A stretch of 64,000 nucleotides of DNA from Pseudonocardia oceani (lineage in GTDB: Bacteria; Actinomycetota; Actinomycetes; Mycobacteriales; Pseudonocardiaceae). Both the position numbers and the translations under genes were made by a program. The stretch spans positions 6,144,501-6,208,500 of the forward strand of contig NZ_JADQDF010000001.1 of assembly GCF_019263585.2 (NCBI RefSeq), in the 5' to 3' direction. Shown here piece after piece: positions 1 through 64,000 of this stretch. The stretch's first letter is position 1, and each line of letters opens with the position of its first letter. The notes under the pieces were generated by a model that saw only the letters and a program-made list of their open reading frames with translations, was not told the DNA's origin and searched no databases.

Positions 1-499
1 GCCGGCCCCGGGCGCGCAGGGCGTCCAGGGTCGCGGTGCGGCTCGGCTCGCGCGACAGGCCCGTGACCGTCACCCAGAAGACGTCGGCGTCGCGGACGGC
101 GTCGAGGTCGAGCTCCTCGGTGCGGATCACCAGGTCCGGCGCGGGGTCGCGGCCGTAGAAGTAGAGCGGGAAGTCGTCGGGCGGGAAGATCTCGCAGAAC
201 ACGACCGGCGTCGGGAGCCCGGGCACGGCGGTGACCTGGCGGTCGTCGACGCCGAAGCCGCGCAGGGCGTCGTGCAGGAACTCGCCGAACGGGTCCTGCC
301 CGGTGCGGGTGATCACCGCGCTGGCGCGGCCGTGGCGCGCGGCGGCGACCGCGACGTTCGTGGCGCTGCCGCCCAGGTACTTGCCGAACGACGTCACCTC
401 GCGCAGCGACACCCCGATCTGCAGCGGGTAGACGTCGACGCTGATGCGCCCCATCGTCAGCACCTCCGGCGCCGCCCCGACCCTGTCCTGCACTGGCAT
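1..499 (-). CDS. iolC: 5-dehydro-2-deoxygluconokinase (PfkB family), 3' end outside window
   Basis: Only the first ~166 codons are present; the gene runs off the left edge. The protein begins MPVQDRVGAAPEVLTMGRIS, then shows the PfkB N-terminal signature GGSATNVAVA around residues 32-41. After that comes the GQDPFGEFLHDALRGFGVDD stretch typical of IolC. IolC phosphorylates 5-dehydro-2-deoxygluconate in cytoplasmic myo-inositol catabolism. The ATG at 497-499 is preferred because GAGGGAG lies a few bases upstream; an inner ATG at 452-454 would also work. It is divergent from a GntR regulator, with a perfect palindrome in the gap, which suggests local control. Another PfkB sugar kinase is possible because the catalytic C-terminus is not visible. 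Confidence 0.8.
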   Translation of the reverse strand, partial: MPVQDRVGAAPEVLTMGRISVDVYPLQIGVSLREVTSFGKYLGGSATNVAVAAARHGRASAVITRTGQDPFGEFLHDALRGFGVDDRQVTAVPGLPTPVVFCEIFPPDDFPLYFYGRDPAPDLVIRTEELDLDAVRDADVFWVTVTGLSREPSRTATLDALRARGR

Positions 500-571
500 C
501 CCGACTCCCTCGTCGCGGTGGTGGTCCGATCCGCGGGGTCAGGTGTACTCTCACCGGGAGATCAGGTCAAC

Positions 572-589
572 ACTTTGTCCTGACAAAGT
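572..589. promoter_or_regulatory. Perfect palindrome, candidate operator of the GntR regulator
   Basis: ACTTTGTC-CT-GACAAAGT: eight-base arms with a two-base centre, both arms exact. It sits 20 bases before the GTG of the GntR gene and 73 bases before the divergent iolC start, so a bound regulator could control both. GntR proteins bind short palindromes of this size; that this one is the site is inferred from position. Confidence 0.65.
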
Positions 590-608
590 CGGCAGAAGGT
601 GGTGGATC

Positions 609-1352
609 GTGACGGAACGGGCCGTTCCCGAGGTGGCGCTCGACCGCACGAGCCCGGTCCCGCTGTACTTCCAGGTCGCGACCCGGTTGCAGCAGCTCAT
701 CGAGGACGGGGTCATGCCCGTCGGCAGCCGGCTGGAGAACGAGGTCGAGCTCGCCGAGCGCCTCGGTGTGTCGCGGCCCACCATGCGCCGGGCCATCGCC
801 TACCTCGTCGAGCGCGGCATGCTGGTGCGGCGCCGGGGGATCGGCACGCAGATCGTGCACCCCAAGGTGCGCCGGCCCGTCGAGCTGACGAGCCTCTACG
901 ACGACCTCGCGAAGAACGGCCAGGCCCCCCGCACCGAGGTGCTGCTGCTGGAGGTGCGCCGCGCGCCCGACCACGTCGCGGAGGCCCTCGGGGTGCCCGG
1001 CGGCCTGGACATCACCTGGATCGAGCGGCTGCGCCACTCGGGCGGCGAGCCGCTGGCGATCATGCACAACGCCGTGCCGCTCGACCTCCTCCCGCTCACC
1101 GAGGCCGACCTCGCCGAGCGCGGGCTCTACGAGCTGCTGCGCGCGGCCGGGCACGTGCCGCGGATGGCGAGCCAGACGGTGGGGGCGAAGGCCGCCACCG
1201 CCGCCGAGGCCCGCCAGCTCGGCGACCCCCGCGGCGCCCCCATGCTCACGATGGTGCGCACGGCGTGGGACGAGTCGGGGCGGGCTGTGGAGTTCGGCTC
1301 CCACGTCTACCGGGCCAGCCGCTACAGCTTCGAGCTGACGCTGACGAGCTGA
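609..1352 (+). CDS. GntR/HutC-family transcriptional regulator with UTRA domain
   Basis: This 247-residue repressor-type regulator has a winged-helix domain at ~20-85, including LAERLGVSRPTMRRAIAYL and RRRGIGTQIV, followed by a UTRA effector domain (~95-240). The GTG at 609 is chosen because AGAAGGTGG lies just upstream and the protein then starts close to the DNA-binding domain, as usual for the family. It is divergent from iolC, so a role in inositol or related sugar catabolism is likely, with an inositol-derived ligand (inference). The palindrome at 572-589 lies in its own leader and suggests autoregulation. Confidence 0.85.
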   Translation: MTERAVPEVALDRTSPVPLYFQVATRLQQLIEDGVMPVGSRLENEVELAERLGVSRPTMRRAIAYLVERGMLVRRRGIGTQIVHPKVRRPVELTSLYDDLAKNGQAPRTEVLLLEVRRAPDHVAEALGVPGGLDITWIERLRHSGGEPLAIMHNAVPLDLLPLTEADLAERGLYELLRAAGHVPRMASQTVGAKAATAAEARQLGDPRGAPMLTMVRTAWDESGRAVEFGSHVYRASRYSFELTLTS

Positions 1353-1376
1353 CGCCCCCCGACCCCTTCGAGCCGG

Positions 1377-2090
1377 TCAGTGGACGGTCGGGAACCCGAA
1401 GCACACCGGCACACCGTCGCTGAACAGCACGTGGTCGGGCGGCCCGTGCACCAGGTGTCCCAGGCCGACCGACGCGACCAGCCCGTCGTCGAGCTCGGTG
1501 ATCTCGGCGGTGCGCAGCGGCCACGGGGGATGGGCGTTGCGGACGTACAGCGTGCGGCCGAGGTGGGCGACGTGCAGGCCCCAGCGGGCGGTGAGGAACC
1601 GCTCCAGCTCCCCGTCGGCGGCGGGGCCGCCGGGCCGCAGGCCGACGCGGCTCTCCGCCCGCGTCCCGGGCCACCGCAGGCGTGTGGCGTAGCGGTGGAC
1701 GCCGTGCTCGGCGCGGTGGCGCATCCGCGCCCACCGGTACGGCAGCCCGAACACGGTGCGGGCCCCGGCGACGATCACCGCGCGGTCGGTGTCGAGGCCG
1801 AGGAACACCACACCGCGGCGGCCGGCGTCATCGACGGAGTACAGCCGCACGTTCGTCTCCAGGAACGTCCCCGCCCACGGCACGCCCGGCCCGTGCGCGA
1901 ACCCCGCCAGGACCATCCGGAACGGCACCAGCCCGACCCAGGTCCGCCCGTGGACGACGTCCGGGCGGACGCCGGGCGGGAACAGGTGCGCCACGTCCGC
2001 CGGGTCGACCGCCCAGTGCAGGAAGCCCACGTCCGACCAGCGCTGGCGCATGAGGTGGGGCCGGGGGAGCGCGGGGGCGGTGGGGGACAC
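1377..2090 (-). CDS. DUF2071 family protein (YqjF-like)
   Basis: This is a 237-residue protein with the DUF2071 pattern: MRQRWSDVGFLHWAVDP near the N-terminus, then LVPFRMVLAG, FLETNVRLYSV and a late LYVRNAHPPWPLRTAEI. The fold is related to acetoacetate decarboxylase, but no biochemical role is established. A GTG start at 2090 is taken because relatives carry a few residues ahead of the QRW motif; ATG at 2051 is the alternative. Neither start has a convincing ribosome-binding site. It converges on the GntR gene (24-base gap). Confidence 0.7.
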   Translation of the reverse strand: MSPTAPALPRPHLMRQRWSDVGFLHWAVDPADVAHLFPPGVRPDVVHGRTWVGLVPFRMVLAGFAHGPGVPWAGTFLETNVRLYSVDDAGRRGVVFLGLDTDRAVIVAGARTVFGLPYRWARMRHRAEHGVHRYATRLRWPGTRAESRVGLRPGGPAADGELERFLTARWGLHVAHLGRTLYVRNAHPPWPLRTAEITELDDGLVASVGLGHLVHGPPDHVLFSDGVPVCFGFPTVH

Positions 2091-2164
2091 GGGTCCGGGC
2101 AGAGGCACCCCTCCAGGCTGCTCCTCCCCGCGCCGGCCCGCGCGCCCACCGCGTCGGCCGGCGC

Positions 2165-2211
2165 GCGAACGGCACTCCCACCCCACCAGGTCGGGCGAGA
2201 GTGCCGTTCGC
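2165..2211. terminator. Long perfect hairpin, likely bidirectional terminator
   Basis: GCGAACGGCACTC (2165-2177) and its exact complement GAGTGCCGTTCGC (2199-2211) flank a 21-base GC-rich loop. No T-run follows, as is common in actinobacteria. It lies between the ABC remnant and the DUF2071 start. Confidence 0.6.
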
Positions 2212-2400
2212 TCAGGCCGGGGAGGCGCGCCACGCCGCGTGCAGGGCTGCGAACTCGCCCTCGCCCGCCAGCACCACCCGCGCCGGCGACACCAGCTGCC
2301 GCTGCCCGGCCGAGAGCCGCCCGCCGCGCTTGCGGACGTCGGTGTCGACGCCCTCGGGCAGCGCCTCGACGAACCCGCGCGCACCCACCGCGACGGTCGT
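2212..2400 (-). pseudogene. Remnant of an ABC exporter ATPase domain with internal deletion
   Basis: The last ~60 codons of an open frame read [18 protein letters not shown] then [14 protein letters not shown], which is the stretch leading into and including the ABC signature motif. Immediately after SPARVVLAG the frame jumps to [13 protein letters not shown], which resembles the extreme C-terminus of the same exporters. The Walker B, D-loop and H-loop regions between them are missing, and no Walker A or membrane domain is found upstream. I read this as a deletion relic of an MdlB/MsbA-type transporter. Confidence 0.6.
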
Positions 2401-2588
2401 GTCGAGCACGGAGCTGATCGTCTCCAGCGCCGCGGCCGCCCAGCGGACAGGGTGCCTGCTGCGGGGCCGGGCGGGGGAGGGCCGCTCATGGCTCCTCCGA
2501 CGGCAGGTCGGGATCGCCCGGGGCGCATGCGGGTTCGGCCGTGCTGTAGAAGGGTGAGGTCCGGTCACCGCGAGAAGGAGCACCCACA

Positions 2589-3611
2589 GTGTCGTTGAGG
2601 TCCGGGTCGTTGAAGATCGGCTACAAGGCGTCGGCGGAGCAGTTCGCCCCGCGCGAGCTGGTGGAGTACGCCGTGCGGGCCGAGGAGGTCGGGCTCGACA
2701 GCGCGGCGGTGTCGGACCACTTCCTGCCCTGGCGCCACGAGGGCGGCCACGCGCCGTTCGCGCTGAGCTGGCTGGCCGCTGTGGGGGAGCGCACCTCGCG
2801 CATCCAGCTCGGCACCTCGGTGCTGACGCCGACGTTCCGCTACAACCCCGCGGTGCTGGCGCAGACGTTCGCCACGCTGGGCCTGCTCTACCCGGGCCGC
2901 GTGATGCTGGGCGTCGGCACGGGGGAGGCGCTCAACGAGATCGCGGTGTCGGGCCGCGAGTGGCCGGAGTTCAAGGAGCGCTACGCCCGACTGCGCGAGG
3001 CCGTGCGGCTGATGCGCGAGCTGTGGACGTCCGACGAGCCGGTGTCGTTCGAGGGCGAGTACTACAGGACCGTCGAGGCCACGATCTACGACCGCCCCGA
3101 GCAGCCGGTCCCGGTGTACATCGCCGCCGGTGGCCCGCAGATGGCGAAGTACGCGGGCCGCGCGGGCGACGGGTTCATCTGCACCTCGGGCAAGGGCATG
3201 GAGCTCTACACCGAGAAGCTGCTGCCGGCCGTCGCCGAGGGCGAGGAGGCCGGGGAGAAGGAGCCCGGCTCGGTCGACCGCATGATCGAGGTCAAGATGT
3301 CCTACGACCGCGACGCCGACAAGGCCCTGGAGAACTGCCGGTTCTGGGCGCCGCTGTCGCTCACACCCGAGCAGAAGCACAGCGTCGACTCCTCGGTGGA
3401 GATGGAGCGCCTGGCCGACGAGCTGCCGATCGAGCAGGTCGCCAAGCGCTGGGTCGTCGCCTCCGACCCCGACGACGCCGTCGCCCAGATCAAGCCCTAC
3501 ATCGACGCCGGCCTCAACCACCTGGTGTTCCACGGCCCCGGCCACGACCAGGAGCGCTTCCTCACCCAGTTCTCCGAGGACGTGCTGCCGCGGCTGCGGG
3601 AGCTGGGATGA
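2589..3611 (+). CDS. fgd: F420-dependent glucose-6-phosphate dehydrogenase
   Basis: This 340-residue TIM-barrel enzyme oxidises glucose-6-phosphate to 6-phosphogluconolactone and delivers hydride to F420, feeding F420H2-dependent reductases. It matches mycobacterial FGD almost throughout: [16 protein letters not shown] near the start, [18 protein letters not shown] (~41-58, with the F420-binding Asp-His), [28 protein letters not shown], and [12 protein letters not shown] near the end. The GTG start follows GAGAAGGAG at a good distance. The last base pairs overlap the next gene (ATGA), so the two are co-translated. A Ddn-type candidate consumer of F420H2 lies at 32.8-33.2 kb. Confidence 0.93.
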
Positions 3612-4393
3612 GCGATCCCGTGTCGTCCCCCGCCGTGGAGCAGGACGGGCGCGTCCTGCGCGCCCGCGTGGCGCGCGGGCGGCACGGCACCCTCGACGGC
3701 GAGGCGCTGCCCGTCATCGCCGAGGCGCTGGCCGTGCTCGACCCGGCCACCACCGGCGCGGTGCTGCTGGTGTCCGAGGGCGACAGCTTCTGCACCGGCG
3801 GCGACGTCCGCGCCTTCGCCGGCGCGCAGGACCGCGGCGGCTACGTGCGCTCGCTCGCCGAGTCCTTCCACGTGTTCCTGCGGGCGCTCGTCGAGGCACC
3901 GGTGCCCGTGGTCGCGGCGGTGCCGGGCTGGGCGGCCGGGGCGGGCATGAGCATCGTGTGCGCCTCCGACCTCGCCGTGGGCGGCCGCTCCACGAAGCTG
4001 CGCCCCGCCTACCCCGGCATCGGGTTCTCCCCGGACGGCGGCATGACGTGGACGCTGCCGCGGATCGTCGGCGCGGGCCGGGCCCGGCACATCCTGCTCA
4101 CCGACCGCGCCGTCGACGCCGCCACCGCGCTGGAGCTCGGCCTGCTGGCCTCCGTCGTCGACGACGGCGAGGTGCGGGCCGAGGCCGAGCACACCGCGCA
4201 CCGCGTGGCCCACGGGCCGACGGCCGCGCTGGGCCGGATCAAGGGGCTGCTGGGCTCGTCACCGGACCTGCCGCTGGCCGAGCAGCTCGCCGCGGAGGCG
4301 GCGGCGATCTCGGCGAGCGCCGCCGGACCGGAGGGCGCGGAGGGGCTCGCCGCGTTCACCGAGAAGCGGCCGCCGGACTTCCACCGCGGCTGA
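3608..4393 (+). CDS. Enoyl-CoA hydratase/isomerase family protein
   Basis: This is a 261-residue crotonase-fold protein. The oxyanion-hole segments are [13 protein letters not shown] (~60-72) and [18 protein letters not shown] (~108-125), followed by [19 protein letters not shown]. The usual acidic residue in the second active-site loop is replaced around FSPDGGMT, so hydratase versus isomerase activity cannot be called. The ATG overlaps the fgd stop by four bases. Nothing in the sequence explains the link to F420 metabolism beyond co-transcription. Confidence 0.85.
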
Positions 4394-4404
4394 GCGAGCA
4401 CGAC

Positions 4405-4438
4405 GGAGGACCGGTGCGCCACGGCGCACCGGCCCTCC
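4405..4438. terminator. Bidirectional hairpin between convergent genes
   Basis: CCGGTGCGCC (4411-4420) pairs exactly with GGCGCACCGG (4423-4432), with partial extension into GGAGG/CCTCC outside. It lies between the convergent enoyl-CoA hydratase and ChaB genes. Confidence 0.65.
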
Positions 4439-4447
4439 TGCGATCGG

Positions 4448-4873
4448 TCAGTCCTTCTTGCGCGCCTTGGCCGTCTCGCGCTCGCCGGCCTTGCGCACCG
4501 CCTCCACCAGCTCGTCCTTGTTCATCGACGAGCGGCCGGGCACGTCGAGGCGCCGGGCCAGCCCGAGCAGGTGGTCCTTGGTGGCGTTGGCGTCGACGCC
4601 ACCGGCCGTGGGCAGGTCGGTGTCGGCGCCGCCGCGCTCGGCCTGCTCGTCGGACGGGCCGTACTCGTCCTTGGGCTCCCAGTGGTCGCCTACCTTCTCG
4701 TGGGTGTGCTTCAGCGCCGCGAACGCCGTGCGGCGGGCGCGGGCGCCGTCGCCGTCGTAGGTCTCCATCGCGGACTCGTAGGTCTTCTCCCACGTCCGCT
4801 CGGCCTTGGCGTCGGAGCGCTCGACCGTGCTCGGCAGGGCCTCCTCGCCCGAAGGAACCTTCTCGGGGGGCAC
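4448..4873 (-). CDS. ChaB-family protein with C-terminal SAP/Rho-N-like segment
   Basis: This is a 141-residue acidic protein. Residues ~10-72 match the ChaB fold (LPSTVERSDAKAERTWEKTY, then RRTAFAALKHTHEKVGDHWE). The C-terminus (~95-141) has a helical ATKDHLLGLARRLDVPGRSS / MNKDELVEAVRKA pattern resembling SAP or Rho N-terminal nucleic-acid-binding motifs. ChaB was named a cation-transport regulator, but in actinobacteria it is usually a small stress protein of unknown role. It is last in a three-gene minus-strand set, three bases behind DUF4235. Confidence 0.8.
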   Translation of the reverse strand: MPPEKVPSGEEALPSTVERSDAKAERTWEKTYESAMETYDGDGARARRTAFAALKHTHEKVGDHWEPKDEYGPSDEQAERGGADTDLPTAGGVDANATKDHLLGLARRLDVPGRSSMNKDELVEAVRKAGERETAKARKKD

Positions 4874-4876
4874 CGC

Positions 4877-5185
4877 CTACACCTCCGCTCGACGCGCCGG
4901 CGCGTCGAGGAAGCGCCGCACGCCCTTCATGCCGTAGCGGTCGACCGCGGTCTTGATGAGGCCGAAGACCGCGCCCTGGATCGTGGCGGCCAGCAGCACC
5001 TCGCGGGTGCTGTAGTCGTCCGAGAGCGGCTGCGGGGTCCCGTCCTCGTCGGACACCCGCTTCCACACCAGACCGAACACCCAGCTCGCGATCATGCCGC
5101 CCAGCACGCCGAACACCAGCCCGAACGGCTTGTAGGCGATCTTGCCGAGCGGGCTCAGCTCGTTCCCGTCCCCGCGGCGGCTCAC
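4877..5185 (-). CDS. DUF4235 membrane protein
   Basis: This 102-residue protein has two hydrophobic segments: KPFGLVFGVLGGMIASWVFG at ~17-36, and ~65-85 around LLAATIQGAVFGLIKTAVDR. This is the DUF4235 arrangement of a small integral membrane protein of unknown function. The GTG start at 5183-5185 overlaps the stop of the upstream gene (GTGA), so translation is coupled. It belongs to the candidate stress-regulated trio with the gene upstream and ChaB downstream. Confidence 0.75.
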   Translation of the reverse strand: MSRRGDGNELSPLGKIAYKPFGLVFGVLGGMIASWVFGLVWKRVSDEDGTPQPLSDDYSTREVLLAATIQGAVFGLIKTAVDRYGMKGVRRFLDAPARRAEV

Positions 5186-5394
5186 TGCGCCCGCCTCTCG
5201 GCGCCGGTCTCCTCCGCGTACGCGGGGTCGTCGCCGGCCACGCGGCCGACGAACTCCTGGTTGGGGCCCGTCCCCGTCGTGCTGGTGGTGTCCGGGGTCT
5301 CCTCGGGCTCGTTCGAGTCGTTCTCGCGACCGCCGGCCTCGCGGGCGTTCGCGAGGGCGGGGTCGTTGGGGACGTCGTCCTCTGGTCCGTGCAT
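5182..5394 (-). CDS. Small hydrophilic hypothetical protein
   Basis: This 70-residue, very acidic and probably disordered protein begins MHGPEDDVPNDPALANARE. It has no recognisable domain. The ATG at 5394 is taken because a sigma-B/F-like promoter (5403-5430) would place the transcript start almost on it. It is first of the operon leading into DUF4235 and ChaB. A longer version starting further upstream is possible but would contain the promoter. Confidence 0.5.
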   Translation of the reverse strand: MHGPEDDVPNDPALANAREAGGRENDSNEPEETPDTTSTTGTGPNQEFVGRVAGDDPAYAEETGAERRAQ

Positions 5395-5402
5395 GGCGAC
5401 GT

Positions 5403-5430
5403 GTACCCGTACGGAGCGCTCGTGACACAC
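5403..5430 (-). promoter_or_regulatory. Sigma-B/F-like promoter of the DUF4235-ChaB operon
   Basis: On the minus strand, GTGT is followed 16 bases later by GGGTAC, close to the actinobacterial general-stress consensus GTTT-N14-17-GGGTAT/C. The -10 ends nine bases before the ATG at 5394. Read by eye only. Confidence 0.45.
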
Positions 5431-5469
5431 CCGCTGTGATGCACGTCGTGCCACCCGCGGCCCGTGCGG

Positions 5470-5495
5470 GTTTGCCGGACCGGGGGCCGGGGCAT
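5470..5495 (+). promoter_or_regulatory. Sigma-B/F-like promoter of the RsbW-like gene
   Basis: GTTT (5470-5473), a 16-base spacer, then GGGCAT (5490-5495), one base from GGGTAT. The predicted transcript start falls within a few bases of the GTG at 5505, which supports that start codon. It is divergent from the similar promoter at 5403-5430. Confidence 0.4.
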
Positions 5496-5504
5496 CCGTG
5501 CACC

Positions 5505-5930
5505 GTGAACGACGGTCGCACCCTGAGCCAGGGCGGTAGGCCCCGGCTCCGCCTGCGGCACCGGGCCGATCCGGTCGAGCTCGGACGCATCCGCCGCCAG
5601 ATCGCCGGGTGGGCGCAGCGCTCCGGGGTGCCCGAGGACGTGACCATGGACCTGCAGCTCGCTGTGGGCGAGGCCGTCGCCAACGGCGTCGAGCACGCCT
5701 ATGGTGCCGACGACGAGGGCACCGTCGAGGTCGACGTGGAGGTGCGCGACCAGCCGCCCGCGGCGGTCGTGGTGCGCGTGGCCGACCACGGGACCTGGCG
5801 GACCGCGCCGACCGTCACCGGCTACCGCGGACGCGGCCTGCTCATGATCGAGCGGCTCGCGCAGCAGGTGCAGGTGCTGTGCTCGCCCGGGGGCACCGAG
5901 GTGTGCTTCGAGATCCGGTACCCCGGGTGA
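5505..5930 (+). CDS. RsbW-like anti-sigma factor / serine-kinase ATPase
   Basis: This 141-residue HATPase_c_2 protein has the N box QLAVGEAVANGVEHAYG, the G1 box ADHGTWR and the G2 box YRGRGLLMIERLA. Such proteins bind a sigma factor and phosphorylate a STAS antagonist, releasing the sigma factor when the antagonist is dephosphorylated. No sigma factor gene is adjacent; a MEDS-STAS protein lies 2 kb away, but its STAS lacks the usual phospho-serine. GTG 5505 is chosen from the promoter position; ATG 5439 is the alternative. Confidence 0.8.
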   Translation: MNDGRTLSQGGRPRLRLRHRADPVELGRIRRQIAGWAQRSGVPEDVTMDLQLAVGEAVANGVEHAYGADDEGTVEVDVEVRDQPPAAVVVRVADHGTWRTAPTVTGYRGRGLLMIERLAQQVQVLCSPGGTEVCFEIRYPG

Positions 5931-5935
5931 GGGTG

Positions 5936-6796
5936 CTAGCGGAAGGTGCCGGGCACCGATCCGCCCGCGACCAGGCGGCGCGTGGCGCCCGAGGCGCGCA
6001 CCGAGCGCAGGCCCGGGAGCTGCACCGCGGAGCGCGGCATGACCGAGCGGGAGCGCATGACGGGCCACGCCGGGCTGGGCGGCATCAGGGAGTCGAGGCC
6101 GAACGCGGGGGCGGCGCCGACGCTGGAGCGCAGGAGCTCCTGGTACTCGTCGTACTCGGCGACGGCGGCGGCGATGTTGCCCTGCGCCAGGTGCGCCTCG
6201 ATGAGGGCGCGGCGCGCGGACTCGCGGCTGGGGGCGGCGTGGACGGCCTGCTGCGCGAGCGCGACGGCCTCGTCGTACCGGGCGGCGGCGGTGAGGCGCA
6301 GGCTGCGCTCCTCGGTGGCGTGCAGGCGGAGCTGGCGGAACCGCTCGCGCTCGACGACCAGCCACGCGGCCGTCCAGCCGGGCAGGATGTCGGCGGCGAG
6401 CAGCGCCAGGTCGGGGTCCTCGACGGCGGGGACGTCGGGCAGCGTGCGCAGCAGCGCCATGGCCTCGGCGAGATCGACCTCGACGTCGGGGGCCAGCGAC
6501 AGCGCGCCGTCGGCGTCGGTGACCAGCAGCCCGGGTACGTCGACCGCGAGCACGGCGTCGTCGAGCAGGCGCATCGCGGCCGCGACCGGGACGCCCGGCC
6601 ACAGGTCGACGGCGAGCGCGGCGCGGCGCTGGGGCCGCGGGTGCACCGCGAGGTAGGCGACCACGCGGCGCGCGTCGGCGCCGAGGGGCACCGCGGCGTG
6701 GTGCGCGTGGAGGGTGAAGGAGCCGAGGACGGTGACCCGGTGGGGCACGGTCGTTCCGGCCGGCATCGTGCGAGATCGTCGCTGATCCGAAGGCAT
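5936..6796 (-). CDS. SARP-like regulator: winged helix plus BTAD domain
   Basis: This protein has 286 residues. Residues ~18-90 look like the SARP/AfsR DNA-binding module (VTVLGSFTLHAHHAAVPLGA, then LAVHPRPQRRAALAVDLWPG). Residues ~100-235 form a BTAD helical repeat region (EVDLAEAMALLRTLPDVP; TAAARYDEAVALAQQAVHAA; LIEAHLAQGNIAAAVAEYDE). The ~45-residue basic tail is low-complexity. SARPs activate secondary-metabolite genes, but no cluster is adjacent. Here it sits between two partner-switching loci, so a general regulatory role is as likely. The start is the ATG at 6796. Confidence 0.7.
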   Translation of the reverse strand: MPSDQRRSRTMPAGTTVPHRVTVLGSFTLHAHHAAVPLGADARRVVAYLAVHPRPQRRAALAVDLWPGVPVAAAMRLLDDAVLAVDVPGLLVTDADGALSLAPDVEVDLAEAMALLRTLPDVPAVEDPDLALLAADILPGWTAAWLVVERERFRQLRLHATEERSLRLTAAARYDEAVALAQQAVHAAPSRESARRALIEAHLAQGNIAAAVAEYDEYQELLRSSVGAAPAFGLDSLMPPSPAWPVMRSRSVMPRSAVQLPGLRSVRASGATRRLVAGGSVPGTFR

Positions 6797-6961
6797 GGCT
6801 GTCCCGGTCTGTGGTGGTGCCGATGATGACCCGTCTGCAACCGTATGGCGCCGAGTCCGCAGAGAAGTGTTCTCCGGCGACGACCACTTGCCAAGAGGCT
6901 GCTTCGTCACAGTTGCCGGGCGACGTGCGGCCGGACGGGTGACGATCGCGAGCATCATAGC

Positions 6962-7906
6962 TCAGGGCGCGGCGCGGACCCGCACGTGGGTGCCGTGCTC
7001 GTCCGACCAGACGTGCAGCAGGTCGCAGAGCTGACGGGCGATCCACAGGCCGCGCCCCCGGGGCTCCGACGGGTGCGGTGACGCCATCCCGGGCAGCGGG
7101 TCGGCGAGCGCGCCGGTGTCGTGCACCTCGCACACCAGCCCGCCGCCGGTGGCCCACACGTGCAGCTCCGCGGCGGGGCCGCCGTGCTCGACGGCGTTGG
7201 TGGCGACCTCGTTGACGGCGAGCACGACGTCCTCGGTGCGGTCGTCGGTGAAGCCCGCGGCACCGGCGAGCCCGCGCACCGCGCGCCGGACCTCCTGCAG
7301 CTGCCACGACCGGAACGACACCGTCACGTCCGGCACGCCGAGCAGCAGGGGAGGGGCGACCGGGTGCGAGGCGAGGACCTCGCGCGGCGCACGGTGGCGG
7401 GCGTTGGCTCGCAGGTCACCGTGCACGAGCACGTGCGGGTGGTTCTCCGCGGCGCCGTCCAGCACGCACTGGTGCAGCGGCAGCTCGGGGAAGAAGCAGG
7501 TCAGGCGCACGGGCAGCTCGGCGAGCGCGATGTTGACGGCCGCGTCGAGCTCGGTCCAGAAGCTGCCGTCGGGGCCGTCGAGGTCGGGCTGGTGCTCGGT
7601 GAGCACGGTGATCGGCCCCGCCACGGTGAGCTCGCGCAGCTCGCGTCCGCGTTGCAGCGCCACGGTCTGCCCGGAGCCGTCCACGACGGGCCGGGCCAGG
7701 ACGTGCAGCGGCGCGCCCGTGCCGAGCTCGGCGCGCAGGGCGGCCTCGGTGTCCTCCTGCAGCGACAGCGCCACCTGCTCGTCTCGCACGAGCGCGTGCT
7801 CCACGAGCGGGACCAGCTGGGCCAGCAGGTCGGTGCGCGAGGAGTGGTAGGCCGCGGCGTGCACCAGCTTCGGTGCCGCGCTCGCGGGAGTGCCGGTGAT
7901 CCTCAC
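6962..7906 (-). CDS. MEDS sensor domain fused to an RsbW-like ATPase
   Basis: This 314-residue protein has an N-terminal MEDS (DcmR-type sensory) domain of ~170 residues starting KLVHAAAYHSSRTDLLAQLV. It is followed by an anti-sigma-type HATPase with N box LAVNEVATNAVEHGGPA, G1 EVHDTGALADPLPG and G2 EPRGRGLWIARQL. The GTG start overlaps the stop of the MEDS-STAS gene by four bases, so the pair is made together. MEDS binds an unidentified ligand or metal. The architecture suggests that signal input directly tunes a kinase/anti-sigma activity (inference). Confidence 0.8.
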   Translation of the reverse strand: MRITGTPASAAPKLVHAAAYHSSRTDLLAQLVPLVEHALVRDEQVALSLQEDTEAALRAELGTGAPLHVLARPVVDGSGQTVALQRGRELRELTVAGPITVLTEHQPDLDGPDGSFWTELDAAVNIALAELPVRLTCFFPELPLHQCVLDGAAENHPHVLVHGDLRANARHRAPREVLASHPVAPPLLLGVPDVTVSFRSWQLQEVRRAVRGLAGAAGFTDDRTEDVVLAVNEVATNAVEHGGPAAELHVWATGGGLVCEVHDTGALADPLPGMASPHPSEPRGRGLWIARQLCDLLHVWSDEHGTHVRVRAAP

Positions 7907-8847
7907 GAGACGTCCTGCGCGACAGGGACGTCGCCCGCGGGCGCGGTGTCCGTCGTGGACCCGGGCGCGTCGTCCTCGGCCGGGCCGTGGGGTTCCACGC
8001 GCAGTTGCTCGGCGAACGGGGCGCCGCAGCGGTCGAGCAGGCGCCCCACGCCCGGGCGCACCCCGGTGAGCACGAGCCGGTGCGTGCTGGGGAACTCCTC
8101 GGCGGCGTGCACCAGGCTGACCGCGGCGGCGACGTCGAGGAAGCGCAGCGACGCCAGGTCGAGCGTGATCTCCGCCGACGACGAGTGCGACCGCAGGGCC
8201 TCGTCGAGCGCGGCGTCGAGCGCCCGGCGGATCCGCGGCCGGTTGCTGTGGTCGATCTCGCCGGCGACCCGCGCCGACGACGGCCCGGTGGCGGTGATCC
8301 GCAGGAGGCTGTCGTCGTAGATCGCGGGGACGTGGATCTCGGTGGTGTGCACCGCGCGCAGCCGCTCGATGAGGTCCTCGGGGTAGCGGCCGCGGTCGAA
8401 GGTGCAGAGCATGCGTCCGGGGCGGACGTCGAGCACCTCGTCCAGGCGGGCCTCGTACTCGAGCATCGCCACGCCGCCGTCGTGCTCCAGGCCCTGGCTG
8501 CCGTCGCCCATCACGCGTACCGAGGGCCAGCCCTGCTCCACCGACTCGGTGATGACGTGGTCGAGGGTCTGCAGGAGCTGGTTCACGCCGCCGGTCACCA
8601 GGCCGCGGGTGACCTCCGCCGGCACGATGGAGAACTGGCCGCTGCGCAGCGCCGTGCGGTAGGCGACGCGGTCGTCGTCGAAGCGCTGCAGCAGCGACCC
8701 GGCGCCGCCGCCGTCGAAGTAGAGGACGCGCTCGCCCTGCGCGATGCCCTGCGCGAGGTAGGCCGCCGTGGTCTCCCACAGCTGCTCGTCGCTGACCGGG
8801 ATCGTGCAGGCGTGCGACACGGAGGTCGCGTCCTGCAGCGCGGTCAT
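7903..8847 (-). CDS. MEDS sensor domain fused to a STAS domain
   Basis: This 314-residue protein carries a MEDS domain at ~10-180 (SHACTIPVSDEQLWETTAAY; YFDGGGAGSLLQRF) and a STAS domain at ~190-290 (SSARVAGEIDHSN; AEITLDLASLRFLDVAAAVS). STAS antagonists are normally phosphorylated on a serine in a D-S-S-G context. Here the equivalent stretch is LDVAAA, so the usual phosphoacceptor is absent. It is translated with the MEDS-ATPase directly downstream. The ATG at 8847 is used; an in-frame GTG at 8886 would add 13 residues. Confidence 0.75.
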   Translation of the reverse strand: MTALQDATSVSHACTIPVSDEQLWETTAAYLAQGIAQGERVLYFDGGGAGSLLQRFDDDRVAYRTALRSGQFSIVPAEVTRGLVTGGVNQLLQTLDHVITESVEQGWPSVRVMGDGSQGLEHDGGVAMLEYEARLDEVLDVRPGRMLCTFDRGRYPEDLIERLRAVHTTEIHVPAIYDDSLLRITATGPSSARVAGEIDHSNRPRIRRALDAALDEALRSHSSSAEITLDLASLRFLDVAAAVSLVHAAEEFPSTHRLVLTGVRPGVGRLLDRCGAPFAEQLRVEPHGPAEDDAPGSTTDTAPAGDVPVAQDVS

Positions 8848-9174
8848 CGGTCCCCCAGGGGGGTCGGGTGCGGGTGGGAACGCCACCTCGGGCGCGGCGC
8901 GCCGCTCGGACCCTGAACGCCCGGACCCGCTGCGTCACACCTCCACCACTCTACGTCCGGGGCCCCGGACGGGCCCGGGGGAGGGCCGGTCGCCGAGCGG
9001 TGAAGGGCACGTCGGCCGCGACGAGCGGTGGCCCGCCCGTGACGGGCGTGACCTGGGCCATCACCCGGCGGAGCCGTTCGGAGCAGTCTGCACGTGCAGC
9101 GGGACCGGGCATCTGCACGTGCATCCGGTGACGCAGGCTCAGGCGGATCGGTTGCGTCGCCGGCGCCGCGAGGG
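8848..9174. other. Intergenic region with two E-box-like palindromes
   Basis: No gene is seen in these 327 bases. CTGCACGTGCAG (9088-9099, a perfect 12-base palindrome) and TGCACGTGCA (9114-9123) have centres 25 bases apart, the spacing expected for two dimers on one DNA face. They lie upstream of the MEDS-STAS gene and downstream of the ThDP-enzyme gene. Confidence 0.5.
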
Positions 9175-10731
9175 TCAGACGAGCGCGGGCACCATCGCCT
9201 CCACGAGGTGCGGCCCCGGCTCGGCCGCCGCGCGCCGCAGCGCGTCGGCGAGCTCGTCGGCCGTGGTCGCCCGGACGGCGGGCACGCCCATGCCGCGGGC
9301 GATCGCGGTGAAGTCGAGCTCGGGACGGCCGAGGTCGAACAGCCCCGCCGCGACCGGGCCGCCCGTGGCGCCGACCGCCGCCAGCTCCATGCGCAGGATC
9401 GCGTAGGCGCTGTTGTGGTAGACGACCGTGGTGACGTCGAGCCCCTCGCGGGCGTGCGTCCACAGCGCGGAGATCGTGTACATCGCGCTGCCGTCGGCCT
9501 GCAGGCACCACACCGGCCGGTCCGGGCAGGCCACGGCCGCGCCGGTGGCGGCGGGGAGTCCGTAGCCGATGGCGCCGCCGGTGAGGGTGAGCCAGTCGTG
9601 GCGCGGAGCGCCCGCCGTGGCGTCGGGCAGGCCGAGCCCGGACGTGATCGCCTCGTCGACGACGATCGCGCCCTCGGGAAGCAGCGCACCGACCACGGCC
9701 GACGCGCTCGCCACCGTCAGCTCGCCGGTGGGCATATCCGGGCGCGCGGCCGCGGCGGTGGCGGCGGTGGTGCCGGGGGCGAGCAGGTCGGCGAGCTCCT
9801 CCAGCGCGGCCGTGGCCGCGCCCGTCCCGTCGACGACGGCGTGCACGGTGCGCCCGTCGGGCACGAGGTCGCCGTCCTTGCCGGGGTAGCCGAAGAAGGC
9901 GACGGGGGAGCGGGTGCCCACCAGCACGACATGGCGGGCCGCGCCGATCTGGTGGCGTGCGGCGTCGCCGAGGTAGGCCAGGCGCCCGACCGGGGCCACG
10001 CCCGCGCCGCGCTCCAGGCGCGCCGGGAACGTCTCGGCGAGCAGACGGGCGCCGGTGGCCGCGGCGACGCGGTTCGCGGCGGCGAGACCGTCGGCGCGGG
10101 TGGCGTCGCCGCCGATCAGCAGGACGGCGGGCTCGCCGGACGCCAGGGCGTCGGCCGCGGCGCGCAGCGTCCCGGGATCGGCGACGGGCCGGTCGGCCAC
10201 GGCCGCGGGCGGCGCGACCCGCCCGCCCGAGCCCCAGCTGACGTCGGCGGGCAGCACGAGCGTGGCGACCTGCCCGCGGTGGGCGGCGGCCACGGCGTCG
10301 GCGCCCACGTCGGCGGTGGACGCGCTGTGGCGCACCCACCCCGAGACGCTGCCCGCGATCGCGGCGATGTCGGACTGCAGCGGGGCGTCGAGCGGGGCGT
10401 GGGTCAGTGCGTGGTCGCCCACCACCGCGACGACCGGCGTGTGCGCCCGCCGCGCGTTGTGCAGGTTCGCCAGCCCGTTGCCCAGGCCCGGGCCCAGGTG
10501 CAGCAGCGTGGCCGCGGGGCGGCCGGCCATCCGGGCGTAGCCGTCGGCGGCGCCGGTGGCGACCCCCTCGAACAGGGCGAGGACCGCCCGCATCCCCGGG
10601 ACCCCGTCCAGCGCGGCGACGAAGTGCATCTCCGACGTGCCGGGGTTGGCGAAGCAGACGTCGACACCGCTGCCGTGCAGCGTGCGCAGGAGCGCGGTGG
10701 CCCCGCTGGTGCGCTCCTCGTGTCCGCTCAC
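9175..10731 (-). CDS. Acetolactate synthase-like ThDP-dependent enzyme
   Basis: This 518-residue protein has the three ThDP-enzyme domains. The N-terminal Pyr domain has the proton-relay glutamate in LALFEGVATGAADGYARM (~52-69), the middle domain is NAD/FAD-binding-like, and the C-terminal PP domain has QADGSAMYTISALW and HNSAYAIL (the GDG-type Mg-ThDP motif). It resembles the IlvB-like/benzoylformate decarboxylase subgroup rather than biosynthetic IlvB, and no small subunit is nearby. The substrate cannot be assigned. The GTG start overlaps the OsmC stop (GTGA), so the two are translationally coupled. Confidence 0.8.
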   Translation of the reverse strand: MSGHEERTSGATALLRTLHGSGVDVCFANPGTSEMHFVAALDGVPGMRAVLALFEGVATGAADGYARMAGRPAATLLHLGPGLGNGLANLHNARRAHTPVVAVVGDHALTHAPLDAPLQSDIAAIAGSVSGWVRHSASTADVGADAVAAAHRGQVATLVLPADVSWGSGGRVAPPAAVADRPVADPGTLRAAADALASGEPAVLLIGGDATRADGLAAANRVAAATGARLLAETFPARLERGAGVAPVGRLAYLGDAARHQIGAARHVVLVGTRSPVAFFGYPGKDGDLVPDGRTVHAVVDGTGAATAALEELADLLAPGTTAATAAAARPDMPTGELTVASASAVVGALLPEGAIVVDEAITSGLGLPDATAGAPRHDWLTLTGGAIGYGLPAATGAAVACPDRPVWCLQADGSAMYTISALWTHAREGLDVTTVVYHNSAYAILRMELAAVGATGGPVAAGLFDLGRPELDFTAIARGMGVPAVRATTADELADALRRAAAEPGPHLVEAMVPALV

Positions 10732-11237
10732 GCCGCGGTCGTCACCGTCACGTCGGTCTTCGGCGAGGAGACGATGGTCTGCAGCACGACGCAGTAGCGC
10801 TCGGTCAGCTTCATGAGCGTGGCGACCTGCTCCTCGTCGGCGGAGGTCTGCAGGGCGAAGCTCAGGCGGATGTCGCGGAAGCCGACCGGGGCGTCCTTGG
10901 CGACGCCCAGGGTGCCGCGGAAGTCGAGGTCGCCCTCGGCGTGCACGGTGCCGGCGACCTCGATGCCGATCGCGGTGGCGACCGCGCGCATCGTCACCCC
11001 GGCGCAGGCCACGAGCGCCTCCAGCAGCATGTCGCCGGAGCAGAGCTGGGTGCCGTCGCCGCCGGTGGCGGGGTGCAGGCCGGCCTCCGACAGCGCGGTG
11101 GCGGTGCGCACCGTGCAGGCGATGCCCGAGCCGTCGAGCTCGCCCTCGGCCTTCAGCGTGACGAGCGCGGCCGCGGGGTCGTCGGCGTACCGGGCCTTGA
11201 GCGGAGCCTGCATGGCCTTGAGGGCGGCGGTGTCCAT
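10728..11237 (-). CDS. OsmC/Ohr family thiol peroxidase-like protein
   Basis: This 169-residue protein has the OsmC pattern, with candidate redox cysteines at 66 (TQLCSGDM) and 78 (LLEALVACAGVTMRAVA). The family reduces organic hydroperoxides or acts on small electrophiles. ATG 11237 is preferred over ATG 11246 because CACGAT lies 7 bases before it, a leaderless-type -10. It is coupled to the ThDP enzyme downstream, which suggests shared use in handling a reactive carbonyl or peroxide (inference). Confidence 0.8.
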   Translation of the reverse strand: MDTAALKAMQAPLKARYADDPAAALVTLKAEGELDGSGIACTVRTATALSEAGLHPATGGDGTQLCSGDMLLEALVACAGVTMRAVATAIGIEVAGTVHAEGDLDFRGTLGVAKDAPVGFRDIRLSFALQTSADEEQVATLMKLTERYCVVLQTIVSSPKTDVTVTTAA

Positions 11238-11295
11238 GCGCCACATCGTGCACAACGGTTCGCCCCGGCGCACTCCCCGGCCCTACCCTGCGGGC

Positions 11296-11931
11296 GTGTC
11301 CGCCCCGCCCGCCGACCGCGTCCTGACGGTCCCCAACCTGCTCAGCCTGTTCCGGCTGGCCGGGGTGCCGCTGTTCCTGTGGCTGCTGCTCTCCCCGGGC
11401 GCCGACGGCGCCCCGGGCTGGGGCGACGGCTGGGCGGTGCTCGTGCTCGCCGTCGGCGGGTTCACCGACTGGCTCGACGGGAAGCTCGCGCGGCTGCTGG
11501 GCCAGTACTCGCGCCTGGGCGCGCTGCTCGACCCGGCCGTCGACCGCCTCTACATCCTCGCCGCGCTGCTCGGCCTGGGGGCGCGGGGGATCGTGCCGTG
11601 GTGGTTCGTCGGGCTGCTCGTGGCCCGCGACCTCGTGCTCGGGGTGTGCGTGCTGGTGCTGCGCGGGCGCGGCTACGGGCCGTTCGTCGTCACCTACCTG
11701 GGCAAGGCGGCCACGTTCCTGCTGCTCTACGCTTTCCCCCTGCTGCTGCTCGGCCAGGCCGACGGTGCCTGGGGTGCGGTCGCGCTCCCGCTGGGCCTCG
11801 CGTTCGCCGTCTGGGGCACCGCGTTGTACCTCTGGTCCGGGTCGCTGTACCTCGCCCAGTTCGTCCTGGCCCTCCGTACTGGCCCTGCCCACCCCGGGCC
11901 TCCTCCGTCGGCCGTTCCGTCCCCCGACTAG
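11296..11931 (+). CDS. CDP-alcohol phosphatidyltransferase
   Basis: This 211-residue membrane enzyme has the complete family motif D-x2-D-G-x2-A-R-x8-G-x3-D-x3-D, written here as DWLDGKLAR...GALLDPAVD (~60-85), and about six hydrophobic helices. It transfers a phosphatidyl group from CDP-diacylglycerol to an alcohol acceptor. The neighbourhood (gcvH, garA, BFN, MerR, gcvP) recalls the mycobacterial pgsA2 region, so a PgsA2-like role is the best guess. The leader has TACCCT six bases before the GTG. The last ~13 codons lie in a 40-base segment that is duplicated just downstream. Confidence 0.85.
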   Translation: MSAPPADRVLTVPNLLSLFRLAGVPLFLWLLLSPGADGAPGWGDGWAVLVLAVGGFTDWLDGKLARLLGQYSRLGALLDPAVDRLYILAALLGLGARGIVPWWFVGLLVARDLVLGVCVLVLRGRGYGPFVVTYLGKAATFLLLYAFPLLLLGQADGAWGAVALPLGLAFAVWGTALYLWSGSLYLAQFVLALRTGPAHPGPPPSAVPSPD

Positions 11932-11979
11932 TCCCACCCGCCCCGGGCCTCCTCCGTCGGCCCTTCCGTCCCCCACTAG
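11892..11979 (+). repeat. Tandem duplication spanning a stop codon and the gcvH promoter
   Basis: A 40-base unit at 11892-11931 recurs at 11941-11979 with one substitution and one deleted base. In the first copy the terminal ACTAG supplies the TAG stop of the phosphatidyltransferase. In the second the same TAG begins TAGGCT, the probable -10 of gcvH. Confidence 0.85.
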
Positions 11980-11988
11980 GCTCCCCGC

Positions 11989-12366
11989 GTGATTCCCGAC
12001 GATCTGCGGTACACCGAGGCGCACGAGTGGGTGCGCGACCTGGGCGACGGCGTCGTCCGGATCGGTATCACCGACCACGCGCAGAACCAGCTCGGCGACG
12101 TCGTCTTCGTCCAGCTGCCCGACGTCGGCGCCTCCGTGGCGGCCGGCGCCTCGATCGGCGAGGTCGAGTCGACGAAGTCGGTCTCCGACATCTACTCGCC
12201 CCTGGCCGGTGAGGTCGTGTCCGTCAACGACGCCCTCGCCGACAATCCGGAGCTCGTCAACACCGGTCCGTACGAAGCCGGGTGGATGCTCGAGCTGCGC
12301 GTCGCCGACGGCGGTCTGGACGCCCTCCTCGACGCCGGGGCCTACGCCGATCTGACGGGCGCCTGA
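11989..12366 (+). CDS. gcvH: Glycine cleavage system H protein
   Basis: This 125-residue lipoyl carrier shuttles the aminomethyl intermediate between the P, T and L proteins. The lipoylated lysine is K63 in VESTKSVSDIYSPLAGEV, and EAHEWV and GITDHAQNQLGDVVFV mark the fold. The GTG start lies six bases after TAGGCT, so the mRNA is probably leaderless. garA follows after 77 bases and gcvP is 2.6 kb downstream behind a glycine riboswitch; gcvT is not in the window. Confidence 0.95.
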   Translation: MIPDDLRYTEAHEWVRDLGDGVVRIGITDHAQNQLGDVVFVQLPDVGASVAAGASIGEVESTKSVSDIYSPLAGEVVSVNDALADNPELVNTGPYEAGWMLELRVADGGLDALLDAGAYADLTGA

Positions 12367-12443
12367 CCCCTCGCGTGCCCGTCGGGCACGGTAGGTTCCA
12401 GCCCACCATCCACCGCCCCACCACCGCAGGAGGAGACCCCGAC

Positions 12444-12890
12444 GTGACCACGAACGACGGGCCAGGCGTACCGCCGGAGCGCGCACCGGAGACCACCTCG
12501 GTCTTCCGCGCCGACTTCCTCGCCGACGCCGAGCCGCCTGCCCAGGACCAGCCGGTCTCCGGGGTCGACGCGCTCCCCGCGGGCGCCGCCCTGCTGGTCG
12601 TCAAGCGCGGCCCGAACGCCGGTTCCCGGTTCCTGCTCGACCGCGTCTCCACGAGCGCGGGCCGGCACCCGGACAGCGACATCTTCCTCGACGACGTCAC
12701 CGTCTCCCGGCGCCACGCGGAGTTCCGCCGCGACGCGGGGGAGTTCGTCGTCGTCGACGTGGGCAGCCTCAACGGCACCTACGTCAACCGCGAGCCGGTG
12801 GACACCGCGGTGCTCGCCAACGGTGACGAGGTGCAGATCGGCAAGTTCCGCCTCGTCTTCCTCACCGGACCGGCGCAGCCCGGCGAGTGA
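12444..12890 (+). CDS. garA: FHA-domain metabolic regulator GarA
   Basis: This 148-residue FHA protein is nearly identical in its core to mycobacterial GarA/OdhI. The N-terminal tail holds ETTSVFRADF, whose two threonines are the PknG and PknB phosphosites in relatives. The FHA domain (~50-145) contains SAGRHPDSDIFLDDVTVSRR and GSLNGTYVNREPVD. Unphosphorylated GarA inhibits 2-oxoglutarate dehydrogenase and activates glutamate synthase; phosphorylation makes it bind its own FHA domain and switch off. The GTG start has AGGAGGAG upstream. A membrane Ser/Thr kinase is encoded at 27.2 kb, but nothing shows that it acts here. Confidence 0.95.
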   Translation: MTTNDGPGVPPERAPETTSVFRADFLADAEPPAQDQPVSGVDALPAGAALLVVKRGPNAGSRFLLDRVSTSAGRHPDSDIFLDDVTVSRRHAEFRRDAGEFVVVDVGSLNGTYVNREPVDTAVLANGDEVQIGKFRLVFLTGPAQPGE

Positions 12891-13035
12891 CGCGTCCGAC
12901 GCGGCTCGCCGCCCGTCCGGAGGCGGGCGCCGGGCGGGCCGCCCGTGTAGCGTCGAGGGTGTCGGACACGGGGTGGCCCGGTCGCAGGACCGGAGCGCCC
13001 CGACACCGCAGCACGACCCAGGAGGAGGAGAGCGC

Positions 13036-13509
13036 ATGAGCGAGATGCGCGTCGTGGGAGTCCGTGTCGAACTCCCGGCGAACCAGCCCATCCTCCTGTT
13101 GCGGGAGACGAGCGGCGACCGCTACCTGCCGATCTGGATCGGCTCGGTGGAGGCCACGGCCATCGCCCTGGAGCAGCAGGGGGTCAAGCCGGCCAGGCCG
13201 TTGACCCACGACCTCCTCAAGGACGTGATCTCCTCGCTCGGGCGAAGGCTCGAGCAGGTGCGGATCACGGACCTGCAGGAGGGCACGTTCTACGCCGAGC
13301 TGATCTTCGACGGCGGCATCACGGTGTCCGCGCGGCCGAGCGACTCGGTGGCGCTGGCCCTGCGGATCGGCGTGCCGATCCACGCCGAGGAGAGTGTGCT
13401 CGCCGAGGCGGGCCTCGTGATCCCCGACGAGCAGGAGGACGAGGTCGAGAAGTTCCGCGAGTTCCTCGACTCCATCTCGCCCGAGGACTTCCGGGGCGCC
13501 CAGCCCTGA
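13036..13509 (+). CDS. Bifunctional nuclease (BFN/DUF151) family protein
   Basis: This 157-residue protein carries the DUF151 fold: MRVVGVRVELPANQPILLLR, then YLPIWIGSVEATAIALEQQG, and a C-terminal acidic tail (DEQEDEVEKFREFLDSISPE). Relatives have nuclease activity in plants and a conserved but poorly defined role in actinobacteria. The order gcvH-garA-BFN-MerR matches the mycobacterial Rv1826-Rv1830 region, except that the MerR gene normally between garA and BFN is absent. The start has GGAGGAGGAGAG upstream. Confidence 0.85.
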   Translation: MSEMRVVGVRVELPANQPILLLRETSGDRYLPIWIGSVEATAIALEQQGVKPARPLTHDLLKDVISSLGRRLEQVRITDLQEGTFYAELIFDGGITVSARPSDSVALALRIGVPIHAEESVLAEAGLVIPDEQEDEVEKFREFLDSISPEDFRGAQP

Positions 13510-13733
13510 GTCGCGGCCGGCCCACCGCGGCCGGCCCACCGGGGCCGGTCGGCCGGGCCCTGTCCGGCCCTGCTCCGGGATGCCGGCGTTGGGCCGGTCC
13601 GGTATCGTGCCGTCCGACTCGCCCGCTGTCGGGTGACGCGCCCCGGCGCGCCGCGTTGACCCGGAGCGTCGTCCCGCTTACGGTCAGCTCCGAGATCGGG
13701 TCCCGCTCGGGGACCCCGGCGGGAGGGAGCTCG

Positions 13734-14312
13734 GTGGACAACCCACCGTCGGTCGACCCGGAGCAGGGTGAGCTCTTCCCGGACCCGTTGCTGGGCGCGG
13801 GCCTCGACGGCCTGCCCGACCAGCTCGTCGGGTTCCGCGGCCCCACCGCGTGCCAGGTCGTCGGCATCACCTACCGGCAGCTCGACTACTGGGCGCGCAC
13901 GGGTCTGGTCATGCCCTCGATCCGCGGAGCGGCCGGTTCCGGCTCCCAGCGGCTGTACTCGTTCAAGGACGTGCTGGTCCTCAAGGTCGTCAAGCGCCTG
14001 CTCGACGCCGGGGTGTCGCTGCAGAACATCCGCGTCGCAGTGGAGCACCTGCGCCGCCGCGGCATCCGCGACCTGGCCGGCATCACGCTGTTCTCCGACG
14101 GCACCACCGTCTACGAGTGCAGCTCGCCCGAGGAGGTCGTCGACCTGCTCCAGGGCGGGCAGGGCGTCTTCGGCATCGCGGTGTCCGGGGCCATGCGCGA
14201 GATCAGCGGCTCCATCAAGGACTTCCCGGTCGAGCGCGCCGACGGCGGCAGCGTCGACGAGACGCCCGAGGACGAGCTGTCGCGCCGGCGCTCGCGCCGC
14301 GCCATCTCCTGA
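13734..14312 (+). CDS. MerR-family transcriptional regulator (Rv1830-like)
   Basis: This 192-residue protein has an atypical MerR winged helix at ~35-110: GPTACQVVGITYRQLDYWAR, AAGSGSQRLYSFKDVLVLKV, and a second helical part RLLDAGVSLQNIRVAVEHLR. It matches the Rv1830-type regulator, with ITLFSDGTTVYECSSPEEVV and QGVFGIAVSGAMREISGSI downstream. GTG 13734 is preceded by GGGAGGGAG. An upstream in-frame TTG at 13656 is less likely. Confidence 0.85.
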   Translation: MDNPPSVDPEQGELFPDPLLGAGLDGLPDQLVGFRGPTACQVVGITYRQLDYWARTGLVMPSIRGAAGSGSQRLYSFKDVLVLKVVKRLLDAGVSLQNIRVAVEHLRRRGIRDLAGITLFSDGTTVYECSSPEEVVDLLQGGQGVFGIAVSGAMREISGSIKDFPVERADGGSVDETPEDELSRRRSRRAIS

Positions 14313-14357
14313 GCGCACCTTCCCTGGACGCGACCCCTGGTGGCGGCCCCTCGCGGG

Positions 14358-14648
14358 TCAGCGCACCGCGAACGGGTCGTGCTCAGCGAGGAGCTTGTCC
14401 ATGCGCGCCTGGTCGACGCGGGTGACGACCGTGCTCACGTCCTGGCGGTCGCGGATCGTCTTCGCGAGCGTGAAGGCCGAGGTCGTGACGTAGAGGATGC
14501 CGAGGCCGAGGAACGCGCGGACCCAGCCGTCGGCCGGCAGGAAGATCACGGCGACGGCGACCGCGGAGAGCGAGACCGCGAAGGACAGGACCGCCTGGAC
14601 GTGGAAGGCGGCGGTCGTGGGCGAGACGGGCGGCGGGGTCGAGGTCAT
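14358..14648 (-). CDS. YiaA/B-type two-helix membrane protein
   Basis: This 96-residue protein has two hydrophobic segments (~20-40, VLSFAVSLSAVAVAVIFLPA; and ~43-60, VRAFLGLGILYVTTSAFTLA) separated by a short turn, the YiaA/B arrangement, then a charged tail. Function unknown. CAGGAT lies six bases before the ATG, suggesting a leaderless transcript. Confidence 0.7.
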   Translation of the reverse strand: MTSTPPPVSPTTAAFHVQAVLSFAVSLSAVAVAVIFLPADGWVRAFLGLGILYVTTSAFTLAKTIRDRQDVSTVVTRVDQARMDKLLAEHDPFAVR

Positions 14649-14744
14649 GGGGGGATCCTGGCGGCCGGGTGACCGCCGTCGCGTCCGTAGGAGTACGGCG
14701 ATCGGCCCGCAGGTCCCCTACAGTGGGCGGGGCAGTCGCCGAAC

Positions 14745-14956
14745 CAGCGCGGGAGAGTCCGGTCGCCGAGCCGGACGCCGAAGGAGCAACTCCTCCCCGG
14801 AACCTCTCAGGCACCCAGGACCGCGCCGGTGAGACGCCTCTGGAAAGCGACCGCGCCCGCACGGGCGGTCCACCGACGGGGAAAGCCCGGCGCTCACGAC
14901 GAGCGCCGCCGGTGAATCTCTCAGGTGCCTTCGGGTGGTGACAGAGGGGGAGGACG
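14745..14956 (+). promoter_or_regulatory. Tandem glycine riboswitch upstream of gcvP
   Basis: Aptamer 1 (~14745-14845) shows GCGGGAGAGTCC, GCCGAAGGAGCAA, CTCTCAGGCACCCAGGACCG and GCCTCTGGAAAGC. Aptamer 2 (~14855-14956) shows CACCGACGGGGAAAGCCCGG, GAATCTCTCAGGTGCC and GACAGAGGGGGAGGAC. These are the conserved blocks of the glycine class, with a short linker between the aptamers. It controls gcvP (start 14998), the glycine decarboxylase, so excess glycine should raise expression. Aptamer 2 has a slightly altered internal loop. Confidence 0.93.
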
Positions 14957-14966
14957 GATCCGTCCT
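14951..14966 (+). promoter_or_regulatory. Expression-platform hairpin of the glycine riboswitch
   Basis: AGGACGGATCCGTCCT is a perfect 16-base palindrome. Its first half is the closing GAGGAC of aptamer 2, so forming this hairpin and completing the aptamer are mutually exclusive. It lies 32 bases before the GTG, with no T-run. Confidence 0.55.
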
Positions 14967-14997
14967 GCCCCGCCCGCCCCGTCCCGGAGGTCCGCAC

Positions 14998-17880
<2,883 letters not shown>

Positions 17881-17886
17881 CTCGTC

Positions 17887-17925
17887 GAGCCCTCCTCCGC
17901 GGCCTGTGGGGGAGGGCTCTTCTCC
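17887..17925 (+). terminator. gcvP terminator
   Basis: GAGCCCTCC (17887-17895) pairs exactly with GGAGGGCTC (17911-17919), followed by TTCTCC. It starts seven bases after the gcvP stop. Confidence 0.8.
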
Positions 17926-17988
17926 TGGCCACAAGTCAATGATTCGGTGACGCACCGGATGCTGTCGGGGTGGAGGGCACTCGAACGC

Positions 17989-18302
17989 ACACCATCCCGC
18001 CCTTGATCGTCGTTGACCGCACCTGACGGTCGTCCCCACAAATGTGTGGTGCGACGGGCAGCGATCACCGCGGCCGTGATCACCGAAACCGCACCGCCAC
18101 CGTCCCTGCGACGACCCTGGCGGTGCATTTCCGGCGATCAAGGGCGGTTGGTGCGGGGCGGGCCGGTCCTGGTTGACGTGCACGGTTGCGTCGACGGCCG
18201 ACCCGGGGCTGCGGTGAGCGGTGATCGCCGGCCGCGGCGCACCATCCGGCCTTGATCGCCGCCGGTCGCACCTCACGGTCGCCCCGACAGCCGTGAGGTG
18301 CG
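17989..18302. repeat. Three copies of a degenerate palindromic repeat
   Basis: Segments at ~17989-18055 and ~18238-18308 align over about 65 bases at roughly 80% identity, and a third, shorter copy lies inverted at ~18131-18160. The second copy contains a perfect hairpin, CGCACCTCACGG (18267-18278) with CCGTGAGGTGCG (18291-18302). The first has only CGCACC/GGTGCG left. Confidence 0.5.
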
Positions 18303-18477
18303 GCGGGGGAGGAGCAGCAGAGGTTCGCACGATCGTCGGAAGTGGTGCGTCGATGTCACCGGCGGCAGCCACGAACCACGTCCCGCGATCATCACGCCTC
18401 CAGCGAGGCCTCGGACCTGGAGTGATACGTGGCCTGCCCCCCAGTTCAGGGCCCGGCCCGTAGTCTTTTCCTTCCAT

Positions 18478-18494
18478 GTCAATCGATCATTGAC
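18478..18494. promoter_or_regulatory. Orphan inverted repeat
   Basis: GTCAAT-CGATC-ATTGAC, six-base arms around five bases, in the most AT-rich part of the gene-free region. It resembles a regulator binding site but no gene starts nearby. Confidence 0.35.
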
Positions 18495-18590
18495 GCTTCG
18501 GACCGTCGATCTTTCGTTGACCTGCAGAAACTGGCCGGAACACTCGCATGGCCGCCGTCCCGCGCGCGTTCCCGTCTGCCGCGAGGGTTT

Positions 18591-18628
18591 CCTGCTCCCG
18601 CGAGGCCCCCGAGGCTCGCGGGAGCAGG
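18591..18628. terminator. Strong hairpin at the end of the 18.6-kb gene
   Basis: CCTGCTCCCGCGAG (18591-18604) and CTCGCGGGAGCAGG (18615-18628) are exact 14-base complements with a 10-base loop, directly beyond the stop of the minus-strand gene ending at 18630. Confidence 0.8.
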
Positions 18629-18629
18629 T

Positions 18630-19496
18630 TCAGCGCGCGGGAAGGGCGGGGCAGGCGGCCGTGACCGCGTCGCACACGGCGATCAGCCGCCGGCGCAGGG
18701 GAGCGGCCCGGTCGGCGAACCCGGCCTGGGCGCGGGCGTACTCGGCGCGGCCGGCCGGCGTCTCGATGCGGACGGGCGGGTAGCCGAGGTCCGCGAGGTC
18801 GTACGGGCTCGCCCGCATGTCGAGCTCGCGGACGTCGACGGCGAGCGCGAAGCAGTCGGCCAGCAGGTCCGACGGTGTGGCGGGGGAGAGCTTGTAGGCC
18901 CACTTGTAGAGGTCCATGGTCGCGTGCAGGCAGCCGGGCTGCTCGTTCGCGACCTGGTCCTCGCGGGTCGGGGTCAGGGCGTTGCGGGGGCGGGAGGCGT
19001 CGGCGAAGAAGCGGAACGCGTCGTGGTGGGTGCAGTGCACGGGCAGCGACTCGACCACGGCGTCGGTGCCGGCCGGCCCCAGCCGCAGCGGCACGGCGCC
19101 GTGGCGGGGCGCGTCGGTGCGGTACACCATCGCCCACTCGTGCAGGCCGAAGCAGCCCAGGCGGGCGGGGCGGGAGGCGGTGGCGTCGAGCAGGGCGCGG
19201 ACGAACTCCGTGGTGCCGCGCAGCCGACCGGGCAGCGCCGACGGGTCGAGGTGCACGGCGTCGCCGTCGCGGACCCACCCGGGGCGCTCCTGCCCGCCGC
19301 GCAGGGCGACGCCCAGCCCGGGCTCCCACTGCTCGAGCCGCGCGGGACGCAGCGAGTAGTAGGTGAACAGGAAGTCCAGGACGGGGTGCGCCTCACCGCG
19401 GCGGCGCCGCTCGCGGTGCGGGCCGGTCCAGGTGCCGACCCGGGCACGATGCGCGGCGGCCAGCCCGCGCCACGTCCGTTCGTCGAGGACCCGCAC
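18630..19496 (-). CDS. Conserved actinobacterial protein, annotated elsewhere as 3-methyladenine DNA glycosylase
   Basis: This is a 288-residue protein with marked motifs: RRGEAHPVLDFLFTYYSLRP (~33-52), CFGLHEWAMVYRTD (~123-136), HCTHHDAFRFFADASRPRN (~165-183) and MDLYKWAYKLSP (~205-216). From memory, close relatives carry the name 3-methyladenine DNA glycosylase, but I see neither the AlkA helix-hairpin-helix nor a Tag zinc site, so the enzymatic claim rests on that name only. The conserved histidines could bind metal. GTG 19496 has TAGCGT seven bases upstream. Confidence 0.6.
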   Translation of the reverse strand: MRVLDERTWRGLAAAHRARVGTWTGPHRERRRRGEAHPVLDFLFTYYSLRPARLEQWEPGLGVALRGGQERPGWVRDGDAVHLDPSALPGRLRGTTEFVRALLDATASRPARLGCFGLHEWAMVYRTDAPRHGAVPLRLGPAGTDAVVESLPVHCTHHDAFRFFADASRPRNALTPTREDQVANEQPGCLHATMDLYKWAYKLSPATPSDLLADCFALAVDVRELDMRASPYDLADLGYPPVRIETPAGRAEYARAQAGFADRAAPLRRRLIAVCDAVTAACPALPAR

Positions 19497-19529
19497 CGCG
19501 ACGACGCTACCGGGGCCAGGATGGCGCGC

Positions 19530-20023
19530 TGGATGCAGCGGCCTGTTCGACGCCGCCGCGACCGGCCCGGCCACCAGCGCCGAGCTGGCCGGGCGGGCCG
19601 GGCTCGACGGGCGGTTCGTGCTGCCCGAGGCGCGCGCTGTTCCTGTGCGGGCCGCGCGCCACGAACATCGGCCCGTCGGCGGGACTGCTGCAGCGGCTCG
19701 ACGCGGTGTCGCCGCAGCTCGAGCGCTGCTTCCGCGACGGCGATGGCCTCGCGAACGTCGCGCTCGTCGTCGCCGACGCGGTGGACCTCGCCCCGGAGCG
19801 GGCCGACGACGTAGTCATCACCGCCGTCGACGCGATCCACGAGCAGCAGCGGCCCGAGGACGTGCTGCGCGCGACCCGCGACGCGCTGGCCCCGGGCGGC
19901 GTGTTCGTCATGGTCGACACGAACTTCGCCGCCGGCGTCGGCCGGCAACCTCGACCACCCGTTCGCGCCGATGGCGATCGCGCGCCCCGCCCGCAGAACG
20001 TGATCTACGTGGGCCGGACCTGA
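19530..20023 (+). pseudogene. Degraded SAM-dependent methyltransferase
   Basis: Fragments in different frames line up with one methyltransferase family. The first is GLFDAAATGPATSAELAGRA (N-terminal winged helix, ~19537-19600). Next, ANVALVVADAVDLA then VDAIHEQQRPEDVLRATRDA and LAPGGVFVMVD (~19750-19925) cover the post-SAM strands. Last, QNVIYVGRT is the C-terminus. The glycine-rich SAM motif I is missing and at least two frameshifts separate the pieces. The 3' end overlaps the convergent CNNM gene by 19 bases. Confidence 0.6.
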
Positions 20024-21066
20024 CCGTCGGGGGCGTGGGTGGCGTCGCGGACGTCGCCCACGTACCGCTCGATGAGGTCCTCCATCGTCACCAGGCCGAC
20101 CGTGGAGCCGCCCGGCCCGACGGCCCGGCCCAGGTGGGCGCGGTGGCGCCGCAGCACGGCCAGCGCGTCGTCCAGCCGCGCCCCGACCGGCACCTCGGGC
20201 AGCGCCCGGATCCGGGCGGGCGGCACGGCCGCGTCCTCGTCGTCGGCGAGGTCGAGGATGTCCTTGACGTGCAGGTAGCCGGTGAGCCGGCCGTCGGTGG
20301 CGCGCAGCGGGAACCGGGAGTAGCCGGTGCGGGCCACCTCGCGGGCGACGTCGCCGACGACCGGGCGCGGGCCCAGCGTCACCAGGTCGCCGGTGGCGAT
20401 GACGACATCGGCCACGGTGGCCTGGGCCGAGCGCAGCGTGCGGGCGAGGCGGCTGGTCTCCTCGTCGTCGAGCAGGCCCTCGCGGCGCGACTCGGTGATG
20501 AGGTCGGCCAGCTCGCCGGAGGTGAAAGCGGCCTCCAGCTCGTCGCGCGGCTCGACCCCGACCAGGCGCAGGACCCCGTTGGCGAGGAAGTTGAAGAACG
20601 CGATCAGCGGGCGGGCCGCGGTGGTGAACACCAGGAACGGCGGCACCAGGACGATCGCGGCGGCCTCGGGCCCGGCGATGGCGATGTTCTTGGGCACCAT
20701 CTCGCCCAGCACCATGTGCGCGACCACGACGACGGCCAGCGACACCGCGAACGCGATCGGGTGCAGCACCGCCTCGGGCAGCCCGACGAGTGCGAGCGGC
20801 GCCTCGATGAGGTGCGCCACCGCGGGCTCGCCGAGGCGGCCCAGCAGCAGCGAGCAGATCGTGATGCCCAGCTGGGAGGCGGCGAGCATCCGGGACAGGT
20901 CGGCGTGCGCGCGCAGCACGACGCCCGCGGCCGCCTGGCCGGAGTCGGCCATCGACTCCAGGCGGTCGCGCCGGGCGGAGACCAGCGCGAACTCCGCGCC
21001 GACGAAGAACGCGTTGCCGGCCAGCAGCAGCACGGCCGCGACCAGGGCGAGGACGTCGCTACCCAC
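20005..21066 (-). CDS. CNNM/CorC-type membrane protein with CBS pair
   Basis: This 353-residue protein has an N-terminal DUF21 (CNNM) domain with three to four membrane helices (LALVAAVLLLAGNAFFVGAE; LGEMVPKNIAIAGPEA) and a C-terminal CBS pair (~200-335, ending VGLVTMEDLIERYVGDV). Relatives affect Mg2+/Co2+ efflux; some are mislabelled hemolysins. Unlike its partner it lacks the final CorC_HlyC domain. Its start overlaps the upstream paralogue by 8 bases, so the two are coupled and may form a heteromer. Confidence 0.85.
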   Translation of the reverse strand: MGSDVLALVAAVLLLAGNAFFVGAEFALVSARRDRLESMADSGQAAAGVVLRAHADLSRMLAASQLGITICSLLLGRLGEPAVAHLIEAPLALVGLPEAVLHPIAFAVSLAVVVVAHMVLGEMVPKNIAIAGPEAAAIVLVPPFLVFTTAARPLIAFFNFLANGVLRLVGVEPRDELEAAFTSGELADLITESRREGLLDDEETSRLARTLRSAQATVADVVIATGDLVTLGPRPVVGDVAREVARTGYSRFPLRATDGRLTGYLHVKDILDLADDEDAAVPPARIRALPEVPVGARLDDALAVLRRHRAHLGRAVGPGGSTVGLVTMEDLIERYVGDVRDATHAPDGQVRPT

Positions 21067-22399
21067 GGACGGCCTCCTCGGGGAGCGGGTGGGACGACTC
21101 GGGCGGCGGCGGGTGCATCCGCAGCTCGGCGACCCGGTTGCGGTCGCGGCGGGTCACGGTGAACCGCCGCCCGGCGACGACGAGCTCGTCGCCGACGTCG
21201 GGCAGTCGCCCGAGCTGGGCCAGCACCAGCCCGGCGAGCGTCTCGTAGGGGCCGTCGGGCATCGCGAACCCGGTGGCGTCGGCCACCTCGTCGGCGCGCA
21301 GCAGCCCGGACACGAGCCAGCCGCCGTCGACGAGGGACTGGACGCGGTCGCGCTCGCCGCTGTCGTGCTCGTCGTGGACGTCGCCGACGATCTCCTCGAT
21401 GAGGTCCTCGAGCGTGACGATGCCGGCCGTGCCGCCGTACTCGTCGACGACCAGCGCCATCTGCAGCCCCGACCCGCGCAGCGAGGTGAGCAGCGCGTCG
21501 CCGTCGAGGGAGCCGGGGACGGTGGGGACGGTCTGCACCAGGTCGCGCACCGGGGCCTGCCGGTCGGGGGCGCCGAACGCCTGCTTGACGTGCACCACCC
21601 CGAGCACGACGTCGGGGTCGCCCGCGTCCACGGGGAACCGGGAGAACCCGGTGCGGCGGGCGAGGGCGACGAGGTCGGAGAGCGTGTCGTCGGCCGAGAG
21701 CGACGCCATCCGCACGCGCGGGGTCATCAGGTCCTCCGCGACGCGGTCGGTGAAGCGCAGGGAGCGGTCGAGCAGGGTGGCCGTGCCGGCGTCGAGAGTG
21801 CCGCTCTCCGCGCTCGACCGCACCAGCGACGACAGCTCGCGCGGCGAGCGCGCCGAGCGCAGCTCCTCCGCGGGCTCCACGCCCAGGCGCCGGACCACGG
21901 CGTTGGCGGCGCTGTTGAGCGCGGTGATCAGCCAGCGGAAGGCGTGGGCGAAGGCGCTCTGCAGCCACACCACGTTGCGCGCGGTGCGCAGGGGGTTGGC
22001 GATCGCCAGGTTCTTGGGGACGAGCTCGCCGAACACCATCGACAGGGTGGTCGCGACCAGCAGCGACAGGATCGTCGCCGTGGTGGCGGCGGCCGTCTCG
22101 GCCAGCCCGACGGCGTCGAGCGCGGGCCGGAACAGCGACGCGATCGCGGGCTCGGCGATGTAGCCGGTGACCAGCGTGGTGACGGTGATGAGCAGCTGGC
22201 TGCCCGAGAGCTGGAACGACAGGTCGCGGTGGGCGCGCTGCACGGTGCGGGCGCGGGCGTCGTCGACCTCGGCGACGTGCGCGTCGACCTGGCTGCGCTC
22301 CAGGGCGGTCAGCGAGAACTCCGACGCCACGGCGACGAACGTGCCCATCGTCAGCACGGCCACGCCGACGAGGCCCAGGACGGAGAGCAGGACCGTCAT
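21059..22399 (-). CDS. CNNM/CorC-type membrane protein with CBS pair and CorC_HlyC domain
   Basis: This 446-residue protein starts with a hydrophobic segment at ~3-25, has a DUF21 core with [20 protein letters not shown] repeats at ~215-340 ([20 protein letters not shown] is the classic end), and a C-terminal CorC_HlyC domain (~355-430). It is predicted to take part in divalent-cation transport in the plasma membrane. It is first of a two-gene unit with the shorter paralogue. The C-terminal 15 residues are proline-rich. Confidence 0.87.
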
Positions 22400-22516
22400 G
22401 GGCGCACGGCCGTCGTGCGGCGGAGGGGCAGGGTGGTGCAGCCCGGCTCGGCCGGGCGTGCGGTGCGCACGGACGAACTCCTCGGTGCTCGGTCGCGGCC
22501 AGTGTAGGCGCGGACC

Positions 22517-23083
22517 TCAGACGCGGCTGACCGCGACGCCGTCCGCGCCCCGCACGACCGCCAGCCGCCGCGTCTCCTCCTCGATGCCGTCGGGTGCCTC
22601 GCCCTGCACGGTCACCTCGAGGCGCCTCCCGCGCTGCTTCGCGCGCCACAGCCCCACCACGTCGACGCCCGACAGCACGACGCCGGGCCCGCCGAGCGCG
22701 GTCCAGATGCGCTTGCGCAGCGCCGGGTCGGGCACGACGACCTCGCGGTCGCGGGCCTGCAGCCACGGGTCCGACGGCGGCAGCAGCCGCACGACCGGCG
22801 CCGGCACCGCCGCCCGGACCTCCTCCAGCACGTCGGGCTCGACCGCCGCGACGCGGCCGTCGACGGTGACGGGCACGAGGTCGGCGGGTGCGTCGGGGCG
22901 CAGCGCGGTGCGGGTCGTGCCGAGGACGGCGGCCAGGTCGGCGGGGGATGCGGTGGAGGAGAAGCGCAGGGGTGTCCTGCACGCCGAGGTCGAGCAGCGC
23001 GACGGCCCGGGCGAGGCCGCCCGGTCGACGAGGTCGTGCCGGTGCAGCCGGTGGGCGAGCACCTGCTCACGGGTCAGCTCCAT
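22517..23083 (-). pseudogene. Degraded winged-helix DNA-binding-domain protein
   Basis: The start [20 protein letters not shown] is the typical N-terminus of a ~350-residue family, but only ~188 codons remain. Right after it the reading frame shifts: the expected [15 protein letters not shown] is encoded in another frame. The original frame resumes downstream with ~150 residues missing, ending with the normal C-terminal part ([35 protein letters not shown]). The family (AlkX/YcaQ-like winged helix) has members linked to DNA repair. CAGGAT six bases before the ATG looks like an intact promoter. Confidence 0.65.
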
Positions 23084-23174
23084 GCGCCCATCCTGCCCAG
23101 CGGGTCCGACAGCGGATGAGCCGCACGTCACCCCCGCCTGCCACGGGGCCCGCCGCGATCTAGGTTGTCGGGTC

Positions 23175-24131
23175 ATGAACGGACGCAGCGTGGCGCGCGA
23201 GACGTCCTCGCCGTTCGTCGACTTCGACCGGGCCTCGTGGGCGAAGCTCGGCGAGGCGACGCCGCTGCCGCTGACGGCCGCCGAGCTCGACACGGTCCGC
23301 AGCCTCGGTGACGAGGTCGACCTCGACGAGGTCCGCGAGGTCTACCTGCCGCTCTCGCGCCTGCTGACCCTGCACGTGCAGGAGGGCGGGCGCCTCTACC
23401 GCGCCTACCGCACGTTCCTGGGGGCGCAGAGCGTCCGCACGCCGTTCGTCATCGGGGTGGCGGGCTCGGTGTCGGTGGGCAAGTCGACGACCGCGCGTCT
23501 GCTCAAGCTGCTGCTCGCGCGCTGGCCCCAGCACCCGCGCGTGGAGCTCGTCACGACCGACGGGTTCCTGCACCCCAACGCCGAGCTCGACCGCCGCGGC
23601 CTCATGGCCCGCAAGGGCTTCCCGGAGAGCTACGACCGCCGCGCGCTGCTGCGGTTCGTCACCGAGGTCAAGGCCGGGCGCGCCGAGGTGACCGCCCCGG
23701 TCTACTCCCACCTCGTCTACGACATCGTCGGCGGCGAGAAGCTCACGGTGCACCGGCCCGACATCCTGCTGCTGGAGGGCCTCAACGTGCTGGCCCCCGC
23801 GTCGTCGCTGCCCGGGCGGGCGGCGCTGGCCGTCAGCGACTTCATCGACTTCTCCGTCTACGTCGACGCCGCCACCGACGACATCCGCCGCTGGTACGTC
23901 GACCGCTTCCTGCGGCTGCGCGAGACGGCGTTCCGCGACCCCGAGTCCTACTTCCGCCGCTACGCCGCGCTCGACGAGGCCGGGGCCGTCGCGCGGGCGG
24001 AGACGATCTGGGCGGAGATCAACGGGCCCAACCTGGAGCACAACATCCTGCCCACCCGCGGACGCGCCAGCCTGGTGCTGCGCAAGGGCGCCGACCACAG
24101 CGTCACCGGGGTGCGACTGCGGAAGGTCTGA
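23175..24131 (+). CDS. coaA: Type I pantothenate kinase
   Basis: This 318-residue enzyme catalyses the first step of coenzyme A synthesis, phosphorylation of pantothenate. The P-loop is [12 protein letters not shown] (94-105). [14 protein letters not shown] at the N-terminus, [19 protein letters not shown] and [16 protein letters not shown] are diagnostic of CoaA, and [19 protein letters not shown] closes the protein. It is usually feedback-inhibited by CoA. The ATG lies eight bases after TAGGTT, consistent with leaderless expression. Confidence 0.95.
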
Positions 24132-24148
24132 GCTGGCACGATGCCGGG

Positions 24149-24631
24149 ATGGACGCCCGTTCTGACCGGACCGACACCACTGTGCTCGAGGAGGACCTCG
24201 ACGGCGACAGCGAGCTCACCGAGCTCGCCGCCCACCTGCGCCTGGCCGTCGGCCGGCTGCACCGCCGCATCCGGATCGACGGGCGCGAGTCCATCCCGCC
24301 GCTGCAGCTCTCGGCGCTGGTCACGGTCGAGACGGCCGGGCCGCTGCGGCTCTCCGAGCTCGCGCGCCGCGAGGCCGTCACCGCCCCCACGATGAGCCGC
24401 GTGCTCTCCGCCCTCGACGAGCAGGGCCTGGTCGTGCGCGCCCCGGATCCGCAGGACGCCCGCGGGGTGCTCATCACGCTCTCGGCGCTGGGCGCCACGA
24501 AGCTCAACGAGGTGCGCACGACCCGCACCGCGCTCGTCGCCCGCCGCCTCGCCCGCCTCGACGGGGCCCAGCGCAGCGCCCTGGCCGCGGCCCTGCCGGC
24601 GCTGGAGGCGCTGCTGGTGGACGACGAGTAG
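24149..24631 (+). CDS. MarR-family regulator
   Basis: This 160-residue winged-helix protein has a recognition helix in VTAPTMSRVLSALDEQGLVV and the wing RAPDPQDARGVLITLSALGA (~85-115). A 30-residue acidic N-terminal arm precedes the first helix. It starts 17 bases after coaA and probably shares some transcription with it. Its targets and ligand are unknown. It ends two bases before the convergent DUF427 gene. Confidence 0.85.
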   Translation: MDARSDRTDTTVLEEDLDGDSELTELAAHLRLAVGRLHRRIRIDGRESIPPLQLSALVTVETAGPLRLSELARREAVTAPTMSRVLSALDEQGLVVRAPDPQDARGVLITLSALGATKLNEVRTTRTALVARRLARLDGAQRSALAAALPALEALLVDDE

Positions 24632-24633
24632 TC

Positions 24634-25431
24634 CTAGATCTCTGCGCCGTCCACCACGGTGCGCAGGTCGTCGTGCAGGAAGCTGTGGTGCCCGGCGATG
24701 CGCGCCGACTCCGGCAGCGGGTCCGGGTAGCCCCAGGCGGCGTCGGTGAGGACGCGCCCGTCGGCCAGGTGCACGTCCCAGTAGCTCGACTCGCCCTTGT
24801 AGGGGCAGCGCAGGTGCGTGTCCGACCGCTCCAGCCGCGCGCGGACGTCGCCGGGGGCGAGGTACCAGCGGGTGGGCAGCCCGGTCTCGTCCAGGCGCAG
24901 CGGCGCGTGCGACTCCGCCACCAGCTCGTCGCCCGCGAAGACCTGCACGTGCCGGCTCGTCGGGCGGACGTCGATGCGGGTGAACGGGTCGGTGAGGTGG
25001 CCGAACACCTGCTCGTCCTCGTCGTACCAGGCGTCGGCGGCCTCCCAGTAGAGCGACGACAGGCCGGTGAGCCAGGGCGCGCCGGGCACCGGCTCGGGGT
25101 ACGTCCACAGCGCGTCGGGCACCTCGCGGTCGCCGATCCGCAGCGTGCGGTAGGTGGCGTCACCCTTGAACGGGCAGTGCGTGGCTAGCTCCGACGGCAC
25201 GAACGCCGATGTGTCGAGGTCGGCCTCGGGCACGTAGAGCCGGGGGAGCAGCGCGGTCTCGTGCAGCAGGACCCCGGCGACGGTGTCGAGCACGGTCCGA
25301 CCGGCGAACTCGGCGCGCACCCGGCGCGGGAACGGGTGCATCAGCAGTTTGTGCGCGGGCCCGTCGATCGCGTAGTTGACGGTCTGCGGGGCGCGGGGGG
25401 ACAACGGTCCGGCGGAGCGGGTGAGACCCAT
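24634..25431 (-). CDS. Tandem DUF427 domain protein
   Basis: This 265-residue protein contains two DUF427 domains, each with the mark of the family: THCPFKGDATYRTLRI in the first half, and HLRCPYKGESSYWDVHL in the second. Each has a WxYPxPxP-like turn (LWTYPEPVPG; AWGYPDPLPE). The domain is small, beta-rich and of unknown function. The ATG at 25431 is chosen because GGGAGGAG lies four bases upstream; an ATG four codons earlier lacks this. Confidence 0.8.
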   Translation of the reverse strand: MGLTRSAGPLSPRAPQTVNYAIDGPAHKLLMHPFPRRVRAEFAGRTVLDTVAGVLLHETALLPRLYVPEADLDTSAFVPSELATHCPFKGDATYRTLRIGDREVPDALWTYPEPVPGAPWLTGLSSLYWEAADAWYDEDEQVFGHLTDPFTRIDVRPTSRHVQVFAGDELVAESHAPLRLDETGLPTRWYLAPGDVRARLERSDTHLRCPYKGESSYWDVHLADGRVLTDAAWGYPDPLPESARIAGHHSFLHDDLRTVVDGAEI

Positions 25432-25510
25432 GACTCCTCCCAACGCCGCACGGGCCCGTGCGCATTCCGACGCCCGGTGATCGCCCCGGAACGCGACCTA
25501 GAATGCGTTC

Positions 25511-25987
25511 GTGCCGTCCGGTCCTGATCGCGTCCCGATCGTCCCCGGCAGCGCCGTCCTGTCCCGCGTCGAGCGCGAGGTCACCGTCCTGCTGCGCCGC
25601 AGCATGGAGGACGTGTGGGCGGCGGGGTACGGCAGCGACCCGGCGGTCGACCGGTTCACCTACTCCGTGCTCGCCCTGCTCGACGAGCACGGACCGCAGG
25701 ACCTCACGACCCTGACCGCGCGGCTCGGGCTCACCAAGGCCACGGCGAGCCGCCGCGTCTCCCGGCTCTCCGGGGCAGGGCTGGTGGAGACCGAGCCGGA
25801 GGGGCGGGCGATGCGCGTGGCGCTGACGCCGGCGGGCGACGCGCAGGTCGCGCGCGTGCGGGGCGGGCGCGCCGCGCGGCTGGGCGAGGTGCTCGCGGGC
25901 TGGTCGACCGAGGACGGCGACACCCTCGCGGCGCTGCTCCACCGACTCAACACCGACCTGGACAGCCACCGTAGGTTGCCCTCATGA
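25511..25987 (+). CDS. MarR-family regulator coupled to an alpha-hydroxy-acid oxidase
   Basis: This 158-residue protein has the MarR winged helix at ~60-125 (TARLGLTKATASRRVSRLSG; GLVETEPEGRAMRVALTPAG). The GTG start lies six bases after TAGAAT. Its stop overlaps the ATG of the FMN oxidase (ATGA), which suggests that it controls that gene in response to a hydroxy acid or related ligand (inference). It shares little with the MarR protein at 24.1 kb beyond the fold. Confidence 0.85.
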   Translation: MPSGPDRVPIVPGSAVLSRVEREVTVLLRRSMEDVWAAGYGSDPAVDRFTYSVLALLDEHGPQDLTTLTARLGLTKATASRRVSRLSGAGLVETEPEGRAMRVALTPAGDAQVARVRGGRAARLGEVLAGWSTEDGDTLAALLHRLNTDLDSHRRLPS

Positions 25988-27159
25988 CGGTCCCGTTCTC
26001 CGCCTACGCCGCCGAGATCTACCTGCGCGGCCTCGGCGACGAGGTACCCCGGTTCCCGACCGACCCCGCGCAGCTCGAGGCCGCGGCGCGCGCCGTGCTG
26101 ACCGACGGGCCCTACGGTTACGTCGCGGGCGGCGCCGGGCAGGGCTCCACGATGCGCGCCAACCGCGCCGCGTTCGACCGGCACGCGTTCGTGCCGCGGA
26201 TGCTGCGCGACACCACCGCCCGCGACTGGTCCACCACCGTCCTGGGCACGGCGATGCCGGCGCCGCTGCTCACCGCGCCGGTCGGCGTCATGTCGATCCT
26301 GCACCCCGACGGCGAGCTCGCCGTGGCGCGCGCCGCCGCGTCGCTGGGCGTGCCGATGGTGCTGTCGACGGCGTCGTCGTTCGCCACGGAGGAGGTCGCG
26401 GAGGCCTCCGGCGACGGGCCCCGCTGGTACCAGCTGTACTGGCCCACAGAGGACGCCGTCACCGTCAGCCTGCTTCACCGCGCCCGCGCCGCCGGCTACA
26501 CCACCCTCGTCGTCACCCTCGACACGTGGACGCTGGGCTGGCGCCCGATGGACCTCGACGGCGCCTACCTGCCGTTCCTGCGCGGCGTCGGCACGGCCAT
26601 CCCGTTCTCCGACCCGGCGTTCCGCGCCGGGCTGGCGAAGGCGCCCGAGGACGACCTGATGGCCGCGGTCGGGCGCTGGGTGCCGATGTTCACCGGCACC
26701 GCGCTGCGCTGGGACCGCCTCGACCTGCTGCGCGAGCACTGGGACGGGCCGATCGTGCTCAAGGGCGTGCAGCACGTCGACGACGCGCTGAACGCGCTCG
26801 AGGCCGGCATGGACGGCATCATCGTGTCCAACCACGGCGGCCGGCAGGTCGACCGCGCGATCGGGGCGCTCGACGCGCTGCCCGGCATCGTCGGCGCCGT
26901 CGACGGGCGGGCGCCGGTGCTGTTCGACTCGGGCATCCGTACGGGCTCCGACGCCGCCGTCGCGCTGGCGCTGGGCGCCGACGCCGTGCTGCTGGGCCGC
27001 CCGATGGCCTACGGGCTGGCCCTGGGCGGCGAGGACGGCGTGCGCCACGTGCTGCGCAGCGTCCTGGCCGAGCTGGACCTCACGCTCGCCCTCGCCGGGT
27101 TCGCCGACCTCGCCTCGCTGCGGGCGGCCTCGGACGCGCTGACCCGCGTGATGCCATAG
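25984..27159 (+). CDS. FMN-dependent alpha-hydroxy-acid oxidase (lactate 2-monooxygenase-like)
   Basis: This 391-residue TIM-barrel flavoenzyme has LLTAPVGVMSILHPDGE for FMN binding, WYQLYWP, VVTLDTWTLGWRP, the catalytic lysine region IVLKGVQHVDDA (K260), and the catalytic histidine H284 in SNHGGRQVD. The FMN phosphate site is FDSGIRTGSDAAVALALGAD. The long region around 180-245 is typical of lactate 2-monooxygenase, which converts lactate to acetate, but lactate oxidase activity is equally possible. It is co-translated with the MarR gene and also has its own TAGGTT six bases upstream. Confidence 0.87.
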   Translation: MTVPFSAYAAEIYLRGLGDEVPRFPTDPAQLEAAARAVLTDGPYGYVAGGAGQGSTMRANRAAFDRHAFVPRMLRDTTARDWSTTVLGTAMPAPLLTAPVGVMSILHPDGELAVARAAASLGVPMVLSTASSFATEEVAEASGDGPRWYQLYWPTEDAVTVSLLHRARAAGYTTLVVTLDTWTLGWRPMDLDGAYLPFLRGVGTAIPFSDPAFRAGLAKAPEDDLMAAVGRWVPMFTGTALRWDRLDLLREHWDGPIVLKGVQHVDDALNALEAGMDGIIVSNHGGRQVDRAIGALDALPGIVGAVDGRAPVLFDSGIRTGSDAAVALALGADAVLLGRPMAYGLALGGEDGVRHVLRSVLAELDLTLALAGFADLASLRAASDALTRVMP

Positions 27160-27199
27160 TGGGAGCGGTCGAGGCGGCGAGCATCTGTGGGAGGACGGC

Positions 27200-29077
27200 G
27201 TGGACGGGGTCACCGCGCTGGTCGCCGGCCTGATCTCGGGGTTGCGGGCGCTGCTCGACACCGACGTCGTGTTCGGCGGGTGGGCGTGGGCGATCACGGT
27301 GCTCGGCATCGTGGTGGGCCTGCTGCCCGCCGCGGGCGCGTTCGTCCTCGCCGTCTGGCGCAAGGGCATCGGGTCGTCCTACGGGGGCCTGCGCGCCGTC
27401 GGGATCGCCGTGCTGGGCGTCGTCTCGGCGGGGCTGCTGCCCTGGACGGTGTTCACCGCCACCGGTGACGTCGTGCGGTCGGCGGCGGCGGGCACGCAGG
27501 TCACCGGACTGCGCGAGTCCGACGTCGCCGCGCTCGCCGAGCCCCTGCCCGTGCCGTTCGCCGACGTCGTGTTCTCCTCGCAGGGCGACTACCTGGCCGG
27601 GCTGTCGGTCCGCCAGGCCTTCGACCCGTCCGACCCCGCCGCGTTCGGCCTCGCGATCGGCGTGCTCGCCGTGCTGCCGCTGATCGCGGTCGTGCTCGTG
27701 CTGGTCCAGGCCCGGATCGCGCTGCGCCGCGGCCCGGCGTGGCCCGCCAAGCTGTTCTGGCTGCCCGCGCTCGCCCTGCCGTTCCTGACCGCGGCCACGC
27801 CCGCGGGCTCGTCCGGGCACCTCTGGATCGGGGTCGTGGCGGGCGCCTTCGTCGGGATCTTCCTGGTGCTGCTGGCCGGGCGGCCCTCGCGGGAGCGGGT
27901 GCGCCGCTCGCTGGAGCCCGCGGCATCGCGCCGGTCCGAGGGCCCGCCGCGGGGGGCCGACCCGTACCCGCCGCGGCCCGAGCCCGTCCGCACGCCGATC
28001 CGCAGCACGCCGGTCCGCACGAAGCCTCCGGCCCCGACGCGGCCCGAGGACGTAGGCGCCGAGCGCTCCAGGCTCGCCGAGCGCTTCGCCGCGCGGCCCC
28101 CGGAGCCGCTGGTCTCGCCGCCGCGGTCCGGCGTCGGGCCGACGCCGACGCTGGTGGCGCCGGGTCCGCTGCTCGGGGGAGCGCTCCTGGGCGGGGCCGC
28201 GGCCGCCGCCGGCGCGCGCCGGGGCGAGCCCCGCTTCCGGATGATCCGGCGGCTGGGGCAGGGCGGCTTCGGCAAGGTGTGGCTGGCCCACGACGCACAG
28301 CTCGGGCACCCGGTCGCGCTCAAGGCCGCGCACGCCCCCGACGGCGAGACCGAGGAGCGCATCCGCCGCGAGGCCACGGCGCTGCGGTCGGTCCGCCACC
28401 CGCACTGCGTCCGGATCTTCGACCTGGTCGACGCCCGCAGCGACCCCGGCCTCGCCGAGCTCGACGGGCTCGTCATCGTGATGGAGCACGTCGAGGGCAC
28501 GCCGCTGGGCGAGCTGGTGCGCTCGCGCGGGCTGCTCGACGACATCGCCGCCGCCCGTGCGTGGGCGTCGGTCGCGGGGGCGCTCGACGCCGCCCACCAG
28601 CGCGGGGTGATGCACCGCGACGTCAAGCCGGGCAACGTGATCGTCGACGCCGCCGGGTACGCGCACCTGATCGACTTCGGCATCGCCCGGCGCACCGGTG
28701 ACGCCACGCTGACGGTCGCGGGCTTCGTGCTCGGCACCCCCGACTTCCTCGCCCCGGAGGTCGCGGGCGGGCAGCGCGCCACGCCGCAGTCCGACTCGTG
28801 GCAGCTCGCCGCCACCATCTCCTACGCCCTGTCGGGCCAGCCGCCCCGCGGCTCGCACGCCGACGCGGTGTCCGGGCTGCGGGCGGCCGCCGCCGGCGCC
28901 CCTCTGTCGCAGCTGCCCTCGCGCAGCGCGCACACCGCGCTGCTCTACGCCGCGATGCACAACGACCCCGCGCAGCGCCCGCCGCTGCGCACGGCCCGCG
29001 AGGCGCTGGAGAACTGGCTGCGCAGCGTCGACGCCGCCCCCGACGGGCCCGTCACGCAGGTGACGAACCGGCGGTGA
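27200..29077 (+). CDS. Membrane Ser/Thr protein kinase with N-terminal membrane domain
   Basis: This 625-residue protein has ~225 residues with about five hydrophobic helices, a Pro/Arg-rich linker (~228-340), then a complete Hanks-type kinase domain at ~345-610: LGQGGFGKVWLA loop (352-363), K375, HRD 472-474 in MHRDVKPGNV, DFG 492-494, and APE at ~518-520. Typical actinobacterial PknB kinases are kinase-first with an extracellular sensor; here the order is reversed and there is no large outer domain. The GTG start is used. Its stop overlaps the next gene (GTGA). Confidence 0.87.
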   Translation: MDGVTALVAGLISGLRALLDTDVVFGGWAWAITVLGIVVGLLPAAGAFVLAVWRKGIGSSYGGLRAVGIAVLGVVSAGLLPWTVFTATGDVVRSAAAGTQVTGLRESDVAALAEPLPVPFADVVFSSQGDYLAGLSVRQAFDPSDPAAFGLAIGVLAVLPLIAVVLVLVQARIALRRGPAWPAKLFWLPALALPFLTAATPAGSSGHLWIGVVAGAFVGIFLVLLAGRPSRERVRRSLEPAASRRSEGPPRGADPYPPRPEPVRTPIRSTPVRTKPPAPTRPEDVGAERSRLAERFAARPPEPLVSPPRSGVGPTPTLVAPGPLLGGALLGGAAAAAGARRGEPRFRMIRRLGQGGFGKVWLAHDAQLGHPVALKAAHAPDGETEERIRREATALRSVRHPHCVRIFDLVDARSDPGLAELDGLVIVMEHVEGTPLGELVRSRGLLDDIAAARAWASVAGALDAAHQRGVMHRDVKPGNVIVDAAGYAHLIDFGIARRTGDATLTVAGFVLGTPDFLAPEVAGGQRATPQSDSWQLAATISYALSGQPPRGSHADAVSGLRAAAAGAPLSQLPSRSAHTALLYAAMHNDPAQRPPLRTAREALENWLRSVDAAPDGPVTQVTNRR

Positions 29078-30171
29078 GCGAGGGCGGGCGCCTGCTCGGC
29101 GTCGACGCCGCCCGGGCGGTGGCCCTGACCGGGATGGTCGCCACCCACACGCTGCCGCTGACCGGCCCGGACGGCGCGCCGACGCTCACCGGGCTGCTCG
29201 CCGACGGCCGGTCGTCCGCGCTGTTCGCGGTGGTGGCCGGGGTCGGGGTCGCGCTGTCCACCCGCGGCGTCGACGACGTCCGGTCGCACGCCGTCGCCGG
29301 GGCCGGGCTGCTGGTCCGCGGCGTGCTCGTCGGGCTGCTGGGGCTCGCGCTGGTGGCGCTGCGGCCCCCGGTCGCGGTGATCCTGGCCTACTACGGGCTG
29401 CTGTTCGTCGTCGCGGTGCCGCTGCTGCGGATGCGCGCGGGGGCGCTGGCCGCCGGGGCCGCCGTCATGGTCGTCGCGGGGCCGGTGCTGAGCCACCTGC
29501 TCCGCGCGGGCCTGCGGGACGGTCCGGGCCCGCAGGCCGGGCTGCCCGCGCTCGCCGACCCGGGGCAGCTGCTCGTGACGCTGTCGCTGACCGGCTACTA
29601 CCCGGTGCTGCCGTGGACGGCGTACCTGCTGGCGGGGATGGCGGTCGGGCGGCTGGACCTGCGCCGTCCCCGCACCGCCGCGTTCCTGCTGGCCGGTGGG
29701 GCCGCGCTGGCGCTCGTCGCGCGGGTGGTGGCGGCGGTGCTGCGGGCCGGCGGGCAGGTGCCGGAGTCGTCGAGCCGCCACTTCGGCTCCACCCCGCCGG
29801 GGACGTGGTGGTGGCTGGCGGTCGACGACCCGCACTCGGGCACGCCGCTCGACCTCGCCCACACCACCGGCACCGCGCTGGCCGTGATCGGCCTGTGCCT
29901 GCTGCTCCCGCGCGCGCTGCTGTGGCTGCCCGCGGCGGTGGGGGCGATCCCGCTGACCCTCTACACCGCCCACGTCGTGTGGCTGGCCCGCGAACCCACG
30001 GAGGGCGGGGCGACCCTGCTGAGGCACCTGGTGGCCGCGGTGGCGGTGGGTGTGGCGCTGGAGCTGCTGGGCAGGAGGGGGCCGCTGGAGACGATCACCG
30101 GCTTCCCGGCCCGCCGCCTACGTCACCACCTCCTTCCGCGAACCCGCACTTCGGAGCCGGAACGCGGTTGA
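29074..30171 (+). CDS. Multipass membrane acyltransferase-like protein (HGSNAT/DUF1624 type)
   Basis: This 365-residue protein has about ten hydrophobic helices. The N-terminus LLGVDAARAVALTGMVATHT matches the start of the heparan-alpha-glucosaminide N-acetyltransferase-like family, and STPPGTWWWLAVDDPHSGTP with DLAHTTGTALAVIGL matches its later part. A role in acylating an envelope sugar is plausible but unproven. It is coupled by a four-base overlap to the membrane kinase. The last ~9 codons (RTRTSEPERG) lie inside a palindromic repeat, so the C-terminus has been rewritten by that element. Confidence 0.7.
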   Translation: MSEGGRLLGVDAARAVALTGMVATHTLPLTGPDGAPTLTGLLADGRSSALFAVVAGVGVALSTRGVDDVRSHAVAGAGLLVRGVLVGLLGLALVALRPPVAVILAYYGLLFVVAVPLLRMRAGALAAGAAVMVVAGPVLSHLLRAGLRDGPGPQAGLPALADPGQLLVTLSLTGYYPVLPWTAYLLAGMAVGRLDLRRPRTAAFLLAGGAALALVARVVAAVLRAGGQVPESSSRHFGSTPPGTWWWLAVDDPHSGTPLDLAHTTGTALAVIGLCLLLPRALLWLPAAVGAIPLTLYTAHVVWLAREPTEGGATLLRHLVAAVAVGVALELLGRRGPLETITGFPARRLRHHLLPRTRTSEPERG

Positions 30172-30210
30172 AGGCGGCCCCCTCACCGCCTTCCGGCTCC
30201 GAGGTGCGGG
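30143..30210. repeat. Palindromic repeat, copy A (terminator-like)
   Basis: Two 20-base arms (30143-30162 and 30191-30210) are complementary with a single mismatch; inside them GAAGGCGG pairs with CCGCCTTC. The core CGGAGCC...GGCTCCGAGGTGCG is shared with copy B at 50843-50906. It overlaps the 3' end of the acyltransferase gene. Confidence 0.75.
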
Positions 30211-30500
30211 GGACAGCGCCGCCGAGTGCGGGCAGGGGCGCCATCGTCGGAGGAGTCGGCGTCGGAGGAGTCGGCGTCGGAGGAGTCGGCGTCGGAGGAG
30301 TCGGCGTCGGAGGAGCCGGCGTCGGAGGCGGCGAGCAGCAGCTCCAGCGCTTCGCCGACCCCCGAGCGCCGCACCGCGGTCGTGCGCACGTCGCCGTCCG
30401 GCGCCACGGCGAGGTCGGCGGTGGCGTCCCCGCCCGCGCCCCACAGGAGCAGCGTCCCGGCCCGCGGCGGGTCGGCCGGGACGAAGGGCGGCGTCGGGAG
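30183..30500 (-). pseudogene. Open-frame remnant with DADSS repeats behind the UvrA-like gene
   Basis: Directly after the UvrA-like stop the minus strand opens into LPTPPFVPADPPRAGTLLLW then GDATADLAVAPDGDVRTTAV, which has convincing protein character. It then runs into five copies of D-A-D-S-S encoded by a 15-base DNA repeat and stops at 30183. There is no ATG or GTG at its beginning; the first usable GTG is internal (30407). The family is not recognised. It looks like the head of a larger protein cut off by repeat expansion and the palindrome. Confidence 0.4.
30246..30330. repeat. Five-and-a-half tandem copies of a 15-base unit
   Basis: GTCGGAGGAGTCGGC occurs exactly four times from 30246, then once with one change (GCC for GTC), then a partial unit. 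All units stay in frame with the minus-strand remnant. Confidence 0.9.
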
Positions 30501-30503
30501 CCG

Positions 30504-32768
30504 TCACCCGGTGTGCCGGGCGATGTGCCGCGCGAGGTGCTCCCCGGTGAACGAGCCCGGCGCCCTCAGCAGCGCCGACGGCGGACCCTCGAACACGATC
30601 GTGCCGCCGTCGTCACCGCCGTCGGGGCCGAGGTCGATGACCCAGTCGGCGTGCGCGATGACGTCCAGGTTGTGCTCGACGACGATCACCGAGCTGCCGC
30701 CGTCGACGAGCCGGTCGAGCAGCCCGAGCAGGTGCCCGCAGTCGGACATGTGCAGGCCGGTCGTCGGCTCGTCGAGCACGAACACGGTGCCCTTCTCGTG
30801 CAGCCGGTTGGCCAGCTTCAGCCGCTGGCACTCCCCGCCCGACAGCGTCGAGAGCGGCTGCCCGAGCGTGAGGTAGCCCAGCCCGACGTCGACGACCGAC
30901 GCCAGCCGCTTGGTGATCTCCTTGGCGTCGAAGAACTCCAGGGCCTGCGCGGCGGTCATGTCCAGCGCGTCGGAGATCGACTTCCCGTCGACGGTCAGGG
31001 CGAGCACCGCGTCGGTGTAGCGGCGGCCCTCGCAGTCGGTGCAGGTGGAGCGCACGCCGTCGAGGTAGGCGAGGTCCGAGGAGATCGCGCCGATGCCGTT
31101 GCAGGTGGGGCAGGCGCCCTCGGAGTTGAAGCTGAACAGCGCGGGCTTCACGCCGTTGGCCTTGGCGTAGAGCTTGCGGATCGGGTCCATCACGCCGGTC
31201 CAGGTGGCCGGCGTCGACCGGCTGGAGGTGGCCACCGCCGACTGGTCGACGACGATCGTGTCCGGGTGCTGCGGCACGAGCACCTCGCGCACCAGCGTCG
31301 ACTTGCCCGACCCCGCCACCCCCGTGACGGCCACGAGCACGCCGAGCGGGACGTCGACGTCGAAGCCGCGCAGGTTGTGCACCTTCGCCCCGGTGACCCG
31401 CAGGTGTCCGGTCGGCGTGCGGGGTGCCTCCCGGACGGTGACGGGCCGGTGCAGGAACTCGCCGGTGAGCGTCCCGGAGGTCTCCAGGCCCGCGACGCCG
31501 CCCTCGTAGACGATCCGGCCGCCCTCGGTGCCGGCCCGCGGGCCCAGCTCGACGACGTGGTCGGCGCGCGTGATCACGTCGGTGTCGTGCTCGACGACGA
31601 GGACCGTGTTCCCCTTGTCGCGCAACCGGTGCAGCAGGTCGTTCATGCGCCCGACGTCGCGCGGGTGCAGCCCGATCGTCGGCTCGTCGAACACGTACAT
31701 GACGTCCACCAGCGACGACCCGAGGTGGCGCACCATCTTGATCCGCTGCGACTCCCCGCCCGAGAGCGTGGAGGTCTCGCGGTCGAGCGTGAGGTAGCTC
31801 AGCCCCATGTCGATCAGCGCGGCGATGCGGGCCACCGCCTCGTCGACGACGGGGCCGGTGGCGTCGTCGCGCAGGGTCGGGAGCAGCGCGTGCAGGGACA
31901 CCAGGTCGAGCGAGCACAGGGCGGGCAGCGTGTGCCCGGCGACGGTCGCGGTCCGCGGCCCCTCCGCGAGCCGGGTGCCGTCGCAGTCGGGGCAGCGGAT
32001 CGAGGTCGTGTAGCGGGCGATGACCTCCTTCTTGCGGCTCGAGGTCTCCTCGACGTCGATGTAGGCGCGGTTGAACCGGGCCTCGACGCCCACGTACTCG
32101 AGGTTGAGTGCCTTGCCCGGCCCCGCGACGGCGACCTTCCCGCCCGAGCCGAACAGCAGCTCCTGCCACTCGGCGTCGGTGTAGTCGTGCAGCGGCTTGT
32201 CCATGTCGAACCGGCCGGACTGGGCGTGGACGTGCCAGTACCAGCTGTCGACGGCCCAGTCGCGGTGCAGGATCGCGCCCTCGTTGAGCGACTTCGACCG
32301 GTCGAACATCACCGCGTGGTCCAGCGCCACCTTTCGCCCCACGCCGCCGCAGGTCGGGCACATGCCGGCCGGGTCGTTGAAGCCGAAGGCGTTGCGCGGG
32401 CCGACGTAGGGGGTGCTGCGCCGGGAGAACAGCAGCCGCAGCGCCGGGTTGATGTCGGTGACGGTGCCCAGCGTCGAGCGCGATCCGCCGCCCAGGCGCT
32501 TCTGGTCGACGACGATCGCCGTCGACAGGTTCTCGATGAGGTCGGCGTCGGGTTGGCCGAGCCTGGGCAGGAACCCGCGGACGAACGCCGAGAACGTCTC
32601 GTTGAGCTGGCGCTGGGCCTCCGCGGCGATCGTGTCGAAGACCAGCGACGACTTGCCCGACCCGGACGCCCCGACGAACGCGGTGATCGCGCGCTTGGGG
32701 ATCCGGACGGACACCTCGCGCAGGTTGTTCTCCCGGGCGCCGGTGACGGTGATGAACTCTCGGGTCAT
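30504..32768 (-). CDS. UvrA-like ABC ATPase (short, UvrA2/DrrC type)
   Basis: This 754-residue protein has two ABC ATPase modules: Walker A GASGSGKS (33-40) and GVAGSGKS (483-490), signatures LSGGESQR (335-342) and LSGGECQR, and four zinc CxxC pairs (CPTCGG, CPDCDG, CPTCNG, CTDCEG). It is ~200 residues shorter than housekeeping UvrA (~950), lacking most of the UvrB-binding insertion, as in UvrA paralogues such as the daunorubicin-resistance protein DrrC. It probably removes DNA-bound drugs or supports repair of unusual lesions. It overlaps the Ddn-like gene (ATGA), the end of a PadR-headed unit. Confidence 0.87.
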   Translation of the reverse strand: MTREFITVTGARENNLREVSVRIPKRAITAFVGASGSGKSSLVFDTIAAEAQRQLNETFSAFVRGFLPRLGQPDADLIENLSTAIVVDQKRLGGGSRSTLGTVTDINPALRLLFSRRSTPYVGPRNAFGFNDPAGMCPTCGGVGRKVALDHAVMFDRSKSLNEGAILHRDWAVDSWYWHVHAQSGRFDMDKPLHDYTDAEWQELLFGSGGKVAVAGPGKALNLEYVGVEARFNRAYIDVEETSSRKKEVIARYTTSIRCPDCDGTRLAEGPRTATVAGHTLPALCSLDLVSLHALLPTLRDDATGPVVDEAVARIAALIDMGLSYLTLDRETSTLSGGESQRIKMVRHLGSSLVDVMYVFDEPTIGLHPRDVGRMNDLLHRLRDKGNTVLVVEHDTDVITRADHVVELGPRAGTEGGRIVYEGGVAGLETSGTLTGEFLHRPVTVREAPRTPTGHLRVTGAKVHNLRGFDVDVPLGVLVAVTGVAGSGKSTLVREVLVPQHPDTIVVDQSAVATSSRSTPATWTGVMDPIRKLYAKANGVKPALFSFNSEGACPTCNGIGAISSDLAYLDGVRSTCTDCEGRRYTDAVLALTVDGKSISDALDMTAAQALEFFDAKEITKRLASVVDVGLGYLTLGQPLSTLSGGECQRLKLANRLHEKGTVFVLDEPTTGLHMSDCGHLLGLLDRLVDGGSSVIVVEHNLDVIAHADWVIDLGPDGGDDGGTIVFEGPPSALLRAPGSFTGEHLARHIARHTG

Positions 32769-33220
32769 GCGTCCCTCTCCACGCGGAACACCGGACAGAT
32801 CCCGGCCGCTGCGGCCAGCGCGTCCGGGGTCGTGTCGGTGACGACCCCGGCGTCGCGCATCATCTCCACCCCCTGCGGCGTCACCGACGGCCACTCCCGC
32901 AGCAGCGGCGCGGCGGCCGCGGCGTCGAGCTCGACCAGGCGCACCGGCTCGTCGACCCCCCCGGTGCGCAGCACGGCCCGCCCGCCCGCGGCCCGGACGT
33001 TGCGGATCCAGTCGGCCGCGGGGAACCCGCCGACGACGAACCGCTGCCCGTCGCGCTCGCCGACGGTCAGCGGGGTGCGCCGCGGGGTCCCGCTGCGCCG
33101 GCCCGGCACCGTGAGGACGGGCAGTTCGAACTCCAGCTCACCGGCCTCCTGCTGCGCCAGCAGCCCGTCGTTCATGCCCTTGATCCACCCGGGCGCCCCG
33201 ATGCTCGCGATGTCGTTCAC
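32765..33220 (-). CDS. Deazaflavin (F420)-dependent nitroreductase-family protein (Ddn-like)
   Basis: This 151-residue split-barrel protein has the family marks FELPVLTVPGRRSGTPRRTP (~31-50), VVGGFPAADWIRNVRAAGG (~62-80) and a late RVERD tail. The family binds F420H2 and reduces quinones, nitro compounds or other electrophiles; fgd at 2.6 kb could supply F420H2. It overlaps the VOC gene upstream and the UvrA-like gene downstream by four bases each, so the three are made together. Confidence 0.8.
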   Translation of the reverse strand: MNDIASIGAPGWIKGMNDGLLAQQEAGELEFELPVLTVPGRRSGTPRRTPLTVGERDGQRFVVGGFPAADWIRNVRAAGGRAVLRTGGVDEPVRLVELDAAAAAPLLREWPSVTPQGVEMMRDAGVVTDTTPDALAAAAGICPVFRVERDA

Positions 33221-33930
33221 CTGTACTCCTCCGTCATCCGTCCCAGTTCTGCCAGTTCATCGGCGTACCGCGCCCTCGTCGCGGCGTCGACGTCGAGCGC
33301 CGCCATCTCGGCGAGGGCCGCCGCGGCCCCGGCGCCGTCGCCCGTGCGCACGAGCAGCTCGGCGCGGTAGGCCAGCAGCGGCAGGCGCTCGGCGTCGCTC
33401 GCACCGGGGTGGCGGGCGAGCCCCGCGTCGAGCACGGCGAGCGCGGCGGCGTCCTCACCGCGGGCGTCGCCCTGGCGGGCGGCGTTCTGCAGCACCCGCT
33501 CGAGCCGGCCGCCGGGCTCGGGCTCGGTGTCGGCCTCGGGCTCCGCGTCCCCGGCGCGGCTGACCCGCAGCCAGTTGCCGCCCGGGTCGACCACCGTGAA
33601 GCCCGCGGCCGTGCCCTGACGGCGCCGCGGCCGGGTGATCCGCGGGATGCCGGCCACCGGCAGGCGGCCGAACGCCGTGCGGAGCCCGTCGGCGAAGGCC
33701 TCGAACAGCGCCCCGGTGTCGTCGACGAGGAGCAGGGCGCTGCCCATCGAGCCGGCCGGGTCGAACCCGTCGACGGCGAAGAAGTGCAGGTCGATCCCCC
33801 CGCGCACCACGCACAGGTACGGGTTGGGCCGGGACTGCCGGTAGGTCTGCGTGAAGCCGAGCGCCGCGTAGAACGGGGCGACGTCGTCGATGTCGCGGCA
33901 GGGGAGCAGGGGGACGGTCCGTTCGGTCAC
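33217..33930 (-). CDS. VOC (bleomycin-resistance-like) domain fused to a TPR-like tail
   Basis: This 237-residue protein has residues 1-125 forming a VOC fold (VPLLPCRDIDDVAPFYAALG; NPYLCVVRGGIDLHFFAVDG; FTVVDPGGNWLRVSR) of the drug-binding/bleomycin resistance subgroup. Residues ~140-235 are helical and TPR-like (DARGEDAAALAVLDAGLARH; AERLPLLAYRAELLVRTGDG). Metal-ligand positions are not obvious, which fits a drug sequestration rather than a lyase role (inference). GTG start. The upstream gap carries a TCAAACTTGA palindrome, possibly a PadR site. Confidence 0.75.
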   Translation of the reverse strand: MTERTVPLLPCRDIDDVAPFYAALGFTQTYRQSRPNPYLCVVRGGIDLHFFAVDGFDPAGSMGSALLLVDDTGALFEAFADGLRTAFGRLPVAGIPRITRPRRRQGTAAGFTVVDPGGNWLRVSRAGDAEPEADTEPEPGGRLERVLQNAARQGDARGEDAAALAVLDAGLARHPGASDAERLPLLAYRAELLVRTGDGAGAAAALAEMAALDVDAATRARYADELAELGRMTEEYR

Positions 33931-33950
33931 CGATCACCAACCCAGGTTGT

Positions 33951-33960
33951 TCAAACTTGA
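33951..33960. promoter_or_regulatory. Short palindrome before the VOC-Ddn-UvrA-like genes
   Basis: TCAAACTTGA, a perfect 10-base palindrome in an AT-rich patch of the 76-base gap between PadR and the VOC gene. It is a candidate binding site for the neighbouring PadR. Confidence 0.35.
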
Positions 33961-34006
33961 GTAGGAGCCCGCCAGTGTGCCTGAGGCGGCGCCGAACGGC
34001 AAACGA

Positions 34007-34591
34007 CTACGACTCGTCGGCGAGCGTGTACCAGCTCCCGGGGCGGCCGGGGGAGCCCGGCTCGCCCGCCATCGCGTAGGCGCCGGACTCCAGGCGCGCG
34101 ATCAGGCCCGAGGTCCACTCCACCCCACCGGCCGCCGTGTGCTCCCACAGCACGTAGAGCTCCGACCAGTGCGGGGCGTCGACCCAGCCGTCGAGCTGGG
34201 CGCGGGCCTTGTCGCGGATCTCCTCCAGCGCGGCGAGCCGTTCGCGCAGCAGGCGCACCGCCTCGCCCCGGGGGAGGGAGGGGAGCATGGCGAGCGCGGC
34301 GCCGAGCTGGTCGGGCTTCGCGTGCGGGCGGCGCACGGCGTCGCGCAGCAGGCGCAGGTACTCGCCCTCGCCCTTCTCGGTGAGCTCGTACTCGGTGCGT
34401 CCCGGCACGTCGTCGTGATCCAGCAGCATCCCGGCGTCGGTGAGCGCGCGCAGCGCGTGGTAGATCGACCCCCACTTGGCGTTGGCCCAGTCGGCCGCGT
34501 CCCAGGACTGCAGGTCGGTGCCGATGCGGTAGCCGTGGGCGCGCCCGTAGCCGCGCACGATGCCCAGGACGAGCAGGCGGGTGGCCGACAT
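34007..34591 (-). CDS. PadR-family transcriptional regulator
   Basis: This 194-residue protein has a PadR winged helix at 1-90 (LLVLGIVRGYGRAHGYRIGT; WGSIYHALRALTDAGMLLDH; RTEYELTEKGEGEYLRLLRD) followed by a helical C-terminal dimerisation part. PadR proteins commonly sense phenolics or drugs and repress export or detoxification genes. It heads the minus-strand set VOC-TPR, Ddn-like, UvrA-like. TACCCT lies seven bases before the ATG. Confidence 0.85.
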   Translation of the reverse strand: MSATRLLVLGIVRGYGRAHGYRIGTDLQSWDAADWANAKWGSIYHALRALTDAGMLLDHDDVPGRTEYELTEKGEGEYLRLLRDAVRRPHAKPDQLGAALAMLPSLPRGEAVRLLRERLAALEEIRDKARAQLDGWVDAPHWSELYVLWEHTAAGGVEWTSGLIARLESGAYAMAGEPGSPGRPGSWYTLADES

Positions 34592-34700
34592 GCCCGACAG
34601 GGTATCGCCGGTCACCCGATCGGATCGTTGCGCGATGCAACCGGAAGCGGGTCCGTACGTCTCTCGTTGTGGGAGCAATGACGAGGGATCGGGGGATCTC

Positions 34701-35330
34701 ATGATCAGGACCACACGGCTGACGATGACGGTGGCGGCGGCCTGCGCAGCCGCCGCACTGCTGGCCGGCTGCTCGACGACACCGGCGCAGGCGCCGGACG
34801 GTCCGGTCATCGGCTCGTCGTCGGCCCCGGCGCCGACGACCCCACCCGCGGCGGCGCCCGCGACCACGGCATCGGCGTCGGGGGGCACCACCGAGGGCGG
34901 TGGCAGCCCGGACCGCTGCACCACCGCCGAGCTGACCGGCTCGATCACCGACGGCGACGCCGGTGCGGGCTCGCGCTTCGCCACGCTGGTGCTCACCAAC
35001 TCCGGCAACCGGGCGTGCGAGCTGACCGGCTTCCCCGGCGTCTCCTACGTCGCGGGCGACGACGGCCACCAGGTCGGCCCGGCCGCGGCGATGGAGGGCG
35101 CGCGCGGGCCCGAGGTCCGCCTGGCCGTCGGGGCCTCGGCGGGAGCACCGCTGCGGCTGGTCAACGTCCAGAACTACGACACCGCGGCTTGCTCGCCGAC
35201 GCCGGTCAAGGGCCTGCGCGTCTACCCGCCCGGCGACACCGCGTCGCTGTTCGTGCCGATGGAGGGCACGGGCTGCGCGAGCAACCCGCCCGGCGACCAG
35301 CTCGTCGTGCAGACGCTCGCGGCCCGCTAG
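34701..35330 (+). CDS. DUF4232 lipoprotein
   Basis: This 209-residue protein has a lipoprotein signal peptide with lipobox LLAGC (C24), a ~45-residue Pro/Ala/Thr linker, then a DUF4232 domain (~70-209) that begins RCTTAELTGSI and contains LVLTNSGNRACELTGFPGVS and PPGDQLVVQTL. The domain is a secreted beta-sandwich of unknown function; four cysteines could form two disulfides outside the cell. It stands alone, and its stop abuts the convergent DUF2000 gene. Confidence 0.85.
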   Translation: MIRTTRLTMTVAAACAAAALLAGCSTTPAQAPDGPVIGSSSAPAPTTPPAAAPATTASASGGTTEGGGSPDRCTTAELTGSITDGDAGAGSRFATLVLTNSGNRACELTGFPGVSYVAGDDGHQVGPAAAMEGARGPEVRLAVGASAGAPLRLVNVQNYDTAACSPTPVKGLRVYPPGDTASLFVPMEGTGCASNPPGDQLVVQTLAAR

Positions 35331-35738
35331 CTAGCCGTGCAGCACGGCCCCGCGCAGCACCTTGTCGACGGCGTTGCGCGGGCCGTGCACGGCGATGCCG
35401 ACGAGGTCGAGCTTCTCGCGCGCGACGGCCGCCACCGCGGCGCGGTTGGCCTCGTCGTGCCCGGTGGCGAACAGGTCGGCCGTGAACACCGCCATCGGCA
35501 TCCCGCGCCCGACCGCCCGCCCGTGCGCGGCCGTCAGGACCTCGCGGGTGCCGGCGAACACGAGCACCGGCTGGCGGAACATCGGCAGGTACGGGGTGTC
35601 GTCGGCGTCGGCGTAGGGCTCGCCGAGCAGGTCGGGGTTCGCGGCGATCCCACTGGCGAGGAACGCGGTGACGTTGAGCCGCTGCCAGCCGGCCAGGTCG
35701 TCGCGGAGCAGGACGGCGATCTTGGTGTCGAAGTGCAC
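35331..35738 (-). CDS. DUF2000 family protein
   Basis: This 135-residue protein matches DUF2000 throughout: FDTKIAVLLRDDLAGWQRLN, VTAFLASGIAANPDLLGEPY, PMAVFTADLFATGHDEANRA. Its fold is peptidyl-tRNA-hydrolase-like and the function unknown. The GTG start at 35738 faces the GTG of an AraC regulator across 49 bases; DUF2000 genes often sit beside AraC regulators, which suggests a regulator-target pair. Confidence 0.75.
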   Translation of the reverse strand: MHFDTKIAVLLRDDLAGWQRLNVTAFLASGIAANPDLLGEPYADADDTPYLPMFRQPVLVFAGTREVLTAAHGRAVGRGMPMAVFTADLFATGHDEANRAAVAAVAREKLDLVGIAVHGPRNAVDKVLRGAVLHG

Positions 35739-35787
35739 GGGACCAGCGTCGCGGCCTGCGCCCCTGCGGTTCTTGTACGTTCGTGAC

Positions 35788-36570
35788 GTGCTGCGCGCCT
35801 GGGCGCCCGGCGTCCCGGGCATCACCGAGGTCTTCCACGCGCACTTCACCGACCACGCCTACCCCGTGCACGCCCACGACACGTGGACGCTGCTCGTCGT
35901 CGACGAGGGCGCGATCCGCTACGACCTCGACCGCCACGAGCACGGCGCGCTGAGCCCCGCGGTCACACTGCTGCCGCCGTTCGTGGCGCACACCGGGCGC
36001 GCGGCGACCGACGACGGCTTCCACAAGCGCGTGCTCTACGTCGACACCGGCGTCATCGACGCCGCGCTGACCGGGGCCGCGGTCGCCGGCCCGAGCCTGC
36101 CCGACCCCCTGCTGCGCGCCCGCGTCGACCAGCTGCACCGCGTGCTCCGCGAGCCGGGCACCGGGCTGGAGGCGGAGAGCCGCCTCGCACTCATCGGCGA
36201 CCGGATCCGCGAGCACCTGCGGGCCGCGCCTGAGCCCGACGGGGCGCCGGGCACGTCCGACCTGGCCCGCGACCTGCGCGACCTCCTCGACGCCCACCTC
36301 GTAGACGGCCTCGCCCTGCGCGAGGCCGGCCGCGTCCTGCACGCCCACCCCGCCCACCTGGTGCGCCGCTTCACCGCCGCCTACGGCCTGCCGCCACACC
36401 GCTACCTCACCGGCCGCCGCGTGGAGCGCGCCCGCCGCCTGCTGCTCGACGGCGCCGCCATCGCCGACGTCGCGGGCGCGGTCGGCTTCCACGACCAGGC
36501 CCACCTGCACCGGCACTTCACCCGCCAGGTCGGCACGACCCCCGGCCGGTTCGCCCGCGGAGCCGGCTGA
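35788..36570 (+). CDS. AraC-family regulator
   Basis: This 260-residue protein has an N-terminal cupin sensor with HAHFTDHAYPVHAHDTWTLL (~18-37) and a C-terminal double helix-turn-helix (REAGRVLHAHPAHLVRRFTA; IADVAGAVGFHDQAHLHRHF). The histidines in the cupin may hold a ligand or metal. The GTG start lies six bases after TACGTT, so the mRNA is probably leaderless. It is divergent from DUF2000. Confidence 0.85.
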   Translation: MLRAWAPGVPGITEVFHAHFTDHAYPVHAHDTWTLLVVDEGAIRYDLDRHEHGALSPAVTLLPPFVAHTGRAATDDGFHKRVLYVDTGVIDAALTGAAVAGPSLPDPLLRARVDQLHRVLREPGTGLEAESRLALIGDRIREHLRAAPEPDGAPGTSDLARDLRDLLDAHLVDGLALREAGRVLHAHPAHLVRRFTAAYGLPPHRYLTGRRVERARRLLLDGAAIADVAGAVGFHDQAHLHRHFTRQVGTTPGRFARGAG

Positions 36571-36584
36571 GCCGGACGGCCGCG

Positions 36585-37526
36585 TCAGCCGGGCTGGTCC
36601 AGGGCGATCGCCACGTCCTGGTTCAGCAGGACCAGGTAGCGCGGCACCAGGTCGTCGGGCACGACGAAGCACGCGGTGCCCCCGTCCGGGCAGGCGGGGA
36701 GCTCGACCGTGGTGCCGGTGCCCGTGCCGATCAGGCGCATCGGCGGCGTGCTCCCGCCCCCGTCGACGGCCAGCGGGACCGAGACCGTGGTGAACCCGTC
36801 GGCACGGCCCCCCCGCCGCGGCGGGCCCGTCACGGTGAGCGAGACGCCCCGGGTCGTGGCGACGGCCGTGCCGGTGGGCACGACCGCGTCGACGGACCGG
36901 CTCGTCAGCAGCGGATCGGGCGACGGGCCCGTCGGCGGGTCGGCGTAGCCCGCCATCGCGTCGGACAGCGGGTACCGCGGGGGACCGCCGTCGGTGCCGG
37001 GCCGGATCAACACGGCCGTCAGCAGGATCCCGGCCACCGCGCACAGCACGGGGATCCCGACGGTGGCGCGCGACCAGCCCCACACGCCGAACCCGAGCGC
37101 CGCGACCGCCACGACCAGGACCCCCACCCGCAGGCCGACGACGTTCGGCGCCACCGCCACCGGGACCGTCGCCAGCGGGGAGCGCACCGACAGGACCTCC
37201 CCGTCGAACGCGGACCGGGTGACCACCACGGGGACGCCCCGGTGCAGGCCCGCGGCGTGCCGCGTCAGCCCCGCCCCGTTGCCCGACCCCGCGAGGTCGA
37301 TCTCCCGGCCCGCCTCCGTGACGGCCACGACGGTGTGGTCCCGCGTCTTCTCGCCGCGCCCCTCCCGCAGCTCGGTCGACGACTCGCTGATGACGGCCCG
37401 CACCTGCTCGGTGGGCGCGGTCGCCTGGCCGACCCACTGCACGGCGACCGTCACCCCCGCGCCGGCGAGGGCCACCAGTGCCCCGCGCACCCACGGCCGG
37501 TCGAGGACAACAGGGGGATCGGGCAC
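36585..37526 (-). CDS. Actinobacterial membrane protein of unknown function
   Basis: This 313-residue protein has an N-terminal membrane helix (VRGALVALAGAGVTVAVQWV) and two central helices (~125-165, VGVLVVAVAALGFGVWGWS and VLCAVAGILLTAVLI). The soluble segment between the first and second helices looks beta-rich, like the DUF3592/Rv-type membrane-anchored barrel, and the C-terminal ~130 residues appear extracytoplasmic. GTG 37526 has GGGAGG upstream; an ATG 12 codons earlier is possible. No family is recognised with confidence. Confidence 0.55.
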   Translation of the reverse strand: MPDPPVVLDRPWVRGALVALAGAGVTVAVQWVGQATAPTEQVRAVISESSTELREGRGEKTRDHTVVAVTEAGREIDLAGSGNGAGLTRHAAGLHRGVPVVVTRSAFDGEVLSVRSPLATVPVAVAPNVVGLRVGVLVVAVAALGFGVWGWSRATVGIPVLCAVAGILLTAVLIRPGTDGGPPRYPLSDAMAGYADPPTGPSPDPLLTSRSVDAVVPTGTAVATTRGVSLTVTGPPRRGGRADGFTTVSVPLAVDGGGSTPPMRLIGTGTGTTVELPACPDGGTACFVVPDDLVPRYLVLLNQDVAIALDQPG

Positions 37527-37597
37527 CCGGTGATCCTCCCGGGCCCGTCCGGGCCGCGACATCGGTGGTCCTACGCACGCCGGTGCAGGATGGGGCG

Positions 37598-38626
37598 GTG
37601 ACCTACCTCGCCGACCCCACCCGCTACGACGACGCCGCGTTCCGACGCACCGGGCGCAGCGGTCTCCTGCTGCCCGCCGTCTCGCTCGGCCTCTGGCACA
37701 ACTTCGGTGACGACAAGCCGCTCGAGACGCAGCGCGCGATCCTGCGCCGCGCGTTCGACCGGGGCGTCACCCACATCGACCTCGCCAACAACTACGGCCC
37801 GCCCTACGGCAGCGCCGAGTCGAACTTCGGCACGATCTACGCCCAGGACCTGCGCCCGTACCGCGACGAGCTGATCCTGTCGACGAAGGCCGGCTACGAC
37901 ATGTGGCCCGGCCCGTACGGCCAGGGCGGCGGGTCGCGCAAGTACCTGCTGGCGAGCCTGGACCAGTCGCTCGCGCGGATGGGCGTCGACTACGTCGACA
38001 TCTTCTACAGCCACCGCTTCGACCCCGACACCCCGCTCGAGGAGACGATGGGCGCCCTCGACACGGCCGTCCGCTCCGGGCGGGCGCTCTACGCGGGCAT
38101 CTCGTCCTACTCGGGGGAGCGCACCCGCGAGGCCGTCGCGATCCTGCGCGACCTGGGCACGCCGCTGCTCATCCACCAGCCCTCGTACTCGATGCTCAAC
38201 CGCTGGATCGAGGAGGACCTGCTCGACGTCCTCGGCGAGGAGGGCGTCGGCTGCATCGCGTTCTCCCCGCTCGCGCAGGGGATGCTGACGGACAAGTACC
38301 TCGACGGCATCCCCGCGGGCTCGCGCGCGGCGCAGGACAAGTCGCTCTCGCCCGACCTGCTCACCGAGCAGGCGCTGCGCCACGTCCGCGCGCTGAACGA
38401 CATGGCCGCGGCCCGCGGGCAGTCGCTCGCGCAGATGGCGCTGGCCTGGGCGTTGCGCGACGAGCGGGTCACGTCGGTCCTGATCGGCGCGAGCAGCGTC
38501 GAGCAGCTCGACGACAGCCTCGGCGCGCTCGACCGGCTCTCCTTCGACGACGACGAGCTCACGCGGATCGACGAGCACGCCGTCGACGGCGGCATCAACC
38601 TGTGGGCGGCGTCGGCGGAGCGCTGA
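37598..38626 (+). CDS. Aldo/keto reductase (YghZ/AKR14-like)
   Basis: This 342-residue TIM-barrel NADPH enzyme has the catalytic tetrad visible as D and Y in HIDLANNYGPPYGSAE, K in ILSTKAGYDM and H in IFYSHRFDPD. The insertions SLGLWHNFGDDKPLE and MWPGPYGQGGGSRKYLLAS are typical of the YghZ (L-glyceraldehyde-3-phosphate reductase) group, which detoxifies small aldehydes. The GTG start is six bases after CAGGAT; the surrounding 20 bases are identical to those at the TetR start at 41.8 kb. Confidence 0.9.
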   Translation: MTYLADPTRYDDAAFRRTGRSGLLLPAVSLGLWHNFGDDKPLETQRAILRRAFDRGVTHIDLANNYGPPYGSAESNFGTIYAQDLRPYRDELILSTKAGYDMWPGPYGQGGGSRKYLLASLDQSLARMGVDYVDIFYSHRFDPDTPLEETMGALDTAVRSGRALYAGISSYSGERTREAVAILRDLGTPLLIHQPSYSMLNRWIEEDLLDVLGEEGVGCIAFSPLAQGMLTDKYLDGIPAGSRAAQDKSLSPDLLTEQALRHVRALNDMAAARGQSLAQMALAWALRDERVTSVLIGASSVEQLDDSLGALDRLSFDDDELTRIDEHAVDGGINLWAASAER

Positions 38627-38945
38627 GTCCGGCGCCGACCGGGGTGGGAGTGGACGGCGTCGTCACGGCCAGCTCCACGAACCCCAGCCGGCGCAGGATC
38701 CGGGCGGTGGCCGCGGTGGCGTCGACGTCCCGCCGCCCCACAGCCCGGCCAACTCCGGGCCGGGGCCGAGCTCGACGCCACCGGGACGCCGGCGACGTGG
38801 GCCACCACGCCCACCGCGGTCGCCGAGGCGAGCAGCTACCGGCCGATCGCGGAGTGGTCGCCGCCGAAGACGGCGTCGTGCGCGCAGCACCGCCCGCGCC
38901 GGCGCACCTGCTCGTCGTAGGCCCGCCGCAGCGCCCCGCGGTCCG
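38627..38945 (-). pseudogene. Possible GNAT acetyltransferase remnant
   Basis: No intact gene lies in these 319 bases. The minus strand has one end reading LRRAYDEQVRRRGRCCAHDA and, in another frame ~200 bases later, ATARILRRLGFVELAVTT, which resembles the last helix and strand of a GNAT fold. In-frame stops and frame changes separate them, and the acetyl-CoA motif is not seen. The assignment rests on short matches. Confidence 0.35.
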
Positions 38946-39458
38946 TCACCGGCTCCGGTGGCGGCGCACGGCGTCGCGGTTGGCGCAGGCGGGGGAGCAG
39001 TAGCGCCGGCGCCCGGTGCGCGAGACGTCGGCGAACACCCGCGCGCAGCCGTCGGCCCCGCAGCGCCCCAGCCGGTGCATCCCGCGGCCGGTGAGGTGCA
39101 GCGCCGTACCCACGCTGACCAGCGAGCGGACGACCCCGGCGAGTGTCATGTCGTCGTCACGGTAGTGGATGTGCCAGCCGGTGTCGGCGTGGTCGGTGAG
39201 CCGCGGGTGCGCGGCCGAGACGGCGAGCAGCGCGTTGAGCGCGCGGGCGCGGTCGGCCGGCTCGGGGGCGTCGACGATGCCGGTCCAGGCGTCGAGGTAC
39301 TCCCGGACCTCGGTGAGGTCGGCCTCGCGCACGGGGGCGTCGACGACCAGCCCGGCGTCGAGGCAGCGGGCCCGCAGGGCGTCTGCGGAGGCGGGAGGCC
39401 GGTTGACGAGGTCCACGGCGAGGAGAACCGGGTCACGCCCGTAAGGGTTGATGTGCAC
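38946..39458 (-). CDS. CGNR zinc-finger protein
   Basis: This 170-residue protein has an ABATE/DUF1470 helical domain at ~1-115 (PVLLAVDLVNRPPASADALR) and a C-terminal CGNR zinc ribbon: C-G-A-D-G-C...RRRYCSPACANRDAVRRHR, with four cysteines at ~132-158. These proteins are regarded as stress-responsive transcription factors or RNA-binding proteins. The GTG start faces a tiny CPCG gene across 26 bases. Confidence 0.85.
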   Translation of the reverse strand: MHINPYGRDPVLLAVDLVNRPPASADALRARCLDAGLVVDAPVREADLTEVREYLDAWTGIVDAPEPADRARALNALLAVSAAHPRLTDHADTGWHIHYRDDDMTLAGVVRSLVSVGTALHLTGRGMHRLGRCGADGCARVFADVSRTGRRRYCSPACANRDAVRRHRSR

Positions 39459-39484
39459 AAGAGCATTACAGCAGTGTCGACGGC

Positions 39485-39643
39485 ATGACGCACCAGTGGT
39501 CCACCGTCTCCCGGCACCTCACCTCCGAGGGCCTCGTCTCCTACCAGCGCTGCCCGTGCGGGCGGTGGCGGACGCTGCAGGACGGCGTTCCCATCGGCGC
39601 CCCCGTCCGCTCTTCCCGGAACGGTCCGATTAAGATACGGTAG
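39485..39643 (+). CDS. Conserved 52-residue CPCG protein
   Basis: The small protein reads MTHQWSTVSRHLTSEGLVSY then QRCPCGRWRTLQ, with a basic tail. From memory, short actinobacterial proteins of this type (HLTSEGLVxYxRCxCGxW) recur near regulators, and the CxC pair may bind metal. It is divergent from the CGNR gene. The stop codon lies inside the operator-like palindrome at 39632-39651, so it sits in the leader of the epimerase operon. Too short for many gene finders. Confidence 0.6.
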   Translation: MTHQWSTVSRHLTSEGLVSYQRCPCGRWRTLQDGVPIGAPVRSSRNGPIKIR

Positions 39644-39651
39644 CGTTTCTT
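39632..39651. promoter_or_regulatory. TetR-type operator before the epimerase-monooxygenase genes
   Basis: AAGATACG-GTAG-CGTTTCTT, eight-base arms with one mismatch, a length and sequence style common for TetR sites. It lies 11 bases before the epimerase ATG and its ribosome-binding site TTAGGAGG. A TetR gene is third in the same cluster (41812-42441). Confidence 0.55.
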
Positions 39652-39662
39652 AGGAGGACGAC

Positions 39663-40628
39663 ATGAGCGATCTGCACGTGGTGGTGGGCGCGACCGGGGG
39701 CACCGGCTCGGCGCTCGTCCGGGAGCTGGTGCGACGGGGGCACCGCGTCCGCGCGGTGAGCAGGCGCGGCGGTCCGGCGCCCGCCGGCGTGGAGGTGACC
39801 ACGGGGGACGCCGTCGACGCCGCCCGGATGCGCGAGGTGTGCGCGGGCGCCACCGCCGTCTACAACGCCGTCAACCCGCCGTTCGACCGGTGGACCACGG
39901 TCTTCCCGGCCGCCGTCCGCGGCACCGTGGAGGGCGCGGCCGCGGCCGGGGCCCGCCTGGTGTTCGCCGACGACACCTGGATGTACGGGCGGGTCGAGGC
40001 ACCGATGACGGAGTCGACACCGGTCCGCCCGGTCTGCCCGAAGGGCGTCCTGCGGGCCTGGCTGGCCGACACGGTCCTGGGCGCGCACGCCCGCGGCGAG
40101 TGCCGCACGGTGATCGGGCGCGCGGGCGAGCTGTACGGGCCGGGCGTCGAGTCCCTGCTGGCCGCGGGCCTGTTCGGCGCGGCGGTCGCGGGCCGGCCGC
40201 TGCGCTGGATCGGCGGGCTCGACCACCCGCTCACCCCGACCCTCGTCGACGACTTCGCCGCGGTCCTCGCCACCCTCGGCGAGGCGCCCGACGACGCGCT
40301 GGGCCGCGTCTGGCACGTCCCGCACCCGGAGCCGACGACGGGGCGCGCGCTCGTGGCGCAGATCCGGGCCCGCACCGGCGGCCGGGCGCCGCTCGTGCGG
40401 ATCGGCTCGCGCGCCGGGCGCGCACTCGGTCTGGTCTGGCCGCTGGCCCGCGAGGGCGCCGAGCTCGTCTACCAGTTCGAGATGCCGTTCGTGGTCGACG
40501 GCTCGGCGTTCGCGGCGCGGTTCGGGTCCGGGCCGACGCCGTACACCGGGCCGACGCCGTACACCGACGGCGTCGACCGCACGCTCGCCGCGTACCGCGC
40601 GGCGGCCGCCGGAGGGCGGGCGGCATGA
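39663..40628 (+). CDS. NAD(P)-dependent epimerase/dehydratase family protein
   Basis: This 321-residue extended SDR-like protein has the Rossmann motif VVVGATGGTGSALVRELVRR (6-25), and the usual YxxxK is not evident: MYGR occurs where a YGxxK would be. It may thus be an atypical NAD-binding reductase rather than a sugar epimerase. A tandem 18-base DNA repeat (40530-40565) encodes GPTPYT twice near the C-terminus. It is first gene of the cluster, with TTAGGAGG upstream, and overlaps the monooxygenase (ATGA). Confidence 0.75.
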   Translation: MSDLHVVVGATGGTGSALVRELVRRGHRVRAVSRRGGPAPAGVEVTTGDAVDAARMREVCAGATAVYNAVNPPFDRWTTVFPAAVRGTVEGAAAAGARLVFADDTWMYGRVEAPMTESTPVRPVCPKGVLRAWLADTVLGAHARGECRTVIGRAGELYGPGVESLLAAGLFGAAVAGRPLRWIGGLDHPLTPTLVDDFAAVLATLGEAPDDALGRVWHVPHPEPTTGRALVAQIRARTGGRAPLVRIGSRAGRALGLVWPLAREGAELVYQFEMPFVVDGSAFAARFGSGPTPYTGPTPYTDGVDRTLAAYRAAAAGGRAA

Positions 40629-41791
40629 GGGCGGTCGTGATCGGCGCCGGGATCGGCGGGCTCGCGACGGCCGCGGGCCTGCGGCGGGCCGGGGCCGACG
40701 TCGTCGTGCTGGAGCGGGCGGCCGAGCTCCGGGCCGTCGGGGCCGGACTGTCGTTGTGGCGCAACGGGTTCACCGCGCTCGACGCCCTGGGCCTCGGCGA
40801 CGCCGTCCACGCCCGCACCTCAACCTCGGCCGCGGGGCTGCAGGCCGGCCAGCGCACGCCCGGCGGCCGGTGGCTGGCCCGGCTGCCCGCTGGCGCCGTC
40901 GCCGACCTCCGCGTCGTGCACCGCGCCGACCTGCAGGAGGTCCTCGCCGCCGCGGCGGGTGAGGTCCGCTGCGGCGTCGAGATCACCGGTGTCTCGCCCG
41001 ACGGGCGCACGGTCACCCACACCGGCGGGACCGAGCACGTCGACCTGGTCGTCGCCGCCGACGGCATCCGCAGCGCGGTCCGCGCCTCCTGGCCCGGCGA
41101 CCCCGGGCTGCACTACTCGGGGTACTCCGCCTGGCGCGGCGTCACCCGCACCCCGGTCGACCTGCTCGGCGCCGCGGGGGAGACCTGGGGGCGCGGGCTG
41201 CGGTTCGGCCTGGTCCCGCTGCGCGACGGCCGCGTGTACTGGTTCGGGGTGCGCTCGATGCCCGCCGGCGTCCCGCCGCACGACGAGCACGCCGCCGTCC
41301 GCGACGCCTTCGCCGGCTGGCACGCGCCGATCCCGGCCGTCCTCGACGCGACCGACCCGGACGCCGTGCACCGCCTCGACATCCACGACCTCGCCGCCCC
41401 GCTGCGCACGTTCCGGCGCGGGCGGTGCGTGCTGCTCGGGGACGCCGCGCACGCCATGACGCCCGATCTCGGCCAGGGCGGCGGGCAGGCGCTCGAGGAC
41501 GCGGCGACGCTGGTACGGCTGGTCGCGGGTGCGCCCGCCGGAGGCGCCGGGGGACTGGGACAGGCCCTGGACCGCTACGACGCCCTGCGCCGCCCGCGGA
41601 CCGCCCGGCTCCTGCGCACCGCGCGCCGGGTCGGGGCCGTCGCGCAGGCGTCGTCGCCGGTGGGCGCCGCGGTGCGCGACGGCGTCCTGCGCCTGCTGCC
41701 CGACGCGTGGACGGCGTCGCAGGTGGCCGCCGTGCAGCGCTGGGAGCCCCCGCCCGTCGGGGCCGCCGTGCAGCCGGGCAGGGCGGGCTGA
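40625..41791 (+). CDS. FAD-dependent monooxygenase (salicylate hydroxylase-like)
   Basis: This 388-residue group A flavoprotein hydroxylase has the GxGxxG motif VIGAGIGGLATAAGLRRAGA, the DG motif VVAADGIRSAVRASWPG, and the GD motif VLLGDAAHAMTPDLGQGGGQ. Such enzymes hydroxylate aromatics or modify antibiotics. It is translated with the epimerase upstream; the TetR downstream probably controls both. The substrate is unknown. Confidence 0.87.
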   Translation: MRAVVIGAGIGGLATAAGLRRAGADVVVLERAAELRAVGAGLSLWRNGFTALDALGLGDAVHARTSTSAAGLQAGQRTPGGRWLARLPAGAVADLRVVHRADLQEVLAAAAGEVRCGVEITGVSPDGRTVTHTGGTEHVDLVVAADGIRSAVRASWPGDPGLHYSGYSAWRGVTRTPVDLLGAAGETWGRGLRFGLVPLRDGRVYWFGVRSMPAGVPPHDEHAAVRDAFAGWHAPIPAVLDATDPDAVHRLDIHDLAAPLRTFRRGRCVLLGDAAHAMTPDLGQGGGQALEDAATLVRLVAGAPAGGAGGLGQALDRYDALRRPRTARLLRTARRVGAVAQASSPVGAAVRDGVLRLLPDAWTASQVAAVQRWEPPPVGAAVQPGRAG

Positions 41792-41811
41792 GCCGGGTGC
41801 AGGATGGGGCG

Positions 41812-42441
41812 GTGAGTCCCGACGCCTCCGCTCCTGCCGCCCCGGACACCGTCCCCGCCGCCCCGGCCCGCCGGCGCCGGGGCGCGGAGCTGGAGGCGGC
41901 GATCCGCCGCGCCGTGCTCGACCTGGTCACCGCCCACGGGCCCGGGGGAGTGACGATGGAGGCGGTGGCCGCAGCGGCCGGCACCTCGAAGCCGGTGCTC
42001 TACCGGCGGTGGCCGGACCGGGCGTCGCTACTGAGGGACGTGCTGCTGCACGTGGCCACCGGATCCATCCCGGCGCCCGACACCGGGCGGTACCGCGACG
42101 ACCTGCTCGCCGTGCTGCGGGGCTGGGCCGCCACGCTGACCGACCCGGCCACCGCACCGGTCGTCGGCGCGATCGTCGCGGCCATGCAGCAGGACCCGGA
42201 GCTGCGCACCGCGTTCCGGGACGGCGTCATCGGCTGGCGCAAGGCCGAGATGGCGCGGCTGATCCGGCGGGGGATCGACCGGGGGGAGCTGCGCCCCGAC
42301 GTGCCGGTCGAGTTCGCCCGCGAGCTCGGGCAGGGCGTGCTGTGGCACCGGTTCCTCGTGACGGGCGACCCGATCGACGACGAGGTCGTCGTGCGCATCA
42401 CCGACGAGATCGTCATGCCGTTCGTGGCGGCGCGGGGCTGA
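41812..42441 (+). CDS. TetR-family regulator
   Basis: This 209-residue protein has a helix-turn-helix at ~30-75 (AIRRAVLDLVTAHGPGGVTM; AAAAGTSKPVLYRRWPDRAS) and a TetR C-terminal ligand domain. A 20-residue Pro/Ala-rich arm precedes it. The GTG lies six bases after CAGGAT in a 20-base stretch identical to that at 37582-37601, so it has its own promoter. It probably binds the palindrome at 39632-39651 (inference). Confidence 0.87.
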   Translation: MSPDASAPAAPDTVPAAPARRRRGAELEAAIRRAVLDLVTAHGPGGVTMEAVAAAAGTSKPVLYRRWPDRASLLRDVLLHVATGSIPAPDTGRYRDDLLAVLRGWAATLTDPATAPVVGAIVAAMQQDPELRTAFRDGVIGWRKAEMARLIRRGIDRGELRPDVPVEFARELGQGVLWHRFLVTGDPIDDEVVVRITDEIVMPFVAARG

Positions 42442-42474
42442 CACCCCGGAGGGTCGGCTGGAAGGATCACCGGC

Positions 42475-42798
42475 ATGTTCGGCATCCCCATCACCCCGCA
42501 CCCCGACGGCTCGTTCCGCGCCACGGCCATGGTCGAGGCCGGCCGGTCCTCGGCCGTCGTCAAGCGCTCCTGGGTCACGTTCGGCTCGACCTGGGGCGGG
42601 AGCCACGTCCTCATCACGGCGCTCGACGACCACGGGCACGTCATGCCGCGCGGCGTCCTGGAGGCCGACGTGCCCAACAACCGCCGCGTCGTGCTGGAGA
42701 TGCCGTCGGGTGCGGTGATGGTGACCGTCGAGGGCCGGACGGACCCCGGCGCCGTACCGGCCGCCGGGGTGTCGGAGATCTGGCGCGACTACGACTGA
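42475..42798 (+). CDS. Small conserved hypothetical protein
   Basis: This 107-residue protein begins MFGIPITPHPDGSFRATAMV and contains KRSWVTFGSTWGGSHVLITA and VPNNRRVVLEMPSGAVMVTV. It looks beta-rich, with no cysteine, signal peptide or membrane helix. AAGGATC upstream is a plausible ribosome-binding site. The family is not recognised; the coding bias and intact frame support a real gene. Confidence 0.55.
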   Translation: MFGIPITPHPDGSFRATAMVEAGRSSAVVKRSWVTFGSTWGGSHVLITALDDHGHVMPRGVLEADVPNNRRVVLEMPSGAVMVTVEGRTDPGAVPAAGVSEIWRDYD

Positions 42799-42900
42799 TC
42801 GGCCCGGGGAGGCCCCGTGGACGGGACCCCGCGGATCGAACTGTCATAACCTCGATTATCGGATATCTCGAGGAGCCGCCGGGAGGGGCTGGTCGAAGGG

Positions 42901-43107
42901 CTACTGGCCCCGGCCGGTCCGTGACTGCAGCTCGTCGATCATCTTCGAGGCGTCGGCCTTCGACAGGTCCGCGGGAACATCCTCACCGGCCTCCGTGGCC
43001 AGCGTCTGGAGGTAGGACTTCTGGGCGCCCGTCATGGGCTCGTCGCCGGTGGTCCAGTCGTCGGGATCCTTCTCCGCCGTGGCCGGGACATCGTTCTTGT
43101 CGGTCAT
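42901..43107 (-). CDS. DUF3072 family protein under a LexA-type box
   Basis: This 68-residue protein of DUF3072 type contains MTGAQKSYLQTLATEAGEDV and DLSKADASKMIDELQSRTGR, an acidic N-terminus and a SAP-like helical C-terminus resembling small nucleic-acid-associated domains. A site TCGAAGATACGTTCGA ends four bases before the ATG and contains the -10 TACGTT, so LexA binding would block the promoter. This makes it a candidate DNA-damage-induced gene; the molecular function is unknown. Confidence 0.75.
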   Translation of the reverse strand: MTDKNDVPATAEKDPDDWTTGDEPMTGAQKSYLQTLATEAGEDVPADLSKADASKMIDELQSRTGRGQ

Positions 43108-43110
43108 GGT

Positions 43111-43126
43111 TCGAACGTATCTTCGA
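43111..43126 (-). promoter_or_regulatory. LexA (SOS) box of the DUF3072 gene
   Basis: TCGAAG-ATAC-GTTCGA on the minus strand matches the actinobacterial SOS consensus TCGAAC-N4-GTTCGA in 11 of 12 fixed positions, and flanking bases extend it to GTTCGAA-N6-TTCGAAC. It overlaps the probable -10 of the gene. Confidence 0.7.
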
Positions 43127-43205
43127 ACGCCCCTCCCCGCACCTCGGACGGCCCCCGCAGGGGTGCGCGGGAGTCCGCGCGGCGGCGGAGACCTCGACCC
43201 CGACG

Positions 43206-43254
43206 CAGGAAAGCCACGTTCCTGCCCTCTGCGGGCCTGAACGTGGCTTTCCTG
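43206..43254. terminator. Long hairpin at the end of bfr
   Basis: CAGGAAAGCCACGTTC (43206-43221) pairs exactly with GAACGTGGCTTTCCTG (43239-43254). The inner CCTGCCC/GGGC bases extend the stem. It lies 29 bases beyond the bfr stop. Confidence 0.75.
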
Positions 43255-43283
43255 AACTTCGAGGTGGCGCCAGGGGTGACCGG

Positions 43284-43769
43284 TCAGCCCGGGTTCGGGG
43301 GCTGGTCGACGAGCTGGGCCAGGTACAGCGGCTCGCCGAGCTTCTCGATGAGCTCGAGGTTGGTCTCGATGTAGTCGATGTGGTGCTCCTCGTCGGCGAG
43401 GATCTCCTCGAGCAGGGCCGCGGTGGTGGCGTCGCCCTTGGCCCGGCACATCATGACGCCCGGGCGCAGCCGCTCGACGACGCCGAGCTCGATGGAGAGG
43501 TCGGCCTCGAGCTGCTCCTTGACGGTCTGCCCGATGCGCAGGGTGCCCAGGCGCTGGTAGTTCGGCAGGCCCTCGAGGAACAGGATGCGGTCGGTGATCT
43601 TCTCCGCGTGCTTCATCTCGTCGATGGACTCGTCACGCGTGTAGGCCGCGAGCTTGGTCAGCCCCCAGTTCTGCTGCATCTTCGCGTGCAGGAAGTACTG
43701 GTTGATCGCCGTGAGCTCGCTGGTGAGCTGGGCGTTCAGGAGCTCGATGACTTCGGGGTCGCCACGCAT
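43284..43769 (-). CDS. bfr: Bacterioferritin
   Basis: This 161-residue four-helix iron-storage subunit has the ferroxidase ligands E18 (LTSELTAINQYF), E51 and H54 (DEMKHAEKI), E94 (LSIELG), E127 and H130 (LADEEHHID). The haem-binding methionine M52 is present. It stores iron as a ferric core in a 24-mer. The related ferredoxin Bfd lies 125 bases upstream on the same strand, under an iron box. Confidence 0.95.
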   Translation of the reverse strand: MRGDPEVIELLNAQLTSELTAINQYFLHAKMQQNWGLTKLAAYTRDESIDEMKHAEKITDRILFLEGLPNYQRLGTLRIGQTVKEQLEADLSIELGVVERLRPGVMMCRAKGDATTAALLEEILADEEHHIDYIETNLELIEKLGEPLYLAQLVDQPPNPG

Positions 43770-43894
43770 GAGTGAGAGTGTCCTCGCGTCGGGGAAATCG
43801 GTCGAGGACGACGGTAACCGGCCGCCCGGACCACTCCGGACGCAGGATGACCTGCGGCGAAGCGAGGATGGCCTTCGTTGCGGTGAGGCCGCCC

Positions 43895-44098
43895 TCAGGC
43901 GGTGGCGGGCATCTCCGACAGCTCGGAGGGCGCCAGCGCGGCTGTGAGGAGGGTGTCGATGTGGCCCTGGCAGCCGCCGCAGCCGGTGCCGGCCTCGGTG
44001 GCCTCGCCGACCTCCTCGACGGTGCGCGCGCCCCGCCCGATGCACGAGCGGATCTGGCGGTCGCACACGGCGAAACACATGCACACGTACACAGCCAC
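43895..44098 (-). CDS. bfd: Bacterioferritin-associated ferredoxin
   Basis: This 67-residue [2Fe-2S] protein has the Bfd cysteine pattern: MAVYVCMCFAVCDRQIRSCI, then GTGCGGCQGHIDTLLTAAL. Bfd docks on bacterioferritin and reduces the core to release iron in iron limitation. The GTG at 44098 is preceded by an IdeR-type iron box at 44107-44125, which fits derepression when iron is scarce. bfr follows downstream. Confidence 0.88.
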   Translation of the reverse strand: MAVYVCMCFAVCDRQIRSCIGRGARTVEEVGEATEAGTGCGGCQGHIDTLLTAALAPSELSEMPATA

Positions 44099-44106
44099 CC
44101 CTTTGT

Positions 44107-44125
44107 TCAGGTAAGGCTATGCTCC
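44107..44125. promoter_or_regulatory. IdeR/DtxR-type iron box upstream of bfd
   Basis: TCAGGTAAGGCTATGCTCC agrees with the consensus TTAGGTTAGGCTAACCTAA at 13 of 19 positions, including the central AGGCTA block. It ends nine bases before the bfd GTG. The divergent LigD-like gene starts 36 bases away on the other side. Confidence 0.5.
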
Positions 44126-44160
44126 CATTCGATCATCGGGCAGCGCAATAGGCTGTGCGC

Positions 44161-46065
44161 GTGCCGCTCGACGAGTACCGCCGCAAGCGCGACTCCGCCC
44201 GCACGCCGGAGCCCGTCCCGGAGCAGGACCGCCACGCCGAGGGCCCGGGCACGCGCTTCGTCATCCAGGAGCACCACGCCCGGCGGCTGCACTGGGACGT
44301 GCGCCTGGAGCGCGACGGCGTGCTCGTCTCGTGGGCGGTGCCCAAGGGCCTGCCGCCCGACGACGAGACCGTCCGCCTCGCCGTCCGCACCGAGGACCAC
44401 CCCCTCGAGTACCTGGACTTCCACGGCGAGATCCCGGCGGGCGAGTACGGCGGCGGGACCATGACGATCTGGGACACCGGCACCTACGAGACCGAGAAGT
44501 GGCACGGCCGGGAGGTCGCCGTCGTCTTCCACGGCGAGCGAGCGAAGGGCCGCCACATCTTCATCCGGACCGGGCGGGGGGAGAACGACTGGCTGCTGCG
44601 CCGCTCCGACCCCACCCCGCCCGGCCAGGAACCGCTCCCCCACGACGCCCGCCCGATGCTCGCGACGCCGGGCCCGCTGCCCGGGGGCGACGACTGGTGG
44701 CTGCAGCCCGGGTTCGGCGGCCGTCGCGTGATCGTGCGGGTCGAGGGCGGCCGCGCCCGGATCACCGACGCCGACGGCGAGGACCTCACCTCCTCGCTCC
44801 CCCGCCTGCGCGGGCTGGGCCCGTCGCTCTCGGCCACCCGCGCCCTGCTCGACGGCGAGCTCGCCCCGGGCACCGACGACCTGTGGATCGGCGACCTGCT
44901 GCACCTGGACGGCCGCGACGTCGCCGGTCTGCCGTTCCACGAGCGCCGTGCGCTGCTCGACGCGCTGCCCCTGGCGGGCGCCCACTGGCGCCCGGCGCCG
45001 GTGTTCCCCGGGGCGGGCGCGGAGGTCGTGGCGGCGGTGGCGCAGCAGGGGCTGCCCTCGGTCGTCGCGAAGCGGGGGGACTCCCCCTACGCGCCGGGCC
45101 CGAGCGACGACTGGGTGGAGGTGGCCACCGGATCGGGCGGGCCCGCACCGGAGGCGCCGGCGCCGCCACGGCGCACGGGCGTCGGCAAGGCGCGGCTGAC
45201 CAATCCCGACAAGGTGCTCTACCCGCTCACCGGCACCACGAAGGCGCAGGTGCTGGAGCACTACCTCGCCGTGGCCGAGGTGATGCTGCCGCACCTGCGC
45301 GACCGGCCGGTCACGATGGTCCGCTGGCCCGACGGCGTCGAGCGCGGCTCGTTCTTCGAGAAGGACGTGTCCCGGCACGCGCCCGCGTGGATCCGCACGG
45401 CCCGCGTCGGCACCCCGGGCGGACGCTCGGAGAGCGCCGACTTCCCCGTCATCGAGGACGTCAAGGGCCTCGCCTGGGCGGCCAACCTCGCCGCGCTGGA
45501 GCTGCACGTGCCCCAGTGGCGCGTCGGCCCGCGCGACGGCCGGCACCTGCCCGACCTCGTGGTGTTCGACCTCGACCCGGGCGAGGGCACCACGGTCGTC
45601 GACTGCGCGCGGGTCGCGCTGCGCATCGCCGAGCGCATCGCCGACGACGGCCTCGTGGCCTACCCGCGCACCAGCGGCGGCAAGGGCATGCAGCTCTACC
45701 TGCCGGTCCGGGTGTCGCGGGCCGAGCAGACCTCGGAGTTCGCGAAGGCGCTGGCCGAGGAGCTCGCCTCCGACGACCCGAAGCGGGTCACCGCGGTGAT
45801 GGCGAAGGCGCGCCGCCGCGGCCGGATCTTCGTCGACTGGAGCCAGAACAACCCGCACAAGACGACGATCGGCAGCTACTCGCTGCGCGGTCGCGCCCGC
45901 CCGACGGTGGCCACGCCCGTCACGTGGGACGAGGTGGCCGCCTGCCGGCGCACCGAGGACCTCACGTTCACCCTGGCCGACCTGCCCGCGCGGATCGCCG
46001 AGCACGGCGACCTGATGGCCCCCCTGCTGGGCGAGCCGCAGCGGCTGCCCCGCCTAGGCTCCTGA
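44161..46065 (+). CDS. LigD-like protein: phosphoesterase, inactive ligase-like and polymerase domains
   Basis: This protein has 634 residues. Residues ~30-150 form the 3'-phosphoesterase domain (FVIQEHHARRLHWDVRLERD; VSWAVPKGLP; HPLEYLDFHGEIPAGEYGGG). Residues ~160-320 are ligase-like (RALLDGELAPG; LLHLDGRDVAGLPFHERRAL; VVAKRGDSPY), but the catalytic lysine motif is LQPGFGGRR instead of EPKWDGxR and the OB fold is missing. Residues ~345-610 form the archaeo-eukaryotic primase-type polymerase, with VFDLDPGEG (D470, D472) and TSGGKGMQLY. It acts in non-homologous end joining, probably by end processing and fill-in. GTG 44161 follows TAGGCT by six bases. Confidence 0.87.
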   Translation: MPLDEYRRKRDSARTPEPVPEQDRHAEGPGTRFVIQEHHARRLHWDVRLERDGVLVSWAVPKGLPPDDETVRLAVRTEDHPLEYLDFHGEIPAGEYGGGTMTIWDTGTYETEKWHGREVAVVFHGERAKGRHIFIRTGRGENDWLLRRSDPTPPGQEPLPHDARPMLATPGPLPGGDDWWLQPGFGGRRVIVRVEGGRARITDADGEDLTSSLPRLRGLGPSLSATRALLDGELAPGTDDLWIGDLLHLDGRDVAGLPFHERRALLDALPLAGAHWRPAPVFPGAGAEVVAAVAQQGLPSVVAKRGDSPYAPGPSDDWVEVATGSGGPAPEAPAPPRRTGVGKARLTNPDKVLYPLTGTTKAQVLEHYLAVAEVMLPHLRDRPVTMVRWPDGVERGSFFEKDVSRHAPAWIRTARVGTPGGRSESADFPVIEDVKGLAWAANLAALELHVPQWRVGPRDGRHLPDLVVFDLDPGEGTTVVDCARVALRIAERIADDGLVAYPRTSGGKGMQLYLPVRVSRAEQTSEFAKALAEELASDDPKRVTAVMAKARRRGRIFVDWSQNNPHKTTIGSYSLRGRARPTVATPVTWDEVAACRRTEDLTFTLADLPARIAEHGDLMAPLLGEPQRLPRLGS

Positions 46066-46067
46066 TC

Positions 46068-46853
46068 ATGGGTCACCCCTACCTCGACGGTCCCTACCCC
46101 CGCGCCTACGCCCACCGCGGCTGGCACACCGGAGGCGGCGCCGAGAACACGATGGCGGGCTTCGTGCGGGCGGTCGAGGAGGGCTTCGGCTACGTCGAGT
46201 TCGACGTGCACGCCACCGCCGACGGGGTGGCGGTCGTGCACCACGACCCCGTGCTGGGCCGCACGACCGACGGCGCCGGGCGCATCGCGGCGCTGCGGGC
46301 CGCAGAGCTGGCCGAGGTGCGGGTGGGCGGCACCGAGCCGGTGCCGCTGCTCGCCGACGTGCTGGCCGCCCTGCCCGGTACCCGCTGCACGATCGAGATG
46401 AAGTCCGCGGCCGCCGTCGACGTCACCCTGCCGGTGCTCGAGCGCCTCGACGCCTGGCACCGCGTCTGCCTGGGCGCCTACGACGAGCGGTGGCTGCAGC
46501 GGGCGCGCCGGGCGGCGGGGCCGAAGCTGTGCACCTCGATGGGGATGACCTCCGCGCTGGGCCTGCGCTCGCGCGCCTGGCTCGACGCGCTGCCCGCGCC
46601 GCTGTCGCTGCTGCCCGCGCCGCCGTTCGCGGGGCAGCTCGCGCAGCTGCCGCGGCGCTTCGGCCCGCTGACCGTCGTCGACGCCCGGCTGGTGGCCACC
46701 GCGCACGCGGCCGGGCGCGAGGTGCACGTCTGGACCGTCGACGACCCGGCGGAGATGGCGGAGCTGCTCGACATGGGCGTGGACGGGCTGCTGTCGGACC
46801 GGCCCGACCTGCTCCGCGACGTGCTGCGCGAGCGCGGGGCGTGGCCGTCCTGA
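46068..46853 (+). CDS. Glycerophosphodiester phosphodiesterase
   Basis: This 261-residue TIM barrel hydrolyses glycerophosphodiesters to glycerol-3-phosphate and an alcohol. The catalytic pieces are present: AHRGWHTGGGAENTMAGF (H, E, N), VEFDVHATADGVAVVHHDPV, and IEMKSAAAVD. No signal peptide is seen, so it is cytoplasmic. The ATG starts two bases after the LigD-like stop, yet TAGGCT lies seven bases before it, inside the preceding gene. Confidence 0.9.
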   Translation: MGHPYLDGPYPRAYAHRGWHTGGGAENTMAGFVRAVEEGFGYVEFDVHATADGVAVVHHDPVLGRTTDGAGRIAALRAAELAEVRVGGTEPVPLLADVLAALPGTRCTIEMKSAAAVDVTLPVLERLDAWHRVCLGAYDERWLQRARRAAGPKLCTSMGMTSALGLRSRAWLDALPAPLSLLPAPPFAGQLAQLPRRFGPLTVVDARLVATAHAAGREVHVWTVDDPAEMAELLDMGVDGLLSDRPDLLRDVLRERGAWPS

Positions 46854-46870
46854 ACGGCTAGTCTCCGCCG

Positions 46871-48166
46871 GTGAGTACCGACGTGCCCGTGGGAACCCCG
46901 CCCGTCACCCGCGGCCAGGTCCTGGCCTGGGGCCTGTGGGACTGGGGCTCGGCGGCGTACAACGCGGTGATCCTGACCTTCGTCTTCTCGGTCTACCTCA
47001 CCGACTCGGTCGGGGCCGAACTGCCGGGCGCGGTGAGCGCCAACAGCTGGCTCGGCTACTCGATCGGCGCGTCCGGGCTGCTCATCGCGCTGATGGCGCC
47101 GGTGATCGCGCGCCGGGCCGACGCGGCGGGGAGGCGCAAGCGGGCCGTCGCGGTGTGGACGGCCCTGACGATCGCGACGATGGCCGGACTGTTCCTCGTC
47201 GAGGACGACTACACGTTCCTCGCGCTGGGCCTGGTCCTGCTGGGCCTCGGGTCGATCTTCTTCGAGCTCGCGTCGGTGTCCTACAACGCGGTCCTGTCGC
47301 AGGTGTCGACGCCCGCGACCGTCGGCCGCGTGTCCGGGTTCGGCTGGGCGATGGGCTACCTCGGTGGGATCGTGCTGCTGCTCGTGGTCTACGTCGGGTT
47401 CATCGCCGGCGGCGGCGGCGTGCTCGGCGTGAGCACGGAGAACGGGTTCAACATCCGGCTCGTCGCGCTGGTGGCCGCGGCGTGGTTCCTGGTGTTCGCG
47501 ATCCCGATGCTGCTGGTCGTGCCCGAGGTGCCCCCGACGCGGGCGGCGGAGGCGCGGCTGGGGATCCTCGCGTCCTACCGGGCGCTGTTCGCCGATCTGC
47601 GCGCGCTGTACCGCGAGAGCCCGCACACGCTGTACTTCCTGGGCGCGAGCGCACTGTTCCGCGACGGGCTGGCCGCGGTGTTCACCTTCGGCGCGGTGCT
47701 CGCGGTGACGGTCTACGGCATCGCCGAGGACGACGTGCTGATCTTCGGGGTGGCGGCGAACGTCGTGGCCGCGGCGGGGGCGCTCGCGGCGGGCTGGGTG
47801 GACGACCGGGTGGGGCCGAAGGCCGTGATCGTCGGGTCGCTGGTGGGGATGCTCGGCGTCGGCGTCGTGCTGCTGCTGGTGTCGGGGCCGGCGATGTTCT
47901 GGGTGTTCGGGCTCGCGCTGTGCCTGTTCGTCGGGCCGGCGCAGTCGTCGTCGCGGACGTTCCTCTCGCGGCTGGCCCCGCCCGGGCGCGAGGGCGAGCT
48001 GTTCGGCCTCTACGCCACGACCGGGCGCGCGGCGTCGTTCCTGGCGCCCACGCTCGTCGGCCTGTTCACCTACGTGTTCGCCTCCGACCGCGCCGGGATC
48101 CTGGGCATCCTGCTGGTGCTCGCCGTCGGCCTGGTGGCGCTGCTGCCGGTGCGTCGGCCGGCGTGA
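46871..48166 (+). CDS. MFS transporter of the UMF1 type
   Basis: This 431-residue protein has twelve hydrophobic helices. The start VLAWGLWDWGSAAYNAVILT and the later FFELASVSYNAVLSQVST and GRVSGFGWAMGYLGGIVLLL are typical of the UMF1 (Atg22-like) group. The substrate is unknown; fungal Atg22 exports amino acids from vacuoles. The GTG has TAGTCT six bases upstream. Its stop overlaps the start of a broken paralogue. Confidence 0.87.
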   Translation: MSTDVPVGTPPVTRGQVLAWGLWDWGSAAYNAVILTFVFSVYLTDSVGAELPGAVSANSWLGYSIGASGLLIALMAPVIARRADAAGRRKRAVAVWTALTIATMAGLFLVEDDYTFLALGLVLLGLGSIFFELASVSYNAVLSQVSTPATVGRVSGFGWAMGYLGGIVLLLVVYVGFIAGGGGVLGVSTENGFNIRLVALVAAAWFLVFAIPMLLVVPEVPPTRAAEARLGILASYRALFADLRALYRESPHTLYFLGASALFRDGLAAVFTFGAVLAVTVYGIAEDDVLIFGVAANVVAAAGALAAGWVDDRVGPKAVIVGSLVGMLGVGVVLLLVSGPAMFWVFGLALCLFVGPAQSSSRTFLSRLAPPGREGELFGLYATTGRAASFLAPTLVGLFTYVFASDRAGILGILLVLAVGLVALLPVRRPA

Positions 48167-48843
48167 GCGCCCCGGTCAGCGTCGAGCAGGAGCACGAGCG
48201 CCGCGGCTGGGTCTTCTACGACTGGGCCAACCGGGTCTTCCAGACCTCGGTCATCACGGTGTTCCCGTCGCTGTACCTGACCGTCGCCGAGGCCGACGCG
48301 CGCGCCCACGGGCAGGCCTGAACCGGCGACAGCGCGCTCGTCGACTGCGACGTGTCCCTGCTCGGGCTCGACGTCGCCGCGGGCTCGGTGTTCGGTGTTC
48401 GTGGGGTCGGCGGCCACGACGGCGCTCGCGCTGGTGGCCGGCACCGACTGGCAGCTCGGGTTCGTGCTGTTCCTCGTGGCGATCACGGCGTACGGGGTGT
48501 CGATCGTCGTCTACTACTCCTACCTGCCGAGCTGGTCGGTCCCGACGGCCGCGACGCGCTCTCGGCCCGCGGCTGGGCGTTCGGCTGCGCCGCCACCAGC
48601 CCCCGCAGGGCACCGAGCGCGGCGCCGCCGTGCTGACGGCCGGCTTCCGCCAGCTCGCCGCGACGCTGCGCCAGGCCCGCTCGGTCCCGCTGACGCTCGC
48701 GTTCCTGGGCAGCTACCTGCTCGTTCCGTCCGGCGATCCTCTCGCTGATCGCGTTCTTCGTGGTGGGGGGCCTGCTGCTGGCCGCCGTGCCCGTCGGGCG
48801 GGCGATCCGCGCGGCCGGTAACGAGGAGTCGGCGATCCTGTGA
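48163..48843 (+). pseudogene. Broken second UMF1-type MFS transporter
   Basis: It begins normally (GTG overlapping the preceding TGA) with QEHERRGWVFYDWANRVFQT and VITVFPSLYLTVAEADARAH, then meets an in-frame stop at ~48319. Later pieces lie in other frames: TDWQLGFVLFLVAITAYGVS then IVVYYSYLPSW, FRQLAATLRQARSVPLTLAF, and a terminal hydrophobic piece ending NEESAIL. At least three frameshifts and a deletion of roughly half the protein are needed to explain it. Confidence 0.8.
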
Positions 48844-48860
48844 ACACCAGTCGTCCAGCT

Positions 48861-48876
48861 AGTGACATAAGTCACA
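48861..48876. promoter_or_regulatory. CRP-like site upstream of rbpA
   Basis: AGTGACATAAGTCACA fits the CRP/FNR-type consensus TGTGA-N6-TCACA except for its first base, and contains the exact inverted repeat GTGAC-ATAA-GTCAC. A second dyad TGAC-AC-GTCA lies at 48883-48892. It is ~210 bases before the rbpA start. Confidence 0.45.
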
Positions 48877-49000
48877 GTTGGCTGACACGTCACAGTCGCG
48901 TGTGAGAACCGGCCGGATGGGCCACACTGTCGGATCGGGACGGCGTACGGCCGGTGTCGGTCATGTGACATCGACACCACGCCGTGGGACGTCCCGAGCG

Positions 49001-49027
49001 GGAACAAGCGCCTGTGAGGCAGACGTT
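49001..49027 (+). promoter_or_regulatory. Sigma-R/sigma-H-type promoter of rbpA
   Basis: GGAAC (49001-49005), exactly 18 bases, then CGTT (49024-49027), the disulfide/heat-stress consensus GGAAY-N18-CGTT. It lies 57 bases before the ATG. rbpA is a sigma-R target in Streptomyces. Confidence 0.6.
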
Positions 49028-49084
49028 ACACCCGGTGGTGAACGCCGAGGGAGGCTCCCTCGGTTCAGAAGTGGAGGAAGACGC

Positions 49085-49429
49085 ATGGCCGACCGCGTGC
49101 TCCGTGGCAGCCGGCTCGGGGCTGTCAGCTACGAGACCGATCGCAACCACGACCTCGCGCCGCGGCAGTCGATGCGCTACGCGTGCCCGCGCGGGCACGA
49201 CTTCGAGGTGCCCTTCTCGCACGACGCCGAGGCGCCGCACACGTGGGAGTGCCGTCTGCACGGCAGCATCTCCAAGCTGGTGGACGGCTCGGAGCCGGAG
49301 CAGAAGAAGACCAAGCCGCCGCGTACGCACTGGGACATGCTGCTCGAGCGCCGCTCCGTCGCCGACCTCGAGGTGCTGCTCAACGAGCGCCTCGAGCTGC
49401 TGGCCGAGCGTCGCCGCGAGATCGCCTGA
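49085..49429 (+). CDS. rbpA: RNA polymerase-binding protein RbpA
   Basis: This 114-residue actinobacterial protein binds the principal sigma factor and RNA polymerase and stimulates open-complex formation. MADRVLRGSRLGAVSYETDR is the N-terminal tail; the central barrel has RYACPRGHDFEVPF and TWECRLHG (two cysteines), then the basic linker and sigma-interaction helix (KPPRTHWDMLLERRSVADLE). GGAGGAAG precedes the ATG. Upstream are a sigma-R-like promoter and a CRP-like site; a hairpin follows the stop. Confidence 0.96.
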   Translation: MADRVLRGSRLGAVSYETDRNHDLAPRQSMRYACPRGHDFEVPFSHDAEAPHTWECRLHGSISKLVDGSEPEQKKTKPPRTHWDMLLERRSVADLEVLLNERLELLAERRREIA

Positions 49430-49441
49430 CCGACGCATCTT

Positions 49442-49478
49442 CAGGAGCCGGTCCACCCCGCGGGTGGGCCGGCTCCTG
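49442..49478 (+). terminator. rbpA terminator
   Basis: CAGGAGCCGG (49442-49451) and CCGGCTCCTG (49469-49478) are exact complements, and the stem continues through CCACCC/GGGTGG. It starts 12 bases after the stop. Confidence 0.8.
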
Positions 49479-49546
49479 TGCGTCCGGGGCTGTTCCCCTG
49501 TGGGCCCTTGTGCGCCCGCGTCCGGGCCCGCCACGATGCGGCGACC

Positions 49547-50830
49547 ATGACGACCGCCGACACCTCCCCCGGCCACCTCGCGTTCTGGGCCCGGCCCGAC
49601 GACGAGCGCGCCGCCGTGTTCGCCGCCCTGCGCCGCCACGACGGCCTGCCGTGGATCCCCTTCCGCGATCCCACCCCGTTCTCCGGCGGGGTCGGCGGCT
49701 TCCACGCCGTCGTCCGCCACGCCGACGTGGTGACCGCGAGCCGCAACGCGGGGATGTTCGCCAACTCGCCCAACGCCGCCTCGCTCTACGACATCCCGCC
49801 GTGGCTCACCCGCTACCTGGACTCGATGATCCAGAAGGACGGGCCGGAGCACGCGCGGATGCGCAAGGTCGTCGTGCGGGCATTCTCGCCGCGCATGCTC
49901 GCCCGGCTCGAGGCCGACATCCGCGCCCGCGCCTTCCGGATCGTCGACGACGTGCTGGCGCAGCGCTCCGGGGAGTTCGTCACCGGCGTGGCGCAGCGGC
50001 TGCCCGTGGCCGTCATCTGCTCGATGCTCGGGCTCGACGACTCCCACCACGACCTCGTCGCCCGCCACGGCAACACCCTCGTCGGCTCCACCGACCCCGA
50101 GTACACCGGCGTCCGCCGCTCCTACCTGCTGCACCACGGAGCGCCCGGCGTGCGGCACGTCGTGTCGCTGAGCGCGCGCCTGGCGTTCGCCGGGGAGGCG
50201 CTGCACCGGCTCGTGCGCCGCACCGGCCGCGACCGCCTGCGCGAGCCGCGCGACGACCTCGTCTCCACGCTCGTGCACGCCGACGTCGACGGGGAGCGGC
50301 TCACCCCGCACGAGGTCGCCACCCTGTTCATCCTGCTCGTGCTGGCCGGCAGTGAGACCACCCGCGCGACGATCACGCACGCGCTGCGGCTGCTCACCGC
50401 GCACCCCGAGCAGCGCGAGCACCTGCTGGCCGACGTGGAGGGGCGGATCGGGGCGGCCGTCGAGGAGGTGGTGCGGCACGCGAGCCCGGTGCTGCAGTTC
50501 CGCCGCACCGCCACCGCCGACGGCGAGCTGGGCGGCACGCGGGTCCGCGCCGGCGACAAGCTGCTGCTGTTCTACACCTCGGCCAATCGCGACGAGGCCG
50601 TCTTCGACGACCCCGACCGCTTCGACATCACCCGCTCCCCCGCCCCGCACCTGGGCTTCGGCGCCCCCGGCCCGCACTACTGCTTGGGCGCGAACCTGGC
50701 CCGCACGGAGTCGAGGGTCCTGCTGACCGAGCTCCTCACCCGCGCCCCGACGATCCGGGCGGTGGGGGAACCCGACCGCCTGCTGTCGAACTTCGTGAAC
50801 GGGATCAAGAGGCAGCGCTACACCCTCTGA
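49547..50830 (+). CDS. Cytochrome P450 (CYP125/124-like)
   Basis: This 427-residue soluble P450 has the I-helix AGSETTR (~275-281), the ExxR region EVVRHASPVLQFRRTAT (with the ExxR upstream in EQREHLLADVEGRIG being less clear), and the haem loop FGAPGPHYCLGANLAR with ligand C379. The loop is one residue longer than FGxGxHxC, as in CYP124/125/142 (FGGGGPHxC). Those enzymes oxidise sterols and branched lipids; that substrate type is a guess here. No redox partner gene is adjacent. Confidence 0.85.
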   Translation: MTTADTSPGHLAFWARPDDERAAVFAALRRHDGLPWIPFRDPTPFSGGVGGFHAVVRHADVVTASRNAGMFANSPNAASLYDIPPWLTRYLDSMIQKDGPEHARMRKVVVRAFSPRMLARLEADIRARAFRIVDDVLAQRSGEFVTGVAQRLPVAVICSMLGLDDSHHDLVARHGNTLVGSTDPEYTGVRRSYLLHHGAPGVRHVVSLSARLAFAGEALHRLVRRTGRDRLREPRDDLVSTLVHADVDGERLTPHEVATLFILLVLAGSETTRATITHALRLLTAHPEQREHLLADVEGRIGAAVEEVVRHASPVLQFRRTATADGELGGTRVRAGDKLLLFYTSANRDEAVFDDPDRFDITRSPAPHLGFGAPGPHYCLGANLARTESRVLLTELLTRAPTIRAVGEPDRLLSNFVNGIKRQRYTL

Positions 50831-50842
50831 CTGCTCCCCCTC

Positions 50843-50906
50843 CGCACCTCGGAGCCACAACGCGGTTCCGGGGCCCCTTCCGACAGCGTTCCGGCTCCGA
50901 GGTGCG
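50843..50906. repeat. Palindromic repeat, copy B (terminator-like)
   Basis: CGCACCTCGGAGCC (50843-50856) is exactly complementary to GGCTCCGAGGTGCG (50893-50906). The sequence next to the first arm (AACGCGGTT) and before the second (TTCC) is shared with copy A at 30143-30210. It separates the convergent P450 and phosphoribosyltransferase genes. Confidence 0.75.
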
Positions 50907-50920
50907 CAGGGTCGTGGGGT

Positions 50921-51418
50921 TCAGGCGTCGAGGACCTGGCCGTCCCGGCTGATCACCGGGAGTTGCGTCGACCAGGGGAAGTTGATCCAGCGGTCGGTGC
51001 GGCGCCACACGTACTCGCACTGCACCGTGGAGTGCGGCTTCTCGTAGACCACCGCGCAGCGGACGTCGGCGACGTGGCCGGTGCAGAAGTCGCGCACCAG
51101 CTTGAGGGTGGCACCGGTGTCGGCGACGTCGTCGGCGACCAGGACGTGCGCCCCGGACAGGTCGACGACGTTGGGCACCGGCGGCAGCATGATCGGCACG
51201 GGCAGCCGCTCGTCGACGCCGGTGTAGAACTCGACGTTCGCGACGTGCAGGTTCTTCACGTCCAGCGCGTAGCCCAGCGCCCCGGCGACGAACAGCCCGC
51301 CGCGGGCGATGGACAGGATGATGTCGGGGCGGTAGCCGTCGGCGGCCACCTGCTCGGCCAGCTCGCGCGAGGCGGAGCCGAACAGCTCCCAGGTGAGCGT
51401 CTCGCGGTCCTCGCTCAC
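50921..51418 (-). CDS. Purine-type phosphoribosyltransferase
   Basis: This 165-residue PRTase-fold protein has the PRPP loop [15 protein letters not shown] (~91-105) and the family start [20 protein letters not shown] then [11 protein letters not shown]. It resembles xanthine/hypoxanthine PRTases of the Gpt-like group, but actinobacterial relatives often act elsewhere, so the base is uncertain. The GTG overlaps the mannosyltransferase stop (GTGA), placing it at the end of the lnt operon. Confidence 0.75.
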
Positions 51419-52161
51419 GCGGCGACCGTCGCGGGGCTGCGGCGCAGCAGGCGCTGGGCCCCCCAGCGCGTGACCAGCCACAGGGCTTCGGTGACGATCG
51501 AGCGGCTCATCTTCGACGCCCCCCGCTCGCGCTCGACGAACGTGATCGGCACCTCGCGCACCCGGAACCCGGCGAGCACCGCGCGGTAGGCGACGTCGAC
51601 CTGGAAGCAGTAGCCCTGCGAGGCGACCTCGCCGAGGTCGAGCTCCTCGAGCACCTGGCGCCGGAACGCGCGGTAGCCGCCGGTGATGTCCTGGATCGGG
51701 ACGCCGAGCGCGAGGCGGGAGTAGAGGTTGCCGCCGCGGGAGAGCCACTCGCGGTGCGCGGGCCAGTTGCGCACCGCCCCGCCGGGCACGTAGCGCGAGC
51801 CCAGGACGAGGTCGGCGTCGCGCAGCGCGTCGAGCAGGGCGGGGAGGTCCTCCGGGGCGTGCGAGCCGTCGGCGTCCATCTCCACCACGACCTGGTGCGG
51901 CCCGCCCAGCGCGTGCGCGAACCCGGCGAGGTAGGCGGCGCCGAGGCCGTCCTTCGCGGAGCGGTGCAGCACGGAGATGCGGGGGTCGGCCGCGGCGAGG
52001 GCGTCGGCGAGCTCACCGGTGCCGTCGGGGCTGTTGTCGTCGACGACGAGCACGTCGGCGTCGGGGACGGCCGCGTGCAGGCGCGCGATGATCGGCCCGA
52101 TGTTCTCGCGCTCGTCGTAGGTCGGGATCACCACCAGTACGGGTCCCGGGACCTCAGACAT
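51415..52161 (-). CDS. Polyprenol monophosphomannose synthase (DPM1/Ppm1 catalytic domain)
   Basis: This 248-residue GT2 enzyme transfers mannose from GDP-mannose to polyprenyl phosphate, making the donor for lipoglycans and protein mannosylation. Motifs are [37 protein letters not shown], and the metal-binding DAD in [16 protein letters not shown]; the C-terminal helix [20 protein letters not shown] is amphipathic, with no extra membrane domain. It overlaps lnt by 8 bases. In M. tuberculosis the two are one fused protein (Rv2051c). Confidence 0.92.
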
Positions 52162-53749
52162 CCGACTTCCTTCCCGCCCGGCGGCGGGCCAGGAGCGCCA
52201 CCGCGACGGCGCCCAGGCCCAGGGCGACCACGACCCACTCCGGGCCCGACCTCAGCTGGCTGGCCAGCGTAGTGGTGGTGCGCAGGGTGGTCCGATCCAC
52301 CAGGGTGTCGGGGGTGAACTGCTGGGTCCGCGCGGTCACGGTGCCGTCCGGGGTGACCGTGGCGCTGACCCCCGAGGTGGTGACGACGACGGCCGACCGG
52401 TCGAACTCCACCGCGCGGATCCGTGACATCGCCAGCTGCTGGTAGGTCATGTCGGTGAATCCGAAGGTGGCGTTGTTGCTGGGCACGGCGAGCATCTCCG
52501 CGCCGGCGGCGACGCTGTCGGCGAGCAGGTCGTCGAACGCGATCTCCCAGCAGATCGCGATGCCCACGCGCACCCCGTTGACCTCGAGCGCGCCCTCCCC
52601 CGGCCCGGGCAGGAAGTTGCTCGCCCGGTCGACGTAGGGCGAGAACAACCGGAAGAAGCTGCGCCAGGGCATGTACTCGCCGAAGGGCTGGATGCGGCGC
52701 TTGTCGCTGCGCTCGACCACCCCGACGCCGGGCTCCCACACGACGGCGGCGTTGCTGGCCGTCGGCCCGTCGGCGTTGGCCATCTCCGGCGGGTTGCGCA
52801 GGATCGTGCCCAGCAGGATCGGCACGCCGATCGCCCGCGCCGCGCGGTCGATCTGGGCGGCCGCGTCGGGGTTCTGCAGGGGGTCGATGTCGGAGGAGTT
52901 CTCCGGCCAGACGACGACGTCGGGCTGGGGCTGCCGCCCGGCGGCGACCTCGGCGGCCAGCTCCTCGGTGACGCGCACGTGGTTGTCGAGGACGGCGCGG
53001 CGCTGGGAGTTGAAGTCCAGGCCCAGGCGCGGGACGTTGCCCTGCACCGCGGCGACGGTGACGACGCGGTCGGGCCCGCCGCCGAACGCGGGCACCAGCG
53101 ACGCGAGCGGGCCGGTGAGCAGCGCGGCGACGACCAGGACGGCGGGACCGCGGACGGAGGGGAGCCCCTCGCGCACGACGAGCCGGCGCACCAGCTCCCC
53201 GAGCGCCAGCCCGGCCAGCACCGTGACGAACGACAGCAGCGGCACCCCGCCGATCGCGGCGACCGGCAGGAACGGGCCGTCGGGCTGGCCGAACCCGACC
53301 CGCCCCCACGGCATGCCGCCCCACGGGACGCGCGAGCGCACCGACTCGCCGATCCCCCACACCGCCGCGGCCCACAGCGGCCAGGCGGGCAGCCGGGACA
53401 CCACGGCCATCCCGGCGCAGGCGACGGCCACGAACAGCGACTCGAACACCGACAGCGCGATCCACGGCAGCCACTGCACGAGCGAGCTGACCCACACCAG
53501 CAGCGGCGTCAGGAACGCCATCGAGAACACGAACCCGTAGAGCGCCCCGCCGCCGGCCGACCGGCCCCGCAGCACGGCCCCGAGCAGGCCGAACGCCGGC
53601 AGCGCGAGCCACCACAGCGTGCTCGGCGGGAAGCTCAGGTACAGCAGGTAGCCGCCCCCGGCGGCGGCGAGCAGCCGGACGGGGACGAGGGCGCGCGGGC
53701 GCGCGTGGGCCCCGGCGGGCGGGGCGGGATCGGTGGTGGGTGCGGCCAC
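52154..53749 (-). CDS. lnt: Apolipoprotein N-acyltransferase
   Basis: This 531-residue protein has about seven membrane helices at 20-215 and a nitrilase-like periplasmic domain (~225-490). The catalytic Glu-Lys-Cys is visible in [26 protein letters not shown] and [12 protein letters not shown]. It adds the third acyl chain to lipoproteins; the DUF4232 lipoprotein in the window is a likely substrate. The GTG has TAGGCT six bases upstream. The operon continues with the mannosyltransferase and the PRTase, each overlapping. Confidence 0.93.
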
Positions 53750-53796
53750 GCAGGGAGCCTACGTCCGCGCGGTGTGGTGGCCGTGACCGCTGCGGG

Positions 53797-55431
53797 TCAC
53801 CGGCGCTCCAGCACCAGGACCTCGGCGCTCGACGCGACCGGCCGCAGCGACTCCGCCGGACGGCCGGCGAGCAGGATCCCCAGGAACGGCGACTCCTGCT
53901 GCACGAGCGCACCCCCGCCGTCCTGCGGGTGGCGGTAGAGGAGCAGGTAGCGGGCGCCGGAGCGGTCCATGGTGGCGTCGACGGTCTCCTCGTCCCAGCG
54001 GGTGTCGGAGAAGTCGGACTCGACGATCCCGACCACCGGCTGCTGCAGCGCGTAGCCGGTGGCCTGGCCGTCGGTGGCGAGGATCGGCTCGCCCGGGGCC
54101 AGGTGGGCGCCGAGCCACTGCGCGGCTGTCCCGCCGCCGGCCAGCGGCGCGGCGAGGCGCTCGGCGACGCCGACGTGCGGGGGCGGGTCGGCCTTCGCGA
54201 ACGCGCCGAGCACGCCGACGCCCAGTGCCGCCACCGCGACGACCGCGGCCCCGGCCCGCACCGCCGCGCCCGACGCGACCGGCCGGGCGTCGCGCACCCG
54301 GGAGGCCGCCAGGGCCACCAGCAGCAGCGCCGCCGGCAGCACGGGCAGGAACATCCGCGGCCCGTAGGAGATCACCGAGACCAGCCCGGCCTCGAACATC
54401 AGCGCCGAGTAGACGACGACGGCGGCGGCGAGCAGCACGAGCGCCCCGTCGCGCAGGTCCGGGCGGCGCCGCACCAGCAGCACGAGCGCGGCCAGGACGG
54501 CCACGCCGAGCAGCGCCCGGAGAACCCGCGCGGGGCCCGATGCGTCGCCGATGACGAGGTGCACGCCCGTCCACGCCGTCTCGGCGAGCAGGCCGACGAC
54601 GGAGTGGTCGACATCGACGTCGTTGCCGCCGCGCCAGGTGCCGACGACGAGCTGGTTGCGGACGAGCAGGGGCGCGAAGAGCGGCAGCGCGGCGCCGACG
54701 GGCAGCGCGAGGGCCAGCGCGGAGCGCCGGTCGCGGCGCGCGAGCAGCAGCAGCGTGAGTCCCACCGCCGCCCCGACGACGACGAACAACCCGGCGTAGC
54801 GGACGTGCACCGAGATCCCCATCGCGACGCCCGCGAGCACCGACGCGGTCCGCGCGCCGGTGCGCTCGGCGACGACCATCCCGAGCACCGCAGACGTCAC
54901 CAGCAGCGTGAACAGCGACTCGCTGAGCACCGAGCCCGCGTAGACCAGCGTGAACGGGTTGAGCGCGAACCCGGCGACGGCGACGCGCGCGGCCCACCGC
55001 GGCACGCCCAGGCGCCGGCACGCGAGCCCCAGGACGAGCACGGTGAGCGCCGCGGCGAGCACGGAGACCGCGACGGCCGCCGCCACCGGTGGCAGGCCGA
55101 GCAGGCGCACCGCGGCGATCGCGGCCGGGTAGCCCGGCGGGTGCGTCGTGATCGGCGAGGGGACGACGCCGTGCGCGGTCTCGACGTCGAAGAACGGGAT
55201 GTCGGTGGTGACCCCCGCGCCGGTGAGCAGGTTGTCGGCGACGCCGAGGTACTGGTAGCTGTCGTTGCCGATCCCGAGGTGCGGCAGGGCGAGCGTGACG
55301 GCCGAGGTGAGCGCGGCGGACCCCAGCGACCAGAGCCCGACCTCCCGCCGACCGATCTCGCGACGCGTCGACCGTCGATCACCCGCCGTGGTCGCCGGTG
55401 GCGTCCGCTCGGTCCGGATCGTCACGGACAC
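53797..55431 (-). CDS. Membrane glycosyltransferase of the GT39/ArnT type
   Basis: This 544-residue protein has about eleven hydrophobic helices. The N-terminal loop NDSYQYLGVADNLLTGAGVT holds the acidic pair expected for a GT-C polyprenol-phosphate-sugar transferase. VRYAGLFVVVGAAVGL and SYGPRMFLPVLPAALLLVAL follow, and a soluble C-terminal ~110 residues end the protein. The acceptor is unknown; the adjacent polyprenol-mannose synthase makes a suitable donor. GAGGAGG precedes the GTG. Confidence 0.75.
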   Translation of the reverse strand: MSVTIRTERTPPATTAGDRRSTRREIGRREVGLWSLGSAALTSAVTLALPHLGIGNDSYQYLGVADNLLTGAGVTTDIPFFDVETAHGVVPSPITTHPPGYPAAIAAVRLLGLPPVAAAVAVSVLAAALTVLVLGLACRRLGVPRWAARVAVAGFALNPFTLVYAGSVLSESLFTLLVTSAVLGMVVAERTGARTASVLAGVAMGISVHVRYAGLFVVVGAAVGLTLLLLARRDRRSALALALPVGAALPLFAPLLVRNQLVVGTWRGGNDVDVDHSVVGLLAETAWTGVHLVIGDASGPARVLRALLGVAVLAALVLLVRRRPDLRDGALVLLAAAVVVYSALMFEAGLVSVISYGPRMFLPVLPAALLLVALAASRVRDARPVASGAAVRAGAAVVAVAALGVGVLGAFAKADPPPHVGVAERLAAPLAGGGTAAQWLGAHLAPGEPILATDGQATGYALQQPVVGIVESDFSDTRWDEETVDATMDRSGARYLLLYRHPQDGGGALVQQESPFLGILLAGRPAESLRPVASSAEVLVLERR

Positions 55432-55541
55432 GGGGCGCCTCCTCGGGTGATCCGGGAGGTGCGGAAGCAGCCCCCGGCCCTGCGGCGCGCGGCGACCCTG
55501 CTGCCCGCTCGCCCCCTAGGTCGCCGACCCGGCCCCGCCCG

Positions 55542-56375
55542 TTACCGGCCGCCGCGCGTCACGCGGTGTGACGCCGGCGACAGCAGGTGCGCGTTGCCCA
55601 GGAGGTCGAGGACTCCCGGTGCGCCGGTGCGGGTGTACCACTCGTAGCCGTAGGCGGCGGCGAACGCGGCGCGCGGGACGTCGTCCGGGCCGAGCTGGCT
55701 GGCGTGCGCGGTGATGGCGGCGTGCTTGACGTCGAGGTGGGCCTCGGTGCCGGTCACGGCGAGGGCGATCTCGACGGTCGCGCGGCCGAACGGGGTGCGC
55801 CCACCCGTCTCCTGCACCGCGCGTGCGGCGCCGTGCACGAGGTGCCCGTCGCGGGCGGCGGTGTGCAGGTGCTCGCGGTCGACCGTCGTGCGGTACGCGG
55901 TGGCCCCGGTCAGCTCCGCGGCCAGCGCGCCGATGCGGAAGGCCGCGTTGTGGTCGGGATGGCCGTAGATGCCGTGCTCGTCGTCGTGGACGATCGTGGC
56001 CGCGCCCTCGTCGTCGGCGAGTTCGGCGACGTGGCGGGCGAGCGCGAGCGGGTCGGCCGCGGCCAGCGCCCGGGGATGGGCGCCGCCGGGGCCGCCGGGC
56101 AGGCCCGAGTCGCGGCCGCCCAGCAGCACCAGCCGGGAGACGCCGAGCAGGTCGGCGGCGTGCTCGAGCTCGGCGATGCGCCGCTCGGGCACGGTCTCGC
56201 CGGGGCGCAGCGGCACGCGGGAGCCGCCCAGCTCCCCCGCCGTGGCCAGCACGAGGACCGTGCGGGCGCCGGCGTCGGCGAGGCGGCGCAGGGTGAGGCC
56301 GGAGAAGATCGACTCGTCGTCGGGGTGCGCGTGCAGGACGAGGACGGTCCGGCCACGGAGGTCGGGCTCGTTCAT
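55542..56375 (-). CDS. PIG-L/LmbE-type deacetylase
   Basis: This 277-residue zinc hydrolase has the metal/catalytic motif LHAHPDDESIFSGLTLRRLA (14-33) and the late YGHPDHNAAFRIG. The family includes MshB and Mca of mycothiol metabolism and GlcNAc-PI deacetylase. Length and the AHPDDE motif fit MshB/Mca, but substrate loops do not decide it. GSRVPLRPGETVPERRIAEL and GGRDSGLPG agree with the LmbE fold. Confidence 0.8.
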   Translation of the reverse strand: MNEPDLRGRTVLVLHAHPDDESIFSGLTLRRLADAGARTVLVLATAGELGGSRVPLRPGETVPERRIAELEHAADLLGVSRLVLLGGRDSGLPGGPGGAHPRALAAADPLALARHVAELADDEGAATIVHDDEHGIYGHPDHNAAFRIGALAAELTGATAYRTTVDREHLHTAARDGHLVHGAARAVQETGGRTPFGRATVEIALAVTGTEAHLDVKHAAITAHASQLGPDDVPRAAFAAAYGYEWYTRTGAPGVLDLLGNAHLLSPASHRVTRGGR

Positions 56376-56491
56376 GGGTGATCGCAGACGTGCGGGCCGC
56401 GGGATGCGGGCAGGCGGACGGGACCGGGGGCGTCAGCTACAGCGACAGCACCCCGGACAGCACCCGCGCAGCGCGGGCCCGGTCCGGTCGA

Positions 56492-58042
56492 TCACGCGCG
56501 GAATGGTGCCACAGCCGGTGCGCGGCCGGTGAGCAGGGTGTCGTGCAGCACGCGGCCGCGCTGCACGGTGCGCAGGCACGCATCCGTCCGGCCGTCGGTG
56601 TCGGTGCCGGTGCCCAGGACGGAGCCGTCCCACACCGCGTAGCCGGCGGGGGCGCCCGGCAGGATCCGCCCGGCCAGCGGGTCGGTGTCGCCGGCGGCGC
56701 GGTGCCCGCCGACGGTGTGCGCGGCCACGGCCTGCGCCTGCGTGAGGCCGGAGCCCGGCGTGCGGTGGGCGACGGCGGCGCGCACGGCCTCCCAGGGCCC
56801 GACCGGGGTGACCGGGCTGTCGGAGCCCAGCGCCAGGGCCACTCCGGCGGCGTGCAGGGCGGCGAACGGGTTCATCGCAGCGGCGCGGGAACCCAGGCGC
56901 TGGGCGTACATGCCGTGCGGGCCGCCCCAGCAGGCGTCGAACAGCGGCTGCACGCTGGCGACGACCCCGTGCGCGGCGAGCACCGCGATCTGCCCGGCGT
57001 CGACCATCTCCAGGTGCTCGACGCGGTGGCGCACGGGCCCCGCCGCGCTCGTCCGGGCGCGGCGCAGGCCGTCGACCAGGATCTGCGCGGCCGCGTCGCC
57101 GATGACGTGGAACCCCGCCTGGACGCCCGCCGCGGTGCAGGCGGCGACGTGCGCGGCGACCTGCCCGGCGTCGAGGTAGCGGTTGCCGGTGCAGCCGGGG
57201 GCGTCGGTGTAGGGCGCGGCCAGGGCGGCGGTGCGCGAGCCGATCGACCCGTCGACGAACAGGTCGCCGGCGAGCCCGTGGGCGCCGGTGGCGGCGAGCA
57301 GGTCGCGGGCCTGGTCCGCCGTGGTGACGGCCTCGCCCCAGTAGCCGACGACGTCCGGGCCCTGCCCCGCCGCGGCGCGGGCGAGCAGCGCGGCGAGGTC
57401 GGCGCGCGAGGAGATGTCGGGGCCCGCGCACTCGTGCACGACGCCGACTCCGCGGGCGGCCGCGGCCTCGAGGAACGCGCGCTGGGCGGCGTCGCGGACG
57501 GACGGGTCGACGGCGGCCAGCGCGGCGCGGCGGGCGTGGTGGTGGGCGTCGGCGCTGAGCGGGCCGTCGGGGGCGCCGGAGGGGGCGAGGTCGCTGCTGA
57601 CCAGCGCGGAGTGCACGTCGATCCGGCTGAGGTAGACCGGTGCGCCCTGCGCGGCGCGGTCGAGCTCGGCGCGGGTGGGCGGCGGGGCGCCCCAGGTCTG
57701 CTCCTGCCAGCCGTGGCCCCAGACCAGCGCGCCGGGGCGGGCGGTGCTGCGGGCGCGGACGGCGTCGAGCAGGGCGCGCGGGGACGGGCAGCCGGCGAGG
57801 TCGAGGCCGTCGACGAGCAGGCCGGTGGAGGTGGCGTGCACGTGGGCGTCGACGAAGGCGGGGGTGATCAGGGCGCCGTCGAGGCGGAGGACCTGGTCGT
57901 CGGTCCCGCCGCCGGTCGTGCCCCGGGCCTCGTGGGCCGGGCGCACCTGTGTGATCGTCCCGTCGACGATCTCGACGGCGGCGGGGCCGGGCGGGGCGCC
58001 CGGGTCGAGGACCCGGGCGCCGAGCAGCAGCGTGCGCGTCAC
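56492..58042 (-). CDS. Amidohydrolase (YtcJ-like)
   Basis: This 516-residue metal-dependent hydrolase has the HxH motif FVDAHVHATS (H67, H69), DGSIGSRTAAL, FHVIGDAAAQ, VRHRVEHLEMVDAGQIAVLA and LALGSDSPVTPVGPWEAVRA, the order typical of YtcJ-type proteins. The substrate is unknown. The GTG overlaps the PspC stop (GTGA), so it is translated with that membrane stress protein. Confidence 0.85.
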   Translation of the reverse strand: MTRTLLLGARVLDPGAPPGPAAVEIVDGTITQVRPAHEARGTTGGGTDDQVLRLDGALITPAFVDAHVHATSTGLLVDGLDLAGCPSPRALLDAVRARSTARPGALVWGHGWQEQTWGAPPPTRAELDRAAQGAPVYLSRIDVHSALVSSDLAPSGAPDGPLSADAHHHARRAALAAVDPSVRDAAQRAFLEAAAARGVGVVHECAGPDISSRADLAALLARAAAGQGPDVVGYWGEAVTTADQARDLLAATGAHGLAGDLFVDGSIGSRTAALAAPYTDAPGCTGNRYLDAGQVAAHVAACTAAGVQAGFHVIGDAAAQILVDGLRRARTSAAGPVRHRVEHLEMVDAGQIAVLAAHGVVASVQPLFDACWGGPHGMYAQRLGSRAAAMNPFAALHAAGVALALGSDSPVTPVGPWEAVRAAVAHRTPGSGLTQAQAVAAHTVGGHRAAGDTDPLAGRILPGAPAGYAVWDGSVLGTGTDTDGRTDACLRTVQRGRVLHDTLLTGRAPAVAPFRA

Positions 58043-58227
58043 ACGCCGCGCTTGGGCATGATCACCCAGAGGACCAGGTACGCGACGAACTGCGGTCCGG
58101 GGAGGATGCAGGACAGCAGGAAGGCGAGCCGGACCAGGAACGGGCTGAGCCCGAACCGCTCCGCCAGGCCGGCGCACACGCCGGCGATGACCTTCCCGTT
58201 CCGCGGGCGGGTCAGGGTCGATGCCAC
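58039..58227 (-). CDS. PspC domain protein
   Basis: This 62-residue protein is almost entirely a PspC domain: RNGKVIAGVCAGLAERFGLS, then a membrane helix LVRLAFLLSCILPGPQFVAY and a short LVLWVIMPKR end. PspC proteins sense membrane stress or anchor phage-shock partners; none of these partners is nearby. GAGGAG precedes the GTG. Confidence 0.85.
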   Translation of the reverse strand: MASTLTRPRNGKVIAGVCAGLAERFGLSPFLVRLAFLLSCILPGPQFVAYLVLWVIMPKRGV

Positions 58228-58358
58228 GAAGGGCTCCTCTCGTGCGACGCGTCTCGTCGCTGTGGTCGACGTTCCGCCGGTTGCGGCCCGTCGACATCAG
58301 GTGAACGCCCGGAGACCACCCCGGGGTTCCCGGATGTCAACCCCGGTGCCCGGATCCG

Positions 58359-58413
58359 GTGGACAACCGTCGCTGATCGTGAGCGGCGCTGCTCCGCACG
58401 GGGGTTGTCCACA
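58359..58413. promoter_or_regulatory. Inverted pair of DnaA-box-like sequences
   Basis: GTGGACAACC (58359-58368) and GGTTGTCCAC (58403-58412) are exact complements 34 bases apart. The second contains TTGTCCACA, the actinobacterial DnaA box, and the first is one base off in the opposite orientation. They lie between PspC and the divergent SGNH gene. Confidence 0.4.
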
Positions 58414-58466
58414 GGCATCGGCGAACGCCCTGGTCAGGGCCGGGAGCGCACCCTAGCGTCCGAGCC

Positions 58467-59513
58467 GTGATCCGTTCCCGCCGCCTGTTGCTCCCCCCGC
58501 TGCTCGCCGTGCTCGCCCTCACACTGCTCGGGGCGCCGCCGGCGGTCGCGGCGGAGCGCCCCACCGCGGTCGTCGCCCTGGGCGACAGTGCCGCGTCCGG
58601 GGAGGGCGCGGGCGACTACGAGGCCGGTACCCGCGGCGAGGGCGGCGACTGGTGCCACCGCTCCGCGCACGCCTACGTCCACCGCACGGCGCTGGCCGAG
58701 GAGTCGGTCAACCTGGCGTGCTCGGGGGCGGAGGCCGCCGACGTCGGGTTCGGCGACGGCACCCACCACACCGAGGGCTCGCAGGCGGCGCGGCTGCCCG
58801 AGGTGGCGCGCACCCACCGGGTCACGTCGGTGCTGCTGCAGGTCGGCGCGAACGACGAGCCCGAGCTCATCGGCACCGGCATCGCCTGCATCCGCGCGTT
58901 CCTCGACCCCACGGTCCCGCCGTGCCGCGAGAGCCTCGGTACGGGCGTCGCAGGGCGGATGGCGGCGGTGGCGCCGCGCGTCGAGGCGGTGGTGGCCGAC
59001 GTCCGGTCCGCGATGCGGGGGGCCGGCTACGCCGACGACGGCTACGCGCTGGTGCTCGCCTCCTACGCCTCCCCCGTCACCGAGCACATGGTGCCGCTGC
59101 AGGGCGCCCGCGGCTGCCCGTACAGCCGCGCCGACGCGGGCTGGGGCCGCACGGTCGTCTTCCCTGCCCTGTCCGACGCGCTGCGCGGGGTCGCCGAGCG
59201 CACCGGGGCGCGGTTCGTCGACATGACCCGGGCCACCGAGGGCTTCGAGGCGTGCAGCCGCGTCCCGATCAGCGAGGAGTGGCAGCGGCGCATCACCGTC
59301 GACCCGGAGGCGTTCGTCCACGGCGGTCTCGACGCGGCGGGCTACCACCTGGCGCAGGAGTCCTTCCACCCCACCGCGGCCGCGCACGCCGAGATGGGGC
59401 GGTGCATCGGCGAGTTCGTGCGCTCCGGCGCCCCTTCGGCGGCCTGTGTCGCCGGGGCCGACGGGCGGGTGCGGGCGGAGACCGGTGCGGCCGCCGTCCC
59501 CTCCCCCGCCTGA
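58467..59513 (+). CDS. Secreted SGNH/GDSL hydrolase
   Basis: This 348-residue protein has a signal peptide (~1-29: [20 protein letters not shown], cleavage near AVAA), then the GDS block [17 protein letters not shown] with nucleophile S41, the Asn of VGANDEPEL, and the catalytic His H301 in [10 protein letters not shown]. The usual aspartate two residues before the His region is a glutamate (E298). Several cysteine pairs suggest disulfides. It is probably an extracellular esterase or lipase. The GTG lies seven bases after TAGCGT. Confidence 0.85.
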
Positions 59514-59545
59514 GTCCTCGGGCCCGGTGCGCGCGGTGCGTCGGG

Positions 59546-60661
59546 TCAGAGGACGACGAGGTCCCGCGGGCGGGTGTTGAGGCGCTCGCAGCCGTCCTCG
59601 GTGACCACCACGATGTCCTCGATGCGGGCGCCCCACTCCCCGTCGAGGTACACCCCGGGCTCCACGCTGAACGCCATGCCCGGCTGCAGCGTCAGGGAGT
59701 TGCCGCCGACGATGTAGGGCTCCTCGTGCACGTCGAGCCCGATGCCGTGGCCCGTCCGGTGCACGAACCGCTCGCCCAGGCCCGCGGCGGTGATCGGCTC
59801 GCGGGCCGCGGCGTCGACCGACTCGGCGGTGACGCCCGGGCGCACCGCCGCCACCGACGCCTCCTGCGCGGCCTGCAGCACCGCGTAGGCCTCGCGGACC
59901 GACGCGGGCGGCTCGGCGCCGACGGCGTAGGTGCGGGTGCTGTCGGAGTAGTAGCCGCTGGGCAGCGGGCCGCCGATGTCGATGACGACGACGTCGCCGC
60001 GTTCGACGGTGCGGCCCGAGACGTCGTGGTGGGGGCTCGCGCCGTGCGGGCCGGACCCGACGATGACGAACGCCGCTCCGGTGTGCCCCTCCTCCACGAT
60101 CGCCGCGGTGATCAGCTCGCCGATCTCGGCCTCGGTGCGCCCGACCTGCAGGAACTCGCCCATGCGGGCGTGCACGCGGTCGATCGCGGCACCGGCGGCG
60201 CGCAGCTCGGCGACCTCGGTGGCGTCCTTGCGCATCCGCAGCTCGCGGATCACCGGCCCGGCCAGGACCTGCCCGACCTCGGGGAACACGTCGCGCAACC
60301 CGAACACGTGCCGCGCGGGCATGCCGTCGGCCACGGCCATCCGGGTGGGCCCGCCGGCGAGGTCGCTGACCAGCAGGTACGGGTCCTCGGAGTCGGTCCA
60401 GGTGACGACCTCCACGCCGAGCTCGTCGAGCCCCAGCCCGGCGAGGCCGGGCGCCTCCAGCCGCGGCACGACCAGGGCGGGCGGGGCGAGGTGGCCCTCG
60501 GCGGGCAGCACGAGGCAGGTCAGGCGCTCGTGGGACTCGCCCGTCATCCCCAGCAGGTACCGCAGATCGGTGCCCGGGGTGATGAGCAGGACGTCGGCGC
60601 CGTGATCGGCGGCGACGAGCCCGGCCCGACGGATGCGATCGGCGAACGCGGCCGTTGTCAT
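59546..60661 (-). CDS. M24-family aminopeptidase (Xaa-Pro type)
   Basis: This 371-residue protein has a creatinase-like N-terminal domain and a pita-bread C-terminal domain with dinuclear metal ligands D, D, H, E, E in [47 protein letters not shown] and ARIEDIVVV. It cleaves N-terminal residues before proline, or is a related dipeptidase. The ATG at 60661 has TACCCT seven bases upstream. It is divergent from the exonuclease, with only 30 bases between the starts. Confidence 0.9.
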
Positions 60662-60691
60662 GCCGGGGAGGGTATCCGGCAAGCTGCACGC

Positions 60692-61678
60692 ATGAGCGAG
60701 CCCCTGGGAGCGAGTCACCGGAGCAGGCGCGTGCCGTCGCTGATGCTGCTCGACGCCGCCAGCCTGTACTTCCGGGCCTACTACGGCGTGCCGGAGTCGG
60801 TGACGGCCCCGGACGGCACGCCGGTCAACGCCGTCCGCGGCTTCACCGACATGGTGTCGCGGCTGGTCACCGAGCACCGGCCCACGCGGCTCGTCGCCTG
60901 CCTCGACCTGGACTGGCGCCCGGCGTTCCGCGTCGACGCCCTGCCCACCTACAAGGCCCACCGCGTGCCGGGCGAGCCGGACACCGCGCCCGCGGGCGTG
61001 CCGGAGGAGGTGCCCGACACCCTCGCCCCGCAGGTGCCGCTGATCCTGGAGGTGCTGGAGGCGGCGGGGATCGCCACCGGCGGCGCCGAGGGTTACGAGG
61101 CCGACGACGTCATCGGCACGCTCGCCGCGACCGAGAAGACCGACCACGTGCTGGCCGTGAGCGGCGACCGCGACCTCATGCAGATCGTCGGCGACGGCGA
61201 CCCGGCGGTCCGGCTGCTCTACGTCGGGCGCGGGCTGGCGAAGGCCGAGCTGCTCGGCCCGGCCGAGGTGGCCGCGAAGTACGGGGTGCCGGTCGGGCGC
61301 GCCGGCGAGGCCTACGCGGAGATGGCGATGCTGCGCGGCGATCCCTCCGACGGGCTGCCCGGCGTCCCCGGCGTCGGAGCGAAGACCGCGGCCACGCTCG
61401 TGGGCCGCTTCGACTCCTGGGCCGAGCTGCGGGCCGCGATCGAGGACCGCACCGACTCCCGGATCAGCGCCACTGTCCGCACCAAGCTCGTGGCGGCGGC
61501 GCCGTACCTGTCGGTGGTGGAGCCCGTGGTGCGGGTGGCGGTCGACGCCGACGTGCACCTCGACCGTCCCGACGCCCTGCCCACCGAGCCCGTCGACCCC
61601 GAGCGGCTCGACGCCCTGGCCGAGCGCTGGGGCCTCGACAGCTCGGTCGAGCGGCTGCGCGCGGCGCTGGCCCGCTGA
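60692..61678 (+). CDS. 5'-3' exonuclease (stand-alone PolA-type)
   Basis: This 328-residue FEN-fold nuclease is free of a polymerase domain. Metal ligands lie in [35 protein letters not shown] and [14 protein letters not shown]; the helix-3-turn-helix is [20 protein letters not shown]. It removes 5' flaps or RNA primers. A 13-residue N-terminal arm precedes the first strand. CAAGCT six bases before the ATG may be its -10. Confidence 0.88.
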
Positions 61679-61724
61679 CGGGGGTAGGAAAGCCGGGGAA
61701 CGAGCGGGTGAGGGGGCGAGGCGC

Positions 61725-64000
61725 GTGACGGCGGCACCGGCGTGGGCACTGGGCGTCGACCTCGGCACCAGCTACGCGGCGGGTGCCGTGGCGGTCGACG
61801 GTTCCGTGGAGCTGCTCGAGGTGGGGGGCGAGGCGCGGGTGCCGACCACCGTCCTGCTCACCGAGGACGCCCGGCTCGTCGCCGGCAGCTACGCCCAGCG
61901 CGCCGTCGGGCGGTTGCCCGACCGGGCCGAGCGCAACCCCCGCCGCTACGTCGGGCGCGCGCCGATGCTGCTGGGCGGGCGCCCGGTGAGCGCGGTCGAC
62001 GCCCTCGCCGCGCTGCTGGCGCTGTTCGTGCAGGAGGGCCGCCGCCGTTTCGACGACGCCGACCCGTCGCGCCTCGTCCTCACCCACCCGCCCGCGTGGA
62101 CGCCCGACCGGCTCGCCGAGCTGCGGGAGGTCGCCGCGCGGGTGCTGCCGCGCGTCGATGTCGAGCTGGTGCCCGAGCCCGTCGCGGCGGCCGTGGCGCA
62201 GGGCGTCACCGGGACCGTGGCCGTCTACGACATGGGCGGGGTCACCTTCGACGCCACCGTGCTGGTGCCCGAGCCCGGCGGGTTCCGGGTGTCGGGGCGC
62301 CCGGGCGGCGACCCCGACCTCGGCGGCGAGGTGTTCGACCAGCTCGTCTTCCGCCACTTCGGCTCGCAGCTCGCGCACGCCGCGCCGCAGTGGTGGGAGC
62401 AGCTGACCACCGACCCGGCCCGGCTCGCGGCCGAGGCCGACCTGCTCACCGAGGCACGGCTGGCGAAGGAGGCGCTGTCGACGTTCGAGACGGCGAGCCA
62501 GTACGTCGCCGGGGCCGACGCCGACGTCCACATCTCCCGCGCCGAGCTCGACGACCTCATCGGCGACGACGTGCGGCGCAGCGCGCGGGTGCTCTCCGAG
62601 ACCGTCGCGGGGACGGCGGTCGACGCGGTCCTGCTCGTCGGCGGTGCCAGCCGCACGCCGCTGGTGCAGCAGGTGCTGCGCGGGGCCTACGGCGAGCGGG
62701 TGCGCGTCCCGGACGACCCCAAGGGCGCGGTGGCGCTGGGAGCGGCTCGGGTGGCCGGCGGCGTCGTCCCCGCCGCCGCGGCGGCGGCAGGACCTGGCGG
62801 GCGCGCTTCGGGCGGGCGCGGTGGCCCCGGTCCCGTCGCGGACCGGGCGGCGCCGGCCCCCGACCTGCCCCGGCGGGGCGCCCCGGCACCCGTCGCCGCC
62901 ACCGGCCCCACCCGGCGCCCCGCCGTCGCCACCGACGTGCCCGGCGCCCCCCCGCCCGGCCCTGCCGCGCCCTTCTCCGCCCCGCCCGTCGATCTGGTCC
63001 CGCTGGCCGACGCGGTGCTCGACGCCCGCGTGGTGGCCGGGCGGCTCTACGTCTGGTCCGCCCCCGACGGTCCGGCCGGGCGGCACCGCATCTCGGTGGT
63101 CGACCCGGTCACGGGCCGGGCCGAGCGCAAGATCCGGTTCGGGCGGCTCGTCGGCTGGGCCGTCGCCGAGGGCGGGATCGTGGTGGCCGAGCGCCGCGAC
63201 GGCGCCCTGCACTGTCACACGCTCGGCGCCGACCTGTCCGTCGGCACGTCCGCGAAGCTCCCGACCCCCTACCGGCCGTTCCTGGTGGCCGCGGGCGGCG
63301 TCGCGTGGGCGGTGCTGCGCTCGCCGGACACGCGGATGACCGGGCCGCTGGAGGAGTCCGGGTCGCTGGCGGTCCAGGTGCTGCCGCTGCGGGCGGGTAC
63401 GCCCGGGCCGGTGGTGCCGCTGGGTCCCGCGCTCTTCGACTACGTCGACGGCACCCGCCGCCTGCTCGACCCCGCCGGGTCCGGGAGCGCGGTCCCCTCG
63501 CTGCTGGGCGACGGCCGCTCGGTGGCGCTGGTGCTCGGTCGCGGCGGCCGCCAGAGGATGCTGCTGGTCGGCCCGGCCGGTGAGGTCGTGCCGGTGGGCG
63601 AGGAGACCGCGGTGCGGCAGGTGCTCGCCGCGGGCGGGCGGCGCCTGCTCGCCACCGCGGCCGGGCTGGAGCACCGTTCCGATCCCCGCGGCGCCGATCC
63701 CCGCGGCGCCGATCCGCGTGGCGCCGATCCGCGTGGCGCGTCACCCCGCGGCACCGACCGCCGCCCGGTCCTCCCGCGGCCGCCCACCGGTGACGCCCGC
63801 TGGGTCCTCGCCGGGCGCCAGCCGTTCGCGGTGTCGGTCGACCGCCTCTCCCCCGGCCGCGGCCTCGCCGTGCACGCCCTCGTCGAGGGCGGGTTGCGCG
63901 AGCTGGGGCGCTACCCGTCGCTGCTGGGCTCCCCCGCGGGCGCCCGCCCGGACGAGGCACCGCGCGTGCGCGCCGACGGCGAGTCGCTGCTCCTGGGCAC
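61725..64000 (+). CDS. Hsp70-like ATPase with C-terminal propeller-like region, 3' end outside window
   Basis: The frame is open to the window end (~758 codons). Residues ~1-345 form an Hsp70 nucleotide-binding domain: GVDLGTSYAAGAVAVDG, VYDMGGVTFDATVLVPEP (phosphate 2, with M for L and V for G), and LVGGASRTPLVQQVLRG. No substrate-binding domain follows. Instead there is a Pro/Ala-rich linker (~345-420) and a region of repeated LYVWSAPDG- and LVGWAVAEGG-like strands typical of a beta-propeller. Five 15-base repeats at 63681-63755 encode DPRGA units. It is a membrane-free, unusual chaperone-like protein. The GTG has GGGCGAGG upstream. Confidence 0.75.
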   Translation, partial: MTAAPAWALGVDLGTSYAAGAVAVDGSVELLEVGGEARVPTTVLLTEDARLVAGSYAQRAVGRLPDRAERNPRRYVGRAPMLLGGRPVSAVDALAALLALFVQEGRRRFDDADPSRLVLTHPPAWTPDRLAELREVAARVLPRVDVELVPEPVAAAVAQGVTGTVAVYDMGGVTFDATVLVPEPGGFRVSGRPGGDPDLGGEVFDQLVFRHFGSQLAHAAPQWWEQLTTDPARLAAEADLLTEARLAKEALSTFETASQYVAGADADVHISRAELDDLIGDDVRRSARVLSETVAGTAVDAVLLVGGASRTPLVQQVLRGAYGERVRVPDDPKGAVALGAARVAGGVVPAAAAAAGPGGRASGGRGGPGPVADRAAPAPDLPRRGAPAPVAATGPTRRPAVATDVPGAPPPGPAAPFSAPPVDLVPLADAVLDARVVAGRLYVWSAPDGPAGRHRISVVDPVTGRAERKIRFGRLVGWAVAEGGIVVAERRDGALHCHTLGADLSVGTSAKLPTPYRPFLVAAGGVAWAVLRSPDTRMTGPLEESGSLAVQVLPLRAGTPGPVVPLGPALFDYVDGTRRLLDPAGSGSAVPSLLGDGRSVALVLGRGGRQRMLLVGPAGEVVPVGEETAVRQVLAAGGRRLLATAAGLEHRSDPRGADPRGADPRGADPRGASPRGTDRRPVLPRPPTGDARWVLAGRQPFAVSVDRLSPGRGLAVHALVEGGLRELGRYPSLLGSPAGARPDEAPRVRADGESLLLG
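63681..63755 (+). repeat. Five 15-base tandem repeats inside the Hsp70-like gene
   Basis: GATCCCCGCGGCGCC occurs twice, then twice as GATCCGCGTGGCGCC/G, then once diverged. They encode DPRGA repeats in a loop of the propeller-like region, so copy number may vary without frameshift. Confidence 0.9.

Follow-up and report, generated by a model that had tools for sequence, protein, structure and literature searches.

A Pseudonocardia LigD-type protein with a conserved ligase-like domain that lacks the catalytic lysine

Gene and domain layout

The window, the whole stretch of 64,000 nucleotides of Pseudonocardia oceani that was analysed, belongs to a genome of 6.8 Mb in 3 contigs and contains on its forward strand a gene for a LigD-type protein. 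The open reading frame has 634 codons plus the stop, starts with GTG at 44161 and its stop ends at 46065; an alternative in-frame GTG lies two codons upstream, at 44155. From the N- to the C-terminus, the protein is formed by a 3'-phosphoesterase (PE), a ligase-like (pseudo-LIG) and a primase-polymerase (POL) domain:

44161..46065, plus strand: PE - pseudo-LIG - POL gene, ORF of 634 aa, with orthologues in Pseudonocardia
44167..44610, plus strand: LigD 3'-phosphoesterase (PE) domain, residues about 3-150 (Pfam PF13298)
44632..45126, plus strand: pseudo-ligase NTase domain, residues about 158-322 (motif and fold comparison)
44701..44727, plus strand: motif I LQPGFGGRR, residues 181-189 (alignment to M. 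tuberculosis LigD)
44848..44859, plus strand: remnant of motif III, LDGE, residues 230-233 (alignment)
45052..45090, plus strand: remnant of motif IV, LPSVVAKRGDSPY, residues 298-310 (alignment)
45127..45183, plus strand: variable linker, residues about 323-341 (dN/dS and locus layouts)
45187..46020, plus strand: LigD primase-polymerase (POL) domain, residues about 343-620 (Pfam PF21686)

The original prediction had placed the domains in this order and is borne out by Pfam, in which LigD_N (PF13298) matches residues 36-136 (E 2.8e-37), LigD_Prim-Pol (PF21686) matches residues 360-618 (E 1.4e-87), and a partial, sub-threshold match to DNA_ligase_A_M lies between them at residues 245-319 (17.1 bits against a cut-off of 26.2). 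The protein passes the domain models TIGR02777 (PE) and TIGR02778 (POL), matches the NCBIfam ligase-domain model TIGR02779 in part (65.5 bits against a cut-off of 227.75), and stays below the cut-offs of the full-length LigD models PRK09632 (644.3 of 989 bits) and TIGR02776 (291 of 373.2 bits). The OB fold had also been described as gone, and Pfam lists no OB domain (PF04679) match after the NTase of the window protein. Between the end of the ligase-like part, near residue 322, and the start of POL, near residue 343, a linker of about 20 residues stands in place of the OB domain. In most dissected loci of the sister genera, this site is occupied by an OB domain, after which the frame stops and a new one starts.

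The order PE-LIG-POL is also that of P. aeruginosa LigD, which has its PE catalytic residues in common with the window protein; in contrast to P. aeruginosa LigD, the ligase domain of the window protein has neither the catalytic residues nor the OB domain. M. tuberculosis LigD (structures 1vs0, 6nhx and 6nhz for LIG, 2iru for POL) has a different order, POL-PE-LIG (described in part of PMC5124664). All three of its domains can be recognised in the window protein, with mostly the same PE and POL catalytic residues and a similar predicted NTase fold (Z 22), while Lys481, Glu613, Arg501, Lys635 and the OB domain are missing and His178 of POL is replaced by Gln. Shuffling of LigD domains and stand-alone domains are already known: sections of PMC8656161 describe a domain order that varies between species, and in Streptomyces LIG and POL are encoded by stand-alone genes, according to a section of PMC5124664.

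Fold and residues of the ligase-like domain

The sequence of the middle segment aligns with that of 1vs0, the M. tuberculosis LigD ligase domain (E 7.9e-18), and the segment is predicted to keep the full NTase fold. The model of residues 156-323, made with 71 aligned sequences, has a mean pLDDT of 96.4 and a pTM of 0.91, and 167 of its 168 residues align with 6nhz, the NTase half of M. tuberculosis LigD (Z 22.3, rmsd 2.1). Archaeal and human ligases are also structural matches, somewhat less close than 6nhz. In the full-length model, residue blocks across 161-320 have pLDDT values of 77-96, and the arrangement of the three domains is unreliable (pTM 0.49).

The motifs DGELAP, LLHLDGRDVAGLPF and VAKRGDSPY, reported earlier as kept, are all found as quoted in the ligase-like segment. 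Motif I reads LQPGFGGRR in the ORF, also as reported, with G184 opposite Lys481 and R189 opposite Arg486 of M. tuberculosis LigD. The position of the metal-binding Glu613 is taken by Pro299, and E233 of motif III corresponds to Glu530. In the M. tuberculosis enzyme Lys481 is the nucleophile, Glu613 is a metal ligand, and His465, Arg501 and Lys635 touch the ATP phosphates (in sections of PMC8656161).

A residue census, in M. tuberculosis LigD numbering, covers 42 Pseudonocardia rows out of 51 in-frame copies. Position 481 is Gly in 21 rows, Arg in 12, Val in 6, Ala in 2 and Leu in 1, and position 483 (Asp483) is Gly in all 42. Position 613 is Pro in 40/42 rows, position 465 is Pro in 35/42, position 635 of motif V is Glu in 36/42, and neither Arg at position 501 nor the Phe of motif IIIa is present in any of the 42. 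Arg486 and Glu530, which contact the ribose, are kept in all 42 rows; among the adenine contacts, Glu479 is replaced by Gln or Arg in 38/42 rows and Lys618 is absent in 9/42. Among the intact controls (14 PE-LIG-OB and 5 LIG-OB rows) no row departs from the expected residue at any of the ten positions checked, so the residue alignment is sound.

The window protein thus has neither the catalytic lysine nor the motif IV Glu of an ATP-dependent ligase, and Glu replaces its motif V Lys; the NTase fold is present in the predicted model, and the window protein is predicted from these residues to seal no nicks. Ligation in trans, for which a partner ligase would lend the NTase its OB domain or its adenylated lysine, would agree with the predicted retention of the whole fold; it is very improbable against the loss of Lys481, Glu613, Lys635, Arg501 and the OB domain together, when the change Glu613Ala alone abolishes nick sealing by M. 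tuberculosis LigD (a section of PMC8656161). With its phosphate contacts gone, the NTase of the window protein is more likely to have a structural role than one driven by ATP.

PE and POL domains

PE and POL look intact by their residues, with the exception of His178 of POL. The PE residues H38, H44, D46, R48, H80 and Y84 are kept in the 49/49 rows that cover PE, including the metal-binding His/His/Asp of the window protein; their counterparts in P. aeruginosa are H42, H48, D50, R52, H84 and Y88 (a section of PMC8656161). In POL, D470, D472, D559, S505 and R576, which include the DxD and the third Asp, are kept in 50/50 orthologues. The position of M. tuberculosis POL His178, a triphosphate contact, is Q511 in the window protein and Gln in 49/50 orthologues, so the POL activity may be altered, a point against the reading preferred below.

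The window genome has one PE domain, that of the window protein, and 4 POL domains, the window protein's included. His is found at the His178 position in two other POLs of this genome and in 18 matches in further loci, and Gln in another 18 matches in further loci. Outside Pseudonocardia, Gln is present in 31/31 readable loci, as in the window protein (43 loci, 12 of which were not read and some of which are the same gene twice).

Conservation and gene loss within Pseudonocardia

The orthologue survey covers 60 genomes of Pseudonocardia, a genus of soil bacteria, from which 50 orthologues were aligned, one of them (L047) starting at a contig edge. Motif I lysine is present in 0/50, and F185, G186, G187, R189, D231 and E233 are invariant in 50/50. 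The other 49 aligned copies have 61-96% identity to the window protein and lack the same residues, and 30 of the 165 pseudo-LIG positions are conserved in at least 98% of the 50 orthologues. An intact 51st in-frame copy (G021), which ends at a normal TGA stop and is not counted in the alignments, has the motif QVAFGGAPV, in which both the lysine and the Arg are gone.

In the other genomes the gene is split over contig ends (G018, G029), interrupted (G030, G047, G052) or left in fragments by decay (G020), and among the 60 genomes no orthologue was found in G002, G003 and G019. The motif is readable and without lysine in G018, G020, G021, G029, G030, G047 and G052, which makes 57/57 readable copies lysine-less (50 aligned, G021, and 6 split, interrupted or decayed). 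The suggestion that the lysine loss be checked in orthologues is thereby answered, and a single-strain mutation or sequencing error is ruled out by its absence in 50/50 aligned orthologues and 7 further copies. An artefact of sequencing or annotation, such as a frameshift in a GC-rich gene, is virtually inconceivable: nothing specific speaks for it beyond the interrupted frames of 3/60 genomes, and against it there are one open frame and 49 aligned copies, at these identities, with the same residues missing.

Three interrupted copies, one decayed copy and three genomes with no orthologue found amount to 7/60 genomes in which the gene is dispensable, so it is not essential. Beyond the original prediction, the loss extends over the genus and to related proteins, and the gene is broken or absent in these 7/60 genomes.

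The neighbourhood is conserved across 14 named loci. The upstream neighbour, on the opposite strand, is a gene which we take to be bacterioferritin-like (11/14), the downstream neighbour is presumably glycerophosphodiesterase-like (13/14), and a presumed MFS-like gene is found in 12/14, in one case with only 28% identity. The three loci without the upstream neighbour start less than 500 bases from the gene.

Relatives in other genera

In a search of 200 Pseudonocardiaceae genomes, with the matches listed by score, the single chain of three domains is found only in Pseudonocardia among the matches listed (8/11 sampled there). Outside this genus the best listed matches are to POL alone, except in G117, where the match ran through a stop. 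Most dissected loci of sister genera have a PE-LIG-OB gene and a separate POL ORF just downstream. Pseudonocardiaceae loci of this type (for example L067, L097, L098) contain the closest PE and POL relatives found outside Pseudonocardia, with about 53-71% identity in the PE and POL stretches; unlike the window gene, they are two genes, the OB domain is present, and motif I is mostly EFKWDGVR, with the lysine. The separate POL downstream of PE-LIG-OB and the shared Gln of POL indicate that the fused gene is best read as an operon fusion with loss of the OB domain. A plasmid search gave 8 records, all below 60% identity, one of which is an annotated ATP-dependent DNA ligase beside Ku.

Other LigD-type ligase domains of actinobacteria have lost the lysine as well, and the fusion partners of lysine-less NTases are PE alone, PE plus POL, or a LytS-type histidine-kinase domain; a fusion of the LytS type is present in the window genome, outside the window. 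In a set of 94 rows, 51 have the lysine and 43 do not, and it is kept in 50/56 PE-LIG-OB rows. Amycolatopsis-type proteins (L102, L132, L135, L159, L161, L172) are PE-LIG-OB with the lysine changed to Asp or Ala. The g22 proteins (L066, L082) are PE-LIG without OB, with Ala or Arg for the lysine and a separate POL. PE-LIG proteins without lysine or OB are also found in L078, L187, L191 and a clade of 11 rows (Nonomuraea, Actinomadura and two MAGs), and L065 has a reversed LIG-PE order. The stand-alone PE and lysine-less LIG of Nonomuraea and Actinomadura (L165, L166, L175 and others) combine PE and NTase without OB, as in the window protein, from which they differ by the lack of a POL fusion and by the motif I EFAWGGRR. 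The PE-POL proteins of the g19 genomes (L092-L096, L101) and Actinomycetospora (L183, L194, L196) have PE and POL in one chain like the window protein, but without any ligase part.

These relatives bear on the proposal that the pseudo-LIG is a nucleotide or adenylate reader, which would sense AMP, ATP or the 5'-adenylated DNA ends of abortive ligation. Lys481, Glu613 and Lys635 are gone in 8/8 Nonomuraea/Actinomadura-type rows, in which Glu479 and Lys618 are kept (8/8); Amycolatopsis-type rows keep Glu479, Arg486, Glu530 and Lys618 (9/9) and have lost Lys481 and Glu613 (9/9). In Pseudonocardia the two ribose contacts are kept throughout, and the Lys481Met mutant of M. tuberculosis LigD has ATP bound in its crystals (a section of PMC8656161). 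The Pseudonocardia pocket is, however, more dismantled at Glu479, the IIIa Phe and Lys618, the G021 copy has also lost the Arg, six LIG-LytS rows and two g22 rows have no Glu530, and the kept residues may merely stabilise the fold. A reader role is conceivable for the Nonomuraea/Actinomadura- and Amycolatopsis-type relatives, which have kept their nucleoside contacts; for the window protein, whose pocket is more dismantled than theirs, nucleotide sensing is kept only as a rival reading and is decidedly unlikely. A broader version is quite unlikely, namely that the LigD-type ligase domain was converted more than once in Actinobacteria into an adenylate reader without catalysis, which hands processing or signalling to a neighbour domain. 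Some lysine-less lineages have lost the contacts to phosphate and metal and kept those to ribose and adenine, as such a reader would be expected to do, and 5'-adenylated DNA ends are a possible ligand.

Selection on the pseudo-ligase domain

Values of dN/dS were obtained from Nei-Gojobori counts of hand-picked pairs, some of which share rows, and they rank the segments rather than give exact figures. In Pseudonocardia (22 pairs) the medians are 0.148 for PE, 0.208 for pseudo-LIG and 0.122 for POL, and the linker, an internal yardstick, has a median of 0.73 (21 pairs). The intact LIG of sister genera has a median of 0.15 (19 pairs) and their PE 0.164, while the lysine-less LIG has 0.214 in the Nonomuraea/Actinomadura type (7 pairs, including a Streptosporangiaceae MAG) and 0.132 in Amycolatopsis (4 pairs). 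The pseudo-ligase domain is under purifying selection; it is slightly less constrained than a live LIG and far more than the linker. The earlier view of a domain kept in frame without its catalytic residue agrees with this selection and with the lysine-less state of 50/50 aligned orthologues.

The ligase-like domain could instead be a relic in decay, which by now only links its neighbours, is tolerated as long as it folds, and marks a step toward the PE-POL fusions. Such fusions without LIG do exist in g19 and Actinomycetospora, some Pseudonocardia have an interrupted, a decayed or no copy, the dN/dS of the segment is above those of PE, POL and intact LIG, and part of the constraint could come from selection against misfolding alone. 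We consider a relic unlikely, given a dN/dS of 0.21 against 0.73 in the adjoining linker, the 30/165 conserved positions, and the purifying selection that also acts on the lysine-less relatives; simple decay is disfavoured by the dN/dS values and the conserved positions.

How often the lysine was lost

All trees are quick ones with SH-aLRT as their only support, and L065 is a long branch in them. The 94-row tree of PE and LIG includes 20 of the 49 full-length Pseudonocardia rows, omits repeat loci and retains 5 identical rows; the lysine label needs 3 changes on it, 2 of them forced by starred branches, and a tree constrained to unite the 43 lysine-less rows stands up to the AU test (p-AU 0.09), its log-likelihood being lower by 43. 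The 80-row tree of the NTase, with the motif I core masked, includes 14 Pseudonocardia rows and 18 of the 58 Ku-linked LIG rows. For LigD-type NTases at large, this tree calls for 6 changes of the label, 5 of which are imposed by starred branches. Apart from L065, all the PE-linked rows without lysine (33) share the same side of an unstarred branch (SH-aLRT 92). Two loci (L277, L278) are outside the motif-filtered set, though their motifs are lysine-less, and four (L275, L276, L279, L281) have an unreadable motif.

The p-AU of 0.09 and the grouping of the 33 rows in the NTase tree leave one shared loss possible for the Pseudonocardia, Amycolatopsis-type, Nonomuraea/Actinomadura-type and g22 proteins. 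In the 80-row set, a placement of the Nonomuraea/Actinomadura-type rows with the lysine-bearing L174 is at least as likely (p-AU 0.755). The evidence for one or several losses in the PE-linked lineages is mixed. A single loss for the five Ku-adjacent lysine-less LIGs is rejected (p-AU 0.0009, 80-row set).

Ku and candidate sealing ligases

A search of the genome for Ku and other ligases, as had been proposed, finds one Ku, about 3.5 Mb from the window gene on the same contig, a distance counted against the preferred reading, and 5 PF01068 loci, of which L001-L004 have the motif I lysine and L005 does not. L003 keeps the checked residues of motifs I, III, IV and V. L004 lies beside Ku in divergent orientation and has the motif I EVKWDGMR, but Thr at the position of the motif V Lys.

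Ku is present in 58/60 Pseudonocardia genomes, and L004 has a match at E 1e-30 or better in 59/60. Ku has a LIG as a near neighbour, at a distance of 42-252 bp on one contig, in 57 genomes including that of the window; in G028 the best LIG, which keeps the lysine, is on a different contig from Ku. The Ku-adjacent LIG has the lysine in 52/57 genomes and Glu or Met in 5/57; these five losses, like the missing motif V Lys of L004, also count against the preferred reading. Two of the five, those of G003 and G019, were matched over no more than their first ~190 residues. The suggestion that ligation is supplied by another enzyme thus stands in so far as lysine-bearing ligases are present, and is weakened where the LIG beside Ku has itself lost the lysine. 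The Ku of M. tuberculosis binds POL and has a weak contact with LIG (a section of PMC8656161), and the contact between Ku and POL is also described in part of PMC7719229.

Proposed role and meaning

The reading that we favour, with moderate confidence, is that of a ligation-incompetent end-processing protein of the LigD lineage, recruited by Ku, in which the pseudo-LIG is a structural or docking module and another enzyme seals. The earlier suggestion is partly supported, and the structural or regulatory role in end joining that it put forward stays a putative one. The gene probably stems from a two-gene operon of PE-LIG-OB and POL that was fused in the ancestor of Pseudonocardia and lost both the OB domain and the chemistry of ligation. 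Recruitment by Ku is expected from the kept PE and POL residues and the Ku-POL contact of M. tuberculosis, and it would take place through POL. PE would then trim 3' ends and POL would fill gaps, if both are active as their residues suggest. Between them, the NTase may act as a rigid element that keeps PE and POL apart or anchors them, either on the broken DNA or on a partner such as Ku. The sealing step would fall to a different ATP-dependent ligase, most likely the LIG beside Ku in genomes with an intact one, otherwise one of the other ligases present.

In a limited search of open-access literature, judged by its listings, no description of a lysine-less LigD ligase domain was recognised, and a LigD found across a genus, whose ligase domain has lost its catalytic parts yet is under selection, appears undescribed within that search. 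The lack of the lysine in LigD-type domains of several lineages, and in 5/57 Pseudonocardia genomes even in the LIG beside Ku, is a warning that counts of ligase-domain hits overstate ligation capacity. If the preferred reading is true, end processing would be split from sealing in bacterial end joining through protein architecture, by a protein of the LigD lineage that is unable to ligate and is conserved through most of the genus, and Pseudonocardia would offer a natural test of what the NTase contributes apart from catalysis.

Polymerase domain and integrity of the orthologues

The POL (primase-polymerase) domain of the window protein carries the following position, the counterpart of His178 of the M. 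tuberculosis enzyme:

45691-45693, + strand, residue 511, POL motif II

This histidine is replaced by Gln in 49 of the 50 aligned Pseudonocardia copies, and the same residue is found in all 31 readable loci from other genera among the family-search matches listed (43 loci, some of them the same gene twice, with 12 unread). The reading frame of the PE - pseudo-ligase - POL gene is interrupted in three Pseudonocardia orthologues, L262 (G052), L263 (G030) and L264 (G047), and only fragments remain of the G020 orthologue (L265).

Among relatives, the phosphoesterase (PE) is joined in frame to POL, with the ligase-like domain absent, at loci L092-L096 and L101 (genus g19) and in Actinomycetospora (L183, L194 and L196). 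Locus L065 (genus g42) has the reversed order LIG-PE, and its motif, GFAWGGRR, has no lysine.

Other ligase domains lacking the lysine

The ligase (LIG) genes adjoining Ku have Glu or Met at the catalytic lysine position in 5 of 57 Pseudonocardia genomes (L210 in G005, L255 in G055, L259 in G032, L260 in G003 and L261 in G019), and none of the five retains the Glu of motif IV. A single event behind these five lysine losses was rejected (p-AU 0.0009, 80-row NTase set).

The genome from which the window comes encodes, outside the window, another such protein:

C3:6111612-6113111, + strand, lysine-less ligase with a His_kinase domain (L005, L272)

Its product of 515 residues fuses a DNA ligase part (NTase and OB), with motif I reading EVAWTGHR and the catalytic lysine missing, to a kinase domain of LytS type that matches His_kinase (PF06580) at E 3e-13. 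The lysine is likewise absent from family members L273, L274, L280, L283 and L285; a pattern search of these five relatives did not find the kinase pattern in L274 and found it in the other four.
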